DNA of 62,819 nucleotides, from positions 1 through 62,819 of the forward strand of contig DATKMQ010000096.1 of assembly GCA_035541755.1 (NCBI GenBank), given 5' to 3'. A program made the position numbers and the translations under genes. Of the stretch, positions 1-62,819 are shown piece after piece. How positions within the stretch are numbered: position 1 is the stretch's first letter; each line of letters opens with the position of its first letter. Origin of the DNA: Syntrophorhabdaceae bacterium (lineage in GTDB: Bacteria; Desulfobacterota; Syntrophorhabdia; Syntrophorhabdales; Syntrophorhabdaceae). Under the pieces are notes generated by a model. The model had not been told where the DNA came from, did not search any database, and worked only from the letters and a program-made list of their open reading frames with translations.

Positions 1-927
1 GGCGAGGCAAACAAGCCTTTCCTCCTTGCGCTCGCAGGATCGAGTGAGGCCGTGGCGAGTTTCTTCAAGCCCGGCGAGTTGTCCCAGTCACAACAGAAAA
101 GCGGTCTCTGGCTTAACGGGTACGAGCAATGGGGCTATCAGGATGAGACATCCGGATTCAGCGGGTACAACTACAATCTATACGGGGGAACCCTGGGGTT
201 TGATCGGATGCTTTCTGATCATCTCATGGCCGGCATTAGCCTTGCCCACTCGAGAACCTCTGTGCGTCTCGATGAGCACATGGGAGAGACCGACATCAAC
301 GGTGTGATCGCTTCGCTCTATGGGACCTATTTTACCACTCATGCCTATGCAGAGGGCGCCCTCTCGTATGGGAGAAACGCCTACAATAATTATCGTTACC
401 TCTCCATCGGATCCATGCAGAGAACGGCCCGTAGTGATCATAACGGGGACGTATATTCAGCTTATCTGGGTGGCGGTTACGTGTTCGATGTAAATAAATG
501 GGCTATAGGTCCCTTCGGTTCTTTGAAATATGTGTATCTGAACGAAGAGGGCTTTACCGAAATAGGTGCGGACAGCCTGAACCTGACGGTCAGCCGGAGC
601 AAAACGGATTCGCTTGTCTCCGAATTGGGACTACGTGTTGCGCGGGCATTCAAGACCGAATCGGGCAACCTGATTCCCGAAGTGACTGCAGCATTGAATT
701 ATGATTTTGATATCGACGACCGGGTAATTACGGCCTCTTTTTCAGGTTCCCCCGACGCGACCCTTACCATGAAAGGACAGGGGGTGGAAAAGTACGGAGT
801 GACGGTGGGAGCCGGTTTGACCTTTATCCATAACAATGGATTTTCGACCGCGCTCAAATACACCGGCGAATTCAGAAACAAATACCAGTCCCACGGCATC
901 GTGGGACAATTGCGTTTCCAATTCTGA
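1..927 (+). CDS. Autotransporter beta-barrel domain protein (5'-partial)
   Basis: The frame is open from the first base, so the true start lies outside the window; the GTG at 52 is only an internal candidate. The visible 309 codons read as the C-terminal translocator of a type V autotransporter: an opening WLNGYEQWG strand, many alternating hydrophobic/aromatic strands (for example AYAEGALSYGRNAYNNY, GGGYVFDVNKWAIGPFGSL) and a terminal ..GQLRFQF with the final Phe that the BAM machinery of Gram-negative bacteria recognises. It should insert in the outer membrane and export or anchor an N-terminal passenger, which is not visible, so the passenger function is unknown. No obvious terminator follows. 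Confidence 0.85.
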   Translation, partial: GEANKPFLLALAGSSEAVASFFKPGELSQSQQKSGLWLNGYEQWGYQDETSGFSGYNYNLYGGTLGFDRMLSDHLMAGISLAHSRTSVRLDEHMGETDINGVIASLYGTYFTTHAYAEGALSYGRNAYNNYRYLSIGSMQRTARSDHNGDVYSAYLGGGYVFDVNKWAIGPFGSLKYVYLNEEGFTEIGADSLNLTVSRSKTDSLVSELGLRVARAFKTESGNLIPEVTAALNYDFDIDDRVITASFSGSPDATLTMKGQGVEKYGVTVGAGLTFIHNNGFSTALKYTGEFRNKYQSHGIVGQLRFQF

Positions 928-1276
928 TCTTACGTACCATCTGGCCCTATTTTCGCATCCGGATTGGTGCAAAGATCATGGTAGTTCTTTTCGCCTCGCT
1001 CAATCCAATCAACTGTTGTCACCATATTGTGCGGTGAACACGGTAGTATCAGGCGTTTTTCTTCCCGCAATGCGACGAAGCATGTTAAGAAACTGAATTT
1101 AGTATGCCGGTATGTTATATATGAGGCGTGAGGCATGAATATGAAGAGCACTTTTCAACCGGCGCATCCACGACGACCGCGTCCGGTTGCACAAACAATT
1201 TTGTGTAGCAGGTCGTCTCACAAGCGGGCGACTTAAGACGAGCTGTGGACGAATTGTCAAATAAAACGGAACCACG
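928..1276. other. Intergenic region, no gene seen
   Basis: About 350 bases between the autotransporter and the NimA-like gene. No reading frame here looks protein-like and I see no clear hairpin with a T-tract. It presumably holds the promoter of the downstream gene, but no convincing -35/-10 pair stands out. Confidence 0.4.
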
Positions 1277-1777
1277 ATGAAATACAGGATCAAACCTTCG
1301 GAAAAGAATAACGAGGAATGCGAGAATATTATCAGGGGCACATACCATGGCGTGCTGTCGTTAAGCCGCGAAAATGAACCGTACGCTGTGCCCATGAACC
1401 ACGCCTACGAAGATGGGAGGTTCTATTTTCACTGCGCTGTGGGCGGGAAGAAGATCGATTATATAAAGACAAACCCGTTCGCGGCATATACGATCATGAA
1501 ATATTATGGAACTCCCGATGACTTCAGAGACAGGAATAATTGCCACGGGAAATGGGAGAGTATCATTGCCTACGGCAAGGCGCGGTGCGTCGAGGATGAA
1601 AAGGAGCTCATGGACGTGTTCGTCCGGTTCATGAAATATTATGGAAAGGAACATTATCAGCCAAAGGAATCATCGTTTTTGGAAACGAGAGCGGTAGTCA
1701 TGCATGTCGAGAGGATGACGGCAAGAAGAGAATTGGATGCCAAGGCAACCGAGTTCTATGAGTGGGAGGAAGCCTGA
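1277..1777 (+). CDS. Pyridoxamine 5'-phosphate oxidase-like / NimA-type flavoprotein
   Basis: A 166-residue protein of the split-barrel flavin-binding fold. The N-terminal stretch GVLSLSRENEPYAVPMNHAY followed by GRFYFHCAVGGKKIDYI is the typical PNPOx-like/NimA pattern: the first strands, then the segment that binds FMN and sets the dimer. Relatives are small cytoplasmic flavin or haem proteins; some (NimA) reduce nitroimidazoles, many have unknown substrates. The start has only a weak ribosome site (GGAACC). It stands alone, about 100 bases before an unrelated transport protein. The fold assignment is good, the physiological substrate unknown. Confidence 0.8.
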   Translation: MKYRIKPSEKNNEECENIIRGTYHGVLSLSRENEPYAVPMNHAYEDGRFYFHCAVGGKKIDYIKTNPFAAYTIMKYYGTPDDFRDRNNCHGKWESIIAYGKARCVEDEKELMDVFVRFMKYYGKEHYQPKESSFLETRAVVMHVERMTARRELDAKATEFYEWEEA

Positions 1778-1883
1778 TCGTAGGCGGGACTGAACCCATG
1801 CTATAGTACCTGGCCGTGGCTTTTTAACTGGCTATGGCTATAAGATAATTGTGTAGCAGAGATTGCCGTGACGGAGGTGCAAC

Positions 1884-3449
1884 GTGATGAGAAAGGACGT
1901 AACGATCGTGAGGTTCTGGCGCCATGCACTTATGGTCTGCCTTGTCTCGATAGCCGTCTTTTGCCCGGTGTGGGACGGATTGGCCAAATCGCCCCAATAC
2001 GGGGGTGTTATGAGAATGTCCGACCAGACAGATGGGATTTCTATCGGCTATCCACCTAAATTGCTCAGGGTTTATGGTATCAAGCAGGCATCCCCGGCGG
2101 TCGAGACGCTCTTTCGCATAGACAAGACCGGGAGGGCGGTGCCATGGCTCGTCAAGAGTTTCAAAGAAAATGCGGTCTCAAAATCGGTGACGCTCGTACT
2201 GAGGACGGGCGTCAAGTTTCATGACGGAACGGATTTTAATGCCGAGGCTGTGAAGTGGAACCTGGAAGAGCATCTCGCGGCCAAAAGTCAGGGGACCGAA
2301 AAGATCAAGTCAATCGATGTGCTCGATTCTGAAACGTTGCGTATCAACCTTTCGGAATGGGACAATACACTGACGAGCAGCCTTGCCCTGACACTCGGTA
2401 TGATCATATCACCCACCGCATGCAAGAAGAATGGCGAGGAATGGGCAATGTCGCATCCGGTGGGCACCGGACCTTTCCAGTTCGTGAGCTGGGAAAAGGA
2501 CGTACGAACCATATACAAGAAGTTTCCAAATTACTGGCAAAAAGGAAAACCATATCTGGACGGCATCGAATGGATTCCCATAGCCGACTCCAACACCCGG
2601 ACGCTGAGCTTCAAAAGGGGAGAGCTGGACCTCATCCTGTGGGTCGCGGCAAAGGATGTGACCGATCTTGAAAAAGGGGGCGCTCTGGTCACCAGGCGCC
2701 GGGCCGGCTCAGGGGTCACTGCCCTTGTACCTGATTCAGCGAATCCCGTCTCACCCTTTGCCAAGCTGAAGGTTAGACAGGCAGCACAGTATGCCATTGA
2801 CGAAGATGCCGTGGTCAGATCTATTTTCCATGGTGAAGCGGAGGTGACAAATCAGTGGGCGTACAGGGGCCATTGGGCTTTCAATCCGTCCATAATCGGT
2901 TACCCCTATAACCCCGCCAAGGCCCGCAAACTCCTCGCCGAAGCAGGTTACCCAAAAGGTTTCAAGACGAAGCTTATTTATCGGACGACCCCGGAGGCAG
3001 ACCAGCTATTTGCCGCTGTGCAGGGATATTTGCAGGCGGTAGGCATCGATGCGGAGCTTGAGCCCGCCCAAACCGGCCGATGGAACCAGGCCGTTCTTCA
3101 AGGCGGGAAATGGGAAGGGTTGGCAATGGGGGATCTGATGCCCAACCCGGAGACGGCCGCCGCACTCTTACAGAGGTACAGTGGAGGCGGGCCGTTCTTC
3201 ACCCAGATGCTCGCACCGGAAGATTACGTACAAGCGATTAAGCGCGCTAATACCGCCCAGAATTTCAAGGAAAAACAGAAGTGGACCAGGGAAGCACTGA
3301 AAAGTATGATCGACACACACTGCCTGCAGATCATACTTTACGCCCAATCTTTCTTCGCCGTGTCCAAACCATATCTTCACAATCACGGCTTCTACGAGAC
3401 CCCGAACGGGGTGGGTTCCACGCCTGAGGAGGCATGGATTGAGCGGTGA
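1884..3449 (+). CDS. ABC transporter solute-binding protein, family 5 (peptide/nickel type)
   Basis: A 521-residue periplasmic binding protein of the SBP_bac_5 family. An N-terminal signal peptide (hydrophobic stretch about residues 14-32, cut near GLAKS) precedes the two-lobed domain. Family hallmarks are VTLVLRTGVKFHDGTDFNAEAVKWN near residue 110 (split here as VTLVLRTGVKFHDG and TDFNAEAVKWN), HPVGTGPFQFVSWE near 190, and the KVRQAAQYAID segment near 300. These proteins deliver oligopeptides, nickel or other small molecules to a DppBC-type permease. No permease or ATPase gene adjoins it, so it is an orphan here and probably works with a transporter encoded elsewhere. The ligand cannot be read from the sequence. 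Confidence 0.88.
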   Translation: MMRKDVTIVRFWRHALMVCLVSIAVFCPVWDGLAKSPQYGGVMRMSDQTDGISIGYPPKLLRVYGIKQASPAVETLFRIDKTGRAVPWLVKSFKENAVSKSVTLVLRTGVKFHDGTDFNAEAVKWNLEEHLAAKSQGTEKIKSIDVLDSETLRINLSEWDNTLTSSLALTLGMIISPTACKKNGEEWAMSHPVGTGPFQFVSWEKDVRTIYKKFPNYWQKGKPYLDGIEWIPIADSNTRTLSFKRGELDLILWVAAKDVTDLEKGGALVTRRRAGSGVTALVPDSANPVSPFAKLKVRQAAQYAIDEDAVVRSIFHGEAEVTNQWAYRGHWAFNPSIIGYPYNPAKARKLLAEAGYPKGFKTKLIYRTTPEADQLFAAVQGYLQAVGIDAELEPAQTGRWNQAVLQGGKWEGLAMGDLMPNPETAAALLQRYSGGGPFFTQMLAPEDYVQAIKRANTAQNFKEKQKWTREALKSMIDTHCLQIILYAQSFFAVSKPYLHNHGFYETPNGVGSTPEEAWIER

Positions 3450-3610
3450 AGATGGACGGACAGCAGACAATCCATTACAAGTCGGCCTCGCACGGATCTT
3501 CTTGTAGACCAAAAAATGGGGAAGTGCCTCCTAAGGTGTGTAATAAGACCACATTCGTGTCAGGGGTGCATCCCGCGAGGCCGAAGCCAATACCCAACCA
3601 AAATACCCCC

Positions 3611-3640
3611 TTGACAGTTAAAAAGCAAGAATCATATGAT
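3611..3640 (+). promoter_or_regulatory. Sigma-70-type promoter for the 3687-4634 gene pair
   Basis: TTGACA at 3611-3616, an 18-base spacer, and TATGAT at 3635-3640. The -35 matches consensus exactly and the -10 matches 5 of 6. Transcription would begin near 3647, about 40 bases before the small gene at 3687. Confidence 0.6.
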
Positions 3641-3686
3641 TAAAGAGGAACTCAAATGTTGAGCCGATGTAGATGGGGGCGCGAAA

Positions 3687-3917
3687 ATGATACTTCATGT
3701 ACAGTATCAAGATGACCATTACGATTATGTGGGTCCTGGTATTCTTGAGAAGCTGCTCAAAGACGAGTATGTGAGACGGTTCTATCGTCCATCCGAGAAA
3801 AGATGGGTAGACATTGTCCACGATCCCATTCGCGGGATCGGCGGTGATTATGGTGGACCGGAGAGAAGGAAGAATCCTCCAGGCGCCCGGGTGCGCACTT
3901 CGTCGATTACCGTATAA
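3687..3917 (+). CDS. Small conserved protein, GSU3473-like
   Basis: A 76-residue soluble protein. It contains YDYVGPGILEKLLKDEYVRRFYRPS, read in two parts as YDYVGPGILEKL and KDEYVRRFYRPS, then a DPIRGIGGDYGGPERR stretch. That DP(I/L)RG..GxYxGPERR ending resembles a family of small Geobacter-type proteins (GSU3473 family) of unknown function; this is recalled from memory and was not searched. The stop codon TAA directly abuts the GTG start of the hydrolase gene, so the two are very probably co-transcribed from the promoter at 3611. The function is unknown. Confidence 0.6.
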   Translation: MILHVQYQDDHYDYVGPGILEKLLKDEYVRRFYRPSEKRWVDIVHDPIRGIGGDYGGPERRKNPPGARVRTSSITV

Positions 3918-4634
3918 GTGAGTCTTTCAATAAACCGGCTCAGGCCATTCGTAATCATTGTAGTGCTTCTCATGTCCACGCAAGGCTATGCCGTCTCCTC
4001 TCACTATGTCGTTCTCCTTCACGGTTTGGCAAGAACAAGTGGTTCCATGCAGGGACTGGAAGAATATCTGTTAAGGCAAGGTTATCAAGTACTGAACATC
4101 GACTATCCTTCGAGAAAATATGGGATATCCAAACTGGCTCGCTTAATCAGGGATGAAATCATATTGAAAACAGCCGGCGCTGAAAAGGTTGATTTCATTA
4201 CTCATTCCATGGGAGGGATTATTCTGCGTTATATCCAAAAAAACTATCCTCTCCCCAATTTGGGACGCGTTGTTATGCTGAGCCCTCCTAACCATGGAAG
4301 TGAAGTGGTAGATAAACTCGGGAGTTTGTGGATTTTTGGATATATAAATGGCCCCGCAGGAAGAGAGCTGGCTACAAATAAAGATGGCATTACTCAGACG
4401 TTGGGAAAAGTGAATTTCGAGTTAGGGGTAATTACAGGGGACAGGAGCATAAACTGGATCAATTCCCTGATGATTCCGGGAAAAGATGACGGGAAAGTAT
4501 CAGTTGAGAGTGCAAAAATTGATGGCATGACCGATTTTCTTGTTGTTCATGTGTCTCATCCGTTCATAATGAACGATCGAACGGTAATGGCCCAATGTCT
4601 TTACTTCCTACAAAATGGAAAGTTTCAGCGATAA
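3918..4634 (+). CDS. Secreted alpha/beta-hydrolase, lipase-like
   Basis: A 238-residue protein starting at a GTG that follows the previous stop without a gap. Residues 8-26 form a signal peptide or membrane anchor. The alpha/beta-hydrolase core shows the oxyanion-hole motif LLHGLART (residues 33-40), the nucleophile elbow THSMGG with Ser97, an acid candidate at Asp190/Asp191 (PGKDDGKV) and the catalytic His in VSHPFIM near residue 214. The spacing fits triacylglycerol-lipase-like or PGAP1-like esterases. It likely hydrolyses an ester in the periplasm or outside the cell; the substrate is unknown. Confidence 0.85.
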   Translation: MSLSINRLRPFVIIVVLLMSTQGYAVSSHYVVLLHGLARTSGSMQGLEEYLLRQGYQVLNIDYPSRKYGISKLARLIRDEIILKTAGAEKVDFITHSMGGIILRYIQKNYPLPNLGRVVMLSPPNHGSEVVDKLGSLWIFGYINGPAGRELATNKDGITQTLGKVNFELGVITGDRSINWINSLMIPGKDDGKVSVESAKIDGMTDFLVVHVSHPFIMNDRTVMAQCLYFLQNGKFQR

Positions 4635-5055
4635 TCTTTGCCCAGGAATCCGATTCTTGGTTAGTAGATCGGGTTCGCATTTTTTTACTGAAAAATAAGG
4701 GTTGCTCGCCGTGCGACAAAAATACCCCCGACACTTAATAATATTTGACACACAGGAGTACAGAAGGCCTCGATTATTGATTGACCGATTATTTTCTTGA
4801 TTTTTGCCCACCCTTCAAAGATAATAAGCTAGTTATTGGGGACATCAGTAATCTTTAATAAGTACGGAAATCACTGAGGCATAAGTAGAGGCCGCAGAAC
4901 GCTGGCAGGCGTCATGTTTAAGCCCGGCCCACTGAGCAACCGGGGTTCTATGAGAATGCTCGCACATCCGTACATGGACGGCATCGGGCATCAGATATGG
5001 AACAAAGGTGACGAATGTGGGTAAGGCAATACTCATTTAAGGAGGTTCGTCAGAA
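4635..5055. other. Intergenic region, 421 bases
   Basis: The first half is AT-rich; the second half (about 4870-5000) is GC-richer and could be a structured 5' leader of the PEP-CTERM gene. I looked for a GEMM (c-di-GMP) or cobalamin riboswitch core and did not find the conserved segments. A ribosome site (AAGGAGG, about 5039-5045) precedes the ATG at 5056. Confidence 0.4.
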
Positions 5056-5646
5056 ATGAAATCCGTAAAAGCAGTGCAATCATTCATGCTCGCAGTGACC
5101 ATTCTCCTGGCAACAAGCAGTATCGGGGCGGCTTTACAGACCTGGGAGCTCCAGGCAACGGCGATCAACAAATATGGTTCTTCTTTCGTACCACCACCTT
5201 TTGCGAGTCCCGGAGCCAATATTGTGATTGATTACATAATCGATGATCAGGCAGGTATTCTAGAAGGGGAAATCTATCGCGCGGTGAAAAGCGTGTATCT
5301 CGACGGAGAATCCACGATAACAAATGACGGATCTGTCATTACTGTCCCTGGGTTAACCGCGATCAATGCCAGCCTGGATAACAGGATAAACGACTCTCTC
5401 TATTTCATTTCATTAAATCGAACTGGGGGGACTGTTCAGCCCACGTTGGCGCTCACACTTCAGGACATTGCCGCGTCTGTTGCATCCGGTCAGGGCACAG
5501 AGCTGCGCCTGGATTTTTCTGGAAATGACAATAGCGTCTACGCGATACCAACGTCATTTGCCCCGGTGCCTGTACCCGCCGCCCTGCCTCTTTTGAGTTC
5601 CGGCCTGGCGGTCCTTGGATTGATTCGCAGAAAAAGGAAAGTATGA
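5056..5646 (+). CDS. PEP-CTERM (VPLPA-type) exported protein
   Basis: A 196-residue protein with an N-terminal signal peptide (AVQSFMLAVTILLATSSIGA) and a C-terminal sorting signal: APVPVPAALPLLSSGLAVL followed by GLIRRKRKV, that is a VP-P motif, a hydrophobic helix and a basic tail. This is the PEP-CTERM/VPLPA-CTERM tripartite signal handled by exosortase, which sends proteins to the cell surface, often with exopolysaccharide. The middle is a Ser/Asn/Thr-rich beta-type domain without cysteines. A good AAGGAGG ribosome site precedes the ATG. No exosortase gene is in the window. Confidence 0.85.
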   Translation: MKSVKAVQSFMLAVTILLATSSIGAALQTWELQATAINKYGSSFVPPPFASPGANIVIDYIIDDQAGILEGEIYRAVKSVYLDGESTITNDGSVITVPGLTAINASLDNRINDSLYFISLNRTGGTVQPTLALTLQDIAASVASGQGTELRLDFSGNDNSVYAIPTSFAPVPVPAALPLLSSGLAVLGLIRRKRKV

Positions 5647-5727
5647 GGCTGACATTTACAGGAGTTTAACAAGGCAATTCCGCAAACGTCTTGCAGCGAG
5701 TGACGATGCTTATATTATCCCGTGCTA

Positions 5728-6534
5728 CTATTTGCCCTTGAACACGGGTTTGCGTTTACCGAGGAAAGCTTTTGCAGCCTCGATGTGATCCTCCGTCTCG
5801 GAGAGAAGTGCGAGCTGCGATGATATATAGTCCAGATGTGCGCTGAGGCTCGAGGTTTGCGCCTGGTACACGGCACGCTTCATCATACGTACGGCGAGCG
5901 GAGGCTTGTCCGCGATCTTGCGGGCGAGCGTAAGAGTTTCTGCCATGAGCTTTTCGTGAGACACAACGCGGTTGACGATGCCCAGTTTTAGGGCTTCTTC
6001 GGCGCTCAGTACATCGCCTGTCAGTAGCAGCTCAAGGGCCTTCGATTGACCTGCAATCCTCGGCAAGAAATAGGCCCCTCCGTCGCCGGGCACGAGTCCC
6101 ATGGTGATGTAAGATTCCGCAAGCTTTGCGCGGTCCGAGCAGATTCGAAGATCGCACATGAGCGCCATATCCAGGCCTGCACCGATGGCGTGCCCGTTGA
6201 TTGCTGCAATGACGGGCTTGTCGAGGTCCTCGAGGGTAAGCACAATACGGTGGACGCCCTCCCAAAGAAAACGTTTCATATCCCAGGATTGCAGCTTACC
6301 GTCCGCCATATCTTTGATGTCCCCGCCAGAGCAGAAGGTATCACCCTTTCCCGTGACAATGATGACGCGCACCGTATCATCTCTCTTCGCTTGCTCGAGG
6401 CCTTGCCTCCACAAGGTTATCATCTCGGGGCTGAATGCGTTCTTCTTCTCAGGCCTGTTGAGTATGATGTATGCGATATTGTCTTTCACTTCATAGAGAA
6501 CGTGCTTGTCACTCACTTCACGGGAAACCTGCAT
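5728..6534 (-). CDS. Enoyl-CoA hydratase/isomerase (crotonase) family protein
   Basis: A 268-residue crotonase. The CoA-binding and oxyanion-hole segments are clear: ILNRPEKKNAFSPEM near residue 25, FCSGGDIKDM near 68, INGHAIGAGLDMALMCDL near 112 and MGLVPGDGGAYFLPRI near 145. The two glutamates used by classical hydratases (Glu144 and Glu164 of rat ECH) are replaced: the first by Asp (GLDMALM), the second by Tyr (AESYITMG). An Asp in PGDGG lies in the loop where some isomerases and dehalogenases of this superfamily carry a catalytic Asp. The fold is certain but hydratase activity should not be assumed. It lies downstream of the TRAP operon on the same strand, with a 276-base gap. Confidence 0.85.
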   Translation of the reverse strand: MQVSREVSDKHVLYEVKDNIAYIILNRPEKKNAFSPEMITLWRQGLEQAKRDDTVRVIIVTGKGDTFCSGGDIKDMADGKLQSWDMKRFLWEGVHRIVLTLEDLDKPVIAAINGHAIGAGLDMALMCDLRICSDRAKLAESYITMGLVPGDGGAYFLPRIAGQSKALELLLTGDVLSAEEALKLGIVNRVVSHEKLMAETLTLARKIADKPPLAVRMMKRAVYQAQTSSLSAHLDYISSQLALLSETEDHIEAAKAFLGKRKPVFKGK

Positions 6535-6810
6535 ATTACGGGACCATCCTCATATTTTTGCCTCAGTATAGCAGACTCACCATCCAATAGCCATTGGAGA
6601 TTTCACATAGGCGAAGACCTTACCACTCATCGGTCCTAGCACTCAGGCAACTAAGAAAGAGTGCCGGTCTACCTGAGCATTTTGTGGTCTTAGCCGGTCG
6701 GACGGTTTCTACCGGAGGCGCGGATGATGTCCTGGTCTATGGCACAGGCATAGCCATTCGCAAGGCTTTTCCCGGTACCCGATCTGACAGATTGCGGCGG
6801 GAATGCCCGC

Positions 6811-8112
6811 TTACCCCATCAACCGCGGCAGGAACAGAGCTAGTTGGGGAAATGCGAGGAGCAGAAGCATGATAACCGCCACGGCGATCGTATAAGGCAA
6901 AACGCCTTTGAAAATCGTTTCCAACGGAATGTCCGGAGCGATACCCTTCACAATAAACATTGTCATCCCGACCGGCGGGCTTATCATACCCATCTGGACG
7001 ACAAGCACGGTGATTACGCCAAACCAAATGGGGTCAAAACCGAGCTTTGTGACCACAGGGAAAAAGATGGGAAGGGTGAGAAGTATCATTGCGAGTTCGT
7101 CAAGGAAGGTGCCAAGAAGGATGTACATCAAGAAGATGACGAGCATAATTAAGACGGGAGGGAGAGGAAGAGTGCTCACCCAGCCGGCGAGCTCCATAGG
7201 TATGGTGGTCACCGCAAAGAAGGCATTGAAAATCATGGCCCCCGTTACCACGATGAAGATCATGCCTGTGTTGCGCATCGTATCGATGACCGACTCTCTA
7301 AATCCCTGCCAGCTAAGCTGTCTTCTTATGAGAGACAAAAGCGTGGCGCCGCACGCGCCGACCGCTCCCGCTTCCGTGGGCGTGAACCAGCCGACCATAA
7401 GCCCACCGAGGACGAGTGCAGTCAGGGCCAATATGTCGATACACTCCCCAAATGCCGATATCATTTCACTGAAGGAGAAGGTTTGCCCGGGAGGAGCCAG
7501 GCTGGGGTTACGCTTGACCATTATGTATATAACACCGATGAACATGAGAGAAAGGATAATTCCGGGTACGATCCCCGCTATGAAGAGCTTGCCTATGGAC
7601 TGTTGGGTCATTATGCCGTAGATAATGAAGACACCGGAGGGCGGTATGAGTATGTCCAGGGTGCCGCCGGAAGCCATCGAACCGGCGATTAACGCATCGT
7701 CATACTTGTAGCGCCTCATTTCCGGAATGGCGATGAGGCCGATTGTCAACGTGCAGGCGATGCTGGACGAACTGATGGCAGAGAACACCCCACAGGCGAA
7801 GATCGTCGCGATCGCCAGACCGCCGGGCATGCGTCGGGTGAGAACCCGGGCAAGTCGAAAGAGCGATCGGCCGAAGCCCGCGTTGAGTATGACCGTGCCC
7901 ATGAAAAGAAAGAGTGGGAGCACGCAATAATCGTAATTGGAGATAACCCCATAGGGAATGCTGCCGAGGATATGAAGGGCCCCGCTCAGCTTCACAATGA
8001 ACATGAAACCGATGGAGCCCACGAGCAGCATCGCAAAACCGATCGGTAGACCGGCGAACATGAGTACGAGAAGCAGGATAACGCCTACTGTGCCAGTCTC
8101 TATAGGGGTCAT
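6811..8112 (-). CDS. dctM: TRAP transporter large permease DctM
   Basis: I place the start at 8112 (MTPIETGTVGVI): its ATG overlaps the dctQ stop as ATGA, whereas an earlier in-frame ATG would overlap dctQ by over 80 bases. The 433-residue protein is highly hydrophobic with about 12 predicted membrane segments, including GLPIGFAMLLVGSIGF, GCVFSAISSSS-like segments, GGTLDILIPPSGVFIIYGI and EAGAVGACGATL, all characteristic of DctM/SiaM large subunits. It forms the Na+-coupled translocation channel with DctQ and receives substrate from DctP. The cargo is probably an organic acid, given the neighbouring crotonase. Confidence 0.92.
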   Translation of the reverse strand: MTPIETGTVGVILLLVLMFAGLPIGFAMLLVGSIGFMFIVKLSGALHILGSIPYGVISNYDYCVLPLFLFMGTVILNAGFGRSLFRLARVLTRRMPGGLAIATIFACGVFSAISSSSIACTLTIGLIAIPEMRRYKYDDALIAGSMASGGTLDILIPPSGVFIIYGIMTQQSIGKLFIAGIVPGIILSLMFIGVIYIMVKRNPSLAPPGQTFSFSEMISAFGECIDILALTALVLGGLMVGWFTPTEAGAVGACGATLLSLIRRQLSWQGFRESVIDTMRNTGMIFIVVTGAMIFNAFFAVTTIPMELAGWVSTLPLPPVLIMLVIFLMYILLGTFLDELAMILLTLPIFFPVVTKLGFDPIWFGVITVLVVQMGMISPPVGMTMFIVKGIAPDIPLETIFKGVLPYTIAVAVIMLLLLAFPQLALFLPRLMG

Positions 8113-8597
8113 GGCTCGTCCTTCCCTCTGATCGCCCTGATCAGATGTACCACGAGAAAGCAGGCAAGAATGAATACGCCGGCCGCCCACGTAAATTTGA
8201 ACGGAGACGTGGGGATACTCATCGTCATTGTTACGTCCTGCAGCTTGACGGACTTGAAAGCGTCGAGGATGACCGCATAGAGGAGAAAGAGCACGGCGCC
8301 AAGGCTGAGGGCCGAAGTGACGCTGTCGAAAACCCTCTTGGTTTTAGGTTTCAAGCGGGTCATCAGGACGTCGACCGCCACGTTGGCCCGTTCCCGCGCG
8401 GTGAAGCCGACTGCTGCGGCGACCACAATTACCCCCGCGAGGCCGGCGATCTCAATGGTGCCGGTGATAGGTGTACGAAAAAGGGCGCGCCCCACGCTGT
8501 TGCCGGTGACGATAATTATCATGATCATCAACGGGATAGCGCCTATTACACAGAGAGCCGCGCCGACAATACGTCCAAATTTCGAGAAAAATTTCAT
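8109..8597 (-). CDS. dctQ: TRAP transporter small permease DctQ
   Basis: A 162-residue membrane protein with four predicted helices (about residues 8-32, 45-66, 88-110 and 130-152), the normal DctQ topology. The stretch GTIEIAGLAGVIVVAAAVGF and the ERANVAVDVL segment after helix 2 are family-typical. It lies between dctP (20-base gap) and dctM (4-base overlap), so the three genes form one operon. Confidence 0.9.
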   Translation of the reverse strand: MKFFSKFGRIVGAALCVIGAIPLMIMIIIVTGNSVGRALFRTPITGTIEIAGLAGVIVVAAAVGFTARERANVAVDVLMTRLKPKTKRVFDSVTSALSLGAVLFLLYAVILDAFKSVKLQDVTMTMSIPTSPFKFTWAAGVFILACFLVVHLIRAIRGKDEP

Positions 8598-8617
8598 GGC
8601 TTTCGCCCTCCGTGTCG

Positions 8618-9652
8618 CTATTTTGCGTATTGCTGGACCCGCTCTCTAATATATTTCACTACCTCGGTGCCGGGAATGCCCTTCGCGTCGAGTTCCCGCC
8701 CGACTTTGTCCCGGGTCTTTTCTACAATCGATACCACCTTGGCACGTTCTTGCGATGGCAAAGTGACAATCTCTACACCCTCTGTCTTATAGTACTTTTT
8801 TACCTCCTCCCACGCATCGACCCACATTTGAACCGTTGCCTGTTTTCCCCAATCACAACTCTTGTCGATAACTGCTTTGAGGTCCGCCGGCAGCTTGCCG
8901 TAGAAATCCTTGTTCATTATTGCAAATACCGGTGTGGGCGCTCCAAGGCTCAAGTCGAGCATATACTTGAGATTACCGGCGAGTTTGTTGTCCTCAACGG
9001 CCTGGGGTTGTATGGTACCGCCGTCCACGGTCTTCTTCTCCATGCCTATAACGAAGTCCGCAGTAGACATGAAGACCGGTGTTGCGCCGAGGTCTTTCAT
9101 CATCATGGCCATCTCGGGCGAAGGCACCCTGATCTGAAGCCCCTTCATATCGTCAAGGCTTCGGACCGGCTTCCTCGTGTGCAGCGCCTGGAACATGCTG
9201 GAGGTAAGCCAGAGAATTTTCACGTCTTTCCACTCGTCGGCCATGACCTTGGGGAACTTTTTCCAAAGATCATCGTACACCTTCGTTGCCGTGATGACAT
9301 CAGGGGCCCCGAGAATGAACGGGAAGGTTACCCCGAGAGGCTGGCCCTTGGGAGCGTAACGAAAACCGAAGCTCATGTCGGCAGTTCCGCTGGCGACGGC
9401 GTCGACAAGTTCTGGCGCGGGGACAAGAGTATTTACTGGGAAGATCCGGGCCGTGAGCCGGCCGTTGCTATCGGTGGCAATCTTCTTGGCCCAAGCTTCC
9501 ATAATCTGGTGGGACGGTGAGCCCACGGGAAACATGTGAGCGAGTCTCACTTCGATGGGCTTATCCGCCGCCTGAGCAGGAGCAACAGAAAAGACAACCC
9601 CACATACCGTAAACGCCAAAAAAAACAGGAAATATGCCTTAACCCTTCTCAT
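8618..9652 (-). CDS. dctP: TRAP transporter solute-binding protein DctP
   Basis: I choose the ATG at 9652 (MRRVKAYFLFF) because a good ribosome site (AAGGGGG) lies just upstream and a signal peptide follows at once (cleavage near AQAADKP). The mature part has the DctP pattern: VRLAHMFPVGSPSHQIMEAW, then RIFPVNTL, MKGLQIRVPSPEMAMMMKDL containing the conserved Arg that binds the carboxylate, and GATPVFMSTADFVIGMEKK with the following DGG. It captures an organic anion in the periplasm for DctQM. Residue differences do not let me name the substrate. Confidence 0.92.
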   Translation of the reverse strand: MRRVKAYFLFFLAFTVCGVVFSVAPAQAADKPIEVRLAHMFPVGSPSHQIMEAWAKKIATDSNGRLTARIFPVNTLVPAPELVDAVASGTADMSFGFRYAPKGQPLGVTFPFILGAPDVITATKVYDDLWKKFPKVMADEWKDVKILWLTSSMFQALHTRKPVRSLDDMKGLQIRVPSPEMAMMMKDLGATPVFMSTADFVIGMEKKTVDGGTIQPQAVEDNKLAGNLKYMLDLSLGAPTPVFAIMNKDFYGKLPADLKAVIDKSCDWGKQATVQMWVDAWEEVKKYYKTEGVEIVTLPSQERAKVVSIVEKTRDKVGRELDAKGIPGTEVVKYIRERVQQYAK

Positions 9653-9751
9653 TTTTGAACCCCCTTGCCGGAATGGCGTTGTTCTTTCGAACATGGACAG
9701 GACAAACCCGTTGAATGCGGACGTTCTCCCGTCCAGTTCGGACATTAGTGG

Positions 9752-9828
9752 AACACTCCGCGTAGAAACCCTTGTTCCTCTTCTGTATTCCAGCGAGCCG
9801 GCCAGTAACACATTCCGCTAGAAACCCT
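9752..9828. repeat. Pair of direct repeats upstream of dctP
   Basis: Two imperfect copies of a roughly 21-base unit, one at about 9752-9772 and one at about 9807-9828, share the core TAGAAACCCT and a preceding AACAC..TCCGC. Their start points are 55 bases apart, a little over five helical turns. They lie 100-175 bases upstream of the dctP start and could be operator or enhancer sites. Confidence 0.4.
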
Positions 9829-9931
9829 ATGATTCTGTCTCGTTTTAAGGTCGGGGAAGGCTATTGATACCCCTTTTTCAGTCCCTGGCACATAGTCGCA
9901 CCATCTATTCTGTGGATACAATGATTTAATT

Positions 9932-9949
9932 CTATGACATAAATCATAG
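9932..9949. promoter_or_regulatory. CRP/FNR-like palindrome
   Basis: CTATGA, a six-base spacer, TCATAG: a perfect inverted repeat with six-base arms. Size and spacing resemble binding sites of the CRP/FNR superfamily (TGA-N6-TCA core). It lies between the divergent dctP operon and the 82-aa gene, so it could act on either. Confidence 0.4.
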
Positions 9950-10010
9950 TAATTAGTATTGACCGATTGTATCGGAATTCTCAACCCGGACGGTTCCGGA
10001 AAAGATCTTT

Positions 10011-10259
10011 ATGAACTCGTACCTTACGGCCGTCCACACCCGGGATCCGGCCTTTCTCAATCAGGTCGAACTTTTCAGGGCCCGCACTGACCTCGCCATC
10101 GCAGCACATCTCATCAAGGTGGGCCTGTCAGAGAGCGAGAATCTCCGGAGGCTATTACTGGAAGCGGAGACGGTCCTTGCCCGTCTTGGATATCTTGCTC
10201 AAGCGCAAGACGCTCACCCTCAATCTGAAATCCCCGAATCAATGGGACGAGACGCCTAA
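10011..10259 (+). CDS. Small hypothetical protein, 82 aa
   Basis: A helical, Leu/Ala/Glu-rich protein (DLAIAAHLIKVGLSESENLR, then RLLLEAETVLARLGYLAQA) without motifs I recognise. The C-terminal 15 residues look disordered. The ribosome site is weak (AAAGATC). Its stop overlaps by four bases the stop of the oxidoreductase gene on the opposite strand. The codon pattern looks like real coding sequence, but I would not exclude a spurious frame. Confidence 0.5.
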   Translation: MNSYLTAVHTRDPAFLNQVELFRARTDLAIAAHLIKVGLSESENLRRLLLEAETVLARLGYLAQAQDAHPQSEIPESMGRDA

Positions 10260-10975
10260 TATCCCGTGAATAGCTCCATTTTTGTCCGTAAGGGTCCTAC
10301 ATCCATGGCCCTAAGCGTCTCCTGCATGGCTTGGGCCATGGGAGGCGGCCCCACAACATAATAGATGGCGCTCTGCCACTCGCCGCATTCCTCCATGATC
10401 ATTTGAGGATTGATCCTGTCCGTATAACCTGTCCATGAGCCGTTGCCGTCGGAGAGCCTCGTCATCGTGGGAATGACCGATATGTTCTGATCTTTTTGGG
10501 CGATGTCGCTCAACTCAGCGAGAAATGGGGTATCCTCAGGCCTTTGACTCGAATAGAACAGGGTTATGCGATGTCCCGTGCGGGCGACCGATGCGTAAAG
10601 TATGAGGCTTCGAAAGGGCGCGATCCCTACGCCGCCGGCAAGGAAAACGAGTGGAGTTGTTGTATCGTCGGGCAGAGTGAGGTTTCCTATTGGTGAATCA
10701 ATGGTTATTGTAGTGCCGCCATGCATCTCGCTCATGGTACGTTTTAGTGCACTGTCGCTCGTTTTGACCACAAAGAGCAGGTCCTTTTCCAGGGGGGACG
10801 AGGCAATGCTAAATGCCCTTTTGAGTCCCCGATCATCTTTGAACCCCAGATTCGGGACAGTAAGTAAAGAGTACTGGCCCGCCTGAAACTGATAATTCTC
10901 AGGTTTTCTCACGAAGAAGAGCATGATCTCCCGGCCCACCATCTGTCTTTCCGTAAATTGCGTCTCGTAATTCAT
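10256..10975 (-). CDS. FAD/NAD(P)-binding oxidoreductase, ferredoxin-NADP reductase-like
   Basis: A 239-residue two-domain flavoprotein. The N-terminal FAD barrel has GQYSLLTVPNLG and the FAD-binding RxxS motif in KRAFSIASSP (about residues 53-62). The NAD(P) domain has FLAGGVGIAPFRSLI near residue 112, TLFYSSQRPEDTPF near 140 and YYVVGPPPMAQAM near 207. There is no 2Fe-2S ferredoxin domain or third domain, so it would pair with a separate ferredoxin, haem or iron-sulfur partner. It is a single gene here, and the partner is not evident. Confidence 0.87.
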   Translation of the reverse strand: MNYETQFTERQMVGREIMLFFVRKPENYQFQAGQYSLLTVPNLGFKDDRGLKRAFSIASSPLEKDLLFVVKTSDSALKRTMSEMHGGTTITIDSPIGNLTLPDDTTTPLVFLAGGVGIAPFRSLILYASVARTGHRITLFYSSQRPEDTPFLAELSDIAQKDQNISVIPTMTRLSDGNGSWTGYTDRINPQMIMEECGEWQSAIYYVVGPPPMAQAMQETLRAMDVGPLRTKMELFTGY

Positions 10976-11260
10976 GTGTCCTCCGAATGCGGGATTTGTT
11001 CCATAGAGAATATTATCAATATGGCCGGAGATTTCAACGGTTAATTGATTACGGCGGCAATGAAGAGGTGCGTAAGCGCCCTCATTTCATCAATTTTTGT
11101 TGCCACGTACCGCGCGGATATTTCCATACCGCTACCGGACCCTCCTACCACCAACGATAAACGTAGCGCATACCACAAATAATGTAGGCTTCTGTGTGGG
11201 ACAGTCTCCCCCAGTCGATACATCGCTTAAGATATCAGTGAGTTAGAACGCACGTAGAAC
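10976..11260. other. Intergenic region, no gene seen
   Basis: About 285 bases between the oxidoreductase gene start and the sigma-54 promoter at 11261. A short open frame on the minus strand has no protein-like features and no ribosome site. Activator binding sites for the sigma-54 promoter would be expected here, but I see no convincing palindrome. Confidence 0.35.
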
Positions 11261-11276
11261 TGGCACGGTTCTTGTA
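11261..11276 (+). promoter_or_regulatory. Sigma-54 (-24/-12) promoter
   Basis: TGGCACGGTTCTTGTA matches the consensus TGGCACG-N4-TTGCA at every fixed position but one (-12 GC is GT). The GG and the -12 dinucleotide are separated by exactly 10 bases. Transcription would start near 11286, leaving a roughly 28-base leader with a strong AGGAGG before the ATG at 11314. Confidence 0.65.
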
Positions 11277-11313
11277 TATCTGATATGCCAAGTACCAAAC
11301 AGGAGGAAAAAAT

Positions 11314-11541
11314 ATGAACATGCCAGCAGAACAGAGAACAGAAAATGCCACGGAGATTCGGGAGTTCGATCTTAAGATGCAGTCATTGCGTCAGTACCTT
11401 TCTCTGCTTGGGTCGAGCCTTGACCGATACGAGTATCTCAAGAAGTCGGGCGCTCCGGATGTCGTGCTGTATACCGAAAAAGGTCTGATTAACCGGCAGC
11501 TGATGTTTTTGTCCAAGATCTGTTCGGAACTGATAAGATAG
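11314..11541 (+). CDS. Small conserved helical protein, 75 aa
   Basis: A charged helical protein with a strong ribosome site (AGGAGG, about eight bases before ATG). The body EIREFDLKMQSLRQYLSLLG and GLINRQLMFLSKICSELIR suggests two amphipathic helices with no catalytic motif. It is preceded by a near-consensus sigma-54 promoter, so expression probably depends on an activator. I do not recognise the family. No neighbour on the same strand is close enough to share an operon. Confidence 0.65.
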   Translation: MNMPAEQRTENATEIREFDLKMQSLRQYLSLLGSSLDRYEYLKKSGAPDVVLYTEKGLINRQLMFLSKICSELIR

Positions 11542-11851
11542 CGGTTAAAACGTAACATAGGAAGAAATTGCCCTGCATTTTGTTTCTCTACGTAAGCCCG
11601 CGGTTTCTCCCCCGGCGCACGCTCATAGAAATATCGCATGGCCTTTACGTGCCTGTTGGCTCATAAAAGAGACGTGGCCCGGGCTAGCTGCTTTGCCTCG
11701 CGTCATATAACGTATCGCTTTCTCTTGAGATCCCTCCAATTGATGACCTTCGCGCTCGGATCGATCCTAAACCGACCCCCTCACAAGGTTAAGAGAGGGC
11801 TCGTAAAAACACCGGGAAAGAGGTACAATCCCGCAAAAGGAGGAGACCGTC
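11542..11851. other. Intergenic region, no gene seen
   Basis: About 310 bases. The only open frame on the plus strand is cysteine- and arginine-rich with no ribosome site, so I discount it. No clear terminator with a T-tract was found after the 75-aa gene. Confidence 0.35.
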
Positions 11852-12121
11852 ATGGCCAGGTATCAGAGACGAAAGGAAATTGAGGCCACCCAGTGGTTTC
11901 CTGGTGTGGCTATTACGGACGTGAGAGAATCCACCGGATGCGCGTTTCTGGAAAACGGGACGCGTGTCATGCCCGGGCAGTATGTGGTGAGAACGGGGAA
12001 AATGGTCGCGGTGCTCTCCGAGGAATCTTTCTGTATCATCTTTGATGCAGAGCCCGCAATGAAGAAGGATGCGCGCGATAGATGGCCTGAGCCCGATGTA
12101 AAAGAAGGGCAGAGGGGTTGA
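11852..12121 (+). CDS. Small hypothetical protein, 89 aa, phage-type
   Basis: It starts after a strong AAAGGAGGAG ribosome site. The pattern YQRRKEIEATQWFPG ... GQYVVRTGKMVAVLSEESF resembles small proteins often found in phages and prophages, in which an Ala-x-Gln-Trp/Phe strand is followed by a Pro-Gly-x-(Tyr/Trp)-Val-Val turn and an Asp/Glu-x-Phe ending. That resemblance is from memory. No other phage gene lies beside it. The C-terminal tail (residues 70-89) is charged and probably disordered. Function unknown. Confidence 0.6.
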   Translation: MARYQRRKEIEATQWFPGVAITDVRESTGCAFLENGTRVMPGQYVVRTGKMVAVLSEESFCIIFDAEPAMKKDARDRWPEPDVKEGQRG

Positions 12122-12170
12122 GGCGTCATGGAAGGATTAAAGATGAAATTGTGCGCGTCGCGGCGATGCG

Positions 12171-12443
12171 TCACGAGACCCCAATGATAGAAGCAGGGTC
12201 CTTATATTGCTGAATTGACCACGAGTCAGAAAGCGAAAGGTGACGAATAAGAAAGAGGCCGCCCTCAGTGGTCCTGACCTTGAAGTAGTCGACTCGAGGC
12301 CGCGAAGCACCAAGTCCTCCTTCATACCACCGATCGATAATCTCTGATATTTGATAGCGTTTCTCTTCAAATACCAGGGCCTGAGGACGTTCATCGGCCC
12401 GGTATCCGCTGTAACATTCTACGTCCGTCGCATCCCACCGCAT
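12171..12443 (-). CDS. Conserved hypothetical cytoplasmic protein, 90 aa
   Basis: The sequence VECYSGYRADERPQAL, then RYQISEIIDRWYEGG and VDYFKVRTTEGGLFLIRH, is typical of a small conserved family common in Deltaproteobacteria: a nucleic-acid-binding-sized beta-barrel with a central D-R-W-Y motif, function unknown. Family membership is from memory. It lies alone between the phage-type gene and glnS, all transcribed separately. Confidence 0.65.
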   Translation of the reverse strand: MRWDATDVECYSGYRADERPQALVFEEKRYQISEIIDRWYEGGLGASRPRVDYFKVRTTEGGLFLIRHLSLSDSWSIQQYKDPASIIGVS

Positions 12444-12685
12444 TATTAAGACCTTCGGCGCTGCCTATCAAAAGATATGCACTATTTGAACGTATTTATA
12501 TGCTCGCTCGGAATCATTATGACACGCGGATGGCGTCAACTGACAGCTTGTGACCATACAAACCTGCCGGGTAGGTGATAAACCCGGGTTCAGAAGACTT
12601 AAGAAAGAGACTATTGGTCTGGCAAAGCCGTGGTTCAAGCCACGTCGATTGCTACAATTCAGGCAAACGAGCGGTGCGCTTACGG

Positions 12686-14377
12686 TCAGGATTTTGCCTG
12701 GCCGGCCTTGGCCCATGAATCGCGCAGCGCCACGATACGATTGAACACAGGTTTACCCGGCAGCGAATCTTTGGCGTCGGCGCAGAAATAGCCGAGTCTC
12801 TCAAACTGGTACCTGTTTCCCTGCGCCGCATCCTTAAGACTTGCCTCCACAGGGCAGGCGCTCAGTATCTCCAGTGAGGCCGGATTCAGGTATTTAGGGA
12901 GGTCGTCCCCGATATCTGCCGGGTCGGCGACCTGAAAGAGCCGATCATACAGACGGACTTCCGCTAACACGGCATGCTCCGCCGAGACCCAGTGAATCAC
13001 TCCTTCCACCTTGCGCCCATCTGCCGGCTGGGCATTTCGCGTGAGAGGATCATATGTACAGTGCAGCTCGCGAACCTCTCCGCTCGCGCTATCCTTGATC
13101 GCATCCACGCATTTAATCACGTAAGAACTGCGCAGTCTCACCTCGCGGCCAGGACCAAGGCGCTTATATTTTTTGGGCGGGTTCTCCATGAAGTCCTCTT
13201 GCTCGATATAGAGCACTTTGGAAAAGGGGACCTTTCGTGTGCCCATCTCGGGTTTCTGCGGATGATTGGCGCATTCAAATTCTTCCGTCTGTCCGTCAGG
13301 ATAGTTGTCAATGACCACACGCAGAGGTCTAAGAACCGCCATGGCTCTGGGTGAGCGCTCGTTCAGGTCGTCACGCACACAGCTCTCGAGCAGGGCGATA
13401 TCCACGAGGTTTTCATTCTTGGCCACGCCGATGACAGAGCAAAAGGCCCTGATTGCCTCCGGTGTGTAACCGCGCCTTCTCATACCGGCTACCGTGGGCA
13501 TCCTCGGATCATCCCAGCCCGTAACATACTTCTTTTCCACGAGCTCGATGAGCTTGCGTTTGCTCAAGATCGTATAGCTCACGTTAAGGCGGGCGAATTC
13601 GATTTGTCTCGGACGCTCCCCGGCGATGAGCTCGTTCACGATCCAATCGTACAGCGGGCGATTGTTTTCAAACTCCAGCGTGCAGATCGAATGGGTGATC
13701 ATCTCAATGGAGTCGGAAAGGCAATGCGCGAAATCATACATGGGATAGATGACCCACGTGTCGTCCGTTCGATAATGAGGGGCCCGTTTGATGCGGTAGA
13801 TAACCGGGTCGCGCATGACGATATTCGGTGACGCCACATCGATCTTGGCTCTAAGCACGTGGGCGCCGTCGGGGAATTCCCCGGCGCGCATGCGGTCAAA
13901 CATGTCCAGGTTTTCTTCAACCGTGCGATTCCGGTAAGGGCTCTGTTTGCCAGGTTGGGTGAGGGTACCCCGATACTCGCGGATTTGATCGGCGCTGAGA
14001 CTGCACACATATGCCTTGCCGAGCTTAATGAGTTCAACAGCAAACTGATAGAGCCTATCAAAATAATCAGAAGCGTAAAACAAGCGGTCGGCCCAATCGA
14101 ACCCGAGCCAGTGCACGTCATGAATGATCGATTCCACGAATTCCAGGGACTCGCCCGCGGGATCCGTGTCATCCATTCTTAAGTTGCAGGTGCCGCCATA
14201 CTGAGCGGCGATGCCGAAATTGAGGCAGACCGATTTTGCGTGCCCTATATGGAGATAACCGTTGGGTTCCGGTGGAAAGCGTGTGGCCACGCGTCCACCG
14301 TGCTTACTCGTCCTGTTCTCCTCTTCAATAATCTCGCGAATGAAGTCAGTTGTGCCTGAAGCATCTGTTGCGCCCAT
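12686..14377 (-). CDS. glnS: Glutaminyl-tRNA synthetase
   Basis: A 563-residue class I aminoacyl-tRNA synthetase that attaches glutamine to tRNA-Gln. The HIGH signature is [15 protein letters not shown] near residue 42, and the KMSKS-loop equivalent is [13 protein letters not shown] near residue 270. The [16 protein letters not shown] stretch (near 71) that contacts the acceptor stem is present, as is the C-terminal beta-barrel anticodon-binding domain ([16 protein letters not shown], later GLYDPLT-like). The length is normal for GlnRS and the first domain carries GlnRS, not GluRS, features. It is divergent from the J-domain gene at 14569. Confidence 0.96.
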
Positions 14378-14568
14378 ATCCTTGCACTCCTTGCACCTTT
14401 TCCCCTGTCCTGCTATGATCTGTCGGGAATGGCTGCTATGATTAATTTTGTACCATATGTAGCGCGTTCATGCAAGAGACCGGCGGGCGCGACAGTGGCG
14501 GGAGCACGGGAAATGAAGTATATTGTAATGCAAAACAGGAAAGATACACGCAAACGATATTGCGAACT

Positions 14569-15375
14569 ATGGATCAGATAGATTACTACGAGATTCTTGA
14601 GATAGATAAAGAGGCATCTGCTCAAAACATAAAGGAGTCGTATCGCAGGCTCGCCTTCCAGTATCATCCGGACAGAAACGATGGGGACACACAGGCCGTC
14701 GAGCGCATGAAGGCGATCAATGAAGCCTATGCCGTGCTTTCCGATCCTGAAAAGCGCGCCCGTTATGATGGGTTGCGTCAATCGTACGGTTATTCCGCTT
14801 ACGATCGTTTCAGACAGAGCTACACTGAGGAGGACATTTTCAGGGGCTCTGACATCGGTCAGATTTTTGAGGAGATGGCCCGGTCATTTGGTTTTCGCGG
14901 GTTCGAGGACGTATTCAGGGCCTCATATGGTCAGGGCTTTCGCACGTTCGAAGTGGGGAAACCCGGATTTGCCGCGCGGGGTTTTATCTTCTCCGGCCCA
15001 CTGTTTGGCGGTGGCGAGCGCCGTGAAATGCAGCCGATCTCAGGGGCTTTCCCAGGACTTTTCGGTAAGCTGCTCAAGTTCGCCTTGAAAAAGATGACCG
15101 GCGTGGAATTTCCCGAAGCCGGCAAGGACCGTTATGATGTAATGGTCGTGAGCGCCCGTCTCGCCGACGAGGGAGGCAAGGTAACGTATAGAGACAAAGT
15201 ACGGTCAAGACAACTCCTTGTTACGATTCCACCGGGGATACGCAACGGTCAAACGATCCGGTTAAAGGGCGTAGGCCGGCAAGGCAAGAATGGGGGTATA
15301 CCTGGCGATCTTTATTTAAGAGTGGAGATACAAAGACCGGTTTTGCAAAGAATCAGAAACCTTTTTAAGCCATGA
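14569..15375 (+). CDS. DnaJ-like co-chaperone (CbpA type, no zinc finger)
   Basis: I start at 14569 (MDQIDYYEILEI) because the J-domain begins directly there; an upstream in-frame ATG at 14470 would add 33 unrelated residues. The J-domain (about 1-70) carries the HPD tripeptide at residues 33-35 (FQYHPDRND), needed to stimulate DnaK ATPase. A Gly/Phe-rich linker (FGFRGFEDVF, YGQGFRTFEV) follows, then a DnaJ C-terminal substrate-binding domain (YDVMVVSARLADEGGKVTY, LLVTIPPGIRNGQTIRLKG). The CxxCxGxG zinc repeats of DnaJ are absent. No DnaK or GrpE gene is nearby. Confidence 0.88.
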   Translation: MDQIDYYEILEIDKEASAQNIKESYRRLAFQYHPDRNDGDTQAVERMKAINEAYAVLSDPEKRARYDGLRQSYGYSAYDRFRQSYTEEDIFRGSDIGQIFEEMARSFGFRGFEDVFRASYGQGFRTFEVGKPGFAARGFIFSGPLFGGGERREMQPISGAFPGLFGKLLKFALKKMTGVEFPEAGKDRYDVMVVSARLADEGGKVTYRDKVRSRQLLVTIPPGIRNGQTIRLKGVGRQGKNGGIPGDLYLRVEIQRPVLQRIRNLFKP

Positions 15376-15412
15376 GAAAGGAAGCGGCTAAGAATAGTTT
15401 AGCAGGAAATCG

Positions 15413-15441
15413 TTGACAAAGAGCATCAAATCACATAATAT
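15413..15441 (+). promoter_or_regulatory. Sigma-70 promoter of the tandem attenuator region
   Basis: TTGACA at 15413-15418, a 17-base spacer and TAATAT at 15436-15441: a near-perfect housekeeping promoter. The expected start of transcription (about 15447-15450) is only a few bases before the ATG of the first leader peptide, so that peptide would be almost leaderless. Confidence 0.75.
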
Positions 15442-15452
15442 CTTCGGGCAAA

Positions 15453-15524
15453 ATGAAACGGTTAGATCAATCAGTGCAGGTTTACTATTACTATAACAGA
15501 GGGAGAGCCCTGCCTGCAGGTTGA
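15453..15524 (+). CDS. Tyrosine-rich leader peptide 1
   Basis: A 23-codon frame, MKRLDQSVQVYYYYNRGRAL followed by PAG and TGA. Codons 11-14 are TAC TAT TAC TAT, four tyrosines in a row. An intrinsic terminator (15547-15578) begins 22 bases after the stop. The GCCCTGC stretch at 15507-15513, just beyond the tyrosine run, can pair with GCGGGC of the terminator's 5' arm, the arrangement of a classical attenuation leader. Weak points are the missing ribosome site and the very short mRNA leader. Confidence 0.62.
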   Translation: MKRLDQSVQVYYYYNRGRALPAG

Positions 15525-15546
15525 TTGGAGTCATATGCTGATCAAA

Positions 15547-15578
15547 AGCCGCGGGCGGTAAAGCCTGCGGCTTTTTTT
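15547..15578 (+). terminator. Attenuator terminator 1
   Basis: AGCCGCGGGC (15547-15556), loop GGTAAA, GCCTGCGGCT (15563-15572): ten base pairs with one G-U wobble, with the T-tract running from 15572 to 15578. It is a strong factor-independent terminator placed between leader 1 and leader 2, with no ordinary gene before it other than the leader. Confidence 0.85.
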
Positions 15579-15621
15579 GTGTGCCGAACGAGTGAACGCA
15601 GTGATTAAGATCGGAGTCCAT

Positions 15622-15723
15622 ATGGAATCGATTTTTGTGTCAGTTGAGAATGGTTTCTTAGAACATACCCGAAACGAATACAACAACTATTACTACTATT
15701 ATTACCGCGCACATCCGCCTTAG
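15622..15723 (+). CDS. Tyrosine-rich leader peptide 2
   Basis: A 33-codon frame with a GGAG ribosome site five bases before the ATG. The peptide MESIFVSVENGFLEHTRN continues EYNNYYYYYYRAHPP and stops at TAG. Seven of nine successive codons (20-28) are tyrosine codons, six of them consecutive. The bases CGCACA (15708-15713), directly after the last tyrosine codon, are complementary to TGTGCG (15750-15755) in the 5' arm of the following terminator. A ribosome at the stop codon would cover CGCACA and let the terminator form; one stalled at the first tyrosine codons would leave it free to block the terminator. Confidence 0.75.
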   Translation: MESIFVSVENGFLEHTRNEYNNYYYYYYRAHPP

Positions 15724-15746
15724 GCCCCTATTCAGTATCATTGTGG

Positions 15747-15782
15747 CCCTGTGCGGATCAAACCGTTCAGGGTCTTTTTTTT
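15747..15782 (+). terminator. Attenuator terminator 2
   Basis: CCCTG..CGG (15747-15756), loop ATCAAA, CCG..CAGGG (15763-15772), with a two-by-two internal mismatch, followed by TC and eight T residues (15775-15782). It sits 41 bases before the ATG of the acyl-CoA synthetase gene and after leader 2, so it must be passed for that gene to be expressed from the 15413 promoter. Confidence 0.8.
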
Positions 15783-15823
15783 GCCGTAAAAGACGTTCAA
15801 AAATAAACAAGGAGGAAGTAATT

Positions 15824-17902
15824 ATGTTAGACGCCTTATTCAGACCAAAGGCAGTAGCGGTAGTGGGAGCCTCAGCAAAAGAGCTCAATGTGGGCAACAG
15901 GATCATCAAGAACCTGGTTGATTTTGGCTTTACCGGAAAGATCTATCCGATTAACCCCAAAGTTGACGAGATACGGGGAGTGAAAGCATATAAATCTATT
16001 CTCGACGTTCCAACGGACGTTGATGTAGTGCATCTTCCTATACCGGCTGCCTCCGTGCCCCCGGTGATCGATGAATGCGGCCGGAAGGGGGTTAAATTTG
16101 TGATTCTCAATGGCGGGGGATTCGCCGAGACTGGCGCTCAAGGGGAGGCGATTGAGCAGGACTGTATGACCCGGGCTAAGAAACACAATATCAGAATATT
16201 CGGCCCCAATTGTCAGGGGATAATCAATACAGCGGCCGAGTCCCGGGCGTACTGCAACTTCACCTTCACCAAGCCCAATCCCGGTGTTGTCTCTCTCATC
16301 GCCTTATCCGGCGGTGTGGCCGAACTGTTGCATCAGAGTCTATTCCAGATGGGCGTGGGAACAAGGATGTATGCCTCAAACGGAAACGCTTGCGATGTGT
16401 CTATACCGGAAATCATCAAATACTACGGCGAGGACGAGGGGACCCAGGCGATCGTACTCTACGTGGAGGGCCTGCGTGACCCCGACACATTTCTCAAAGT
16501 CGCACAAAAGGTTGTAGCCAAAAAGCCAATCCTTGCCATGAAAGCGGGTCGAACTGAAGAGGGCGCCAGGGCCGCAGCATCCCACACGGGCGGCCTTGCG
16601 AAGAAGGATATCACGACAGACCTTATCTTTGAAAAGGCCGGTATTCTTTGTTTCCACGATGAGCAGGAGCTCTGTCAGGCAGCAGCGGTATTCACCACGC
16701 AGCCATTACCAAAAGGCAGGCGGGTGGGCGTGATAACGAATACCGGGGGGCCTTCCGTCATTGCCACGGACGTGCTCGTCAGCGGCTCTCTTACCACACC
16801 GCCTCTTTCTGAGAAGACAAGAGCGATCCTCACAGAAAAGCTTCTTAAGGAGGTGACCGTGCGAAACCCCGTGGACGTGCTCGCCACGGCCAATGCCGAC
16901 CACTTCAGGGCCGCCCTCGATGCGCTTATGGATGACGATGCTATCGACAGCATTTATATCAGCATGGTCACGCCATTTTTTGTGGATCACGGGGCCATCG
17001 CCCGCCAGATCGTGGAGGTGAACAGGTTCAAGAGAAAACCGATCGTCTGTACACTCATGACGGACAAAGAGGGCTGCGCTGAGACCGTGAACATCTTAAG
17101 AAAAGGCGGCGTGCCTTGCTATGATTTTCCTTCGACGGCGGCGAGAGTGCTCGTCTCGCTTACCCGCTATAGCGAGATACGCAGAAGGCAGGCCGGCAGA
17201 ATCAAACATTTTCACGATGCGGATCGGGTGAAGGCACAGGCTATCGTGAATAAGGCGCGAAATATCGGCCAGGCGAGACTTCCAGCCGATGATGTTTACG
17301 AAATCATGCGGGCCTACGGGATCCCTGTTGCCGACTGGAAAGTCGCAAAGGATGCAGCGGGTGCGCTGATTGCCGCACGGGAAATAGGATTTCCCGTTGC
17401 TATCAAGGCCGATTCCCAAAGCATACTGCATAAGAGTGAGATGGGTGCGGTAGTGACGAATCTGTCCGATGAAGCCCACCTCGCCCAGGCCATAGAAAGG
17501 ATCGGCAAAACCTGCCGCGCCCCCGATCTGAGATTTATCATTCAAAGGCATGTCGAAGGTGGCAAAGAGGTTATCGTGGGCGCCAAAGCCGATCCGGAAC
17601 TCGGGCATCTTATCATGTTCGGCATGGGCGGGGTATATGTCGAGGTATTGAACGACGTGGCGTTTAGACTCGCCCCCATCACCGATGTTGAAGCGCGTGA
17701 GATGATCCTCTCTTTAAAGGCTGCGCCAATACTCAAAGGGGTACGAGGTGAGCGGGGAGTCGATCGGGAGCGCCTCGCAGAGATTATTGAGCGCGTCTCC
17801 CAACTCATGATTGATGTGCCTGACATTCGCGAAATAGACCTCAATCCGGTTATCGCCTTTGAGGACCGTGCCTGCGCTGTCGATGCGAGAATAATATTGT
17901 AG
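15824..17902 (+). CDS. Acyl-CoA synthetase, ADP-forming (fused alpha-beta)
   Basis: I start at 15824 (MLDALFRPKAVAVVG), seven bases after a GGAGGA ribosome site; an in-frame ATG at 15743 lies inside the terminator. The 692-residue protein has a CoA-binding Rossmann domain (SVAVVGAS-type, residues 8-100), a succinyl-CoA-ligase-like domain (about 140-290) with the phosphorylated His in AASHTGGLAKKD, a second ligase subdomain, and a C-terminal ATP-grasp domain (about 480-690; AAREIGFPVAIKADSQSILH). It makes acyl-CoA from acid, CoA and ATP reversibly via phosphohistidine. The acid cannot be read from sequence. Two tandem tyrosine leader/terminator units precede it. Confidence 0.9.
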   Translation: MLDALFRPKAVAVVGASAKELNVGNRIIKNLVDFGFTGKIYPINPKVDEIRGVKAYKSILDVPTDVDVVHLPIPAASVPPVIDECGRKGVKFVILNGGGFAETGAQGEAIEQDCMTRAKKHNIRIFGPNCQGIINTAAESRAYCNFTFTKPNPGVVSLIALSGGVAELLHQSLFQMGVGTRMYASNGNACDVSIPEIIKYYGEDEGTQAIVLYVEGLRDPDTFLKVAQKVVAKKPILAMKAGRTEEGARAAASHTGGLAKKDITTDLIFEKAGILCFHDEQELCQAAAVFTTQPLPKGRRVGVITNTGGPSVIATDVLVSGSLTTPPLSEKTRAILTEKLLKEVTVRNPVDVLATANADHFRAALDALMDDDAIDSIYISMVTPFFVDHGAIARQIVEVNRFKRKPIVCTLMTDKEGCAETVNILRKGGVPCYDFPSTAARVLVSLTRYSEIRRRQAGRIKHFHDADRVKAQAIVNKARNIGQARLPADDVYEIMRAYGIPVADWKVAKDAAGALIAAREIGFPVAIKADSQSILHKSEMGAVVTNLSDEAHLAQAIERIGKTCRAPDLRFIIQRHVEGGKEVIVGAKADPELGHLIMFGMGGVYVEVLNDVAFRLAPITDVEAREMILSLKAAPILKGVRGERGVDRERLAEIIERVSQLMIDVPDIREIDLNPVIAFEDRACAVDARIIL

Positions 17903-17942
17903 GGGGAGAAAAAAGCGCGAGCTTGCTGACCCACGTACGGCG

Positions 17943-17984
17943 ATCGGAGGACCTCCCGGATAGCTATCCGGGAGGTCCTCCGAT
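17943..17984. repeat. 42-bp perfect palindrome
   Basis: Two 21-base arms meet without any spacer: the half ending in CCCGGATAG at 17963 is mirrored exactly by CTATCCGGG beginning at 17964. There is no T-tract after it. It sits 40 bases after the acyl-CoA synthetase stop and before queH. In RNA it would be a very strong hairpin that could end transcription or protect the mRNA 3' end; in DNA it could extrude a cruciform. Confidence 0.85.
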
Positions 17985-18058
17985 GTATGGGCTTTACCGT
18001 GTTCACGCGCCCTGATGGAAAAAACCTTGCCGTAATGGTAAAATTAATTGGGTGCTCT

Positions 18059-18661
18059 ATGGTCCGTGAGAACATGAAGGGGGAAAAGCGTACGGGCAAT
18101 CCCCGTAATGACCGACAAAAGATCCTCATGCACATTTGCTGCGCGCCATGCAGCATATATCCATTGAAAGAGTTGCGCGAACAAGGAGTAGACGTATACG
18201 GATACTTCTTTAATCCGAACATCCATCCCTTCACCGAGTTTATGAGGAGGCTTGCCACGCTCAAGGATTACGCGCAGTTCGTGGCGCTGCCCCTTGACGT
18301 GGATACGGCATATGACCTGGCCGCGTTCTTGCGGGGCGCGCTGGATTATGGCAAAGATCGCTGCCGCTTTTGCTACAGAATGCGACTGGAGAAGACATTC
18401 AAAAAGGCGATCGAGCACAAGGCCGACGCCATAACCACCACGCTTCTATACAGCAAATACCAACGGCATGATGACATACGCGATATAGGCGAGGAACTTT
18501 CAGCCGAGCACGGCATCCCGTTTCTTTACCAGGACTTCAGGGTTGGCTGGAAGGAAGGCGTTCAAACATCTAAAGCCCTCAACATGTATCGACAGCAGTA
18601 CTGCGGGTGTATATTCAGCGAAAAAGAGCGCTACGGAGGGATCGATGCCGGCCATGGGTAA
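18059..18661 (+). CDS. queH: Epoxyqueuosine reductase QueH
   Basis: QueH (DUF208) carries out the last step of queuosine synthesis, reducing epoxyqueuosine in the tRNA anticodon loop, and is the unrelated replacement for QueG. The cysteine motifs that bind its iron-sulfur cluster and metal are intact: LMHICCAPCSIYPL near residue 25, DRCRFCYRMRLEKT near 100 and RQQYCGCIFSEKERY near the C-terminus. The start is uncertain: ATG at 18059 and 18074 are both possible, and one at 17987 would begin at the palindrome edge. It heads a run with queC and queE. Confidence 0.88.
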   Translation: MVRENMKGEKRTGNPRNDRQKILMHICCAPCSIYPLKELREQGVDVYGYFFNPNIHPFTEFMRRLATLKDYAQFVALPLDVDTAYDLAAFLRGALDYGKDRCRFCYRMRLEKTFKKAIEHKADAITTTLLYSKYQRHDDIRDIGEELSAEHGIPFLYQDFRVGWKEGVQTSKALNMYRQQYCGCIFSEKERYGGIDAGHG

Positions 18662-18857
18662 AATGTTGATATTTGCAGGTGTTGTTCTTATCGCCATGGG
18701 GCTTGCATTCATGTTTGCGGACAAGATTCCTTTTCTTGGCAGATTACCGGGCGACATTTACATCAAAAAAGAACGGTTCAGTTTTTATTTTCCTATCACC
18801 ACAAGCATCATCTTGAGTATCATTTTCACGATCCTTTTCTCCATATTTAAAAAATAG
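18645..18857 (+). CDS. DUF2905 small membrane protein
   Basis: A 70-residue protein with two membrane helices (about residues 5-25 and 46-66) separated by the conserved loop GRLPGDIYIKKERFSFYFP, which defines DUF2905. I choose the ATG at 18645, four bases after GGAGGG; another Met follows at 18654. It overlaps the end of queH by 17 bases and ends nine bases before queC, so it is translated as part of the que operon. Its function is unknown. Confidence 0.85.
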   Translation: MPAMGKMLIFAGVVLIAMGLAFMFADKIPFLGRLPGDIYIKKERFSFYFPITTSIILSIIFTILFSIFKK

Positions 18858-18866
18858 GACTCTTCA

Positions 18867-19565
18867 ATGGGACAGAAGAAAAAGAAGGCGGTTGTTCTCT
18901 TGAGCGGCGGGCTCGATTCTTCTACAACCTTAGCCATAGCGCGCCTCGAAGGATATGAAACGTATGCCCTTACCTTCCGTTACGGGCAGCGACACGAACG
19001 AGAGATCGCTGCGGCAAAAACGCTCGCCCGAAATTTTGAGGTAAAGAAACATGTAATCCTTGATATCGACTTAAGAAGCTTTGGAGGGTCTGCTCTTACC
19101 GACGACATCCCGGTGCCCAAGCGGCGCAGACCCGAGGAAATCTCGGGCCATATTCCCGTAACGTATGTGCCGGCCCGTAACACGATATTCCTCTCTTTCG
19201 CGCTTGCCTGGGCTGAAGTCATCGGGGCAGAGGACATTTTCATCGGTGTCAACGCCCTCGATTACAGCGGATATCCTGACTGCAGGCCGGAGTATATCCA
19301 CGCCTTCGAACAGATGGCCAACCTTGCTACCAGGGCGGGTGTTGAAGGGAGGTCATTCGCCATTCATACGCCGCTCATCGATTTGACAAAGGCTGAGATT
19401 GTGAGGCAAGGCATGGCGCTCGGCGTAGATTTTTCCAAGACCGTAACCTGCTACGACCCATCGGCCTCAGGGGCTGCGTGCGGGGTATGCGATGCCTGTA
19501 TCTTAAGGCTCAAAGGTTTTCAGGAGAACGGGCTCGCCGATCCTGCGCCGTATCAGAAAAGGTAG
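18867..19565 (+). CDS. queC: 7-cyano-7-deazaguanine synthase QueC
   Basis: A 232-residue enzyme that turns 7-carboxy-7-deazaguanine into preQ0 with ATP and ammonia. The PP-loop ATP-binding motif [17 protein letters not shown] starts at residue 9. Zinc is bound by the cysteines of [19 protein letters not shown] near the C-terminus. The central [20 protein letters not shown] and [19 protein letters not shown] segments are characteristic. It lies between DUF2905 and queE with gaps of nine and ten bases. Confidence 0.96.
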
Positions 19566-19575
19566 AAAACGGATC

Positions 19576-20220
19576 ATGAGCGTCTATACCGTGAAAGAGA
19601 TATTCTATACGCTTCAGGGCGAGGGGGTACAAACCGGGAGGCCCGCGGTCTTCTGCAGGTTCTCCGGATGTAACCTCTGGTCGGGGAGAGTCGAAGACCG
19701 CGCCCGCGCCCTATGCGGATTCTGCGATACTGACTTCGTGGGCGCAGACGGCCCCGGTGGCGGGATTTTCAAAGATGCCCGTGAACTCGCTCACGCAATC
19801 GTCAAAGTGCCGCCCGCGGGCGCGCACTCGGGGCGTAATCCACTTGTGGTGCTCACGGGCGGGGAACCGGCATTGCAGGTCGATCGCCTGCTTGTGGACA
19901 CGCTCCGCGCAAAGGGATTGGAAATCGCCATAGAAACCAATGGCACCCTGCCCATTCCTCAGGGTATAGACTGGATAACGGTGAGCCCCAAGGCACGTGC
20001 CAGGCTTGCTGTTGTGTCCGGCAATGAGTTAAAGCTCGTCTATCCTCAGCAAGGGACTTCCCCTGATCTATACGAGAATCTCGATTTTCAGCACTTCCTG
20101 CTGCAGCCCGAGCACGGTCCGGATAGAGAAAAGAACGTGAGGGGCGCCATCGAGTACTGTCTTTCACACCCGCGGTGGCGATTAAGTCTTCAGACGCATA
20201 AAATATTGGGCATACCGTAA
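19576..20220 (+). CDS. queE: 7-carboxy-7-deazaguanine synthase QueE
   Basis: A 214-residue radical SAM enzyme that converts 6-carboxytetrahydropterin to 7-carboxy-7-deazaguanine, the step before QueC. It begins with the typical VKEIFYTLQGEGVQTGRPAV. The cluster cysteines are in the long-spaced form found in many QueE proteins: SGCNLWSG, about 14 residues, then CGFCDTDF. A glycine-rich SAM motif TGGEPALQ follows near residue 95. QueD and GTP cyclohydrolase genes are not in the window. Confidence 0.94.
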   Translation: MSVYTVKEIFYTLQGEGVQTGRPAVFCRFSGCNLWSGRVEDRARALCGFCDTDFVGADGPGGGIFKDARELAHAIVKVPPAGAHSGRNPLVVLTGGEPALQVDRLLVDTLRAKGLEIAIETNGTLPIPQGIDWITVSPKARARLAVVSGNELKLVYPQQGTSPDLYENLDFQHFLLQPEHGPDREKNVRGAIEYCLSHPRWRLSLQTHKILGIP

Positions 20221-20235
20221 GGAAAAGCATTTGTC

Positions 20236-21948
20236 ATGCAAAGCCGGCACGTGTTTACAAGATACATGAGGTCTGATAGCATCAAGATCATATTTGTCCT
20301 CATTCTTCTTCTTATCCTGTTTCCGGAGCTTACCCACGGGGCGAGTGTATCGGCGGATGTATGCTTAAGATGTCACGCTCAGTATAAGGAGACTCATCAC
20401 GACGGCACCTCCTGCACGGATTGTCACCAGGACGTAAAGACCGTGCCTCACGCAAGAAAGCTCGAGAAACCGGCCTGTTCCTCATGTCATAAGGATATCC
20501 CCGCCACGTACGAGAAGAGCGTCCATGCGTCGAGTAATCTTAAGTGTGCGGATTGCCACAACGTACATTTCCCCGACAAAGACAAGACTGAATGCGTCTT
20601 TTGCCACACAACAGTCTCGCACAGATCGTTGCCGTCGGAGAAGAAGCATTTAAGCGTACTCGCGTGCGTGGCCTGCCACGCTCGCGTTCATGAGGGCACG
20701 GTCGACGTGACGATTGCCGTGAAGAAGGGAAAGCCCTTTACGAGAAGCGACGTGGACCTCGATAACAACAACGTGGTCGATAAGGACGAGTGGAGCAGTC
20801 TCTTGGGACTTATTCAGAAGGACACCTACACCGTGGACACCAAATACGCGAGTCCGGGCGACGCGCACAGCATAAAGAGGACAGCGGTATCGTGTGACAC
20901 CTGCCATGGTGAGAAAAGCCTGTTCAAGAGGGGCGTGCTCAAGGTTTCCGGTGTTGCGTCTTTTGAAGTGCCGGTTTTGCCGCAGCTCTTCATTCCTAAG
21001 CTGCCTTCGGTGGAACAATTCAAGAAAACCGTTCATGGTAAACGGGGGGTAAAGTGTGCCGACTGCCATACGTCGCAGGCTCGTATCGATGATCAGGTCT
21101 GTGTAAACTGTCATAGACAAACCTACGACGTCTATAAGAACACATCGCACGCTTCATCCGGGGCTACCGTATGCACGGACTGTCACAATCCGCACAGCGT
21201 CACCCCATACAGGGAATTGAACGTGACCGAGAGACTCAATGTGTGTGCCAGGTGCCACCAGGATTACCTGAAAAGACACAGCTGGCTTCCCAATGCCGCC
21301 CTGCATTTCAATTATCTCGAATGCTCTACGTGTCACAGCCCGAAGTCTACGAAAAGCATCGTCTTCTATTTCGGTTTACGGGAAGGCACTACAAACAAGG
21401 CCCTGACCTATGCAGATTTGAGGGGTCTGTTCGCCGACGCGAGCGATATCACATCACACATCGATATAAACAAGGACCGTTCCATTACTTCTCAAGAACT
21501 GTCCGATTTCTTCATGGAGCTCAAGAAGAAAGATAAGAAAGATCTCGCTGTGGGAAGCTCGATCATTGTGACAAAGGTGTATCACGATTACTCTTCCAAG
21601 GGAACGCGAGAACGGGTATGTGCTACGTGCCACTCAGAGGACGCCCCCTTTTACGAATCCATGTACCTTGTGATTCCTGAAAAAGAGGGAGCGGCATATG
21701 TCCCGGTGAAGGGGACAACGCTCGGAGCATTACCCGTCTCCCTGTTCACCGATTTCAGTCTTCTCGGTGAGCAAAAGATAAAGGGACGTGATATCACGAA
21801 TTTCTTCAAGACGCGGGGTAAATCCCGGTCCGACTTCATGAGAGGCCTCGGTCTCAAGTGGATTGATGTCTTGGGAATTGCACTCATCGGCATTATTCTT
21901 CTCGCGGTTATCATACATATTCTTGGAAGGATTATATTCAGGCGATGA
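20236..21948 (+). CDS. 13-haem periplasmic cytochrome c with two EF-hand loops and a C-terminal anchor
   Basis: A 570-residue protein with 13 CxxCH motifs, the first at Cys43 and the last (CATCH) near residue 462. A hydrophobic N-terminal segment (about 16-33) exports it and a C-terminal helix (about 544-565) anchors it. Two canonical 12-residue EF-hand calcium loops interrupt the haem domain: Asp174-Glu185 (DLDNNNVVDKDE) and Asp410-Glu421 (DINKDRSITSQE). The next gene, a cytochrome b, overlaps by four bases, so the pair probably exchanges electrons between membrane quinone and periplasmic partners. It follows queE by 15 bases. The partner and direction of electron flow are unknown. Confidence 0.92.
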   Translation: MQSRHVFTRYMRSDSIKIIFVLILLLILFPELTHGASVSADVCLRCHAQYKETHHDGTSCTDCHQDVKTVPHARKLEKPACSSCHKDIPATYEKSVHASSNLKCADCHNVHFPDKDKTECVFCHTTVSHRSLPSEKKHLSVLACVACHARVHEGTVDVTIAVKKGKPFTRSDVDLDNNNVVDKDEWSSLLGLIQKDTYTVDTKYASPGDAHSIKRTAVSCDTCHGEKSLFKRGVLKVSGVASFEVPVLPQLFIPKLPSVEQFKKTVHGKRGVKCADCHTSQARIDDQVCVNCHRQTYDVYKNTSHASSGATVCTDCHNPHSVTPYRELNVTERLNVCARCHQDYLKRHSWLPNAALHFNYLECSTCHSPKSTKSIVFYFGLREGTTNKALTYADLRGLFADASDITSHIDINKDRSITSQELSDFFMELKKKDKKDLAVGSSIIVTKVYHDYSSKGTRERVCATCHSEDAPFYESMYLVIPEKEGAAYVPVKGTTLGALPVSLFTDFSLLGEQKIKGRDITNFFKTRGKSRSDFMRGLGLKWIDVLGIALIGIILLAVIIHILGRIIFRR

Positions 21949-22544
21949 AAAAGGTCTCTTCACTCTATCCGCTTCCCATACGAATCTGGCACTGGGTGAA
22001 TGCTTTGCTCTTTGTGGGTCTCGCGGTAACCGGCATTGAGCTCAGGGCGCCCGGGTTTTCCCTGTTTTCGCAGTATGGGACTGCAACGGCCGTGCATAAG
22101 TACGCGGGGTTTTCCTTTATCATCTCATTTTTGTTCTGGCTTATCTGGGGTATAGTGACGGGCGCCATGAGATATTACTTTCCTCGTGGCAGAGACTTCA
22201 AGGAGATACCTCATCAGGCGGCGTTCTACCTGTACTCTATCTTTAAGGGTGCGCCAAACCCGTTCTCTGCTTCCGAGAGGGAAAAGTTCAACGTGCTTCA
22301 AAAAATATCATACGGTGCGGTCATGCTTATTCTCGTACCGGCTATCGCGATAACGGGTATTATGCTGAGCGATATCCTCTACTTTTTCCGATCCATCAAT
22401 GCCATAGGAGGACTCAGGATACTCGACGCACTGCACGTAGCAGCCGCATACCTGCTCCTTATCTTTCTTGTGGTCCATATCTACATGGCAACCCTCGGAA
22501 AGACGATCACAGCCTATTTGAAGAACATAATAACAGGGAAATGA
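21945..22544 (+). CDS. Membrane cytochrome b (b561 / formate dehydrogenase gamma type)
   Basis: A 199-residue protein with four membrane helices (about residues 16-32, 51-70, 119-140 and 161-181). Haem-ligating histidine candidates are in RIWHWVNALLF (helix 1), AVHKYAGFSF (helix 2) and LDALHVAAAY plus FLVVHIYMA (helix 4), the two-haem b561 pattern. It would oxidise or reduce quinone and pass electrons to the multihaem cytochrome encoded just upstream (ATGA overlap). It ends about 70 bases from the convergent flavin reductase gene. Confidence 0.88.
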   Translation: MKKVSSLYPLPIRIWHWVNALLFVGLAVTGIELRAPGFSLFSQYGTATAVHKYAGFSFIISFLFWLIWGIVTGAMRYYFPRGRDFKEIPHQAAFYLYSIFKGAPNPFSASEREKFNVLQKISYGAVMLILVPAIAITGIMLSDILYFFRSINAIGGLRILDALHVAAAYLLLIFLVVHIYMATLGKTITAYLKNIITGK

Positions 22545-22617
22545 TGTGATGCTTGATACGAGAGACCTGGGTATGTTTCAAGCGATATTTGATCAGTCTG
22601 TTGCCTTAGGATGACTG

Positions 22618-23271
22618 TCAGGTCGTTCCCTCGAGGCCCTCGAGGAGGGCGTCATTCCGACCGGGTATGACCATTTCAAATACCGAATCAATAGTCGTAT
22701 AGTCGTAGTAACCGAGGCGCGCCAGCGGACGGATTCGAATTATGTCGAGACGGCCGTCAGGACGGATTGCTTCATCCTTAATGTGTATGAGCACGACGCG
22801 TCCGATGATAATATCGGCGGTGCCCATAAGTCCCCTTCCAGGCAGCCTCAGCGTCTCATGATAGACGCATTCGAACTGCACCGGAGATTCGAGAACGCGA
22901 CACGGTTTGATCTTTACTGAGGGCGCCCTGGTGAGGCCCGCGAGGTCGAATTCGTCCACACCGGGTGGAACCTCTGCTGCCGACTTATTCAATGCGTCAC
23001 GAAGTTCATAGGTAGCCATATTGTAAACAAACTCGCCGGTTTCTTCTGCGTTGACCACCGAGTCTTTGCGTCTGCCGAGCGTATTCTGATTGGCTGCGAA
23101 CATCACGTAGGGCGGATCATACGTAAGGTTTTGAAACTGGCTGTAGGGCGCGAGATTATGTATGCCCTCCCGACTGACTGTCGATATCCAGCCGATGGGC
23201 CGGGGTACCACGCACGATTTGAAAGGGTTGTGCGGGAGGTTGTGATCGTTCTTTTCAGGATCGTAATACAT
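22618..23271 (-). CDS. Flavin reductase-like domain protein
   Basis: A 217-residue FMN-binding split-barrel protein. The start at 23271 (MYYDPEKNDHNLPHNPF) has GGAGG nine bases upstream, better than the in-frame start at 23319. Family motifs are VVPRPIGWISTVSREG (residues 21-36), NLAPYSQFQNLTYDPPYV near 40-57, RRKDSVVNAEETGEF and FVYNMATYELRDA. Relatives are FMN reductases or flavin-binding partners of oxygenases and aromatic-acid enzymes. It is the last gene after livF in the same direction (83-base gap) and may belong to that operon. The electron acceptor is unknown. Confidence 0.85.
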   Translation of the reverse strand: MYYDPEKNDHNLPHNPFKSCVVPRPIGWISTVSREGIHNLAPYSQFQNLTYDPPYVMFAANQNTLGRRKDSVVNAEETGEFVYNMATYELRDALNKSAAEVPPGVDEFDLAGLTRAPSVKIKPCRVLESPVQFECVYHETLRLPGRGLMGTADIIIGRVVLIHIKDEAIRPDGRLDIIRIRPLARLGYYDYTTIDSVFEMVIPGRNDALLEGLEGTT

Positions 23272-23354
23272 TATCCGTGTCCTCCATGTGCTCACGCACG
23301 AGTCATTGATTTCCGCCACACGATAATGGCGACTCAGCAGTTTTTCTCACGCCG

Positions 23355-24065
23355 TCACATCCCGAGATATCGTCTTCTAATTTCGTCGTTTCCTAAAAGC
23401 TCATCCGCTTTTCCATGCCCCACGATCTTGCCCGTTTCTACAACGTATGCCCTGTCAGCTATTCTCAAGGCTGCCGCAACATTCTGTTCCACCAGAAGAA
23501 TGGGGATGCCTTTTGCCCGCAAATCCTTCAGGATGTCGAAAATATTATTGACTACAATAGGGGCCAGTCCAAGAGACGGCTCATCGAGCAAAAGAAGCTT
23601 AGGTTGCGCCATAATGCCTCTGGCGATGGCGAGCATCTGCTGTTCGCCTCCGCTCAAAGACCCTGCTTTGCCGGTAAATCTCTTCTCCAATATGGGAAAC
23701 AGGTTGAAGACAAAGGGGTAGAGCCTGTCGAGATCGGCCTTCTTGCTCCCATGCACGTAGGCGCCGAGAAGCAGGTTCTGCTGAACGGTGAGCGTGGCGA
23801 ATATCTGTCTTCCCTCGGGAATATGACTGATCCCGGCCTTAACGATCTCGTTCGGTTTTCTTCGTGTGATATCCCGGCCCATGAAAGAAATACTTCCGCT
23901 GGCGGAAGCGATGAGGCCCGAGATCACCTTGAGAAAGGTTGATTTGCCCGCGCCGTTGGCGCCCAAAAGGCAGACGATCTCACCTTCACCGATCTCGATG
24001 TGGATGCCTTTAAGCACCTCGACCCTGCCATATCCCGCGTGAATATCGACCGTATTCAACATCAT
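23355..24065 (-). CDS. livF: Branched-chain-type ABC transporter ATPase LivF
   Basis: A 236-residue ATPase. Walker A is LLGANGAGKST, the signature is LSGGEQQMLAIARGI and Walker B is KLLLLDEPSLGLAP, all intact. LivF-specific features are GISHIPEGRQIFATLTVQQN after the Q-loop and the terminal RRRYLGM. I start at 24065: its ATG overlaps the livG stop; the longer frame to 24128 would run into livG. With LivG it powers the LivHM channel. Substrates of HAAT systems include branched amino acids, aromatic acids and amides; the genomic context favours an acid. Confidence 0.92.
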   Translation of the reverse strand: MMLNTVDIHAGYGRVEVLKGIHIEIGEGEIVCLLGANGAGKSTFLKVISGLIASASGSISFMGRDITRRKPNEIVKAGISHIPEGRQIFATLTVQQNLLLGAYVHGSKKADLDRLYPFVFNLFPILEKRFTGKAGSLSGGEQQMLAIARGIMAQPKLLLLDEPSLGLAPIVVNNIFDILKDLRAKGIPILLVEQNVAAALRIADRAYVVETGKIVGHGKADELLGNDEIRRRYLGM

Positions 24066-24871
24066 GGATGGCCCCCGATACCGCATTCGGTTCCGAGATA
24101 GGCCTCTATGACCTGCTGGTTGGAGCATATTGCCTGAGGGTCACCTTGAGCCAGATATTTTCCGAAATCGATGACCACAATATCATCGGAAACGTTCATC
24201 ACGAGCTTCATATTGTGCTCTACAAGCAGGATCGTTACACCTCGTTTCCTGATAGCCGAGAGAAGCTCCATGAAATGTTCGACTTCCGTGTCGTTAAGAC
24301 CCGAGGCCGGTTCATCGAGCAAAAGAAGAAGGGGGTCGGCCATAAGAGAACGGGCGAGCTCAACCATTCTCTGGTTTCCGAAAGACAAAGAGAGCGGCGT
24401 CATCTTCGCGGCGTGTGCCATGCCTACAAACTGGAGCAAGTCCATGGCCTTTTCCCGCATGGCTTTTTCCACCTTACGAGCCCGCGAACGAAAAAGGATG
24501 GCCTCCGATATGGTCGGCCGGATATGCTTGTGGGCGCCCAACATCACGTTATCGAGCACCGTGGCTTCATTCACCGTAAAGAGCCTGATTAACTGGAACG
24601 TCCTGGAGAGACCGAGCATGGCTATGCGGTCTGTCGTAAGACCCACAAGTTCGCGCCCTTCAAATGAAACCGATCCCTTGTCCGGTACCAGTAGCCCGTT
24701 AATGATATTGAGCAGAGTCGTTTTTCCTGCGCCGTTCGGGCCGATGAGCGCCTTTATGTGACCCCTCGTGACGCCGAAGCCGACCCCATCCAGGGCGCGA
24801 ACGCCGTCGAAGGTTTTCGTGATATTCGTTACTTTGAGGATCGTCTTATCTTTTTCTAACGCATCTGTCAT
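24062..24871 (-). CDS. livG: Branched-chain-type ABC transporter ATPase LivG
   Basis: A 269-residue ATPase with Walker A ALIGPNGAGKTTLLNII, the LivG-type signature LSFGNQRMVELARSL, and Walker B LLLLLDEPASGLND. The TVLDNVMLGAHKH helical insert and the terminal VIEAYLG are typical of LivG. It begins five bases after livM and ends within the livF start, so livHMGF are translationally coupled. Confidence 0.92.
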   Translation of the reverse strand: MTDALEKDKTILKVTNITKTFDGVRALDGVGFGVTRGHIKALIGPNGAGKTTLLNIINGLLVPDKGSVSFEGRELVGLTTDRIAMLGLSRTFQLIRLFTVNEATVLDNVMLGAHKHIRPTISEAILFRSRARKVEKAMREKAMDLLQFVGMAHAAKMTPLSLSFGNQRMVELARSLMADPLLLLLDEPASGLNDTEVEHFMELLSAIRKRGVTILLVEHNMKLVMNVSDDIVVIDFGKYLAQGDPQAICSNQQVIEAYLGTECGIGGHP

Positions 24872-24876
24872 GTATC

Positions 24877-25866
24877 TTACTGTCCCGATGTCCCATTCAT
24901 CTCTTGATGGCTTCCTGGCTCCCGTGAAAAGAGACGTTTTTTTAGAGAAGTGAAAAAGCCATAAATCCCCCGCGGCATGAAAACGAGCACCGCAATGAGA
25001 ATCACGCCGTTTATCAACATTTCGTAATCCTGGAACTTGTAGGTCAGCTCGGGAAGGTATTTGAGAAATATAGCCCCAAGCGCAGGGCCGAAGATCGTCC
25101 CGGTCCCACCGAGAAAGAGCATAACGAGCAAGTTGATCGATGTATTGACGCCAAAATCTTCAGGGGCCAGAAATCCCATATAGTGAGCGAAGAGAGATCC
25201 GGCAAGAGAGGCGAAGACGGCCGAGAGCACATAGATACGCACCTTGTACCTGGCGCAGTCGATGCCGAAGGTCTTGGCTGCGGTCTCGTCGCTATGGATT
25301 GCGAGCAGCGTTCTCCCAAAGGAAGACTTCACCACGGCGAGGCTACAGATTACGACGAGTATCACTAAAGCCCAGACAAAATAGTAGTAGCTCACATGAC
25401 TCGCGAACGTAAAGCCGGCTATGCTGAATGATGGAACATCCCGTAACCCCGATGCGCCGCCAGTTAGTCCATGTAGCCCCACGATCAGGGTAACGACGAT
25501 CTCATTCAAAGCGAGCGTGGCCATGGCAAGATAGTACTCTTTGAGTGCGAGAACGGGCCGACCCATGCCCCAGGCAACACCAGCCGATAGCGCCATCCCT
25601 GAGACCATAGCCGTTACGGGTGCTATCGAGTACCGTGCGGTCATAATGCCTGATACGTAGGCACCGATGGCAAAGAAGGCCGCATGGCCCACCGATATCT
25701 GCCCCGCGTAGCCCATGAGCAGATCAAGGCTCACGGCAAGGATGATGTATATGCCGATAAAAATGAGGATTCCACATTTGTATGATGACATACCCCCCAG
25801 TGTGGGAGGGTAGAGCGCAATGAAGCCGACCACGAGAATCCACCAGAGCCTCGAAAGTCTCTTCAT
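24877..25866 (-). CDS. livM: Branched-chain-type ABC transporter permease LivM
   Basis: A 329-residue permease with about ten membrane segments. I choose the start at 25866 because its ATG overlaps the livH stop as ATGA; the frame extends five codons further. Family features are LMGYAGQISVGHAAFFAIGA near residue 55 and the conserved loop RTLLAIHSDETAAKTFGID near 190, followed by LFLGGTGTIFGPALGA. It pairs with LivH in the inner-membrane pore. Confidence 0.92.
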   Translation of the reverse strand: MKRLSRLWWILVVGFIALYPPTLGGMSSYKCGILIFIGIYIILAVSLDLLMGYAGQISVGHAAFFAIGAYVSGIMTARYSIAPVTAMVSGMALSAGVAWGMGRPVLALKEYYLAMATLALNEIVVTLIVGLHGLTGGASGLRDVPSFSIAGFTFASHVSYYYFVWALVILVVICSLAVVKSSFGRTLLAIHSDETAAKTFGIDCARYKVRIYVLSAVFASLAGSLFAHYMGFLAPEDFGVNTSINLLVMLFLGGTGTIFGPALGAIFLKYLPELTYKFQDYEMLINGVILIAVLVFMPRGIYGFFTSLKKRLFSREPGSHQEMNGTSGQ

Positions 25867-26744
25867 ACCTCGCGGCTCCACTTTGCGCCGAAGAGCCCGT
25901 TCGGCCGGAATATGAGCACGAGAATCAGAATGGTGAAGACGATCGGGTCAGAGAACTGAGAGGAGATAAGGCCGACCGTATAGGACTCGACAAGGCCGAG
26001 AAGCAATCCCGCAACCACAGCCCCCACAATGCTCGCAAGCCCGCCTATGGACATGGCGATAAACCCCTTTACCATGGGCATCACCCCGCTGCCGTATTGC
26101 ATGAAGAGGAGCGGCGCCACAGCCATACCCGCTAAAGCGCCGATAGCCGATCCCCATGCCCAGGAGAAAAGAGCGGCCTTTTGCGTGCTGATACCCATGA
26201 GGCTCGCGCCGAGACGGTTCTCCGAACATGCCCTCATCGCCACCCCGAGGGTTGTCTTCTCGAAGAAGAACCAGATTAAAAAGAGGACCACCACGGTGAT
26301 ACCGATGATCCAGATGACCTGCGGCATCAATGTCGCCCCGAACACCTGGATGGGGTTGCCCTCGGTAAAGGGCTTGAGTATGTGGGATTCCTTGCCCCAG
26401 ATGACAAGGGCGCCTCCCCTGAGCGTGAGCGATATGGCAACGGTCATGACGATCAAAGTGCCGACCCCCGAATCCTGAATGGGCCTGATGAGCACGCGTT
26501 CCACGAGTGCGCCGAGCAGCGTTGCCGTCGCCGTTGCGAGCACGAAGGCAAAAGGCATGGGAACACCTTTGGAAACGAGCGTCGTCATGGTCAGTGCGCC
26601 GATTACGAAGAACTCTCCCTGGGCAAAACAGATCAACTGAGAGACCTTATAGACGATGACAAGGCTTACCGCCATCAAGGCATAGATGCTGCCGGAAGTT
26701 AAGCCGCTGAAGAGAAACTGTATGAGGTGTGAGTATTCACCCAT
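25863..26744 (-). CDS. livH: Branched-chain-type ABC transporter permease LivH
   Basis: A 293-residue permease, about eight membrane segments. SGLTSGSIYALMAVSLVIVY near the N-terminus, the EFFVIGALTMT segment, and MRACSENRLGASLMGIST near 190 are the LivH hallmarks. The C-terminal LILVLIFRPNGLFG is also typical. It is separated from livK by 218 bases that contain no gene, but direction and order (K-H-M-G-F) indicate a single operon. Confidence 0.92.
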   Translation of the reverse strand: MGEYSHLIQFLFSGLTSGSIYALMAVSLVIVYKVSQLICFAQGEFFVIGALTMTTLVSKGVPMPFAFVLATATATLLGALVERVLIRPIQDSGVGTLIVMTVAISLTLRGGALVIWGKESHILKPFTEGNPIQVFGATLMPQVIWIIGITVVVLFLIWFFFEKTTLGVAMRACSENRLGASLMGISTQKAALFSWAWGSAIGALAGMAVAPLLFMQYGSGVMPMVKGFIAMSIGGLASIVGAVVAGLLLGLVESYTVGLISSQFSDPIVFTILILVLIFRPNGLFGAKWSREV

Positions 26745-26961
26745 CTACAGACCTGTCTTTTTCCCCGGCAACGAGATTAGCTTTTTTCAAAAAAAACCCC
26801 TTGCCGTTCAACAGCCCTCATTTGGTGGTCACGTCCGAAAATACAGGGAAGATTGCCCTCGCGAGAACGCATTTTCCATATCGCGTAGAGCGATCCTCCC
26901 GTTGAATACCCATGCTTCTTCTCTCATCACGTAATGCGAGAGAGAAAAGCGACACGCCAAT

Positions 26962-28116
26962 CTATTCTTCCAGCCCGATCCACTTCCCGCCTTTGATCGT
27001 AAAGAGGGCCATGTCCTCCATGCGATTGCCCTGATGGTCCTTGGGCGACATGTTGTACATGCCGTTGCAGCCGGGAAAGTTCTTGATGTTCTCAATGGCG
27101 TCGCGAAGCTTGACCGGATCATCGGACTTGGAAATGCGCAGCCCCTCTGCAATAAGGGCGACCGCGTCTGCCTGCTGGCCCGCATAGTAAACTGCAGGCT
27201 CCCCGTACTTCTTCTGGAACTCGGCGGCGAAATCCATGATGACCTTTCTGCTCGGGTCATTGGCTGCGATTGATTCGGGATGGACGATCTTACCCGCGGG
27301 AACAATCACGTATGCCGGGGTCTGGCCCACCAGTTTTAAGAAACCGGGGCTCGCATTGCCGTGCGATACCACGAGAGGAATGTTGCCCATACCCATCTGG
27401 GCCATGTTGCGGGCCACAAGCGCCGCGGGCTCTCCCGTGCAAAAGGAAAAGATGGCCTGAGGGTTGAGGCTGCGCAGCTTGGCGAGTTGCGCCGTCACGT
27501 CCGGCGCCTTTATATCGAACTTTTCCTCGCCGAGAATGGTGATCTTGTAAGTGGGGGCATTATCCCGGATCACAGTTGAGCCGATCTCGCCCAGGGGGCC
27601 GATAGGCATGAGAAGGGCGACCTTGTTTATGCCGTGTTTAGAGAAATATGCGAGGGGCCTTTTCATAGCATAGTCAGTCTTGTGGGCGTTGTTGAAGGTG
27701 AACGTCTCTTTTTCGGAAAGCTCGTATCCTGACTGAATAATCGCCGGAATTTTCTCCTTGTTTGCGACTGATGAAACGGCGCCGGAGACCGTGGCCGTAC
27801 CCGTTCCCATGAGGGCGATCACTCCGTCCGAGGCGATGAGTCTCTGGGCTGCTCTGGTGCCCTGTTCCGGGGTGGACTGGTCGTCGTAGGTGATAAGCTG
27901 CAGAGCGCGGCCGTTGACTCCACCGGCTTTATTAATCATCTCGACTTTCAGTTCCGCTCCTTTCTTCATGTAGTCTCCGAGCCAGGAAAGGGAGCCGGTC
28001 AGCGGGCAGATGAATCCGATCTTGTACGGCTTGGCCGTCTGGGCCAGGGCCCCGCTATTGGTCAAAAAAAAGAATGATACGAGTACTAATGCCGCTATGA
28101 TACTGAATCTTTTCAT
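26962..28116 (-). CDS. livK: ABC transporter solute-binding protein LivK-like
   Basis: A 384-residue periplasmic binding protein (Peripla_BP_6). The start at 28116 gives an immediate signal peptide (MKRFSIIAALVLVSFFFL, cut near ALAQ) and has an AAGGGGG ribosome site; the longer frame begins in non-coding DNA. The mature N-terminus has IGFICPLTGSLSWLGDYMKK, then AGGVNGRALQLITYDDQSTP and AAQRLIASDGVIALMGTGTA, the family pattern. It lies downstream of a candidate sigma-54 promoter (28157-28174). The ligand is unknown. Confidence 0.92.
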   Translation of the reverse strand: MKRFSIIAALVLVSFFFLTNSGALAQTAKPYKIGFICPLTGSLSWLGDYMKKGAELKVEMINKAGGVNGRALQLITYDDQSTPEQGTRAAQRLIASDGVIALMGTGTATVSGAVSSVANKEKIPAIIQSGYELSEKETFTFNNAHKTDYAMKRPLAYFSKHGINKVALLMPIGPLGEIGSTVIRDNAPTYKITILGEEKFDIKAPDVTAQLAKLRSLNPQAIFSFCTGEPAALVARNMAQMGMGNIPLVVSHGNASPGFLKLVGQTPAYVIVPAGKIVHPESIAANDPSRKVIMDFAAEFQKKYGEPAVYYAGQQADAVALIAEGLRISKSDDPVKLRDAIENIKNFPGCNGMYNMSPKDHQGNRMEDMALFTIKGGKWIGLEE

Positions 28117-28156
28117 TGCGCATACCCCCTTCTCGGTGAAATTTTGTTCACAGAAA

Positions 28157-28174
28157 ATGCAAGAAACATACCTA
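28157..28174 (-). promoter_or_regulatory. Sigma-54 (-24/-12) promoter for the liv operon
   Basis: Read on the minus strand it is TAGGTATGTTTCTTGCAT: GG at 28172-28171 and GC at 28160-28159 with exactly ten bases between, and a perfect TTGCA at -12. The -24 part is less exact (GGTATG against GGCACG). Transcription would start near 28147, about 31 bases before the livK ATG. Confidence 0.6.
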
Positions 28175-28329
28175 CAGCACATTTTGATGTATCGTGTCCG
28201 CGCTGTCAAGCAAAATAGATGAGAACAGAGAGACTTTTTTCCTTGACTAAGGCCGTTCCGGCGCGATGAACACGTTTGGCGAAGTGAAGGTAATAATCCG
28301 GGTGAGGGGCAAAAGATCTTTGGCGATCA

Positions 28330-28345
28330 TGGTCATAAATGACCA
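28330..28345. promoter_or_regulatory. Enhancer-like palindrome, site 1
   Basis: TGGTCAT AA ATGACCA: a perfect 7-base inverted repeat with a two-base centre. It lies about 190 bases upstream of the predicted sigma-54 transcription start, the usual distance for sites bound by sigma-54 activators. Confidence 0.6.
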
Positions 28346-28409
28346 CGGCTTAGCGGGTTGCCACCGTCCGTGATCTCATAAGACCGTTAAATACAATGAA
28401 GAAACAGCA

Positions 28410-28425
28410 TGGTCATTATTGACTG
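28410..28425. promoter_or_regulatory. Enhancer-like palindrome, site 2
   Basis: TGGTCATTATTGACTG shares 12 of 16 bases with site 1, including the whole left arm. Centre-to-centre spacing to site 1 is 80 bases. It overlaps the stop codon of the PAS-sigma-54 activator gene. Confidence 0.5.
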
Positions 28426-29861
28426 TCAAATCTGATCAAGCGCAGACGGCGGGTAAGCGTTGAGATACTCACGCCCAGTTTTTGTGAGGCCTCTTCAAGA
28501 GTGCTCGCCTGACCGAGTATCCGTTTGATAACCGCTTGTTCATGCTTTCTCACTTCATCCTTCAAAGATCTTATATCCGCCAGGTTTTCCCGTTCGTCCT
28601 CGGCCGTGCCGCCTAAAGCCGAGTACTTCTTAGGCAGATGCTCAGGTTTGATGAGATGTTCGTTTGTGACCACCAGAAGATGCTCGAGCAGGTTTGCGAG
28701 CTCCCGAACGTTTCCCGGCCATCTGTATGAACACAGGATATCTACAACGTCCTTGGTGAGCTTTGCTTCCAGGCCGTATTTCTTGCCGTACCTGTCGAGG
28801 TAATGAACGAGAAGAAAGGGTATGTCCTCCCTGCGCTGCCGAAGAGGCGGTATCAACACAGGCACCACGTTCAGACGATAATAGAGGTCCTCCCGGAATT
28901 TCCCGTATTTCACCATCTTTTCAAGGTCTCTGTTGGTGGCGGCGATTATTCTCACATCCACTTTTTTGGGTTTGACCCCGCCCACACGGGTTATCTCCTG
29001 GTCCTGGATCACGGTGAGGAGCTTGACTTGAAGTCGTAAGGGAAGATCGCCGATTTCATCAAGGAAAAGGGTCCCCCTGTCGGCTATCTCAAAGTAACCC
29101 GCTTTGCCTTCTTTGCTCGCGCCCGTAAAGGCTCCCGGCTCATAGCCGAATAGTTCCGATTCGAGAAGGTCTGCCGGAATTGCGCCGCAATTGATCTTTA
29201 TGAATGTGCCCATCTCTTCTCTGGGGCTTGCCTCGTGGAGTATCCGTGCTATAAGGTCTTTGCCTACCCCTGATTCTCCGAGCAGTAGCACCGTTGTGTC
29301 CACGCGGGCAATGCGATAAACCGTTTCCATGATCTGTTTCATCTCTTTGCTGTGCGCAATGAACTGGGAGCGCATGGTGCGGAGCCTTTTCACTTCGTTA
29401 AGCTCCACGAGATACTTGGAGATGAGTTTTTGGGACTGGGCGCATTCCTCCTTCAGCCTGTTGAGTTCAGTTATGTCCCGGAGATTGCAGTAGATCCTGT
29501 CGATCTTTCCATTCTGGTCAAAAACCGGAACCCCGGTGCTCAAAACTTCCTTGCCGCTTCTCATTTTAATGACGACCGTTTGCGGTTTCCCGGTATTGAT
29601 GACGTGCAGCGATGCACCCGTATCGGACATGCCCTCTTTTACGAGATCACGGATCTTTCTTCCCACGATTTCTGAATTGCTTGTTTCCATGACGCGCTCA
29701 AATGCGGGATTTGCCATGAGCAATCTGCTTTCTCCATCAACGATACAGAGTGCGTCATGGGTATTCTCGATCATGCCCATCAGGTCACGGTTTCTCTCTT
29801 CAAGCTCCCGTATCCGTTTCTTCAACTGAGTAATTTCACGGTCGAGCTCAGATGTTTTCAT
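28416..29861 (-). CDS. Sigma-54-dependent transcriptional activator with PAS domain
   Basis: A 481-residue enhancer-binding protein. I start at 29861 (MKTSELDREITQLKKR). An N-terminal coiled coil (about 1-28) leads into a PAS domain (about 30-140, DALCIVDGESRLLMANPAF) that probably senses a ligand or redox state. The AAA+ domain has Walker A GESGVGKDLI, the sigma-54 contact loop GYEPGAFTGASKEG and Walker B GTLFLDEIGDLPL. The C-terminal Fis-type helix-turn-helix (LEEASQKLGVSISTLTRRLR) binds DNA. It precedes the liv operon in the same direction, and paired palindromes plus a -24/-12 promoter lie between them, so it likely controls livK-F. Confidence 0.92.
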   Translation of the reverse strand: MKTSELDREITQLKKRIRELEERNRDLMGMIENTHDALCIVDGESRLLMANPAFERVMETSNSEIVGRKIRDLVKEGMSDTGASLHVINTGKPQTVVIKMRSGKEVLSTGVPVFDQNGKIDRIYCNLRDITELNRLKEECAQSQKLISKYLVELNEVKRLRTMRSQFIAHSKEMKQIMETVYRIARVDTTVLLLGESGVGKDLIARILHEASPREEMGTFIKINCGAIPADLLESELFGYEPGAFTGASKEGKAGYFEIADRGTLFLDEIGDLPLRLQVKLLTVIQDQEITRVGGVKPKKVDVRIIAATNRDLEKMVKYGKFREDLYYRLNVVPVLIPPLRQRREDIPFLLVHYLDRYGKKYGLEAKLTKDVVDILCSYRWPGNVRELANLLEHLLVVTNEHLIKPEHLPKKYSALGGTAEDERENLADIRSLKDEVRKHEQAVIKRILGQASTLEEASQKLGVSISTLTRRLRLIRFDSQ

Positions 29862-30184
29862 AATTTCCGGTATTCTACCTCTTATGAAATGAGTAAGCAA
29901 ATACCGTTCCATTGACATCCGCGCATCGGTTACGCCACACGGCCTTTTGGAAAGAATGTTCAATGAAGCCCGTGATAAAACGTATAACTTGTAGTTACAG
30001 AACACTCGAAGATCAGACCTGACGAGGCGCGGCTGTGCGCCCCATGGGAAATAATATTATACATTTATACAATATGAAATTTTCTTGACATTTCGAACCA
30101 ACCCATATAACTATTATACCGAAAATAAGAAATCGAGTTGTACTTAGCATATAACGTAAATCTCATTCTTACAGGAGTCGCATC
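29862..30184. other. Intergenic region between divergent transcription units
   Basis: About 320 bases between the activator gene and the first CoA ligase. The right half is AT-rich and holds a candidate sigma-70 promoter (30085-30111). I see no -24/-12 element facing the ligase gene. Confidence 0.4.
30085..30111 (+). promoter_or_regulatory. Weak sigma-70-type promoter for the second transporter operon
   Basis: TTGACA at 30085-30090 is perfect, but the best -10 (TATAAC, 30106-30111) is at a short 15-base spacing. The 5' leader would be about 70 bases, ending in an AGGAG ribosome site before the ATG at 30185. Confidence 0.35.
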
Positions 30185-31723
30185 ATGAACGTTGCAACAA
30201 ACTTGGAAACAGCCGCACTCTACTTTCCCGAGCGTCCCGCATTAATCTCAGAGGGAAAGGAAATGACGTATTCAGAAATGAACCAGGCAGCAAATCGTGT
30301 TGCCACGGCCATTCTCAAGATGGGGGTCAAGGCCGGTGATCACATAGGCATATGCGCACCCAACTCCATTGACTGGCTCGTCTTCTATTTCGGTATCCTT
30401 AAGACCGGCGCTGTGGCGGTTACGCTCGGCGCGTCACTTTCTCCGGATGAACTCCGTCTTCTCCTCGACCATGCCAAACCGAGAATACTGCTTACCGCCG
30501 ACGAACGGTTGAAAGATATTCAGAGTCTCAGAGGAGCCGACGGCATTAAAACGGCCATCTGCCCTAATGGCGATATGTCCTTTCAAAAGCTTCTTGATGC
30601 GGGCTCGCCTTCATTTGAAGCTGTCTACCGTGACCGTAAGGACACAGCAGCCATCCTCTATACAGGGGGAACTACCGGTATACCCAAGGGCGTGATGACG
30701 ACCCACCAGAATATCAACACGTCGGCGCACAACGTGGCTTTTAGCGAACGGTCTACCGAGCAGGACAGGGCCATCTGTTATCTCCCGTTTAACCACGTCT
30801 TCGGACAAATGCATGTCATGAACGCCACAATCTTGAGTGCAGGGTCTCTTGAGCTCCTCCCCACCTTTGATATGGATAAGGTCCTCAGTCTGCTCGAGGC
30901 CGGCCGCATAACCAAGCTCTTCAGCGTGCCCACGGCATACGTGAGGCTATTATCTCTCGATAATTTGAAACAGAAATTGGGAAAAGTCCGGTACTGCTTT
31001 TCTGCGGCCGCAGCCATGGCGGCGGAAGTTGTCCGGCAATGGAAGGAGAGGACTGGACTCACGATCTATGAGGGATACGGAATGACGGAATCAGCTTCAG
31101 CTGTCACCTATAACCACTATTACCGGCATGTGGTCGGGTCCATCGGAACGAGCGTGCCCGGGGTCGAGGTTCAGATCAGGGACATTTCCACCGGAGCGGT
31201 TTTGCCTGCCGGTGAAGAGGGTGAGATCTGTATCCGTGGCACCAACATCATGAAGGGCTACCTGAATAACCCTGAAGCAACCAAAGAGTCTTTCTGGCAT
31301 CTCGATCCCGAGAAGAAACGCCACGAAGACGGCTGGTTCAGGTCCGGCGATATCGGTGTCTGCGACAAAGAAGGATACGTCTTCATCGTGGACAGGCTCA
31401 AAGATATGATCATCACGGGCGGCGAGAATGTCTATCCCCGTGAAGTCGAGGAAGCCTTATACACCAAACCTGAGGTTGAAGAATGCGCCGTTATCGGTCT
31501 CCCTGATAGAGAGTGGGGCGAAAGGGTTGCAGCGTTCATCACACCCAAGGCCGGCAAGAAGGTGAGCGCCGACGAAGTGAAGGCCTATCTAAAGACCAAG
31601 CTGGCGCCTTTCAAAGTACCCAAGGAGTACGTGATTACCGACAAACTCCCGTTGAGCGCGGCAGGCAAGATCCTGAAGCGGGAGATAAAGAAAGAGTATC
31701 TCGAGAAACTTAACAAGAAATAA
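30185..31723 (+). CDS. AMP-forming acyl-CoA ligase (class I adenylate-forming)
   Basis: A 512-residue enzyme that activates a carboxylic acid through an acyl-AMP intermediate and transfers it to CoA. The ATP-binding loop is LYTGGTTGIPKGVMTTHQ (near residue 160), the A5 motif YEGYGMTESAS is near 300, A7 is GWFRSGDIGV near 383, A8 is KDMIITGGENVYPREVEEAL, and the catalytic Lys is in LSAAGKILKREI near residue 495. It is the first gene of a run with transporter genes, so it probably activates what the transporter imports. Chain length or aromatic nature cannot be deduced. Confidence 0.92.
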   Translation: MNVATNLETAALYFPERPALISEGKEMTYSEMNQAANRVATAILKMGVKAGDHIGICAPNSIDWLVFYFGILKTGAVAVTLGASLSPDELRLLLDHAKPRILLTADERLKDIQSLRGADGIKTAICPNGDMSFQKLLDAGSPSFEAVYRDRKDTAAILYTGGTTGIPKGVMTTHQNINTSAHNVAFSERSTEQDRAICYLPFNHVFGQMHVMNATILSAGSLELLPTFDMDKVLSLLEAGRITKLFSVPTAYVRLLSLDNLKQKLGKVRYCFSAAAAMAAEVVRQWKERTGLTIYEGYGMTESASAVTYNHYYRHVVGSIGTSVPGVEVQIRDISTGAVLPAGEEGEICIRGTNIMKGYLNNPEATKESFWHLDPEKKRHEDGWFRSGDIGVCDKEGYVFIVDRLKDMIITGGENVYPREVEEALYTKPEVEECAVIGLPDREWGERVAAFITPKAGKKVSADEVKAYLKTKLAPFKVPKEYVITDKLPLSAAGKILKREIKKEYLEKLNKK

Positions 31724-31749
31724 GAACAGGTATTGGGGGACCTGGGGCT

Positions 31750-32574
31750 ATGAATATGGAAACAGGCAACCACGATAGACTACGCATCGAAAACCTGTCG
31801 CTCAGCTTTGGCGGCGTCAGCGCCTTGTCCAGCGTGAGCATGAACGTCTTGCATAACGAGATACTCGCCATCATCGGGCCGAACGGAGCCGGTAAGACCG
31901 CGTTGCTTAACAGCATAAGCGGCTTTTACAAACCCCAGAAGGGCGAGATATATTACGAAGGGCAGAGAGTAACACGCATGCGCCCGGATAAACTCGCCAA
32001 ACTCGGTATTGCAAGAACCTTTCAGAACATAGAGCTCTATACCGGACTATCCACTGAAGATAACATAATGGCAGCGAGACATGTTCTCATGAAACAGAAC
32101 TTTGTTACCGGCGGGCTCTACTTCGGGTGGGCACTTAAGGAAGAGATCAAACACCGTGAGATCGTAGAGGAGATCATCGACTTCCTCGAAATAGCTCCGA
32201 TAAGGAAGAAGGTAGTGGGCCTATTACCTTATGGAATGCGAAAAAGGGTAGAGCTTGCACGCGCTCTCGCCCTGGAACCCAAGGTATTGCTCCTTGATGA
32301 GCCTATGGCCGGGATGAACCTCGAGGAAAAAGAGGATATCGCGCGCTTCATCATCGATCTGTTCGAGGGTCAGGGCGCCACTTATCCGAATACGCCTGTG
32401 CTGCGGGACGGAATCAGGTCGATCATCCTCGTGGAACACGACATGGGGGTCGTCATGGATATTGCCAACAGGGTCGTGGTTCTTGAGTTCGGGCGCAAGA
32501 TCGCCCAGGGCACCCCCTCAGAAGTAAGCGCCAATCCTGATGTTATCAGCGCGTATCTCGGAAAAGGGGAGTAG
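31750..32574 (+). CDS. livG: Branched-chain-type ABC transporter ATPase LivG (second system)
   Basis: A 274-residue ATPase. Walker A is AIIGPNGAGKTALLNSI, Walker B KVLLLDEPMAGMNLEE, and the signature region reads LLPYGMRKRVELARAL, a LivG-type variant without the usual Ser-Gly-Gly. A LivG-like insertion between residues 90 and 150 is present and the terminal ISAYLGKGE is typical. A 26-base gap separates it from the ligase gene. Confidence 0.9.
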   Translation: MNMETGNHDRLRIENLSLSFGGVSALSSVSMNVLHNEILAIIGPNGAGKTALLNSISGFYKPQKGEIYYEGQRVTRMRPDKLAKLGIARTFQNIELYTGLSTEDNIMAARHVLMKQNFVTGGLYFGWALKEEIKHREIVEEIIDFLEIAPIRKKVVGLLPYGMRKRVELARALALEPKVLLLDEPMAGMNLEEKEDIARFIIDLFEGQGATYPNTPVLRDGIRSIILVEHDMGVVMDIANRVVVLEFGRKIAQGTPSEVSANPDVISAYLGKGE

Positions 32575-32745
32575 CACGAGAGAGAAGTTTCTTATTGCCC
32601 GTAACATGCGATTACGGACCCGCATAGCGTAACGGTTCGTTATGGTAGAAGATGGGAATGGCGGGTTAGGCTGTTCGTTTGATCTTTAAAGTGGTTGCAA
32701 ACGGGGATAGCCGAGCACACAAAAGATTGGGGTGGATAAGAGAGA

Positions 32746-33540
32746 ATGCTAAACGTAAACAACATTGAAGTTGTCTATATGAACGTCATCCAGGTGCTGC
32801 GGGGTGTATCGCTCACTGTCGGTGATGGAAAGATCGCTGCCCTGCTCGGCGCAAACGGCGCGGGCAAAACCACAACACTCAAAGCGATATCGGGGATGCT
32901 GAAGACCGAAGAGGGCGAAGTAACCGTCGGTACGATCGAACTTGACGGCAAGAGGTTAGACAAGTATGGGCCGGAGGATATTGCGGCGCTCGGCGTGAGC
33001 CAGGCAATGGAAGGCCGCAGGGTGCTTGAACACTTGACCGTCGAAGAAAATCTGCTTGTCGGAGCTTACTGCCGAAACGATCGCGCAGGAGTCAGAAACG
33101 ACCTGGAAATGGTCTTCGGGTACATCCCCAAGATCAAGCACCTGCGCAACCGGGTGAGCGGTTACTTATCCGGAGGCGAACAGCAGATGCTCGTGATCGG
33201 GCGGGCGCTCATGGCCCGACCCAGGCTTATGCTCCTGGACGAGCCTTCCCTCGGTCTCGCGCCGCTCATGGTAGAAGAGATCTACCAGATCATAAAGAAA
33301 ATCAATATGGACCAGAAAATGTCAATCCTCCTCGTAGAACAGAACGCGAGGGCAGCTTTAGGCATTGCCGATGACGGCTATGTCATGGAGAACGGAAAAG
33401 TGGTTTTGACCGGTCCGGCCGAACAACTGCGGGATAACGAGGATGTTCGGGAATTCTATCTGGGACTATCGACTGCAGGTTCCAAAAAGAGCTATCGTGA
33501 CATCAAGCACTACCGGCGAAAAAAGAGGTGGCTTGCTTAA
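32746..33540 (+). CDS. livF: Branched-chain-type ABC transporter ATPase LivF (second system)
   Basis: A 264-residue ATPase: Walker A LLGANGAGKTTTLKAIS, signature YLSGGEQQMLVIGRAL, Walker B RLMLLDEPSLGLAPLM, LivF-type AMEGRRVLEHLTVEEN. A C-terminal extension of about 25 basic residues (KKSYRDIKHYRRKKRW) follows the normal REFYLGL ending. It overlaps the next ligase gene by 13 bases if that gene starts at its first GTG. A 171-base gap to the LivG gene has no frame. Confidence 0.9.
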   Translation: MLNVNNIEVVYMNVIQVLRGVSLTVGDGKIAALLGANGAGKTTTLKAISGMLKTEEGEVTVGTIELDGKRLDKYGPEDIAALGVSQAMEGRRVLEHLTVEENLLVGAYCRNDRAGVRNDLEMVFGYIPKIKHLRNRVSGYLSGGEQQMLVIGRALMARPRLMLLDEPSLGLAPLMVEEIYQIIKKINMDQKMSILLVEQNARAALGIADDGYVMENGKVVLTGPAEQLRDNEDVREFYLGLSTAGSKKSYRDIKHYRRKKRWLA

Positions 33541-35495
33541 CAAATAAGACGGAGGCAGTGATTACCGGGATGGACGAGGCTTACAGAGAAAAAGGCGATA
33601 CCTGGCCCAAAGTACTCAAACACAACTGCGAGCAGTATGGCGACAAAAAAGCCATGCGCTATAAACACCACGGCATCTGGCAGCCCTACACCTGGAGAGA
33701 GTATTACTCCGATGTAAAATGCCTGGCGCTCGGCCTTTTGTCTCTCGGTTTCAAGGCCGGGGATGCGCTTCTTATCATTGGAGATAACGCCCCGCAATGG
33801 TACAACGCTGAGATAGCCGCCGAGGCCGATCATGGCATACCCGTGGGGGTTTATTCCGATGCCTCCACTGAGGAGATAGCATTCGTCGCTAAAAACTCCG
33901 GCGCTGCGTTTGCCGTGGTTGCCGATCAGGAGCAGGTTGACAAGCTCCTCGAAATCAAGAATGAACTCCCCCTTCTCAAGAAGGTGATCTACTGGAACTA
34001 CAAAGGACTCGCGCACTATAGCGAGCCTATTTTGATGGGATACAAGCAGGTGCTGGAGTTAGGCAAGGCGTACGATGGGGAGCATGCCGGACTTTTCGAG
34101 AAAAATGTGGAGGACGGCAAGGCTGATGACATCTGCGCTCTCGTGTATACCTCCGGCACCACGGGAAATGTGCCCAAAGCCGCTGTCCACAGCTACAAAA
34201 CGATAAGGGCAGGAGCCGAGGCTTATCTGCGCCTTGATCCGTGGCGCGAAGACGATAACGTGGTTCCTTACCTGCCGCCCGTCTGGATCAACGAACAGTG
34301 GTTCGGGATCGCGTGTCATCTCCTGTCATTGAGCGTCCTCAATTTTGCCGAAGACCCTGAAACCCAGGAACGGGACAACAAAGAGATAGGGCCGAATATC
34401 GTATTCCATGAGGCCCGCTTGTGGGAGAGCCGGGCGGCCAAGGTTCAGGCCATGATGCTCGGGGTCGATGCATTAAAGAAGCTTGCTTTTCGCCTCTTCA
34501 TGCCCGTCGGTTACAGGATGGCCGATCTCAAGCTTCAAAGTAAGAAACCGACGGTATTCTTCAGAATACTTCATATGATAGCAAATATCGTCCTCTTAGG
34601 ACGCATGAGAAAGAGCCTCGGTCTGTCGAACGCAAGGATCTGTTACACGAGCGGGGCAACGTTGAGTCCCGATGCCTTTAGATTCTATCATGCCCTCGAT
34701 CTTCCCCTGAAAAGCATTTACGGAACGACAGAAGGCGGCGCTCTGACAGGAGCGGCCAATGAGGATATCCGTCCGGAAACGGTTGGTCCCGTCCTTAAGG
34801 GAGCAGAGGTGAAAATAACCGATCAGGGCGAGATCATCTACAGACAACCCGGTATGTTCCTCGGCTACTATAAAGACCCGAATAAGACGGCCGAGGCGTT
34901 AAGAGACGGATGGTTTTATAGCGGAGACGTTGGTCTTGTGAATAAAGACGGCGAGGTTGTGTTTTTGGACAGGAAGACGAATCTCGTTGCGCTCACGGGC
35001 GGTGTCAGGCTCGCCCCTCAGGCTATCGAGTGCCGGTTAAGATCGAGCCCCTATATTAAGGACGCCTGGGTTACAGCCGGACCCGATAAAGCATACGTAT
35101 CCGCCGTTATCGTTATCAACTATGATACCGTGAGCGGGTGGGCCGGTCAGAGGAGGCTCTCCTTTAACACATTTGCCGAGCTCGCACAAAAGGCCGAGGT
35201 GTATGAGCTCATAAAGCAGGATGTGGACAGGATAAACAGCGATCTGCCGGCAGGCTCAAGGGTGAGAAAGTTCGTAAACCTGCACAAGGAATTTAGCCCC
35301 GACGAAGGTGAGTTGACGAGAACTCGGAAGCTTAAGGCGTCATATATGGAAGAGCGTTACGCCGGGCTTGTCAAAGCAATCTATGAAGATAAGACCGAGA
35401 TACCCGTGGACGCTCCGACTCGCCAGCGTGAAGGGGGTACGGGAGTACGAAAGACTGTGCTCAATGTGATGTCCATTAAAGGAGCGGCCGCATGA
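33528..35495 (+). CDS. AMP-dependent long-chain-type acyl-CoA synthetase
   Basis: A 655-residue adenylate-forming ligase of the FadD15/long-chain acyl-CoA synthetase group. The ATP loop is ALVYTSGTTGNVPKAAVHSY, A5 is KSIYGTTEGGALTG, A7 is GWFYSGDVGLVNKDG, and the catalytic lysine is in the TRTRKLKAS segment near the end. It is the second CoA ligase in this operon. The start is unclear: GTG at 33528 overlaps livF, and ATG at 33570 lies 14 bases after a GGAGG. Its stop overlaps the livH ATG as ATGA. The acyl substrate is unknown. Confidence 0.88.
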   Translation: MACLTNKTEAVITGMDEAYREKGDTWPKVLKHNCEQYGDKKAMRYKHHGIWQPYTWREYYSDVKCLALGLLSLGFKAGDALLIIGDNAPQWYNAEIAAEADHGIPVGVYSDASTEEIAFVAKNSGAAFAVVADQEQVDKLLEIKNELPLLKKVIYWNYKGLAHYSEPILMGYKQVLELGKAYDGEHAGLFEKNVEDGKADDICALVYTSGTTGNVPKAAVHSYKTIRAGAEAYLRLDPWREDDNVVPYLPPVWINEQWFGIACHLLSLSVLNFAEDPETQERDNKEIGPNIVFHEARLWESRAAKVQAMMLGVDALKKLAFRLFMPVGYRMADLKLQSKKPTVFFRILHMIANIVLLGRMRKSLGLSNARICYTSGATLSPDAFRFYHALDLPLKSIYGTTEGGALTGAANEDIRPETVGPVLKGAEVKITDQGEIIYRQPGMFLGYYKDPNKTAEALRDGWFYSGDVGLVNKDGEVVFLDRKTNLVALTGGVRLAPQAIECRLRSSPYIKDAWVTAGPDKAYVSAVIVINYDTVSGWAGQRRLSFNTFAELAQKAEVYELIKQDVDRINSDLPAGSRVRKFVNLHKEFSPDEGELTRTRKLKASYMEERYAGLVKAIYEDKTEIPVDAPTRQREGGTGVRKTVLNVMSIKGAAA

Positions 35496-36379
35496 ACTTC
35501 TTTTTGCAATTGATCGTAACCGGTTTTGCCCTCGGCATGGTATATGCCCTCATCGCAATAGGATTTGTGATCATTCTCAAATGCTCGAATGCGTTCAACA
35601 TAGCCCAGGGACACTTCGTGCTCATTGGCGGTTACGTAGGTTATACTTTTCTCGTACCCTTTCATCTGCCGATCTGGGCCGCCCTGCTCGGTGCAATAAT
35701 AGTGGCCGCCCTGCTCGGCATGGTGATAGAGCGTGTTTGTCTTCGTCCGCTCGTAGGCCACCCTGAGCTTGCCATCATCATGATGACCATAGCCTTAGCC
35801 ACGGTGCTCGAGGGGCTTGTGACCCTGATCTGGGGTGGAGAGTACAAGACGTACCACGGAGTGCTCCCCACGCTTACCCTGAAACTGGGTCAGATATCGG
35901 TGCCCCCGGAGTCATTAATCGGTCTTATGGTTTCGGTTTTCGCGGTTACCTTGCTCATACTGCTTTTCCGGTACACAAAGATCGGACTCGCCATGCGGGC
36001 GACCGCTGAGGACCTTCAGGTGGTCCAGAGTCTCGGCATCAGGGCGACTACGGTTTACGCGGTTTCATGGGTGATCGCCTCCGTCGTTGGGGTGATCGGC
36101 GGTATCCTCCTCGGTGGGGTGTCAGGCGTGATGATACCGCTTGCTGAAATAGGCCTCAAGGCCTTCGCCGTGGTCTTGCTCGGCGGTGTGGACTCTGTGG
36201 GCGGGGCCATCGTGGCCGGTATTATACTCGGCATGCTTGAGAATGTGGCGGCGGGCTATCTGGATCCGCTCTTGCCGGGCGGAGGATTAGCCCAGGTATT
36301 TCCCTTTGCAATAATGATCTTCGTGCTCATCTTCAGGCCCTACGGTCTATTCGGTATGGCCAGGATAGAAAGGATATAG
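35492..36379 (+). CDS. livH: Branched-chain-type ABC transporter permease LivH (second system)
   Basis: A 295-residue permease with about eight membrane segments. The N-terminus TGFALGMVYALIAIGFVIIL, the FNIAQGHFVLIGGYVGY segment and MRATAEDLQVVQSLGIRAT are LivH hallmarks, and LIFRPYGLFGMARI closes it. It is translationally coupled to the upstream ligase (ATGA) and lies three bases before livM. Confidence 0.92.
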   Translation: MNFFLQLIVTGFALGMVYALIAIGFVIILKCSNAFNIAQGHFVLIGGYVGYTFLVPFHLPIWAALLGAIIVAALLGMVIERVCLRPLVGHPELAIIMMTIALATVLEGLVTLIWGGEYKTYHGVLPTLTLKLGQISVPPESLIGLMVSVFAVTLLILLFRYTKIGLAMRATAEDLQVVQSLGIRATTVYAVSWVIASVVGVIGGILLGGVSGVMIPLAEIGLKAFAVVLLGGVDSVGGAIVAGIILGMLENVAAGYLDPLLPGGGLAQVFPFAIMIFVLIFRPYGLFGMARIERI

Positions 36380-36382
36380 CAA

Positions 36383-37432
36383 ATGAGCTTACGTGGCGGA
36401 ACCTTTCACGAAAACTACGCGCAGGACATGGCTGTTATCCACGGCAGGTCCCAATGGACGCTTCTTGCCGCTTTCATCGTCCTGCTTCTTCTCTGCCCCC
36501 TGTTTTGCAGCGACAGGATACTCACCGTCATGACCATGATCTGTATCGCCATCATCAGTGTTCATGGCCTCAACATCTTAACGGGGTATTGCGGCCAGAT
36601 CTCCATGGGGCACGTGGGTTTCATGGCGGTAGGTGCGTACGTTTCCGGCATACTCACCGCAAAATATGGCTGGCCATTCTTTGGCGCTCTGCCTTGTGCT
36701 GCTCTGGCGGCCGGCGTGGCGGGGTTGATCTTCGGCCTGCCTTCATTGAAAATCAGGGGTTTTTATCTGATTATGGCGACGATAGCCGCACACTTCATTA
36801 TTATGTGGCTTGTACTTCAGGCGAGAACTTTCACCGGCGGGTCTGACGGCCTGCCCGTGCCAAAACCCTCCATCGGTAGTTTTGTATTTAACACCAAGGC
36901 GAGTTATTACTATCTCGTAATGATCATTGCGTGCATTGCCACGTATTTTGCAGTCAACATAACGAGAACGAGGGCAGGCAGGGCGTTTGTGGCGATCAGG
37001 GACAACGATCTTGCCGCCGAGGTCATGGGGATCAGCCTTTGGAGCTACAAACTGCAGGCGTTCTTTATCGGCTGTGTTTACGCCGGTGTGGCCGGGGCAC
37101 TTCTCGTTCACTACTACGGTTTAGCGAGTATTGACCAATTCCCGTTCATGGATTCTGTCTGGTACATAGGCATGCTGATTGTCGGCGGCATGGGCAGCAT
37201 CGCCGGGGCCATCTTGGGCGCCGTATCGCTCAAACTTCTCGATGAGTTGATCACGGTGGTCGGCCCTATCCTCTCCGCTGCCGTGGCTGCTCAGGCAGCC
37301 GCTGCACTGGCTCTTATCGCCCGGGGCATGGTCATTATCCTCTTTCTGATTCTTGAATCCCGTGGGCTTGCTCACAGATGGGGGATGATCAAGACATATT
37401 GCAGACTGTGGCCTTTCTCGCATGAAGAATAG
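36383..37432 (+). CDS. livM: Branched-chain-type ABC transporter permease LivM (second system)
   Basis: A 349-residue permease. The LTGYCGQISMGHVGFMAVGA motif (near residue 70) and RAFVAIRDNDLAAEVMGISL near 205 are the LivM signatures, followed by IVGGMGSIAGAILGAV. An N-terminal extension of about 25 polar residues precedes the first helix. About ten membrane segments are predicted. Confidence 0.92.
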   Translation: MSLRGGTFHENYAQDMAVIHGRSQWTLLAAFIVLLLLCPLFCSDRILTVMTMICIAIISVHGLNILTGYCGQISMGHVGFMAVGAYVSGILTAKYGWPFFGALPCAALAAGVAGLIFGLPSLKIRGFYLIMATIAAHFIIMWLVLQARTFTGGSDGLPVPKPSIGSFVFNTKASYYYLVMIIACIATYFAVNITRTRAGRAFVAIRDNDLAAEVMGISLWSYKLQAFFIGCVYAGVAGALLVHYYGLASIDQFPFMDSVWYIGMLIVGGMGSIAGAILGAVSLKLLDELITVVGPILSAAVAAQAAAALALIARGMVIILFLILESRGLAHRWGMIKTYCRLWPFSHEE

Positions 37433-37515
37433 GGTCATGCGAGGAGTGTTGATTTGATCGATCGAAAGTATCATAATAGGGTAGCCCTATAAAACAAAAA
37501 AGGAGGAGGAAGAAA

Positions 37516-38763
37516 ATGGGTAGAATCGGATCGAAGATCGTGTTTTTTGTGATCGTGCTGCTGGTCGGATTCTTGGCGTTTTCCCCAAGCGGTCAGGCCG
37601 CCGGGAGAACGGTGTATGTGGGGGGCACCATGTCGCTTACCGGTCCCTATGCGGAGGATTCGGCTGCGATCTTGCAAGCCTATGAGGACTATGTGAAATA
37701 CGTCAACGAGACAAAGAACCTGGCCCCGTGGCGAAAGGAGAAATGGCCCAGCGACGTGACCGTAGAACTCCTGTGGCGGGACGATATGCTCCAGCCCGCA
37801 AAGGCCCTCTCCATTTACGAGGAGCTTAAGGCCAAGGGAATGCTCGTTTACCGGGCGTCAGGCTCGCCCACGGCACTTGCCCTCAAAGACAGGCTCATGC
37901 AGGACGGCTTCGGCGCACCCAGCATGTCTACGGGCGCGTTTCTCATGCAGCCGCCAGGAACCATTCTCACCTATTACCCGATTTATACCGATGATATGGC
38001 TGCTGTAGCCGATTGGTTCAAAGAGAACTGGAAGGAAAGGAGAAAACCGAGAGTCGCCTATCTCACCGCGGACAACGCCATGGGCAAGTCCATCGAGATA
38101 CCGCAGATGAAGGCATATCTAGAGAAGATCGGTTATGAATTTGTCGGCATCCAGTACGTGCCGCTCGTTCCCACCTCTCCTCCTACGACCCAGCTCATGT
38201 GGCTCAAGGAAAACAAGGTTGACCTTGCCCTGGGCATTATGGTCAACCCGGGTTCACAGCCCACGGTGAAGGAAATGGTGAGATTGGGTATGGGACCGTA
38301 TCAGCCGTACAAAATAGTCTTTGCCTGCGGTACGCCGAGCCATCTGCCTGTGTTTGCAGAAGCCATGGGTAAGCTGGGCGACGGATTTGTCGTGGCCGGC
38401 GGTTTCCCTCCCTGGGATGATCAGAGCCCTGGAGTAAAGTTTGAGGTCGAGTTGCAGAAAAAGTACCACCCGAACAAATTCGTGAGCCACAGCCAGTATA
38501 TGGGAGGTTTTATCGAGGTTATGACGCAGATTGAAGCGTTACGGCTTGCCATGCTCAAGAAGCCCCTCGAACAGTTAAAGCCCATCGACGTGCTGAACGA
38601 CGGTTTCTATCAGATCAAGAATTTCGACACCGGCGGTATTGCCGCTACCCCGCTCAACTACAGCAAAGGCAAGATCGAGGGCATTGACAAGGTCCGGGTC
38701 GACCAGCTCCAGAACGGCAAGGTCGTAAAACTCGGCGTCTGGCCGGTGCGAGGCATTTACTAA
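37516..38763 (+). CDS. livK: ABC transporter solute-binding protein LivK-like (second system)
   Basis: A 415-residue periplasmic binding protein with a signal peptide (IVFFVIVLLVGFLAFSPSG, cut near QAAGR) and a strong AAGGAGGAGG ribosome site. The mature start YVGGTMSLTGPYAEDSAAIL and later ELLWRDDMLQPAKALSIYEEL fit Peripla_BP_6. It shares little visible similarity with the first LivK, so the two systems probably take different ligands. It is the last gene of the operon and a strong terminator follows at 38798. Confidence 0.9.
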   Translation: MGRIGSKIVFFVIVLLVGFLAFSPSGQAAGRTVYVGGTMSLTGPYAEDSAAILQAYEDYVKYVNETKNLAPWRKEKWPSDVTVELLWRDDMLQPAKALSIYEELKAKGMLVYRASGSPTALALKDRLMQDGFGAPSMSTGAFLMQPPGTILTYYPIYTDDMAAVADWFKENWKERRKPRVAYLTADNAMGKSIEIPQMKAYLEKIGYEFVGIQYVPLVPTSPPTTQLMWLKENKVDLALGIMVNPGSQPTVKEMVRLGMGPYQPYKIVFACGTPSHLPVFAEAMGKLGDGFVVAGGFPPWDDQSPGVKFEVELQKKYHPNKFVSHSQYMGGFIEVMTQIEALRLAMLKKPLEQLKPIDVLNDGFYQIKNFDTGGIAATPLNYSKGKIEGIDKVRVDQLQNGKVVKLGVWPVRGIY

Positions 38764-38797
38764 TAGCCGGCATTTCGCTCGTTAGCTGAATTACAAT

Positions 38798-38831
38798 CCG
38801 TGGGCCCAAAAACAGGGCCCACGGTTTTTTT
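38798..38831 (+). terminator. Rho-independent terminator of the second liv operon
   Basis: CCGTGGGCCC (38798-38807), a seven-base A-rich loop, GGGCCCACGG (38815-38824) and seven T residues. Ten perfect pairs make it the strongest ordinary terminator in the window. Confidence 0.93.
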
Positions 38832-38963
38832 GAACCCCGGACCTTCCCCGGGATATGTTTTCGACTTCTGTCTTGTACCGCGAAGCCCGTCCTTATCGCA
38901 CGCAGCGATTCATGCATTTGATTTCATCCTGTTTTCAAGGTAAATTCTAACGAAGCGGCTCGC

Positions 38964-39797
38964 ATGTGCCGTCAATCCGGATTTGATCTATGTGCGTACA
39001 TAAAGGGAACTACCATTAATCTGAAAGACGCCTACGATAGAGAGAAGGTACATCTGAAGCATATTATGGGCAACGACCCGATTGAATTTGTCCATCGTTA
39101 CAGGGACAAAGACAGCATCGAAATTGCAGGTTTTATTGCCTCCCAGTTTGCCTATGGCAAAATAGAGGTGTTTAAAAGGTTCCTTGAGGCACTTTTTCTG
39201 ACAATGGGAAAGGATTTGCGCGTGTTCGTCGAACAAGGAGACTTAAGGCGTGTCAAAGGACTCTATTATCGGTTTCACAAGGATAAGGAGATCATATATC
39301 TCTTTGAAGCTCTGCGGAGGATCTATCATGACTTCGGCGGGCTTGGGAGTATGTTCAGGACGTATTATGAAAAAGACACAAGGGCCACCCTCTTTAAGCT
39401 TCGCAAGGAGCTTTTTGACGATGACGATGATGCGCTCACCTTTTTCTTTCCCAAGCCTTCGGCAACAAGCGCTCTGAAAAGGTGGAACCTGTATCTCAGA
39501 TGGATGGTGAGAAAAGACGAGATCGATCTCGGTATTTGGGATTTTATCGACAGATCGGATCTCGTCATACCGCTCGATACCCACATCTTCAAGATCGGCA
39601 GATGCTTAGGCTTTACCAGGCGCGCTACCCCGTCCTATGGCGCGGCCTTTGAAATAACCGATGCGCTCAAGAAGTTCTCGCCCGAAGACCCGCTAAAGTA
39701 CGATTTTTTTCTATGCCATAGAATCGGCATCGGCGCCGGATGTACCGGAACAAGAAGCCCCCGATGCAACAAGGTGTGCTTGCTCTATGAACTATAA
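38964..39797 (+). CDS. TIGR02757 family protein (DUF2400)
   Basis: A 277-residue soluble protein. The stretch DPIEFVHRYRDKDSIEIAGF with IASQFAYGKIEVFKRFL, the later NLYLRWMVRKDEIDLGIWDF and VIPLDTHIFKIGRCLGFTRR, and a C-terminal cysteine cluster (GAGCTGTRSPRCNKVCLL) define this family. The helical fold and C-terminal Cys motif recall DNA glycosylases of the HhH-GPD type, but the function is not established. It overlaps the rimO start by 11 bases, so the two are coupled. Confidence 0.85.
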   Translation: MCRQSGFDLCAYIKGTTINLKDAYDREKVHLKHIMGNDPIEFVHRYRDKDSIEIAGFIASQFAYGKIEVFKRFLEALFLTMGKDLRVFVEQGDLRRVKGLYYRFHKDKEIIYLFEALRRIYHDFGGLGSMFRTYYEKDTRATLFKLRKELFDDDDDALTFFFPKPSATSALKRWNLYLRWMVRKDEIDLGIWDFIDRSDLVIPLDTHIFKIGRCLGFTRRATPSYGAAFEITDALKKFSPEDPLKYDFFLCHRIGIGAGCTGTRSPRCNKVCLLYEL

Positions 39798-41052
39798 AGT
39801 GATCAGCCTCGGATGTCCCAAGAATCTCGTAGAATCGGAGTATCTCGTGGGCCTTCTTTCGAACGCGGGACACGTGATCTCCGATCAAGACCCTGACGCG
39901 GTGATTGTCAACACCTGCGCCTTCATCGGCGATTCCGTCAAGGAATCGATCGAGACGATCCTTACAGAGGCCTCTTACGCTCACCAGAGGGTTATCGTTA
40001 CCGGATGTCTCGTAGAACGCTACGGAGAAAGGCTTAAAGAACTGCTACCGGAGGTCTCGCTTTTTCTCGGGAGAAACAGCTACCCCGAGGCGCATCGGCT
40101 GATCGAGAAGGAGGGCGTCTACGCCAAAGAAGGCATGTTTGCCGAAACGTTCCCGCGGAAGATGCTCACGAGCCCCCCTCTCGCGTACCTGAAAATCCAG
40201 GAAGGATGCGACAATCGGTGTACCTATTGCACGATTCCTTCCATCAGGGGCGGTCTGAGGAGTAAATCTATCGCAGACGTAAAGAGAGAGTTTGAGTGGC
40301 TTCTGAGCGCGGGCTTTCGGGAGATCAACATTATCGGTCAGGACATCACGGCTTACGGCAGGGATGCCGCATCCACGTTAACGCAATTGCTGAGCGCGCT
40401 GCTCACCATCAAAGGCGACTACTATCTGAGGCTCATGTATCTGCACCCCAAAGGGTGCAATGAGGACCTTATCCGGTTCATAAAAGATGAGCCGAAGATC
40501 ATCCCTTATCTTGATATACCTATTCAGCACTCGGAAGATAAGATCCTCACCGCCATGGGTAGGAAACACTTGAGGAATGACCTGGAAAGACTTCTTGAAG
40601 GAATAAGGCGTGCCATGCCCGACGTGACGCTCAGAACATCGCTGATCGTAGGTTTTCCCGGTGAGACCGAAGAGGATTTTCAGAACCTCTGCGCCTTTAT
40701 ACGGAAGTGGGAATTCGATATGCTCGGCGTGTTCATGTACTCGAAAGAAGAGGGCACCCCTGCATATAAGATGCGCCCGCAGGTCAAGAAAACCTTGAAA
40801 AGAGAGCGCTTTCGCCACGTCATGGAAATCCAGAAAGAGATCTCAAAGCGACGGCTCTCCCGTTTCCTGGGTCGCCAGGTGAAGGTCGTTGTAGAGGAGA
40901 AGGAAGGCGGATCAACGATAGGGCGCATGCTCACGCAGGCCCCCGACATAGACGGTATTGCATTCATTAAAGGTGAATGTGCGATCGGCCAAATCAGGCA
41001 AGGGAAAGTAGTGAAAACCCTCGATTATGATGTTATAGTAGAAATACCCTAA
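39787..41052 (+). CDS. rimO: Ribosomal protein S12 methylthiotransferase RimO
   Basis: A 421-residue radical SAM methylthiotransferase that modifies Asp88 of ribosomal protein S12. The N-terminal MTTase domain shows VISLGCPKNLVESEYL and VNTCAFIGDSVKESIE with three cluster-binding cysteines. The radical SAM motif is EGCDNRCTYCTIPSIRGG (CxxxCxxC). A TRAM-like RNA/protein-binding domain fills the end (RFLGRQVKVVVEEKEGG). The length is normal. Confidence 0.95.
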   Translation: MNYKVISLGCPKNLVESEYLVGLLSNAGHVISDQDPDAVIVNTCAFIGDSVKESIETILTEASYAHQRVIVTGCLVERYGERLKELLPEVSLFLGRNSYPEAHRLIEKEGVYAKEGMFAETFPRKMLTSPPLAYLKIQEGCDNRCTYCTIPSIRGGLRSKSIADVKREFEWLLSAGFREINIIGQDITAYGRDAASTLTQLLSALLTIKGDYYLRLMYLHPKGCNEDLIRFIKDEPKIIPYLDIPIQHSEDKILTAMGRKHLRNDLERLLEGIRRAMPDVTLRTSLIVGFPGETEEDFQNLCAFIRKWEFDMLGVFMYSKEEGTPAYKMRPQVKKTLKRERFRHVMEIQKEISKRRLSRFLGRQVKVVVEEKEGGSTIGRMLTQAPDIDGIAFIKGECAIGQIRQGKVVKTLDYDVIVEIP

Positions 41053-41070
41053 AAAAGGCATGGTGAATTT

Positions 41071-41094
41071 GGGCCTTAACCGGCTTTAAGGCCC
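41071..41094 (+). other. Hairpin between rimO and lysS
   Basis: GGGCCTTAA (41071-41079), loop CCGGCT, TTAAGGCCC (41086-41094): nine perfect pairs without a T-tract after it. It lies 22 bases before the lysS ATG and could be a weak terminator or a 5' leader structure. Confidence 0.5.
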
Positions 41095-41116
41095 ACGCGA
41101 TAAACAGGAGTCTACG

Positions 41117-42592
41117 ATGGAACCGATCAATGAATTAGTGGCCATACGTAAAGAAAAAGAGGAAGCGCTTAAGAAACTGGGAATTGAAACCTATCCGCAG
41201 GACCGGGGACCTTATATCACGACCACAGAGGTCGGCAAAAGGTTCGGTGACATGAGCCATGACGAACTGGAAAAGGTGCTTGAGACCGTCTCTGTTGCCG
41301 GAAGAATCATGGCCTTCAGGGATTTTGGAAAGAGCACCTTTATCCACATTCAGGACCGAAGGGGTAAAATACAGATTTACGTGCGTAAGGACATGCTTAA
41401 AGAGCCTTCATACGACGTATTCAAGAAGTTTGACATCTCGGACATCGTGGGGGTCACGGGCCGTGTTTTTAAAACGAAGACCGGGGAGCTCACGGTGCTC
41501 GCCGAGCGCGTAGCACTCCTTACCAAATCCCTGCGCCCCTTGCCGGAAAAATGGCATGGACTCACAGACGTGGAGGAGCGGTACCGCAAAAGATACCTCG
41601 ATCTCATTGTCAACGAAAAGGCCCGTCACGTCTTTGAAAAACGAGCGCAGATCGTAGATTTTATCCGACGCTATTTTGTGCAAAGGGACTTCATGGAGGT
41701 TGAGACGCCCATGATGCAGCCGTCTCCCGGCGGCGCCGTGGCCAAGCCTTTCGTGACCCACCACAATACCCTCGACATGGACCTCTATCTGAGGATTGCC
41801 CCTGAGCTCTACCTCAAGCGTCTCGTGGTGGGAGGTTTTGAACGGGTTTTCGAGATCAACAGGAATTTCCGCAACGAGGGTATTTCGGTGCGACACAACC
41901 CCGAATTTACCATGCTCGAGTTCTATCAGGCCTACGCCAGTTACGAAGATCTCATGGACATGACCGAGGACATGATGTCTTCGCTCGTTGAAGAGCTCTT
42001 CGGAACCACAACCATCACGTATAACGGGCACGAGATCGCCTTCGGCAGGCCATGGAAAAGGATAACCATGGAAGAAGCCCTGAAAGAGGCCCTGAAAGAG
42101 GCCGAGCCCTTCGATCCGGCACTGCTTGATGATCGGGGAAAGCTATCGGGATACGCCAAACACCTGGGCGTCGAAGACGCCGAAAGCCTCTCTCGAGGCA
42201 AGCTTATCGAGGCCATTTTCGAGGAACTCTGTGAGAAGAAGCTGACTCAACCGACCTTCATTACGCGCTATCCCGTAGAGGTCTCTCCCCTTGCCAAACG
42301 GAACAGAGAGAACCCCGATGTGACGGAGCGTTTCGAGCTGTATATCGCGGGCATGGAGATCGCCAACGGGTTTAACGAGCTCAACGATCCCGAAGACCAG
42401 AAACAAAGATTTATGGACCAGATCAAGGACAGGGAAGAAGGGGCTGCCCTTGACGAGGATTATATCATGGCGCTCGAGTACGGGCTGCCGCCGACCGCTG
42501 GGGAAGGCATCGGTATTGACCGGCTGGCCATGGTGCTTACTGACAGTCCTTCTATACGCGAAGTAATCCTTTTTCCCCTTTTGCGCCCATAG
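41117..42592 (+). CDS. lysS: Lysyl-tRNA synthetase, class II
   Basis: A 491-residue class II enzyme charging tRNA-Lys. The N-terminal OB-fold (VAGRIMAFRDFGKSTFIHIQ) binds the anticodon. Motif 2 is FERVFEINRNFRNEGIS with the invariant Arg, and motif 3 is GEGIGIDRLAMVLTDS near the C-terminus. The LDLIVNEKARHVFEKRAQIV motif-1 region is also clear. The ribosome site is CAGGAG. It lies 64 bases after rimO. Confidence 0.96.
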   Translation: MEPINELVAIRKEKEEALKKLGIETYPQDRGPYITTTEVGKRFGDMSHDELEKVLETVSVAGRIMAFRDFGKSTFIHIQDRRGKIQIYVRKDMLKEPSYDVFKKFDISDIVGVTGRVFKTKTGELTVLAERVALLTKSLRPLPEKWHGLTDVEERYRKRYLDLIVNEKARHVFEKRAQIVDFIRRYFVQRDFMEVETPMMQPSPGGAVAKPFVTHHNTLDMDLYLRIAPELYLKRLVVGGFERVFEINRNFRNEGISVRHNPEFTMLEFYQAYASYEDLMDMTEDMMSSLVEELFGTTTITYNGHEIAFGRPWKRITMEEALKEALKEAEPFDPALLDDRGKLSGYAKHLGVEDAESLSRGKLIEAIFEELCEKKLTQPTFITRYPVEVSPLAKRNRENPDVTERFELYIAGMEIANGFNELNDPEDQKQRFMDQIKDREEGAALDEDYIMALEYGLPPTAGEGIGIDRLAMVLTDSPSIREVILFPLLRP

Positions 42593-42597
42593 CTAAT

Positions 42598-42719
42598 GCC
42601 GAATCGGACTTCTTCATACAATCTCGTTGCCTGCGTCGTCGCACTCCTCGACGTACCTGAAAGTACGCCTGCGTCGGCTCCTTCTTGTCGCCTCATTCTA
42701 TTTTGAAATCCGAATCGGC
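42598..42719. repeat. MITE-like 122-bp repeat with terminal inverted repeats
   Basis: The ends GCCGAATCGGACTTC (42598-42612) and GAAATCCGAATCGGC (42705-42719) are inverted copies matching at 13 of 15 bases. The interior holds an inner hairpin (GTAC ctgaaa GTAC at about 42652-42665) flanked by GCGTCG repeats. It carries no gene. This is the shape of a small non-autonomous element or intergenic repeat family. Confidence 0.5.
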
Positions 42720-42747
42720 AAATAACCGCGGCAACCACGAGGGGTCT

Positions 42748-43224
42748 GTGAAAATCATAGCAATTGACAGAAATGAGATAGGACTCATTAAGCCGCTGTG
42801 GGAGAAGCTGAACGCCCATCATCTCGCCGCATCGAGACACTTCAAAGAGCACTATGCCAAGTTTACCTTTGAAAAACGCATGGAGGACCTGAAAAAGCGC
42901 GATCGCCTCATCGCCTATGTGGCGCAGGACAATGGTGAAAACATCGGCTATTGCGTGGCGAGCGTTGACGCGCTGAACGGGGAAATTGATTCTCTTTTTG
43001 TGGAGGAGGCATACAGGGGAAAGGGGGTCGGCGAAAAACTTGCCTCTTCCGCCCTGATATGGCTTGAGGAAAAGCGTTGCGTCACAAAGAGGGTATCAAT
43101 AGCCGAGGGTAATGAGGACGCGCTTAAATTCTACAAAAGATTCGGCTTCGCAAAAAGGCTCACGGTGATGCAAATGAGGGACCGTGCTGCAAAGAGAAAG
43201 ATATCCGACAAGCTGCTCCCTTGA
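42748..43224 (+). CDS. GNAT family N-acetyltransferase
   Basis: A 158-residue acetyltransferase. I start at GTG 42748 (VKIIAIDRNEIGLIKPLW), four bases after GAGGGG; an ATG at 42685 lies inside the upstream repeat. The acetyl-CoA site is SLFVEEAYRGKGVGEKLASS (motif A, R/Q-x-x-G-x-G/A), followed by AEGNEDALKFYKRFGFAKR (motif B), both typical of small-substrate or protein N-acetyltransferases. The acceptor is unknown. Confidence 0.88.
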   Translation: MKIIAIDRNEIGLIKPLWEKLNAHHLAASRHFKEHYAKFTFEKRMEDLKKRDRLIAYVAQDNGENIGYCVASVDALNGEIDSLFVEEAYRGKGVGEKLASSALIWLEEKRCVTKRVSIAEGNEDALKFYKRFGFAKRLTVMQMRDRAAKRKISDKLLP

Positions 43225-43464
43225 AGGAAAAAGATCACCACGATGGGGAAGACCTCCACACCCTCTAACATCTAAATAATAGAGTCTGTAAAATAGAGCG
43301 CCACAAAATGCAAAACCCCATGTAAAAAAAAGATAATACGTATTCTATTGCTCTCATCGAGGAGGCGAATGAAACGATTTCGAGATCGCGATCTGCGAGC
43401 TAAAGCAGGGCGTTGCCGGCCTTTCCTTGAAAGCCAGTCCCGCATATGATAAGACATTAGAAAC

Positions 43465-44664
43465 ATGGATTTCGAAACGACCATAGGGCTCAGGTACCTG
43501 CGTTCCAAGCGCAAAGAGGCCTTCATATCCTTTACCACATGGATTGCTGTTGTCGGCATTGCCATCGGCGTGACGGCGCTCATTATCGTCATAGCCGTGA
43601 TGACGGGGTTTCAGGATGAAATCCGTGAGCGCATACTCGGCATCAATCCTCACATCCTCGTTTTAAACTTAAACGGGGAAATCAGGGAGCCGCAGAGGAT
43701 TGTCGAACAGATAAAAAGCGTGAAAGGCGTCTCACATGCCTTTCCCTTCATCACCTTTCAGGCCATGGCTGAGAGCAACAGGCAGCTCGCCGGTGTGGCG
43801 GTGAAAGGGCTCAATCCCGCGGATGTGAAATTCCTGGGGAGCATGGTCAAAGAGGGGAGCATCGAGGCGCTCGGCGTGAAGTCAGATGTGCTCATCGGAA
43901 AGGAACTGGCCAAAAGTCTCGGTCTGTTCAGAGGGGACAGCCTCACCCTCATGGTCCCGCTTGGCGGCTATTCACCCATGGGCGCAATGCCGGAAACGGT
44001 CCGCGTGCGCGTGGGCGGAATCTTCGAGACGGGCATGTATGATGTGGACAATACCCTCGTGATCATGTCCTTGAGCGACGTGGAAAGCATCATGGGCATC
44101 GGCGCCACGGGCATCGAGGTCAAACTCGACGATGTCTACAAGGCCGACGAAGCGAGAAGAGAAATCCTAAAAAGGGTTGGCAGCCAGTACTTTGCCAGAA
44201 CCTGGGTGGAGATGAACAGAAATCTCTTCTCTGCGCTGAAACTTGAAAAGCTCATGATGTATATTATCCTTGCGCTCATTATTCTTGTGGCGAGCTTCAA
44301 TATCATCAGCTCTCTTATTATGACGGTAATGGAGAAGAAAAAGGACATCGCCATTCTCAAATCCATAGGCACAAAGAAGCAGAGCATCATGAAGATTTTC
44401 ATGGTCGAAGGCATAACTATCGGGGTGATAGGAGCTGTAATGGGCTCCTTGGGCGGATATGTCGGCTGTCTTATTATCAAATATACGAACCTCTTCAAAC
44501 TGCCTCAGGACATCTACTACATTACAAAACTGCCCGCAAAGATAGGCGTTTTTGACATCCTCTTCATCGCCCTTATCACTGCGGTTATTTGTGTGCTCGC
44601 AACTATCTATCCTTCGTATAAGGCATCGAAGATCGACCCCGTGGAGACTCTCAGGTATGAGTGA
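43465..44664 (+). CDS. Lipoprotein-releasing ABC permease LolC/LolE
   Basis: A 399-residue permease of the LolCE/FtsX superfamily. The N-terminus GLRYLRSKRKEAFISFTTWI leads into helix 1, a large periplasmic domain spans about residues 50-260, and three C-terminal helices follow (starting IILALIILVASFNIISSLIM). The KKDIAILKSIGTKKQSIMKIF coupling motif and the final [16 protein letters not shown] are diagnostic. With LolD it extracts outer-membrane lipoproteins for LolA. It overlaps lolD by eight bases. Only one permease gene is present, as in single-permease LolF-type systems. Confidence 0.9.
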   Translation: MDFETTIGLRYLRSKRKEAFISFTTWIAVVGIAIGVTALIIVIAVMTGFQDEIRERILGINPHILVLNLNGEIREPQRIVEQIKSVKGVSHAFPFITFQAMAESNRQLAGVAVKGLNPADVKFLGSMVKEGSIEALGVKSDVLIGKELAKSLGLFRGDSLTLMVPLGGYSPMGAMPETVRVRVGGIFETGMYDVDNTLVIMSLSDVESIMGIGATGIEVKLDDVYKADEARREILKRVGSQYFARTWVEMNRNLFSALKLEKLMMYIILALIILVASFNIISSLIMTVMEKKKDIAILKSIGTKKQSIMKIFMVEGITIGVIGAVMGSLGGYVGCLIIKYTNLFKLPQDIYYITKLPAKIGVFDILFIALITAVICVLATIYPSYKASKIDPVETLRYE

Positions 44665-45337
44665 TCAGATTCTTCGCACGACTGAGCTTAAAAAGGTCTT
44701 TCACAAAGACAACGTAGAAGTTCAGGTCCTCAAGGGCATCGACTTCTCCGCCGACACAGGCGATTTCATCACCATTATGGGTCCTTCCGGGGCGGGCAAG
44801 AGCACGTTTCTCCATATCCTCGGCGCCCTGGATCGTGCAACATCCGGGGAGGTCTACTTCAGGGACAAAAATATCCGTGAATACTCGGAAGATGAAGAAA
44901 GCGTCTTCAGGAACCAGAAGGTCGGATTTATTTTTCAGTTCTACCATCTTCTCCAGGACTTCAACGTGATCGAAAATATCATGATGCCGCTTCTCATCAA
45001 AAGGGTGAGTGAGACCGATGCCATCCGGAAAGCTGAAGAATTCCTCGCTGTGGTGGGCTTAGAGGACAGGCGCACCCATAAGCCGGGCGAGCTCTCCGGC
45101 GGAGAGCAGCAGCGCGTAGCCATCGCACGCGCGCTCGTGAACGAACCGGAACTGATCCTCGCCGACGAACCTACCGGGAACCTGGACCGCAAAACCGGTC
45201 ATGAAGTCCTCGATTACATCCTCTCGGTGAACAAAAGGCTTTCGTCAACCCTCATACTTGTGACTCATGATCCTGAAATAGGCGCCTTCGGCGCCAAGCG
45301 GTACAGGATGGTCGACGGAGAATTGTCCCTCGCGTAA
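44657..45337 (+). CDS. lolD: Lipoprotein-releasing ABC ATPase LolD
   Basis: A 226-residue ATPase with start at 44657 ([15 protein letters not shown]), overlapping the permease stop; the longer frame begins inside that gene. Walker A is [17 protein letters not shown], signature [16 protein letters not shown] and Walker [14 protein letters not shown], the LolD/MacB type. It supplies energy to the preceding permease. Confidence 0.92.
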
Positions 45338-45422
45338 AACTGGTGGTGGCTCACGGGTCTCGCCCGCTACCCGGTAGTGCCATGCCTTGACATACGGCGC
45401 CGTCATAGTTTAGTCTTAGCCT

Positions 45423-46367
45423 ATGGCCCGGCCGCTACGCATCGAATATGCAAACGCCCTGTACTACATAACATCTAAGGGCAATGAGAAACGGAGTATC
45501 TTTGTCACGGAGAAGGATTACCAAAGATTCAAAGAATGCTTGAAGGAAGCAGAAGACAGATACGGCTTTGTGATTCATTGTTATGTCCTGTTGAAGAAGG
45601 AATATCATCTCATCGCAGGGACCCCGAAGGCCAACCTGAGTAATGTAATGCACCACATTAACGGATCGTATGCCGCGTACTTTAATCAAAGAAAGCACCG
45701 AAGGGGCCATTTGTTTCGGGGAAGGTTCAAGGCTGTTCTCATAGACCCCGACAACTATATCCTCGAGCTGAGCCGGTACCTCCACCTCATGCCTGTCAAG
45801 GCGAATGTTGTGAAGAGGCCGGAACGGTATCGCTTCAGCAGTTATAAGTCGTACATTTACAAGACGAGAGATGAGCTCGTCCACCGCGATCTTATCCGGC
45901 GCATGGCCCCTCTTAAGAAATACAAGCGGTTTATCGATTCTGCGAAGGGGGTCGAACTGAAGAATCCTTTCGATGATGTTTTCAAGAGCTCGGTTCTCGG
46001 GGATAGGCCCTTTGTCAATAAGATCATGAGGAAGCTCGATATCGAAGCTAACAAGCATAAAACGGTTGACCGCCCGCGAGCATCGGCCGCCTCTGTCTCG
46101 CCCGAAAAAATCATAAAAATGGTCGGTACCCACTTTGACACCGACGTGACTTCCTTACAAAAAGGCATTTACAGGAATCTCGCTATCTATCTTGTCAAGA
46201 AATATACCGGGGTCCCAAACCACGAGATCGGAGAACTTTTCGGAGGTATAAGTTATTCGGCGGTGCCCAAGGTGTACAGAAGGTTTGCCGATAGACTGAG
46301 TAAAGATAACGACCTCAGGAAGGAAACGCGCAAAATAGAAGATGCCTTGAAACACGTGAAGAGATGA
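45423..46367 (+). CDS. RAYT-like (Y1 REP transposase) protein with altered HUH motif and DnaA-like C-terminus
   Basis: A 314-residue protein. The N-terminal half is the REP-associated Y1 transposase fold: ARPLRIEYANALYYITSKGN, RGHLFRGRFKAVLIDPDNY and the catalytic-type Tyr119 in LSRYLHLMPVKA. The HUH histidine pair, normally in a NH-x-H context, reads L-K-K-Glu60-Tyr61-His62, so the first metal-binding His is lost. The C-terminal third (EKIIKMVGTHFDTDVTSLQK, then LAIYLVKKYTGVPNHEIGEL and FGGISYSAVPKVYRRFADRL) matches DnaA domain IV, a DNA-binding helix-turn-helix. Activity as a transposase is doubtful; DNA binding is likely. No flanking REP units were found. Confidence 0.85.
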   Translation: MARPLRIEYANALYYITSKGNEKRSIFVTEKDYQRFKECLKEAEDRYGFVIHCYVLLKKEYHLIAGTPKANLSNVMHHINGSYAAYFNQRKHRRGHLFRGRFKAVLIDPDNYILELSRYLHLMPVKANVVKRPERYRFSSYKSYIYKTRDELVHRDLIRRMAPLKKYKRFIDSAKGVELKNPFDDVFKSSVLGDRPFVNKIMRKLDIEANKHKTVDRPRASAASVSPEKIIKMVGTHFDTDVTSLQKGIYRNLAIYLVKKYTGVPNHEIGELFGGISYSAVPKVYRRFADRLSKDNDLRKETRKIEDALKHVKR

Positions 46368-46419
46368 CCCCGAAAAACCCCCGCACCCTCAATAGCCTCA
46401 TTCCTCTGGCATGTGACCG

Positions 46420-47985
46420 ATGATCCTGCTCATCCACCCTCCAGCGACAAAACCATGCGAACCACCTGCAGGTATAACTCAACTTGCCGGCGCGCTCGGC
46501 TCGCATGGCATACCGTACGGACTGCTCGATGCCAACCTTGAAGGGATGCTCTATCAGCTCGAGGCGCCGGTAGATGCGTTCGATACGTGGACGCGCCGGG
46601 CCAAAAAGAATGCTTCTTCACACCTCAATTCGCTGAGAAATCTCAGTTTCTATGGGAGGTTCGACAGATATAAACGGGCGGTGCTCGACCTCAACCGACT
46701 CCTGGAGAAGTCGGCGACGGATAAGGATCTTCGCATATCGCTCGCCGACTACGAAGACCGGTCTTTGTCGCCGACAAGAACAGACGATTTACTCTCTGCC
46801 GCGGAGCACCCCGAAAAAAACCCTTTTTACCCTTACTTCTCTCAACGTCTCCCGGACGTGATTGAGAAGGGGCAATATGGCTACATAGGCGTCTCACTCT
46901 CCTTTTTAAGCCAGGCGCTCTCCGGCTTTGCCATGATCGGGTTCGTGAAGAGAAGATTTCCCGCGTTAAAGATCATCATTGGAGGCGGTCTTGTCACATC
47001 GTGGATGAAGAGAGCTACCTTCAGGAATAGCTTCGGTGGCCTGATAGACTACATGGTCTCCGGCCCGGGGGAGGAGGCGCTCCTCAATATTCTCGGTAAG
47101 ACGGGCCATGGACGCGCCCGCTCGCGGCCTGCCTATGGCTTTCTACACTCCCAAAAATATCTTGCCCCCGGGTTCATCATGCCGTATAGCAGCTCATCGG
47201 GATGTTACTGGGGGAAGTGCGCCTTCTGTCCTGAGAAGGCCGAAGGCAATAGATACGAGCAGCTACCCGCCCGTGTGGTGACACCCGAGCTTATAGGCCT
47301 CGTCGAGGCGTTAAGACCGGCCCTCATACACCTGACCGACAACGCCGTGAGTCCTGCAGTATTGAGGGGATTTGCCGAAAACCCTCCGGGTGCGCCCTGG
47401 TATGGTTTTGCCAGGGTCACTGATTGTCTTACCGATCCTGATTTCTGCGTGGCCCTCAAACGTTCGGGCTGTGTCATGCTGAAACTGGGGGTTGAATCCG
47501 GGAACCAGGATGTGCTCGATGCCATGCACAAGGGAAACGATGTCTCAACCACATCACGGGCGCTACGAGCACTGTCCAATGCCGGTATCGCCACCTATGT
47601 CTACCTTCTCTTCGGCACCCCCTGGGAATCCGAAGATAAGGCGCGAAGAACTCTCGATTTTACGGTTAAGCACAGCGCCTGCATCGACTTTCTCAATGTC
47701 GCGATCTTCAACCTTCCCCGTTTAAGCCCCGAATCTTTCGACCTTGTGCAAACGGATTTCTATGAGGGCGATCTTTCGTTGTATACGAATTTTGTTCATC
47801 CGCACGGATGGACGAGACGTAATGTGAGGAGTTTCGTTGAGAGAGAATTCAGACAGCATTCTGCCATCAAGCCCATCGTGCTCAGGCAGCCGCCCTTATT
47901 CACGTCGAATCATGCGCCTTTCTTTTGCCGCGCCATGAATCCTCTTTTGAGTGAGCCCGTCCGTATTGACGGCGAATTTGCATAG
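46420..47985 (+). CDS. B12-binding-type radical SAM protein
   Basis: A 521-residue protein. The N-terminal part (MILLIHPPATKPCEPPAG, then GALGSHGIPYGLLDANLEGM) has the Rossmann-like B12-binding pattern, although no DxHxxG motif for base-off cobalamin is visible. The radical SAM core begins MPYSSSSGCYWGKCAFCPEK: cysteines with four then two residues between, a spacing seen in B12-radical SAM relatives. LKLGVESGNQDVLDAMHKGN and YLLFGTPWESEDKARRTLDF are typical SAM-barrel strands. It is followed by the QW-repeat gene after 18 bases. Substrate and product are unknown. Confidence 0.87.
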   Translation: MILLIHPPATKPCEPPAGITQLAGALGSHGIPYGLLDANLEGMLYQLEAPVDAFDTWTRRAKKNASSHLNSLRNLSFYGRFDRYKRAVLDLNRLLEKSATDKDLRISLADYEDRSLSPTRTDDLLSAAEHPEKNPFYPYFSQRLPDVIEKGQYGYIGVSLSFLSQALSGFAMIGFVKRRFPALKIIIGGGLVTSWMKRATFRNSFGGLIDYMVSGPGEEALLNILGKTGHGRARSRPAYGFLHSQKYLAPGFIMPYSSSSGCYWGKCAFCPEKAEGNRYEQLPARVVTPELIGLVEALRPALIHLTDNAVSPAVLRGFAENPPGAPWYGFARVTDCLTDPDFCVALKRSGCVMLKLGVESGNQDVLDAMHKGNDVSTTSRALRALSNAGIATYVYLLFGTPWESEDKARRTLDFTVKHSACIDFLNVAIFNLPRLSPESFDLVQTDFYEGDLSLYTNFVHPHGWTRRNVRSFVEREFRQHSAIKPIVLRQPPLFTSNHAPFFCRAMNPLLSEPVRIDGEFA

Positions 47986-48003
47986 TGATATGGTATCCGT
48001 GGA

Positions 48004-48879
48004 ATGAATGACAAGAGACGCATAATCGTGGATAAGGCGCAGAGCCACATCCTGTCCACGCAGGACGAGAGCGGGGGATGGTCAAGACTTAAGGGAGAAT
48101 TTCCTTACGAAACGGAGCCCACGAGCTGGGCCGTGAAGGTCCTTTCCATGAACAGGACCGGCGCCGATAAAATTGAGAAAGGCGTTCGATTCATCCTTCA
48201 GGACCAGAAACCGGATGGGAGTTGGAACAATAACGCCGCGCATACCGCCTTCGCAATCATTGCGCTTAGCGAAACAGGCGAGGGCCCAGAGGCGGTGAAA
48301 AAGGCCATAGCGTATCTCAAGGGGGCCGAGCAAAATGGCGGTGGGTTCCAGCGGGTCGCGGGCGTTGGCGAACCCACCACACTTCACACGGCGAGCGCGC
48401 TCTTTGCTTTCAAGGCAGCGGGGCTTGACCCTGACGAGCCATCTGTGAAAAAGGCCGTGGGCTGGCTTAAGGGTTCCCAGAACGAGGATGGCGGCTATGG
48501 CATGTTCAGGGGATCACCGTCCACTGCACTCGGCACCACGAGGTCGCTCACGGCCTTGCGCATGTACCTCGTTAAATCGAGTGAGCCTTATGTCGCGCAC
48601 GGCATCGCCTGGCTTTTGAGCACCCGAAAGGAATCCGGCGGTTTTTCCATGATGCCCGCATCCGTCGAAGATCCGGAGATCACGGCCTATGTCATTATGG
48701 CCTTAAACGGTCTTACCGAATACAGGAAATACTTGGACAACGCACTTGATTACCTCGAAGGCGCGCAACAAGCCGATGGATCGTATACAAGTGCCACACC
48801 CATCCAGTTTGATAACAAGCCGAAGAAGAACACCCAGACCGCCTGTTTCGTCGCCTGGGCGTTGTTAGAGATGAAATAG
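48004..48879 (+). CDS. QW-repeat (prenyltransferase/squalene-cyclase-like) protein
   Basis: A 291-residue alpha-alpha-barrel protein with six repeats of the Q-x-x-x-G-x-W/F type: QDESGGWS, QKPDGSWN, QNGGGFQR, QNEDGGYG, TRKESGGFS and QQADGSYT. These are the QW motifs of terpene cyclases and prenyltransferase beta subunits. It is half the length of a squalene-hopene cyclase and lacks the DxDD acid motif, so I do not call it a cyclase. No signal peptide is visible. It adjoins the B12-radical SAM gene (18-base gap), suggesting that they act on one pathway. Confidence 0.85.
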   Translation: MNDKRRIIVDKAQSHILSTQDESGGWSRLKGEFPYETEPTSWAVKVLSMNRTGADKIEKGVRFILQDQKPDGSWNNNAAHTAFAIIALSETGEGPEAVKKAIAYLKGAEQNGGGFQRVAGVGEPTTLHTASALFAFKAAGLDPDEPSVKKAVGWLKGSQNEDGGYGMFRGSPSTALGTTRSLTALRMYLVKSSEPYVAHGIAWLLSTRKESGGFSMMPASVEDPEITAYVIMALNGLTEYRKYLDNALDYLEGAQQADGSYTSATPIQFDNKPKKNTQTACFVAWALLEMK

Positions 48880-48983
48880 CGATCACCCACAGGGTAGCCT
48901 GAGCGGTGTAGTGCCCGTGCACTATGAAACCTGCGATACTCCCTCTGCGGCGCGGTGAAGACAGGCCCGAGAGGGAAAAGAAG

Positions 48984-49009
48984 GGTAGTGTCCTCATGAG
49001 GACACTACC
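48984..49009. repeat. 26-bp perfect palindrome
   Basis: Thirteen-base arms with no spacer: GGTAGTGTCCTCA and its exact complement. Between the QW-repeat gene and the tRNA. The core TAGTGTCC resembles termini often seen near REP-associated transposases, and a RAYT-like gene lies 2.6 kb away. No T-tract follows, although a terminator role for the upstream gene is possible. Confidence 0.8.
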
Positions 49010-49064
49010 AAAAGAAGAGTGCGTTTGCCTCTCGCCTGTGGTATTATAAAGGCGTCCCGAATAA

Positions 49065-49141
49065 GCGCCCATAGCTCAATTGGATAGAGTGTTGGACTTC
49101 GAATCCAAAGGTTGCAGGTTCGATTCCTGCTGGGCGCACCA
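49065..49141 (+). tRNA. tRNA-Arg (anticodon TCG)
   Basis: A 77-base cloverleaf including an encoded 3' CCA. Acceptor GCGCCCA pairs with TGGGCGC; the anticodon stem TTGGA/TCCAA encloses the loop CTTCGAA, anticodon TCG; the T-arm is GCAGG TTCGATT CCTGC. The integrase gene that ends 28 bases downstream, pointing toward it, indicates that the tRNA 3' end served as the attachment site. Confidence 0.97.
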
Positions 49142-49168
49142 ATGATATCAAGTAGTTACGCCTTATGC

Positions 49169-50014
49169 TCACCCTTGAATCCCTCTCAATTGTATAGTTT
49201 TTGTATAGTTCGTATTGTTGTTAAGAACGTTGTCCAAAATATCAACCGCCTTTGACAGGTGTAATGGTGATAAGTGCGAATACCTCAAGGTCATGGTTAA
49301 GTCTCTGTGACCTAGCAGCCTTGAGACTGTCGTAAGGTCTACCCCTTCCATAACAAGATGAGAAGCGAAGGTGTGTCTTAGATCGTGAAAGCGAAAATTA
49401 TTAATCCCTGCACGTTTACAGGCTCCGTTAAACGAGTTCTTGATATCGCCATAGGATGAGCCTGTTAATTGATCATAGAACACATGAGAAATATCTAACC
49501 GCCTCTTTATCCCTATCAACGTTGCCCGTAAGGTAGCGTTAATTGGTATTTCCCTTCTCTCCCCATTCTTTGTCCTGTCGAGAAGTATGAACTTATGGTT
49601 CAGGTCTACGTTTTCCCATTTCAGGGACAGGATCTCTCCCTTTCTCATGCCGGTATTTAAGGCAGTAACGACTATCGGTCTTAAATGATCCGCACATGCA
49701 TCGATAAGAGCTTGACATTCTTCCTTCGAAAGATACCGCAATCTTCTGTTGTTCTCTTCGAGTAGCTTTACCTTGCGAACCCGTTTCAATACATCCTCTT
49801 CAACCATGTTCCAATCCACAGCCTTTGTGAACATATGCTTTATCAAGGCAATATGTCTGTTGACTGTAGCGGGTTTATTGCCTCTGTGTATACGTTCAGT
49901 CTGGTAGTGTTCGAGCATCATGGTATTGAAACGCCTGAGCGATACAGCGCCATATTTCTCTTGAAGCTGCTTAAGGTTGCAATCTTTCTCCCTGAAAGAC
50001 CTTTGACGCTGCAT
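49169..50014 (-). CDS. Phage-type tyrosine recombinase/integrase, N-terminus decayed
   Basis: The catalytic domain is complete: ALNTGMRKGEILSLKWENVD (Arg), FRFHDLRHTFASHLVMEG (HxxR) and SRLLGHRDLTMTLRYSHLSP with the nucleophilic Tyr. The core-binding domain precedes it. The same frame stays open past the ATG at 50014 to 50158 and encodes integrase-like sequence there (SLDKFREAEALLIQRRQSI), but an in-frame TGA at 50159-50161 cuts it from MYPGVNGIVFLH, which looks like the normal start. No ATG lies between 50158 and 50014, so the arm-binding domain is truncated. Next to tRNA-Arg; probably an inactive or reduced integrase. Confidence 0.85.
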   Translation of the reverse strand: MQRQRSFREKDCNLKQLQEKYGAVSLRRFNTMMLEHYQTERIHRGNKPATVNRHIALIKHMFTKAVDWNMVEEDVLKRVRKVKLLEENNRRLRYLSKEECQALIDACADHLRPIVVTALNTGMRKGEILSLKWENVDLNHKFILLDRTKNGERREIPINATLRATLIGIKRRLDISHVFYDQLTGSSYGDIKNSFNGACKRAGINNFRFHDLRHTFASHLVMEGVDLTTVSRLLGHRDLTMTLRYSHLSPLHLSKAVDILDNVLNNNTNYTKTIQLRGIQG

Positions 50015-50236
50015 CCATTTGCTATATTCTGTCGCAAGGTCGTTGAAAGAATGATTTACGATCCTTTTGATCTCAGGCTGCTTTCCTTCTTTGATGGATT
50101 GCCGTCTTTGGATGAGAAGGGCTTCCGCTTCTCTGAACTTATCCAGCGATTCAAATATTCAGTGTAGAAACACAATACCGTTAACACCCGGGTACATGGT
50201 ATAATATATAATACTGTCTCATTCCGGAACTGAAAT

Positions 50237-50467
50237 TCACTGCATATTGCCTGCTACAAGTCTCAATTGTGTGTTGGTAATCGGCAATATACCCGCATTT
50301 GGTTCACAACTGATACCTGTAGTGGTCGGCTGCTTTATTTCCGGCATGCCTATGGTCTTGATACGACTGGCGCTTGATTGGTCAAGGGTAACACGTGGAA
50401 GAGAACAGCCTCCGAAAGTAGCAACAATGAACAGTATCAGTATCACTTGCCACGCACGTTTGATCAT
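50237..50467 (-). CDS. Small lipoprotein, possibly truncated
   Basis: A 76-residue protein with a lipoprotein signal (MIKRAWQVILILFIVATFGG then the Cys at the lipobox GGC). The ATG at 50467 follows a GAGGAGA ribosome site. The mature part begins SLPRVTLDQSSASRIKTIGM, which looks like the start of a longer lipoprotein family with a variable, Gly-rich C-terminus; the early stop after AGNMQ suggests truncation. It lies 25 bases after the TPR-lipoprotein gene on the same strand. Confidence 0.6.
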   Translation of the reverse strand: MIKRAWQVILILFIVATFGGCSLPRVTLDQSSASRIKTIGMPEIKQPTTTGISCEPNAGILPITNTQLRLVAGNMQ

Positions 50468-50492
50468 ATCGTCTCCTCTCATATTTCCTATC

Positions 50493-51260
50493 CTAGCGCA
50501 AGACCTGCGTGACCCGCGCTGCATGGCTACCTGCCGTCCTTAGCCTCAAAGCCTTCATGATGGCGTCCTTCAATCGTTCTAATTCCATTTGATTTGGGCG
50601 GAGTTGGATGGCTTTGTCAACGGAGATCAATGCCTCATCGTATCGTTTTAGGAATACAAGGGTCGAGCTCTTCATTGCCCATGCGTCGGCGAAATCGGGA
50701 TTAAGCGAGATCGCGGTTTCAAAAGCTGAGAGGGCCTCATCATACTTTTTCAGGTTGAAGAGTACGTTGCCTTTGGCCGCCCAAAGGGTCGCATTCTTCG
50801 GATGTTCCTTAATAGATTTTTCCACGAACGCCAGCATTTGCTTCTCGTTTCCTGGGATGTAGGCGCAACCAGACACAACCTGCTTTCCGGTGTTTTGATC
50901 AACAACAAATCCTTCATACGTTTCAGGGATGGACGAAAACCTCTTATCTATACGGTACGTGTGTCCTGCTTCAACGGTGAATTTCAGAAAACAGGTGTTC
51001 CTCGCGTAATATCTTCCTACCTCGTTAAAAGACATCTCAAGGGTATGATCTCCGGGTAAGACTGTGACTGCATCCGAGGTTACCTCTGTGCCATCACAGC
51101 TTTTAATAGCTATATCTATAGAGGCTCGTTCGATCAGTGCGGTTTCGTCTGGTGGTAAATCCGGGCCCGTGTAAGCTTTATATGGGGCAACGGCACAAGA
51201 CGAAATCAGCAGAACAGACACGGTAAGAACCAAAAACCCAGGAAGCGCTGTCGTGTTCAT
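50493..51260 (-). CDS. TPR-containing lipoprotein
   Basis: A 255-residue protein. A signal peptide with lipobox LISSC (about residues 20-24) makes it a lipoprotein. The middle (TGPDLPPDETALIERASIDI, later VLPGDHTLEMSFNEV) forms a small beta domain. The C-terminal half has at least two tetratricopeptide repeats (ATLWAAKGNVLFNLKKYDEA, ADAWAMKSSTLVFLKRYDEA), usually a protein-binding scaffold. The start at 51260 gives the signal sequence directly. It is on the integrase side of the island; its partner is unknown. Confidence 0.82.
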   Translation of the reverse strand: MNTTALPGFLVLTVSVLLISSCAVAPYKAYTGPDLPPDETALIERASIDIAIKSCDGTEVTSDAVTVLPGDHTLEMSFNEVGRYYARNTCFLKFTVEAGHTYRIDKRFSSIPETYEGFVVDQNTGKQVVSGCAYIPGNEKQMLAFVEKSIKEHPKNATLWAAKGNVLFNLKKYDEALSAFETAISLNPDFADAWAMKSSTLVFLKRYDEALISVDKAIQLRPNQMELERLKDAIMKALRLRTAGSHAARVTQVLR

Positions 51261-51472
51261 TTCGCGTACCCTCCTCAGCATTCAATCAGAGGAATTCGTA
51301 TCAAGTTAACGGCCGCCTTGCTTCTCTCGTTGTTATCAGGCAGACCATCGTACGCCATTAACCAACAAATAGTTTTTCCCAAGGCGTCCGTTTGCGTTTA
51401 TCTATGATGTGGATGATCGTTTATACCAAATATAAACATTACTGACAAGAGAAAAATGTGGTGATTATTTAC
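51261..51472. other. Intergenic region, no gene seen
   Basis: About 210 bases between the TPR-lipoprotein start and the promoter at 51473. AT-rich toward the right. No terminal inverted repeat of an insertion sequence could be recognised by eye. Confidence 0.35.
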
Positions 51473-51501
51473 TTGACGACGGTAACTATCTGTGCTATAG
51501 T
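51473..51501 (+). promoter_or_regulatory. Sigma-70 promoter reading toward the transposase
   Basis: TTGACG (51473-51478), 17-base spacer, TATAGT (51496-51501). Five of six bases match at each element. Transcripts from it cross the whole 47-aa gene in antisense before reaching the transposase ATG at 51672. Confidence 0.55.
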
Positions 51502-51516
51502 TAAAAGTATGGTGAG

Positions 51517-51660
51517 TTACTTCTTGGGTTTGGCTTTCTGGTCGTGGTCTTCGATGTGTTTCCGCAAGTGCTTTGCCACTTCGGGATGGAAGACGTGGGA
51601 CATTACTTCGTCTGCCGTCATCCTTTTTGGTGGTTTTTTGACTTCCTCTTTTTTCTTCAT
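51517..51660 (-). CDS. 47-aa basic protein divergent from the transposase
   Basis: A short frame below most length cut-offs, but with a good AGGAG ribosome site five bases before the ATG at 51660. It begins MKKKEEVKKPPKRMTADEVM, then SHVFHPEVAKHLRKHIEDHD, and ends in a lysine-rich QKAKPKK tail. The central segment could form a helix. Small proteins like this accompany some transposase or toxin genes, but I cannot name it. Its start codon is 11 bases from the transposase start on the other strand. Confidence 0.55.
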   Translation of the reverse strand: MKKKEEVKKPPKRMTADEVMSHVFHPEVAKHLRKHIEDHDQKAKPKK

Positions 51661-51670
51661 GGAGGCTCCT
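51661..51670. promoter_or_regulatory. Shared ribosome-binding site for divergent genes
   Basis: GGAGGCTCCT: read on the plus strand GGAGG serves the ATG at 51672 (six-base gap), read on the minus strand AGGAG serves the ATG at 51660 (five-base gap). One ten-base stretch therefore supplies ribosome sites on both strands. Confidence 0.6.
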
Positions 51671-51671
51671 T

Positions 51672-52571
51672 ATGAATATTAATTTAATTGATCTCGTTGA
51701 GCAATACAAGGGTGATGAATCTAAATGCCGCTCGTATATCGAATCTCTAAAGTGGCCTAATGGTGTCATATGTCCTCGTTGCGGCTCGCCTAAAGTCTAT
51801 AGAACGGCTAAGAGCGGCCATAAATTTGATTGTGAAGCCTGTAGGTATCAGTTCACGGCTACTGCTAATACAATCTTCCATGATTCTCATTTGCCTATCT
51901 GGAAATGGTTTCTTGCCATTTATCTTATGACAGAGAGCAAGAAGGGAATGTCGGCCAACCAATTGAAAAGGACTCTTGGCGTGAGCTACAAGACAGCTTG
52001 GTATCTTTGCCATAGGATCAGAAAGGCTATGCAAGAGGCAACAGAAAGCAAACCAAAACTGAAGGGTGTTGTTGAGGTAGACGAAACTTATGTTGGCGGC
52101 AATTATGATCCGAGAAGAAAGAGAGCGAGACACGATAAACAGGCAGTAATAGGGTTGCTTGAAAGAAAGGGTAAGTTTGAATCTAAGACCATTCCCACTA
52201 ATGGGGCCAGAATCCTTGTGGGGATCATCAAGGATCGCGTAGATAAGACCGCTACGGTTATGACGGACGAGGCCAGGGGATACAAAAGGATTGACGGCGA
52301 ATACAAGCACGAATCTGTTAAACACAGAAACGAAGAATGGAGAAGGGGCAACGCTTACACCAACGGCGTAGAAAGCGCATGGTCGCTTTTCAATCGTTCT
52401 ATCGTAGGTTCTTACCATCAGATTAGTTCTAAGCATATGGATGCATACCTTGATGAGTTTGATTGGAGATTCAATAACAGGGAGAATCCGTACCTGTTTG
52501 AAGACACCATGATAAGGCTTTTGAATACCCCACAGATGGAGTTTAAGGAATTGATAGACAAGACGGCTTGA
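51672..52571 (+). CDS. IS1595-family (ISXO2-like) transposase
   Basis: A 299-residue transposase. The N-terminal zinc ribbon is ICPRCGSPKVYR ... CEACRYQF. The DDE-type catalytic domain shows VVEVDETYVGGNY (first Asp), VMTDEARGYKRI (second Asp), and SAWSLFNRSIVGSYHQIS with the Glu/Asn region of the family. Length and layout are normal and the frame is intact, so it may be active. Terminal inverted repeats and target duplications were not identified. Confidence 0.9.
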   Translation: MNINLIDLVEQYKGDESKCRSYIESLKWPNGVICPRCGSPKVYRTAKSGHKFDCEACRYQFTATANTIFHDSHLPIWKWFLAIYLMTESKKGMSANQLKRTLGVSYKTAWYLCHRIRKAMQEATESKPKLKGVVEVDETYVGGNYDPRRKRARHDKQAVIGLLERKGKFESKTIPTNGARILVGIIKDRVDKTATVMTDEARGYKRIDGEYKHESVKHRNEEWRRGNAYTNGVESAWSLFNRSIVGSYHQISSKHMDAYLDEFDWRFNNRENPYLFEDTMIRLLNTPQMEFKELIDKTA

Positions 52572-52591
52572 ACTTCGGTACAATAAATGTT

Positions 52592-53431
52592 ATGGCTGAC
52601 ACTCCAGAGGAGAAAGAACCGGACACCCAAACCCCAAATAATGATGCCAGCAATAAGCATCATGGTGCCCATCCAATTTTCCGGCCCAAACTTCAAATTC
52701 CAAGCTCCGTAATAAACGCATATCGCGCCGACCAAGAGAAGAAGAATCGCATTGAAAAGTGGAAGCTTAGAATAGAGGTTTTTACCCTTCTCGCAATAGT
52801 CGCTTACGCCATTATTGCTTATCTTCAATGGCAAACTATGCAAGAAGCTACTGGTATCGCTAATAAGGCTGCCAACACAGCCCAAGGTGCTCTCGCTGCC
52901 CAAATCGAATCCGCACGCCAAGATCGGAGACCCTGGGTGGGGCTGAAAGATGTTCGTTGTGAAGGGTGTACTGGTGACACGGAAACGATCACAATTGGGC
53001 AGATGTTTGGTGTAATAGAAAATTCGGGCAAAACTCCCGCTATACGGATGGTAATCAACTCTGCTTGGACTAATCGGAAGGCCATTCAACCCATTCCCGA
53101 TTATGATAGTGTCCAGCGCAGCACTCCTCCGCCACCAAAACAAAACAACCTTCCGCCAGCCCTTCTCAAAGAAATGGAGGCCCTGAAGCGACTGAACGAA
53201 CCCGCAAAAACAGCATTGCCCCCCAATGCGAATCGAGTGTTGCCTATCATGGCCAGCTTCAGCGGTAAAAGAGGTTTTGCTTCTATGACACAAAGACAAA
53301 TCTATTATGCCGTTGGAAAAATCACATACTATGGCGCAGAAGGGAACAAGCAATATACTACGAATTTCTGTCTCATGAATGAGTTTGGGGTATCCTTCCG
53401 CTTCTGCCCCACTGGAAACGATATGAAGTAA
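52592..53431 (+). CDS. Single-helix membrane protein, possible IS passenger
   Basis: A 279-residue protein starting at ATG 52592 (MADTPEEKEPDTQTPNND), 21 bases after the transposase stop. A disordered N-terminal part, a basic stretch (RADQEKKNRIEKWKLRI), one membrane helix (VFTLLAIVAYAIIAYLQW, about residues 65-82) and an extracytoplasmic or cytoplasmic domain with GLKDVRCEGC and YAVGKITYYGAEGNKQY. Function unknown. Its closeness to the IS1595-type transposase makes it a candidate passenger gene, as some IS1595 elements carry extra genes. Confidence 0.7.
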   Translation: MADTPEEKEPDTQTPNNDASNKHHGAHPIFRPKLQIPSSVINAYRADQEKKNRIEKWKLRIEVFTLLAIVAYAIIAYLQWQTMQEATGIANKAANTAQGALAAQIESARQDRRPWVGLKDVRCEGCTGDTETITIGQMFGVIENSGKTPAIRMVINSAWTNRKAIQPIPDYDSVQRSTPPPPKQNNLPPALLKEMEALKRLNEPAKTALPPNANRVLPIMASFSGKRGFASMTQRQIYYAVGKITYYGAEGNKQYTTNFCLMNEFGVSFRFCPTGNDMK

Positions 53432-53945
53432 AATCGCAAGAAAAAAATATAACACCACGACCAAGACATACTTCTTCATCGAGGGTTACCCCTCGATAGG
53501 TCTGTCCCTTCGTGAAAGCAACAATCACCAAAAATGTATGGCAGAAACCCACGAATCTGACAATGGAATACCATCTGAAATCTTCCTAGTCTCGGAAGAT
53601 TTGCCGTGTAACGATTTCAGTCAAAAAGCGATACTATTTGAAGGCGCTGTGAAATCACTATGTTGCTGGGGTGCCTCTTAAAGGAAGGAAACAAGGGGCC
53701 GGTTTGTCCGGCCCATTTTTGTTCAATAATTCATAATCAGGAGTTCGGTGACTTTCTTCTTGGCTTGGGCGGCCGGGCATGGAATAGCTTGTCGCCACTT
53801 CATGGATAACAAAATTCTTGAAAAGAGCACGGATCTCGGGCGCGTCATTGATTGACATGATGAACGGACGGGTGTAACATCTATATGTCGCGAAAATGAG
53901 GAGTTGGCGGCATCGCGGGTAGATCGTAAGCGAAGGCCTTAAGCC
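53432..53945. other. Intergenic region, 514 bases
   Basis: No convincing gene on either strand. An 8-bp hairpin (ATCGAGGG TTAC CCCTCGAT, about 53478-53497) follows the membrane-protein gene and may terminate it. A clear intrinsic terminator stands at 53696-53720, with no gene immediately before it, so a small RNA or a gene relic between 53500 and 53690 is possible but unproved. Confidence 0.4.
53696..53720 (+). terminator. Orphan intrinsic terminator
   Basis: GGGCCGG (53696-53702), loop TTTGT, CCGGCCC (53708-53714), then A and five T residues. Seven perfect GC pairs. No open frame ends near it on the plus strand. Confidence 0.8.
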
Positions 53946-54143
53946 ATGGCGAAGGTTAAAGTTTATTACTTCATCGAATATTTCCCCGGGACTGACATCG
54001 GGATAGCGTCTGTGCATCCAGCAACGGTGGGCGCCATTGAAGCACTGGGGGGCGAAATAATCGAAGAGTCGTGCCTGGAAGTTGACGAAAGCGAACTCGA
54101 CGGAAATGGTTTTTACCAGCAGATGTTGCGTGACGAAGAATAG
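53946..54143 (+). CDS. Small acidic hypothetical protein, 65 aa
   Basis: MAKVKVYYFIEYFPGTDIGI starts an alpha/beta-looking small protein; the second half (ALGGEIIEESCLEVDESELD) is strongly acidic. The ribosome site is weak (GAAGG). The composition and alternating hydrophobic pattern suggest a real gene, but no family is recognised. It is a single gene between the orphan terminator and the convergent zinc-ribbon gene. Confidence 0.5.
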   Translation: MAKVKVYYFIEYFPGTDIGIASVHPATVGAIEALGGEIIEESCLEVDESELDGNGFYQQMLRDEE

Positions 54144-54200
54144 ATAATTTTTATCGCGAACGTGCAATTTCGCTGGCGAACCGTTCGCTCAAGGGCTCTA

Positions 54201-54611
54201 TTAGAATAGTCCTACCAGTTTCATTAAGCTTTTGACAATTTGGCCGTGGCCCTCATGAATAAAGATGCCGAACTGGGAAATCAACGAGTAGGCAAAGGCA
54301 AACTGGGCGAGTGCCCAGCCGGCAATGGTGAACTGGCTTACGCTCACGAGGCCGATTCCAAATTGTGAGATGGTCAGGATGCCGCAGGCAAACTGCCCGA
54401 TAGCAATCACACCTCTCGCTGGTACGGGAACGCGGTTCGGATGATACTTGAACGAGACATGAATGAGCGGCAGTCCGAGAACAGTGGTCGCCGACTTGTA
54501 TTCGAATCCGTACCCATCCCACTTCTCGCGTGCGGGAAATGGCGCGCCACACTGGGGGCAGACAACCGCCTGCTCCGATACTTCATGCTGACATTCTCGA
54601 CAGGCCTTCAT
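54201..54611 (-). CDS. Zinc-ribbon protein with pentapeptide-like hydrophobic repeats
   Basis: A 136-residue protein, start at 54611 (MKACRECQHEVSEQAVVCPQ). A CxxC...CxxC zinc ribbon (Cys4, 7, 18, 21) begins it. From residue 68 a hydrophobic repeat with a strict ten-residue period follows: Gln-Phe occurs at 73, 83, 93, 103 and 113 (IGQFACGILT, ISQFGIGLVS and so on), each ten being two five-residue units. This resembles pentapeptide-repeat beta-helices and may lie on or in a membrane. The preceding TTVLGLPLIHVSF segment is family-typical. Function unknown. Confidence 0.75.
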   Translation of the reverse strand: MKACRECQHEVSEQAVVCPQCGAPFPAREKWDGYGFEYKSATTVLGLPLIHVSFKYHPNRVPVPARGVIAIGQFACGILTISQFGIGLVSVSQFTIAGWALAQFAFAYSLISQFGIFIHEGHGQIVKSLMKLVGLF

Positions 54612-54783
54612 ACGTTCACCCTCCAGCAATTGATATATGAACCGCTGATTTCCGCCTCTTTCGATATCATATCGTTGCGTCCCGAAAAACGCAACATCGG
54701 GTGTCGCTTTCTTCCCCCGGACACATCAAACACCGTTTGAATGAATACGGGTTCAAAGGGCCTGTCGCTTGAGATCAGCGAGA

Positions 54784-54815
54784 AAATAAAAAGGGCAGGG
54801 TCGCGAAACCCTGCC
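54784..54815 (-). terminator. Terminator of the PEP-CTERM gene (54851-55477)
   Basis: On the minus strand GGCAGGGT, loop TTCGCG, ACCCTGCC: eight perfect pairs between 54815 and 54794, followed by a T-rich tail (54792-54784). A run of nine G residues (plus strand 54821-54829) lies between the stop codon and the hairpin. Confidence 0.85.
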
Positions 54816-54850
54816 TGTGTGGGGGGGGGTATTATGGGAGTTGCTATTGG

Positions 54851-55477
54851 TTACTCTTTTAATTTCTTCCGTAATCCGGCAAGGCTTAAAAAGCCCGTCA
54901 CGAGCAGAAGGACCGTCGAAGGAACGGGCACGGCGGAAGCGGTTCTGTTGAAACGCGGATCGTTGAGGTTCAGGTTCTGTATAGTCGCGAAGGTCCAGGT
55001 TTGCGTTGAGGCGGTGTATGTCATCCAGGTCCCGTAGTAGCCGCCCTGGTTTTTGATGTAGGCCAGAGCAGCGAGTGTGATCGGATTGGAGGTTGGACTG
55101 GTTGAGGTTCCAGAAAGGTAAACGTTCCAGCTGAAATTGTTAACGCCCGATTCGGTAGCGACCGAATAGTTACTATTGGGCATGTCAACCGTCCATGAAC
55201 CCTTTGAGAATTGGCCCATGCCGGGGTTTTCCATGTTGCCGCCGGTGCTCGAGACATCGAATATCTCGATCTTGTCTAATTTGTCGGAATGGTTGCCCCA
55301 TACCTGGTCCTGGGAGAACTGCACAGACCACGAGGCGAAGGATGTGGCGGCAGTGAGGCACACAAAGAGAACCGCCACGAGGCAGATGATTATCCTGGTC
55401 CCGGGCGAGCCAGCGGTTTTCAAAATCCCTGTGACACCGGATTCAATTTCTCTCGTATATGTTGGTTCGTGTTTCAT
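54851..55477 (-). CDS. PEP-CTERM exported protein
   Basis: A 208-residue protein. A long N-terminus (about 30 residues) precedes a signal helix (IIICLVAVLFVCLTAATSFA). The mature part is Ser/Asn/Thr-rich with few charges. The C-terminal sorting signal is SAVPVPSTVLLLVTGFLSLA followed by GLRKKLKE: a VP-P motif, a hydrophobic helix and basic residues. It should be sorted by exosortase to the cell surface. No Cys or catalytic motif is evident. The ribosome site is weak, so a start further downstream cannot be excluded. Confidence 0.8.
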   Translation of the reverse strand: MKHEPTYTREIESGVTGILKTAGSPGTRIIICLVAVLFVCLTAATSFASWSVQFSQDQVWGNHSDKLDKIEIFDVSSTGGNMENPGMGQFSKGSWTVDMPNSNYSVATESGVNNFSWNVYLSGTSTSPTSNPITLAALAYIKNQGGYYGTWMTYTASTQTWTFATIQNLNLNDPRFNRTASAVPVPSTVLLLVTGFLSLAGLRKKLKE

Positions 55478-55914
55478 TCTATCATTACTTATGCATCCAC
55501 CGTGCCATGACCCAACCTGACATTAAAAACCAATATTATTGATGTGTTACGGATAAGAATCGGGCATTGCATACGTTCCCATAACTACAAATAGCGTAGG
55601 GCAGTCTATGGAAATTGAAGTTTTGCGCTCATAATCCGTACCAATGGTGCTTGCCGAGAATGAATATGTGGAAATGATCGGTTTGGGAAATGAAGAGGCA
55701 GCGCGGCTTAAGCCAGAAGAGGATAGTCTGGCAGACGAGTGAATCCATGAGGCGGGTGAGCCCCACACTATTTGAAACCGGACACAGCTGGCGATGTATC
55801 CGATGAACGCGTGAGTCCCGCTGCGTTACCGAGCGCTTTTTTTCCATAACATGGGAACTTTTTTATACCTCCGGTTGTCAAAAGAATAGAGTTCAAATAA
55901 AAGGAGGTAACATC
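55478..55914. other. Intergenic region, 437 bases
   Basis: Separates the PEP-CTERM gene (minus strand) from the secreted protein gene at 55915 (plus). No credible frame. A strong AAAGGAGG ribosome site lies at the right edge. No clear promoter was identified. Confidence 0.35.
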
Positions 55915-56721
55915 ATGGTAAGGAAAGCATTATGCATTATGTTGTTTTTGGCATTGGTCGAGCCTCATGCGGCACGCGCCTACGTGGCCGATGCAGGCGT
56001 CGTCAACGTGCGGATCATCTCGGACGCCGGCGATGAGTTCGCGAGCTACAGGACATATCCGCGTGTACGCGAGCAGGGCAAATACTTCTTTATGGAGGCG
56101 GTAAAGGGTGAACGATACTCAATCGAGGTGGCAAACAGATGCGACAGGCGCGTGGGAGTGGTCGTAGCAGTTGACGGAAGAAACATCATTAGCGGCGCCA
56201 AATCAGACCTTGGGGCCGGCGAGCGGATGTACATCATCGAACCATACACCACAAATACCTTTGAAGGCTGGCGTACCGGCATGGAGCGCACGAACAGGTT
56301 TTACTTCACAGAGCAGTCCGATTCTTACGCCGAGAAGGTCTTTTCGGACGCCTCGGCCATGGGAACTATCGCCATCGCCGTTTACAAGGAAAAGCTTCCC
56401 GAAATCATGCATTACCAGGGGATGAGTAAGGCCCCTGACCAGGCGACAGCAGCGCCCTCCCAGCACGCGGAGGCGGCCAAGCGCTCCTACGAGACGAGGG
56501 ATAAGAGCGAACAGGCGGGTACCGGTTTCGGGGAAACCACCTATTCCCCGTCCCGTGTGGTCAGATTTGAACCAGAGCGCACACTCGCTGAAAGGATAGT
56601 CCTCAAATATGAATGGCGTACCGAACTCTGCAAGAAAGGAGTGATTCAGTGCGGCCCCAAGAACAGACTCTGGCCCGAGGGCCAGGGCTTTGCCCCCATA
56701 CCTAAGGATTTCAGAGGGTAG
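55915..56721 (+). CDS. Conserved secreted protein of unknown function
   Basis: A 268-residue protein with a signal peptide (KALCIMLFLALVEPHAARA) and strong AAAGGAGG ribosome site. The core GERYSIEVANRCDRRVGVVV, AVDGRNIISGAKSDLGAGER and FEGWRTGMERTNRFYFTEQS looks like a conserved family seen in Geobacter-like bacteria (from memory). A polar linker (residues 165-195) precedes a C-terminal segment with GTGFGE. No enzyme motif is visible. It stands alone and is followed by a GC hairpin. Confidence 0.75.
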   Translation: MVRKALCIMLFLALVEPHAARAYVADAGVVNVRIISDAGDEFASYRTYPRVREQGKYFFMEAVKGERYSIEVANRCDRRVGVVVAVDGRNIISGAKSDLGAGERMYIIEPYTTNTFEGWRTGMERTNRFYFTEQSDSYAEKVFSDASAMGTIAIAVYKEKLPEIMHYQGMSKAPDQATAAPSQHAEAAKRSYETRDKSEQAGTGFGETTYSPSRVVRFEPERTLAERIVLKYEWRTELCKKGVIQCGPKNRLWPEGQGFAPIPKDFRG

Positions 56722-56732
56722 GATTTCTTTAA

Positions 56733-56764
56733 GGGGCCCCGCTGATCTTAATGAACGGGGCCCC
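56733..56764 (+). other. GC hairpin after the secreted protein gene
   Basis: GGGGCCCCG (56733-56741), a 14-base loop, CGGGGCCCC (56756-56764). Nine pairs but no T-tract, so it is an imperfect terminator candidate 12 bases after the stop codon. Confidence 0.5.
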
Positions 56765-56911
56765 GACGCTTAACCTCGCTCAAACAAATTCTCTACTCAA
56801 AGCCTTAATTATTACCCGCTATTTTACGCCTCCCCCCTGACCTTCTGTTAATCAAATGAAACTTTGTTCCGATAATTAATTATCACACATCATCAAAACC
56901 GTGGAGGGTTC

Positions 56912-57325
56912 ATGATGCCGGTAATAGTATGGAGCGACGAAAAGTTTTCCGTAAATATCGAGATGATCGACAAGCAGCACAAAAAGATGATCGACATGAT
57001 CAATGAGCTGCTTGAAGCCGTTCAAGCCAAACAGGAAAATAATATTCTTGCGCAATTACTCATCAAGCTCGTTAATTACACCCATTATCATTTTTCCACA
57101 GAGGAAAGGTACTTCAAGATATACAACTACCCGGACACGACCGTCCACAAGGCGCAGCACGATCACTTGCGCGAGCAAGTGGCGGCGCTGGACGAAAGAT
57201 ATTATTCAGGACAAAAGATGATAACCGGCGAGGTCATGGGTCTGCTTAACGACTGGCTGGCCGATCACATCATCGGGTCGGATCGCAAATTCGGTTCGTT
57301 CTTAAAAGGAAAAGGCGCTTTTTGA
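56912..57325 (+). CDS. Bacteriohemerythrin
   Basis: A 137-residue di-iron oxygen-binding protein. The metal ligands are all present in order: His in MIDKQHKKMIDM (near residue 23), YTHYHFSTEERYF (two His region and Glu, near 52-60), HKAQHDHLREQ (near 72-78) and LADHIIGSDRKF (His, Asp, near 115-121). In anaerobes it commonly buffers or senses oxygen. A GGAGGG ribosome site precedes the ATG. It is a single-domain protein with no sensor attached. Confidence 0.92.
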   Translation: MMPVIVWSDEKFSVNIEMIDKQHKKMIDMINELLEAVQAKQENNILAQLLIKLVNYTHYHFSTEERYFKIYNYPDTTVHKAQHDHLREQVAALDERYYSGQKMITGEVMGLLNDWLADHIIGSDRKFGSFLKGKGAF

Positions 57326-57354
57326 ATCTGTTTCCGCGGCACGGGGCCTTCCCT

Positions 57355-58068
57355 TCATAGCCGTGGATCCTGCCCGTTTGGTGCGAAGACCTCCATGTCC
57401 CCGTAATCCGCGCTTGCATGCGTGCCAGTATTATCGGCGTCTGTGAGAACGGCAATGCCACTCGCCGTGGGGTTCTTTTCTTTTTCCCCAAAGAGCTGTC
57501 TGTAATCGTTAAGGAGATTGCGCTTTTCCGTGATCCACTCATTCGCTTGAGCCCTTCCGCTTCTCACCACAACGACCTTTGTGCTCGCTGATGTGGGCGA
57601 GTTGAACGTCGTTCCCACGGGAAGTGTGTCACTCCAGATATATTTGATGGAGCTCAAAAACGGCCAATGACCGAAGACAACATAGATGGCAAGAACGCTG
57701 TCGTTGTGGCTCTTCTCCCGTTCGTCGGTACCCTCCGGGAAGATGAGCGCCCGCCACTGCCACTCGAATTCGGGCAGCTCTCTTAAGGCGAAGCTATGTT
57801 CCACGCCAACTTGCATGGCTTGAGCATGGGCGTCGGCATGGAGAAATTTCTTTCCGCCCTCGACCTTCACAGTGTAGATCTTCGCAGCACTGTCATTATT
57901 TGTGGCCTCCCAACCGGCAGGAAACTTGTCCGCTTCATCCCCCTGAAACGTTATGTGAAAGGGCTCAGCTGCCTTAATCTCAGTCGTGAGCATCAGGAAC
58001 GCAACGAACACAAAGAGCACAAGTGTTGATAGTACCTTAAGCTTTGTCGACACGTTCGATTGTGGCAT
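57355..58068 (-). CDS. DUF3047 exported protein
   Basis: A 237-residue protein, start at 58068 (MPQSNVSTKLKVLSTLVLFV) after GGGAG. A signal peptide (about residues 9-33) is followed by the DUF3047 pattern: KIYTVKVEGGKKFLHADAHA, EFEWQWRALIFPEGTDEREK, NDSVLAIYVVFGHWPFLSSI and YIWSDTLPVGTTFNSP, then ITEKRNLLNDYRQLFGEKEK and IAVLTDADNTGTHASADYGD near the end. A jelly-roll carbohydrate-binding-like fold is plausible. Function unknown. Confidence 0.85.
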   Translation of the reverse strand: MPQSNVSTKLKVLSTLVLFVFVAFLMLTTEIKAAEPFHITFQGDEADKFPAGWEATNNDSAAKIYTVKVEGGKKFLHADAHAQAMQVGVEHSFALRELPEFEWQWRALIFPEGTDEREKSHNDSVLAIYVVFGHWPFLSSIKYIWSDTLPVGTTFNSPTSASTKVVVVRSGRAQANEWITEKRNLLNDYRQLFGEKEKNPTASGIAVLTDADNTGTHASADYGDMEVFAPNGQDPRL

Positions 58069-58486
58069 CTTACTCCCTGGCACGAATTGCTCGGCGAAAA
58101 TCCCTCTCGAACGCCTGGAAACATCAAAGAATAGATTGAGACGCGTCAATTGTCTTAAAAGGGAGATCTCCGCCCCTTAAGGCAAGTATACCCTAAAGAC
58201 GCTCTCAATGACAATCCCGGATTCTTGAATTGTGGACCTAAAGTGAGAAGGTGGCGACATGCGGGTGATCCCTGTGGCCTCTGCCGCGCCCTCCTCAAAA
58301 CAATTCCTTCACTCGCTTCCGGAGGATCGACAACAAACTATAGACAAAAATCGCATGCGGCCATACCGATAGAGCGTCATGACAAACCTTATCGTGCAAC
58401 ATTTTTCCTGATGGGTGTGGTCGCGAAGGCTTAAGATTTCTTTTGGGGCGTGGCTGAGAAGGTTTGCGTCTTGTCCTCACCTGGCT
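58069..58486. other. Intergenic region, 418 bases
   Basis: Two short overlapping frames on opposite strands are rich in Arg/Pro and lack ribosome sites; I do not accept them as genes. No clear terminator or promoter was recognised. Confidence 0.35.
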
Positions 58487-58804
58487 TCATGGTTCATCAA
58501 GAAATCTTTGATACATTTTGATGAGACCTCTTATCGTGTCGTAATGGTCTCTTATTAACTCGAAGAAGTGCTCGTCGATATCCTGAAGATCGAACGTTTG
58601 AACGATTACGCCCTTGCCTATGACACGATGGACCGTTAATTTGTCAAAAGATACTGTAGCGGTAAGGGAGCAGTAGGACTCTTGCGCCCCCTCAAATTGG
58701 ATAGTGGTGGTCGCCGCATCTTCGGGATTCTCAAGGGCGGCGCACGGGATATTATGCCTCCCAAAGCCCTCCACAAGTCTTCTTACAACGTCGCTGTCAC
58801 ACAA
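58487..58804 (-). CDS. Hypothetical protein, 105 aa
   Basis: It begins at a TTG (MCDSDVVRRLVEGFGRHNIP) with AGGAG about ten bases upstream. The alternating pattern TTTIQFEGAQESYCSLTATV and VHRVIGKGVIVQTFDLQDID suggests an alpha/beta domain. The C-terminus (FFELIRDHYDTIRGLIKMYQ) is helical. No family recognised. It is transcribed in the same direction as the DUF3047 gene but separated by 418 bases. Confidence 0.5.
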   Translation of the reverse strand: MCDSDVVRRLVEGFGRHNIPCAALENPEDAATTTIQFEGAQESYCSLTATVSFDKLTVHRVIGKGVIVQTFDLQDIDEHFFELIRDHYDTIRGLIKMYQRFLDEP

Positions 58805-59201
58805 GGCGTTATATCTCCTGTGCCAACAAGGCCCGATGTTCTTTACTGATTGCTATGAAGTTAGCTCGCCTAACCGGACTGTGAGCCAGCCCGGTCCTCC
58901 ACTGTTAGACAACATGAGACAATAGCATAAAAGTGTGATATTTGCCACAAAAAAATACTCCCGTTACAAAAAATAACTTTAAGGGCTGTCTTGGCACCGT
59001 ATTACGATAGAAAAGAACTGATTACTCATGGGTAATAGAAATCACTGATAACGATCGGCAAAAGCCATGCAGGCTTACGATATGGTAGATGAAGATGGGC
59101 TTTCTATGAGATGAGCCGTGCCACCCCATACCGCCCGGAAAATCTTAATTTGTGCACGTGGAGTATGGGACGGACAAACAGTGGGCGGCGTAAGTGATGC
59201 A
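58805..59201. other. Intergenic region, 397 bases
   Basis: AT-rich, no credible frame. A TGGCAC at about 58994 looks like a -24 element, but the matching -12 position reads CG, so I do not call a promoter. Confidence 0.35.
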
Positions 59202-62200
59202 TCACGCGGTCAGAAATTTCGTGACCGGAGGTTTTTTTATCCCGAGCTTTTTCATGCGGGAAATCAGGGTTGTCGGTTTAAGTTGGAGGATTGCGGCTGC
59301 CCCGTTAGGTCCACTCACCTTCCAGTGCGTGGCGTTAAGTATCCTTTCGATGTGTTCCCGCTCCATCTCAGCGAGCGAGCCCCAGGTACGATCCTCGTTC
59401 TTACGGGCGGACGGGCGATGCAGGTGAGAAACATCGATCCTCGGGCCTTGCGAAAGTATTACGGCCCGTTCGATAAAATGTTCGAGTTCCCGAACGTTTC
59501 CCGGCCAGGAATATTCCATAAGCGTCCGAGACGCATCGGCCGACAGCTTACCGATCTTCTTTCCCATCTTTTTGCTGAACGTATCGATGAAATGCTCGGC
59601 AAGCTCCAGGATGTCTTCCCTGCGGTCTTTAAGCGGAGGTATGTCGATCGGGATGACATTAAGACGATAGTAGAGGTCCCGACGGAACGAGCCTTTCTCG
59701 ACCTCTTTTTCCAGATCCCTGTTTGTGGCTGCAATCACCCTGAAATCGGATCGAATCGATTTCGAGCTTCCGAGACGTTCGAATGTGCCTTCCTGTAGTA
59801 CGCGCAGGAGCTTGACCTGGACCCCTAAGGGTAAATCTCCGATCTCATCGAGAAAGATCGTTCCGCCATGGGCGAGTTCGAACCTGCCTTTTTGTCTTTC
59901 GTGAGCGCCGGTGAAAGCGCCCTTTTCGTGACCGAAAAGCTCGCTCGCGACAAGGTCCTGAGGAAGGGCCGCGAGATTGACGGGGATAAAAGGACCATGG
60001 CTTCGCTTTCCCAGGTTGTGAATGGCCTTGGCAACAAGTTCCTTGCCAACCCCGGTTTCTCCTGTGATCAATACGGAACTGTCCGTAGGGGCTATCTGTC
60101 GCACCTGATTGAGTATACGCAGCATGCTCTCTGATCTTCCGATGATCTTTTCCGTGGGGACTGTGATCCCCATTGCCTGCTTGTAGAAGATCGCCTCCTC
60201 CTCGAAACGGTCTTTGAGTCCTTTCATTTCTTCGTACAGCTTGATATTCGAAAGTCCCACGGCTATCTGACTGCACAAAAGCCTCACGTAGGGGAGCTGG
60301 CCGTGCGGAAACGGTTTCTCATCGAGACTGTTGTCGAGATAGAGACAACCGTACACGTGGTCACCCAATTTTGCCGGCATACAAAGAAAGGAGGAGATAC
60401 CTCTCGTGTCGGGTAGATTTGCCTCGGCTGTCGCCGCACCCAAAGGCTCAGGCATTATCAGTTCTGTGGAACTTCGAGTCACTTTTCGAACGAGCTCCCT
60501 GATGAAATTGAATTGCTCTGCCTTAAGCATCAAGGGATCAAGGTTACGGCTCGCCGCTATCCGCGGCTCGTCTTCGTCCCCCACGAGAAAAAAGGCGCCC
60601 CGCATGGCCATGGTAAAATCCATGGTCATGTTGATGACTCGCTCGAGAAAAGAAGCAATGTCACGGATTGTTCCGAGGGATTCATTGATATCAACAATCC
60701 GGTCGAGCACAAACTCGGTCTTCTCCTCCTGGGGCATCATAATAACGAGCAAATCCTTGGGAAAGAGGCCCTTGTCGACTTTGGAAAAGAGCTCCCAGGC
60801 ATGATTGAGGTAGTTAAGGGCCACATTGATCTCTCCCTCCTGGAGATAGGCGTCTCCGAGCGCGATCCTCGTCCTTGCAAGCTCTATTTCGGCCCCCGCC
60901 ATGAAAAGGTTCTTCTCGCTTGCCCTTAAGTCAAGAAAAGCCCGGCCCCGGGCCTGGCGGTTTCGAATATTCTGGACTGCCCTCATTCTCAGTGCTATGC
61001 CCTTAAGGTATACGTTGTCCTGGTTAAGCATCAACTCGATCTCGGACTCATAATTTATCTCGTTATGATCAAAACCTCTCTTCTTCAGTTCATAGAGAGA
61101 TTCAAGCAGGTGAGAGCCGCTATAGTAGAGAAAATCGTGACCACGGGGATATCTGTGAGCTTCCTCAAGACGCTCACAGGCCCTTTCATATTCGTCCCTG
61201 GCCAGATGGATGCAAGCCATTGAGCTTAATGCAGCCCGCAACGCGTCGTGATGCTGTTCATCGCGTGCGCGGGAGAGCACCTCCTCAAGATACTGCTGCG
61301 CCTGAGCGGGTTTTCGTATCTCGAGCGAACAAAGGCCCGCCACAAGGTCTGTGTAAACTGCGACCCCTTGAAGATTAAGGGATATAGCCTTTGATCGCAC
61401 AGCATCGATCATGCCCATGCCCCGGGAAACGCGCCCGCATACTACATAAGACCAGGCAAGCAAAGCGCTTGTGGTGAGCTCGGCCTCGCCATCGCCAAAT
61501 TCTTCGAGATTGCCCACGGTTTTCTCGTATCGGTCCACGGCTTCACCAATCCGGCCTTCCCTGAGCAGAAAATCGATTACGGACAGCACGGTTTTTCTCA
61601 GCACGCCCTGATCTCCGATTCTTTCCGCCAGATTGAGGATATCATTAAAATGCTCGGATACCTTTTCGTGCTCTCCTGCCTCTTTCAAAATCCTGATCAG
61701 ATCGAGTTTTATCCTGGCAAGCGAGTCCCAGCGGCCGAAACCCTGGGCGATCTCGTGTGTCCTTGTCAGGATTGCGATCTGCTCGGCCAGCGGAACCTCC
61801 CGTCCTGCGAGCGAAAGCCTTTCGATGGTCGAGTCGATGAATTGCGCGACGTTGTCTGCCCTCAACTCGCTTTCGCTCAGATTGTTGAGAAGATAACCGT
61901 AATAAATGGCGGCTTTATCCTTCTTCCCTTGATGATAGAGTAAATCGGCGCCACGTTGTATGAAGGTCAATCCCTGGCCCTTATCCCCGAGCTGGTAATA
62001 GATTTCAGCAAGAATGAGTGTTTTCTCATCTCCTTCATCAAGCGCCCCGGTATAATAGACAAGGAGATCCCTCAAAATCCCCTCTCTCTGTTCGTTAGGC
62101 ATGGTTTCCTGAGCAAACCTCATCCCCGCTTGCGGCTTGAGAAAATAGAGGCCCTTACCGTACTGCCTGCTCTCTCGGACAAAACCGGATCTTTTCAGTT

Positions 62201-62375
62201 TTTCCATGGCGTTGACTATGGTAACCGCCGAGACCTTGACAAGCGAGCTCAGCATATCGATAGACACAGGGGGAGGCGCGTAAGCGAGGTAACGAATGAG
62301 TGTTTGTTCGGTGTCGGAGAGAATCCGCCATGTCTTTTTCAAGCCATGCTCTGTCGCATCTTTCTTCACTTTCAT
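59202..62375 (-). CDS. Large sigma-54-dependent activator with TPR and GAF domains
   Basis: A 1,057-residue regulator; start at 62375 (MKVKKDATEHGLKKTWRILS), with the longer frame beginning in the AT-rich promoter region. A winged-helix-like domain (about 20-80, TEQTLIRYLAYAPPPVSIDM), then a long TPR-like helical solenoid (about 100-570), a GAF domain (about 590-770, AMRGAFFLVGDEDEPRIAAS), and a sigma-54 AAA+ domain: Walker A ITGETGVGKELVAKA, contact loop HEKGAFTGAHERQ, Walker B GTIFLDEIGDLPLG. A Fis-type helix-turn-helix ends it (GPNGAAAILQLKPTTLISRM). The architecture suggests signal integration. The divergent corrinoid gene with a -24/-12 promoter is the likely target. Confidence 0.92.
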   Translation of the reverse strand: MKVKKDATEHGLKKTWRILSDTEQTLIRYLAYAPPPVSIDMLSSLVKVSAVTIVNAMEKLKRSGFVRESRQYGKGLYFLKPQAGMRFAQETMPNEQREGILRDLLVYYTGALDEGDEKTLILAEIYYQLGDKGQGLTFIQRGADLLYHQGKKDKAAIYYGYLLNNLSESELRADNVAQFIDSTIERLSLAGREVPLAEQIAILTRTHEIAQGFGRWDSLARIKLDLIRILKEAGEHEKVSEHFNDILNLAERIGDQGVLRKTVLSVIDFLLREGRIGEAVDRYEKTVGNLEEFGDGEAELTTSALLAWSYVVCGRVSRGMGMIDAVRSKAISLNLQGVAVYTDLVAGLCSLEIRKPAQAQQYLEEVLSRARDEQHHDALRAALSSMACIHLARDEYERACERLEEAHRYPRGHDFLYYSGSHLLESLYELKKRGFDHNEINYESEIELMLNQDNVYLKGIALRMRAVQNIRNRQARGRAFLDLRASEKNLFMAGAEIELARTRIALGDAYLQEGEINVALNYLNHAWELFSKVDKGLFPKDLLVIMMPQEEKTEFVLDRIVDINESLGTIRDIASFLERVINMTMDFTMAMRGAFFLVGDEDEPRIAASRNLDPLMLKAEQFNFIRELVRKVTRSSTELIMPEPLGAATAEANLPDTRGISSFLCMPAKLGDHVYGCLYLDNSLDEKPFPHGQLPYVRLLCSQIAVGLSNIKLYEEMKGLKDRFEEEAIFYKQAMGITVPTEKIIGRSESMLRILNQVRQIAPTDSSVLITGETGVGKELVAKAIHNLGKRSHGPFIPVNLAALPQDLVASELFGHEKGAFTGAHERQKGRFELAHGGTIFLDEIGDLPLGVQVKLLRVLQEGTFERLGSSKSIRSDFRVIAATNRDLEKEVEKGSFRRDLYYRLNVIPIDIPPLKDRREDILELAEHFIDTFSKKMGKKIGKLSADASRTLMEYSWPGNVRELEHFIERAVILSQGPRIDVSHLHRPSARKNEDRTWGSLAEMEREHIERILNATHWKVSGPNGAAAILQLKPTTLISRMKKLGIKKPPVTKFLTA

Positions 62376-62429
62376 GACCACCGTCGCTCTCCTGCTAAAG
62401 CATAGCATAAAATACGCTTTCTCGTAACT

Positions 62430-62456
62430 GTAAATACGGTATATCGTAATATTTAC
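62430..62456. promoter_or_regulatory. Inverted repeat, candidate activator site
   Basis: GTAAATA (62430-62436) and TATTTAC (62450-62456) form a perfect inverted repeat, with TACG/CGTA nested inside. It lies about 95 bases upstream of the -24/-12 promoter at 62535 and just outside the activator gene start, suiting an enhancer or autoregulatory site. Confidence 0.45.
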
Positions 62457-62534
62457 ATTATATTGAATAGAATGCAGCACAATCAGAACCCCTTAATTTG
62501 TTATTATACAATTATATTAATCCCTTACACACCA

Positions 62535-62550
62535 TGGCATGTTTATTGTA
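62535..62550 (+). promoter_or_regulatory. Sigma-54 (-24/-12) promoter for the corrinoid protein gene
   Basis: TGGCATGTTTATTGTA: TGGCA and TTG elements with GG and the -12 dinucleotide exactly ten bases apart; the -12 GC is GT. It is closely similar to the liv operon element on the other strand (GGTATGTTTCTTGCA). Transcription would start near 62560, 95 bases before the ATG at 62655. Confidence 0.6.
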
Positions 62551-62654
62551 GAAGAAAAGTACCGGATCATAATGGGATAGAGAACGGCTGATCCATACAT
62601 CCATATCCAGTGGCCACGCCGTTCATAAAAAGAAACCTTAAAGGAGGTAGATCT

Positions 62655-62819
62655 ATGAACGACAAACTCATACAACTCATGGCAGACCTCATGGAAGACG
62701 AGGTCACGGCTGAGGTAAAAAAGCTCGTTGCATCAGGCGCAAGCCCCATGGACATCCTCGATGATGCAGGGCAAGCCATGGCGATCGTAGGAAAGAGGTT
62801 TGAGACAGGAGAGTACTTC
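62655..62819 (+). CDS. Corrinoid protein of a methyltransferase system (3'-partial)
   Basis: The first 55 residues are visible, cut by the window end: MNDKLIQLMADLMEDEVTAE, VKKLVASGASPMDILDDAGQ, AMAIVGKRFETGEYF. The four-helix cap of the B12-binding methionine synthase-like domain (G-x-x-P-x-x-I, then V-G-x-x-F-E-x-G-E-Y/F) is characteristic of MtaC/MtbC-type corrinoid proteins that carry methyl groups in demethylation of methylamines, methoxylated aromatics or similar substrates. A strong AAGGAGG ribosome site lies 8 bases upstream. The B12-binding DxHxxG half lies beyond the window. Confidence 0.85.
   Translation, partial: MNDKLIQLMADLMEDEVTAEVKKLVASGASPMDILDDAGQAMAIVGKRFETGEYF

Follow-up and report, generated by a model that had tools for sequence, protein, structure and literature searches.

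Two tyrosine-codon leaders in series, predicted to attenuate transcription of an ADP-forming acyl-CoA synthetase gene in Syntrophorhabdaceae

In an uncultured, anaerobic Syntrophorhabdaceae bacterium the gene acs, encoding an ADP-forming acyl-CoA synthetase, is very probably controlled by two serial, ribosome-mediated transcription attenuators, reading tyrosine and, in relatives, also phenylalanine: comparison of sequences points to both units. That charged tRNA-Tyr gates this gene twice had been proposed in a sequence-only reading of the region. Attenuation is supported by predicted folds and by the comparison with relatives, a check named in that reading, but the signal has to be widened to Tyr/Phe.

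In the proposed mechanism, ample charging of Tyr-tRNA (and, in relatives, of Phe-tRNA) would let the ribosome reach the leader stop codon and cover the segment lying behind the aromatic codons, and the terminator would form. With low charging, the ribosome would stall in the Tyr run; the freed segment would pair with the terminator's 5' arm, letting RNA polymerase read on. As the two gates are in series, a transcript would have to pass both to reach acs. We infer both the translation of the leaders and their response to charging.

Organization of the two units

The window, that is the whole stretch of DNA analysed, is 62,819 nt long; the units occupy the intergenic stretch between a dnaJ-like gene (ending at 15375) and acs (starting at 15824). 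Positions 15413-15823 contain, in this order, one promoter, a Tyr-rich ORF followed by a terminator and a second Tyr-rich ORF followed by a terminator, all on the + strand, as is acs itself. Tyr runs of at least four codons, within closed ORFs, occur only twice in the window on either strand, and both are found here; in 5000 dinucleotide-shuffled versions of the region, no such run arose. A further 29 aromatic runs are present in the window genome (G000): among the 7 inspected, no clear leader-plus-terminator case was seen. An Rfam scan of the region returned sub-threshold chance matches only, and the T-box covariance model found no match in it up to E 5.

Relatives of acs were sought, at E < 1e-150, in the other 45 genomes of the order (all genomes compared are draft assemblies). 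Three contain them: G020 and G021, from the same family as the window genome, the latter with two copies, and G045, from another family.

The promoter (15413-15441) is sigma-70-like, TTGACA-N17-TAATAT, as originally read: the hexamers, at 15413-15418 and 15436-15441, show 10 of 12 consensus matches and are separated by a 17-nt spacer. A TTGACA-N17 promoter with a -10-like hexamer is found at the equivalent place in G021 and G020.

Leader peptide 1, MKRLDQSVQVYYYYNRGRALPAG, is encoded, with its stop codon, at 15453-15524, and the four consecutive Tyr codons attributed to it are seen at 15483-15494; its homologues contain the runs Y8 in G020 and FYYFYY in G021. The terminator described behind it is also found (intrinsic terminator 1, 15544-15582), as a hairpin at 15544-15575 plus a T-run. 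Segment 1, the protector, GUGCAGG (15474-15480), pairs with segment 2, CUGCCUGC (15510-15517), and the core of this pairing, GCAGG/CCUGC, is kept in three of three loci. Segment 2, in turn, forms 8 of 8 pairs with segment 3 in all three loci. Segment 3, contained in the 5' arm of the terminator, is GCGGGCGG in the window (15551-15558) and GCAGGCAG in the relatives: both pair with CUGCCUGC, two of the pairs being G-U in the window and A-U in the relatives. The pairing first suggested for this unit, GCCCTGC with GCGGGC, overlaps the conserved antiterminator but is not identical to it, the conserved one being CUGCCUGC/GCGGGCGG. On sequence grounds, unit 1 has the 1:2, 2:3, 3:4 layout of the trp attenuator; of the three loci, only G021 has the protector 1:2 pairing as the dominant one in its pre-termination fold.

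In the window, leader 1 starts about 5 nt past the expected transcription start, as estimated from promoter spacing, while in G020 and G021 its 5' UTR spans about 24 nt and includes a GGA-type ribosome site. The near absence of a 5' leader, already remarked upon, is therefore true of the window and not of the relatives; it may reflect nearly leaderless translation, or decay of the unit. A candidate unit 1 in G045, where a Phe-rich ORF and a terminator are present, was set aside, as it has no convincing antiterminator.

Leader peptide 2, MESIFVSVENGFLEHTRNEYNNYYYYYYRAHPP (15622-15723, stop codon included), is preceded by a GGAG ribosome site. It contains a Tyr codon at 15679 and a run at 15688-15705: six consecutive Tyr codons, and seven within nine, as had been counted. 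The conserved antiterminator of this unit is composed of two helices, AUCCGC (15713-15718) with GCGGAU (15753-15758), and GGCC (15723-15726) with GGCC (15745-15748). Its 5' half (15713-15726) overlaps the final codons of leader 2 together with its stop codon; its 3' half coincides with the 5' arm and loop of the terminator (15745-15758). Intrinsic terminator 2 (15745-15782, a hairpin at 15745-15774 plus T8) is absent from the listing of a simple terminator scan, yet it folds and is kept in five loci, which bears out the second terminator of the original description.

Over the five loci, 98% of the alignment cells are paired for the antiterminator, and at most 46% when the alignment is slid by 1-3 columns; for terminator 2, 96.7% are paired, with one two-sided change (C-G to U-A) in G045. 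Covariation in unit 2 does not exceed that of column shuffles, with five loci and little variation available (three loci for unit 1): as a comparison of sequences, the alignment indicates conservation of pairing, rather than strong covariation. No clear protector 1:2 pairing is seen in unit 2; such a pairing is optional in ribosome-mediated transcription attenuators.

Related loci, folding and attenuators elsewhere in the group

Both units are present in G020, with leaders MKHNQFMQVYYYYYYYYTKGRNLPAY and MEFFVTLKNKSFKTESYYYYYYWRGSP, and in copy 1 of G021, with leaders MKHNQLSQANFYYFYYNEGRNLPAY and MEFFMTLKDKHPETETYCYCYCYCKGPP. Copy 2 of G021 features unit 2 alone, with the Phe-rich leader MPFVASGRTTFALFIFFGFFSCIDPP, and G045 a Phe/Tyr leader, MFEKTAEYYFGFFFYSGRSGPP, plus the unit-2 terminator. 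Counterparts of leader 2 are thus found in five loci, and aromatic codons are kept in these and in the three unit-1 loci. The runs are not always of Tyr codons: Tyr is the codon signal of the window and of G020, but elsewhere it is Tyr/Phe/Cys, Phe or Phe/Tyr. In leader 2 of G021 copy 1 (L025:8100-8132), Tyr and Cys codons alternate, as YCYCYCYC. Alternative pairings are likewise kept in the relatives, but not the one originally picked for unit 2, CGCACA/TGTGCG, which exists in the window and is missing elsewhere, the conserved pairing being a different one. Apart from their aromatic codons, the unit 2 leader peptides are poorly conserved, while terminators and antiterminator pairings persist, as expected if codons and RNA are what matters.

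The leader-bearing synthetases form one clade, with support 100/99 (four full-length sequences). G020 was left out of this tree because its acs is frameshifted: a short tandem duplication of about 22 bp (L009, around 2890-2935) shifts the frame, and is either an assembly error or the sign of a broken gene. Homologues further removed, at about 45-61% identity and found in scattered members of the phylum, are not preceded by any leader.

For eight units, the transcript up to before the 3' arm of the terminator was folded with a ribosome placed at each aromatic codon. With the ribosome in the aromatic run, the 2:3 helix reaches a mean P of about 0.6-0.99 at nearly every position, the exception being three early codons in G045 (0.23-0.32). 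In unit 2, codons at the start and in the middle of the run leave region 2 free, and the last one or two are too close to it. A ribosome at the stop codon covers region 2 in 8 of 8 units. The anticipated behavior, with read-through upon stalling and termination when the stop codon is reached, agrees with these folds, where the stalled ribosome leaves the antiterminator free and the one at the stop codon covers it. In nearly every case the terminator is the more stable fold at equilibrium: the decision must then be kinetic, as in known attenuators.

When a covariance model of unit 2 was searched across the 46 genomes of the order, only the five acs loci scored at E < 1e-14; weaker matches follow after a wide gap. 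Sixteen of these were inspected and include other attenuators, with codons fitting the gene; some of the weakest resemble plain terminators. Trp runs (WWWW or similar) precede TrpB-like genes, so named by NCBIfam matches; Val/Leu runs precede acetolactate synthase and Phe/Tyr/Trp runs DAHP synthase, both named from the translated sequence. The window genome contains a leader, MTRKTYTAQWWWWQLS, before trpB2, with two successive terminators (L174, G000:C16:32363-32425; L178:84-5294), and in G026 (L179) trpB2, an aminotransferase gene and IOR-like genes follow a Trp leader, indicating that control of IOR by amino-acid attenuation exists in the group. From these comparisons, leader-peptide attenuation is common in the group, with the codon matched to the pathway; this match serves as an internal control for how the acs leaders are interpreted.

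Among individual loci of these types, acetolactate synthase-like genes are preceded by Val/Leu-run leaders and terminators in L053, L054, L055, L056, L064 and L065, and DAHP synthase-like genes by Phe/Tyr/Trp leaders such as MKEQRKMQENINKYFGWWYFNASLHPRPH in L175 (G021), L057 (G019) and L063 (G038). In the window genome, the TrpB-like gene is followed by two ORFs matching parts of IOR alpha (L178).

Aromatic amino-acid supply and the role of acs

The gene downstream of the two units (15824-17902, 692 aa) is clearly, by Pfam, the ADP-forming acyl-CoA synthetase that had been named as the target: CoA-binding (CoA_binding_2), succinyl-CoA-ligase-like (Succ_CoA_lig) and ATP-grasp (ATP-grasp_5) domains are all found in its single chain. 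NCBIfam equivalogs all score below cut-off against it. Its relatives in the PDB are 8wzu and 4xyl, the nearest solved chain being 8wzu, a 4-hydroxybutyrate--CoA ligase [ADP-forming]. In the window, acs is followed by queH, a DUF2905 gene, queC and queE; the gap between acs and queH contains a perfect 42-bp palindrome (17943-17984), with 21-bp arms, no loop and no T-run.

In the window genome, G020 and G021, prephenate dehydratase was not found (PF00800 and a local PheA profile), and only fragments of prephenate dehydrogenase were (PF02153 and a local TyrA profile); the same PF00800 and PF02153 searches match in 14 of 14 control genomes. A weak PF02153 match in the window genome was rejected as TyrA, being a D-2-hydroxyacid dehydrogenase. 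Chorismate synthase is also missing in the window genome and in G020. In G021, aroC (L142:1276-2460, G021:C64) is fused in frame to the C-terminal 40 residues or so of TyrA, ending in ...SLAELDRVTAKLEYLKHIIREKDQEEL; read at sequence level, the fusion is a deletion scar, by which pheA and most of tyrA were removed. Across the order, full PheA is plain in 13 of the 46 genomes and full TyrA in 17; as far as gene searches indicate, loss of the classical aromatic pathway is widespread. Chorismate synthase goes undetected in 27 of the 46 and prephenate dehydratase in 33, many of the genomes being more than 95% complete. IOR alpha scores over the curated cut-off in the window genome, G020 and G021. 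In G045, a genome 84% complete, PheA and TyrA are retained and no IOR exceeds the cut-off. Among the IOR genes examined, none was seen to follow a Phe/Tyr leader.

The apparent loss of the prephenate route in the window genome, which was not part of the original reading, gives control by Tyr a biological sense. The product of acs would most likely be an arylacetyl-CoA (4-hydroxyphenylacetyl-CoA or phenylacetyl-CoA), which an IOR-type ferredoxin-dependent oxidoreductase would carboxylate, giving the arylpyruvate from which Tyr or Phe is directly made; acs would thus belong to a Tyr/Phe supply route of bacteria devoid of the prephenate branch. We lean, by a small measure, towards this assignment of acs as an aryl-acid CoA synthetase feeding Tyr/Phe synthesis from arylacetates, where both substrate and direction are deduced: it explains the control, the gene losses and the fact that the copies in G021 switch between Tyr and Phe codons. 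An aryl substrate also fits the benzoyl-CoA-type dearomatising genes found beside leaderless acs homologues. Our confidence is evenly divided on the broader proposal, that a group of anaerobic bacteria without prephenate branch, and often without chorismate synthase, obtains Tyr and Phe from scavenged arylacetates via an ADP-forming acyl-CoA synthetase and IOR, under serial Tyr/Phe attenuators acting as a steep double gate on charging.

The same attenuators might instead control an acs devoted to energy conservation or to aromatic-acid degradation, a shortage of aromatic amino acids being a proxy for starvation or slow growth. Leaderless homologues do adjoin benzoyl-CoA-type dearomatising genes, in catabolic clusters, several of them immediately 3' of a gene for a dehydratase or a benzoyl-CoA-reductase-like protein; in ADP-forming synthetases the reaction often proceeds toward acid and ATP (PMC3942289), and the retention of PheA and TyrA in G045 fits such a role as well. 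Induction upon lack of an amino acid is, however, the logic of synthesis, and the other attenuators found by the covariance model, where the target is identified, all precede a biosynthetic gene for the encoded amino acid. The loss of PheA and TyrA in three leader-bearing genomes also fits synthesis, and we consider the degradative or energetic role possible, though rather unlikely.

Much less probable is a leader sensing the i6A37/ms2i6A37 state of the tRNAs decoding UNN codons (Tyr, Phe, Cys, Trp), as a possible readout of iron-sulphur or methyl-donor status. Under-modified tRNAs shift trp and phe attenuators, and the runs of the acs loci consist mostly of UNN codons, the YCYCYCYC of G021 among them; but control by aromatic amino acids leaves only the Cys codons unaccounted for, and Val/Leu codons serve in related attenuators of the group. 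Even more improbable is that the leader reads queuosine (Q34) rather than charging, so that ribosomes would slow down when Q is lacking, with more que expression as a result, as might be suggested by queH, queC and queE downstream of acs, and by the Asn and His codons flanking the Tyr run of leader 2. Codons of Q-tRNAs are not found in all members: Phe replaces Tyr in unit 2 of G021 copy 2, Phe codons also occur in G045, and tRNA-Phe, to our knowledge, carries no Q. Moreover, no que genes lie behind acs in G020 and G021, and in the window acs and queH are separated by the perfect palindrome and about 150 bp. A chance origin, from TAY tandem repeats in an AT-rich intergenic region beside ordinary terminators, can practically be discarded, given the shuffles and a conservation that spans five loci and is accompanied by both synonymous and non-synonymous changes.

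With the assignment to Tyr/Phe supply, the leader codons, naming the amino acid to which a gene answers, would place an anonymous acyl-CoA synthetase in a pathway, and would make a case for arylacetate-based aromatic amino-acid synthesis in bacteria that look auxotrophic by standard annotation. Two attenuators placed in series for kindred signals are moreover a rarity, and such doubling should make the response sharper; the comparison shows the codon specificity shifting between Tyr and Phe around a fixed RNA switch.

Comparison with known systems

The acs units resemble the trp/phe/his-type attenuators of Proteobacteria in the short leader ORF, the run of regulatory codons, the alternative antiterminator and terminator hairpins and, for unit 1, the 1:2 protector. 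They differ from them in the use of Tyr codons, in the serial doubling of units for one amino acid and in the target, an ADP-forming acyl-CoA synthetase. No Tyr-codon attenuators were found in the open literature searched or among Rfam matches. Serial amino-acid gates before one gene are also formed by the tandem T-box leaders of Firmicutes, which recognise uncharged tRNA by direct binding and work without a leader peptide; the acs region, in contrast, contains leader peptides and has no Rfam T-box match.

We know of no leader-peptide attenuation in the aryl-acid route of Methanococcus maripaludis. There, arylacetates are activated, carboxylated by IOR to arylpyruvates and transaminated, as a second route to aromatic amino acids, according to the part of PMC4162585 citing Porat et al. 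That route is archaeal, while the one proposed for acs is bacterial, with a putative substrate for acs. A candidate functional analogue of acs is ACS2 of Pyrococcus furiosus, ADP-forming, which uses aryl-CoAs and accepts acids derived from aromatic amino acids (PMC3942289); ACS2, however, has two subunits and works in the catabolic direction, while acs is a single chain and would work in the anabolic one.

For the serial arrangement, the closest parallel among the systems compared is Salmonella mgtCBR, where two leader ORFs and two attenuators likewise stand in series before one gene, the second reading the charging of proline tRNA (PMC3641672). In mgtCBR the two units respond to ATP and to proline, respectively (PMC3641672), whereas both acs units would read the same or kindred amino acids. 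The type of control is thus already known; new are the serial attenuators for kindred amino acids, the Tyr codons and an ADP-forming acyl-CoA synthetase as the target.
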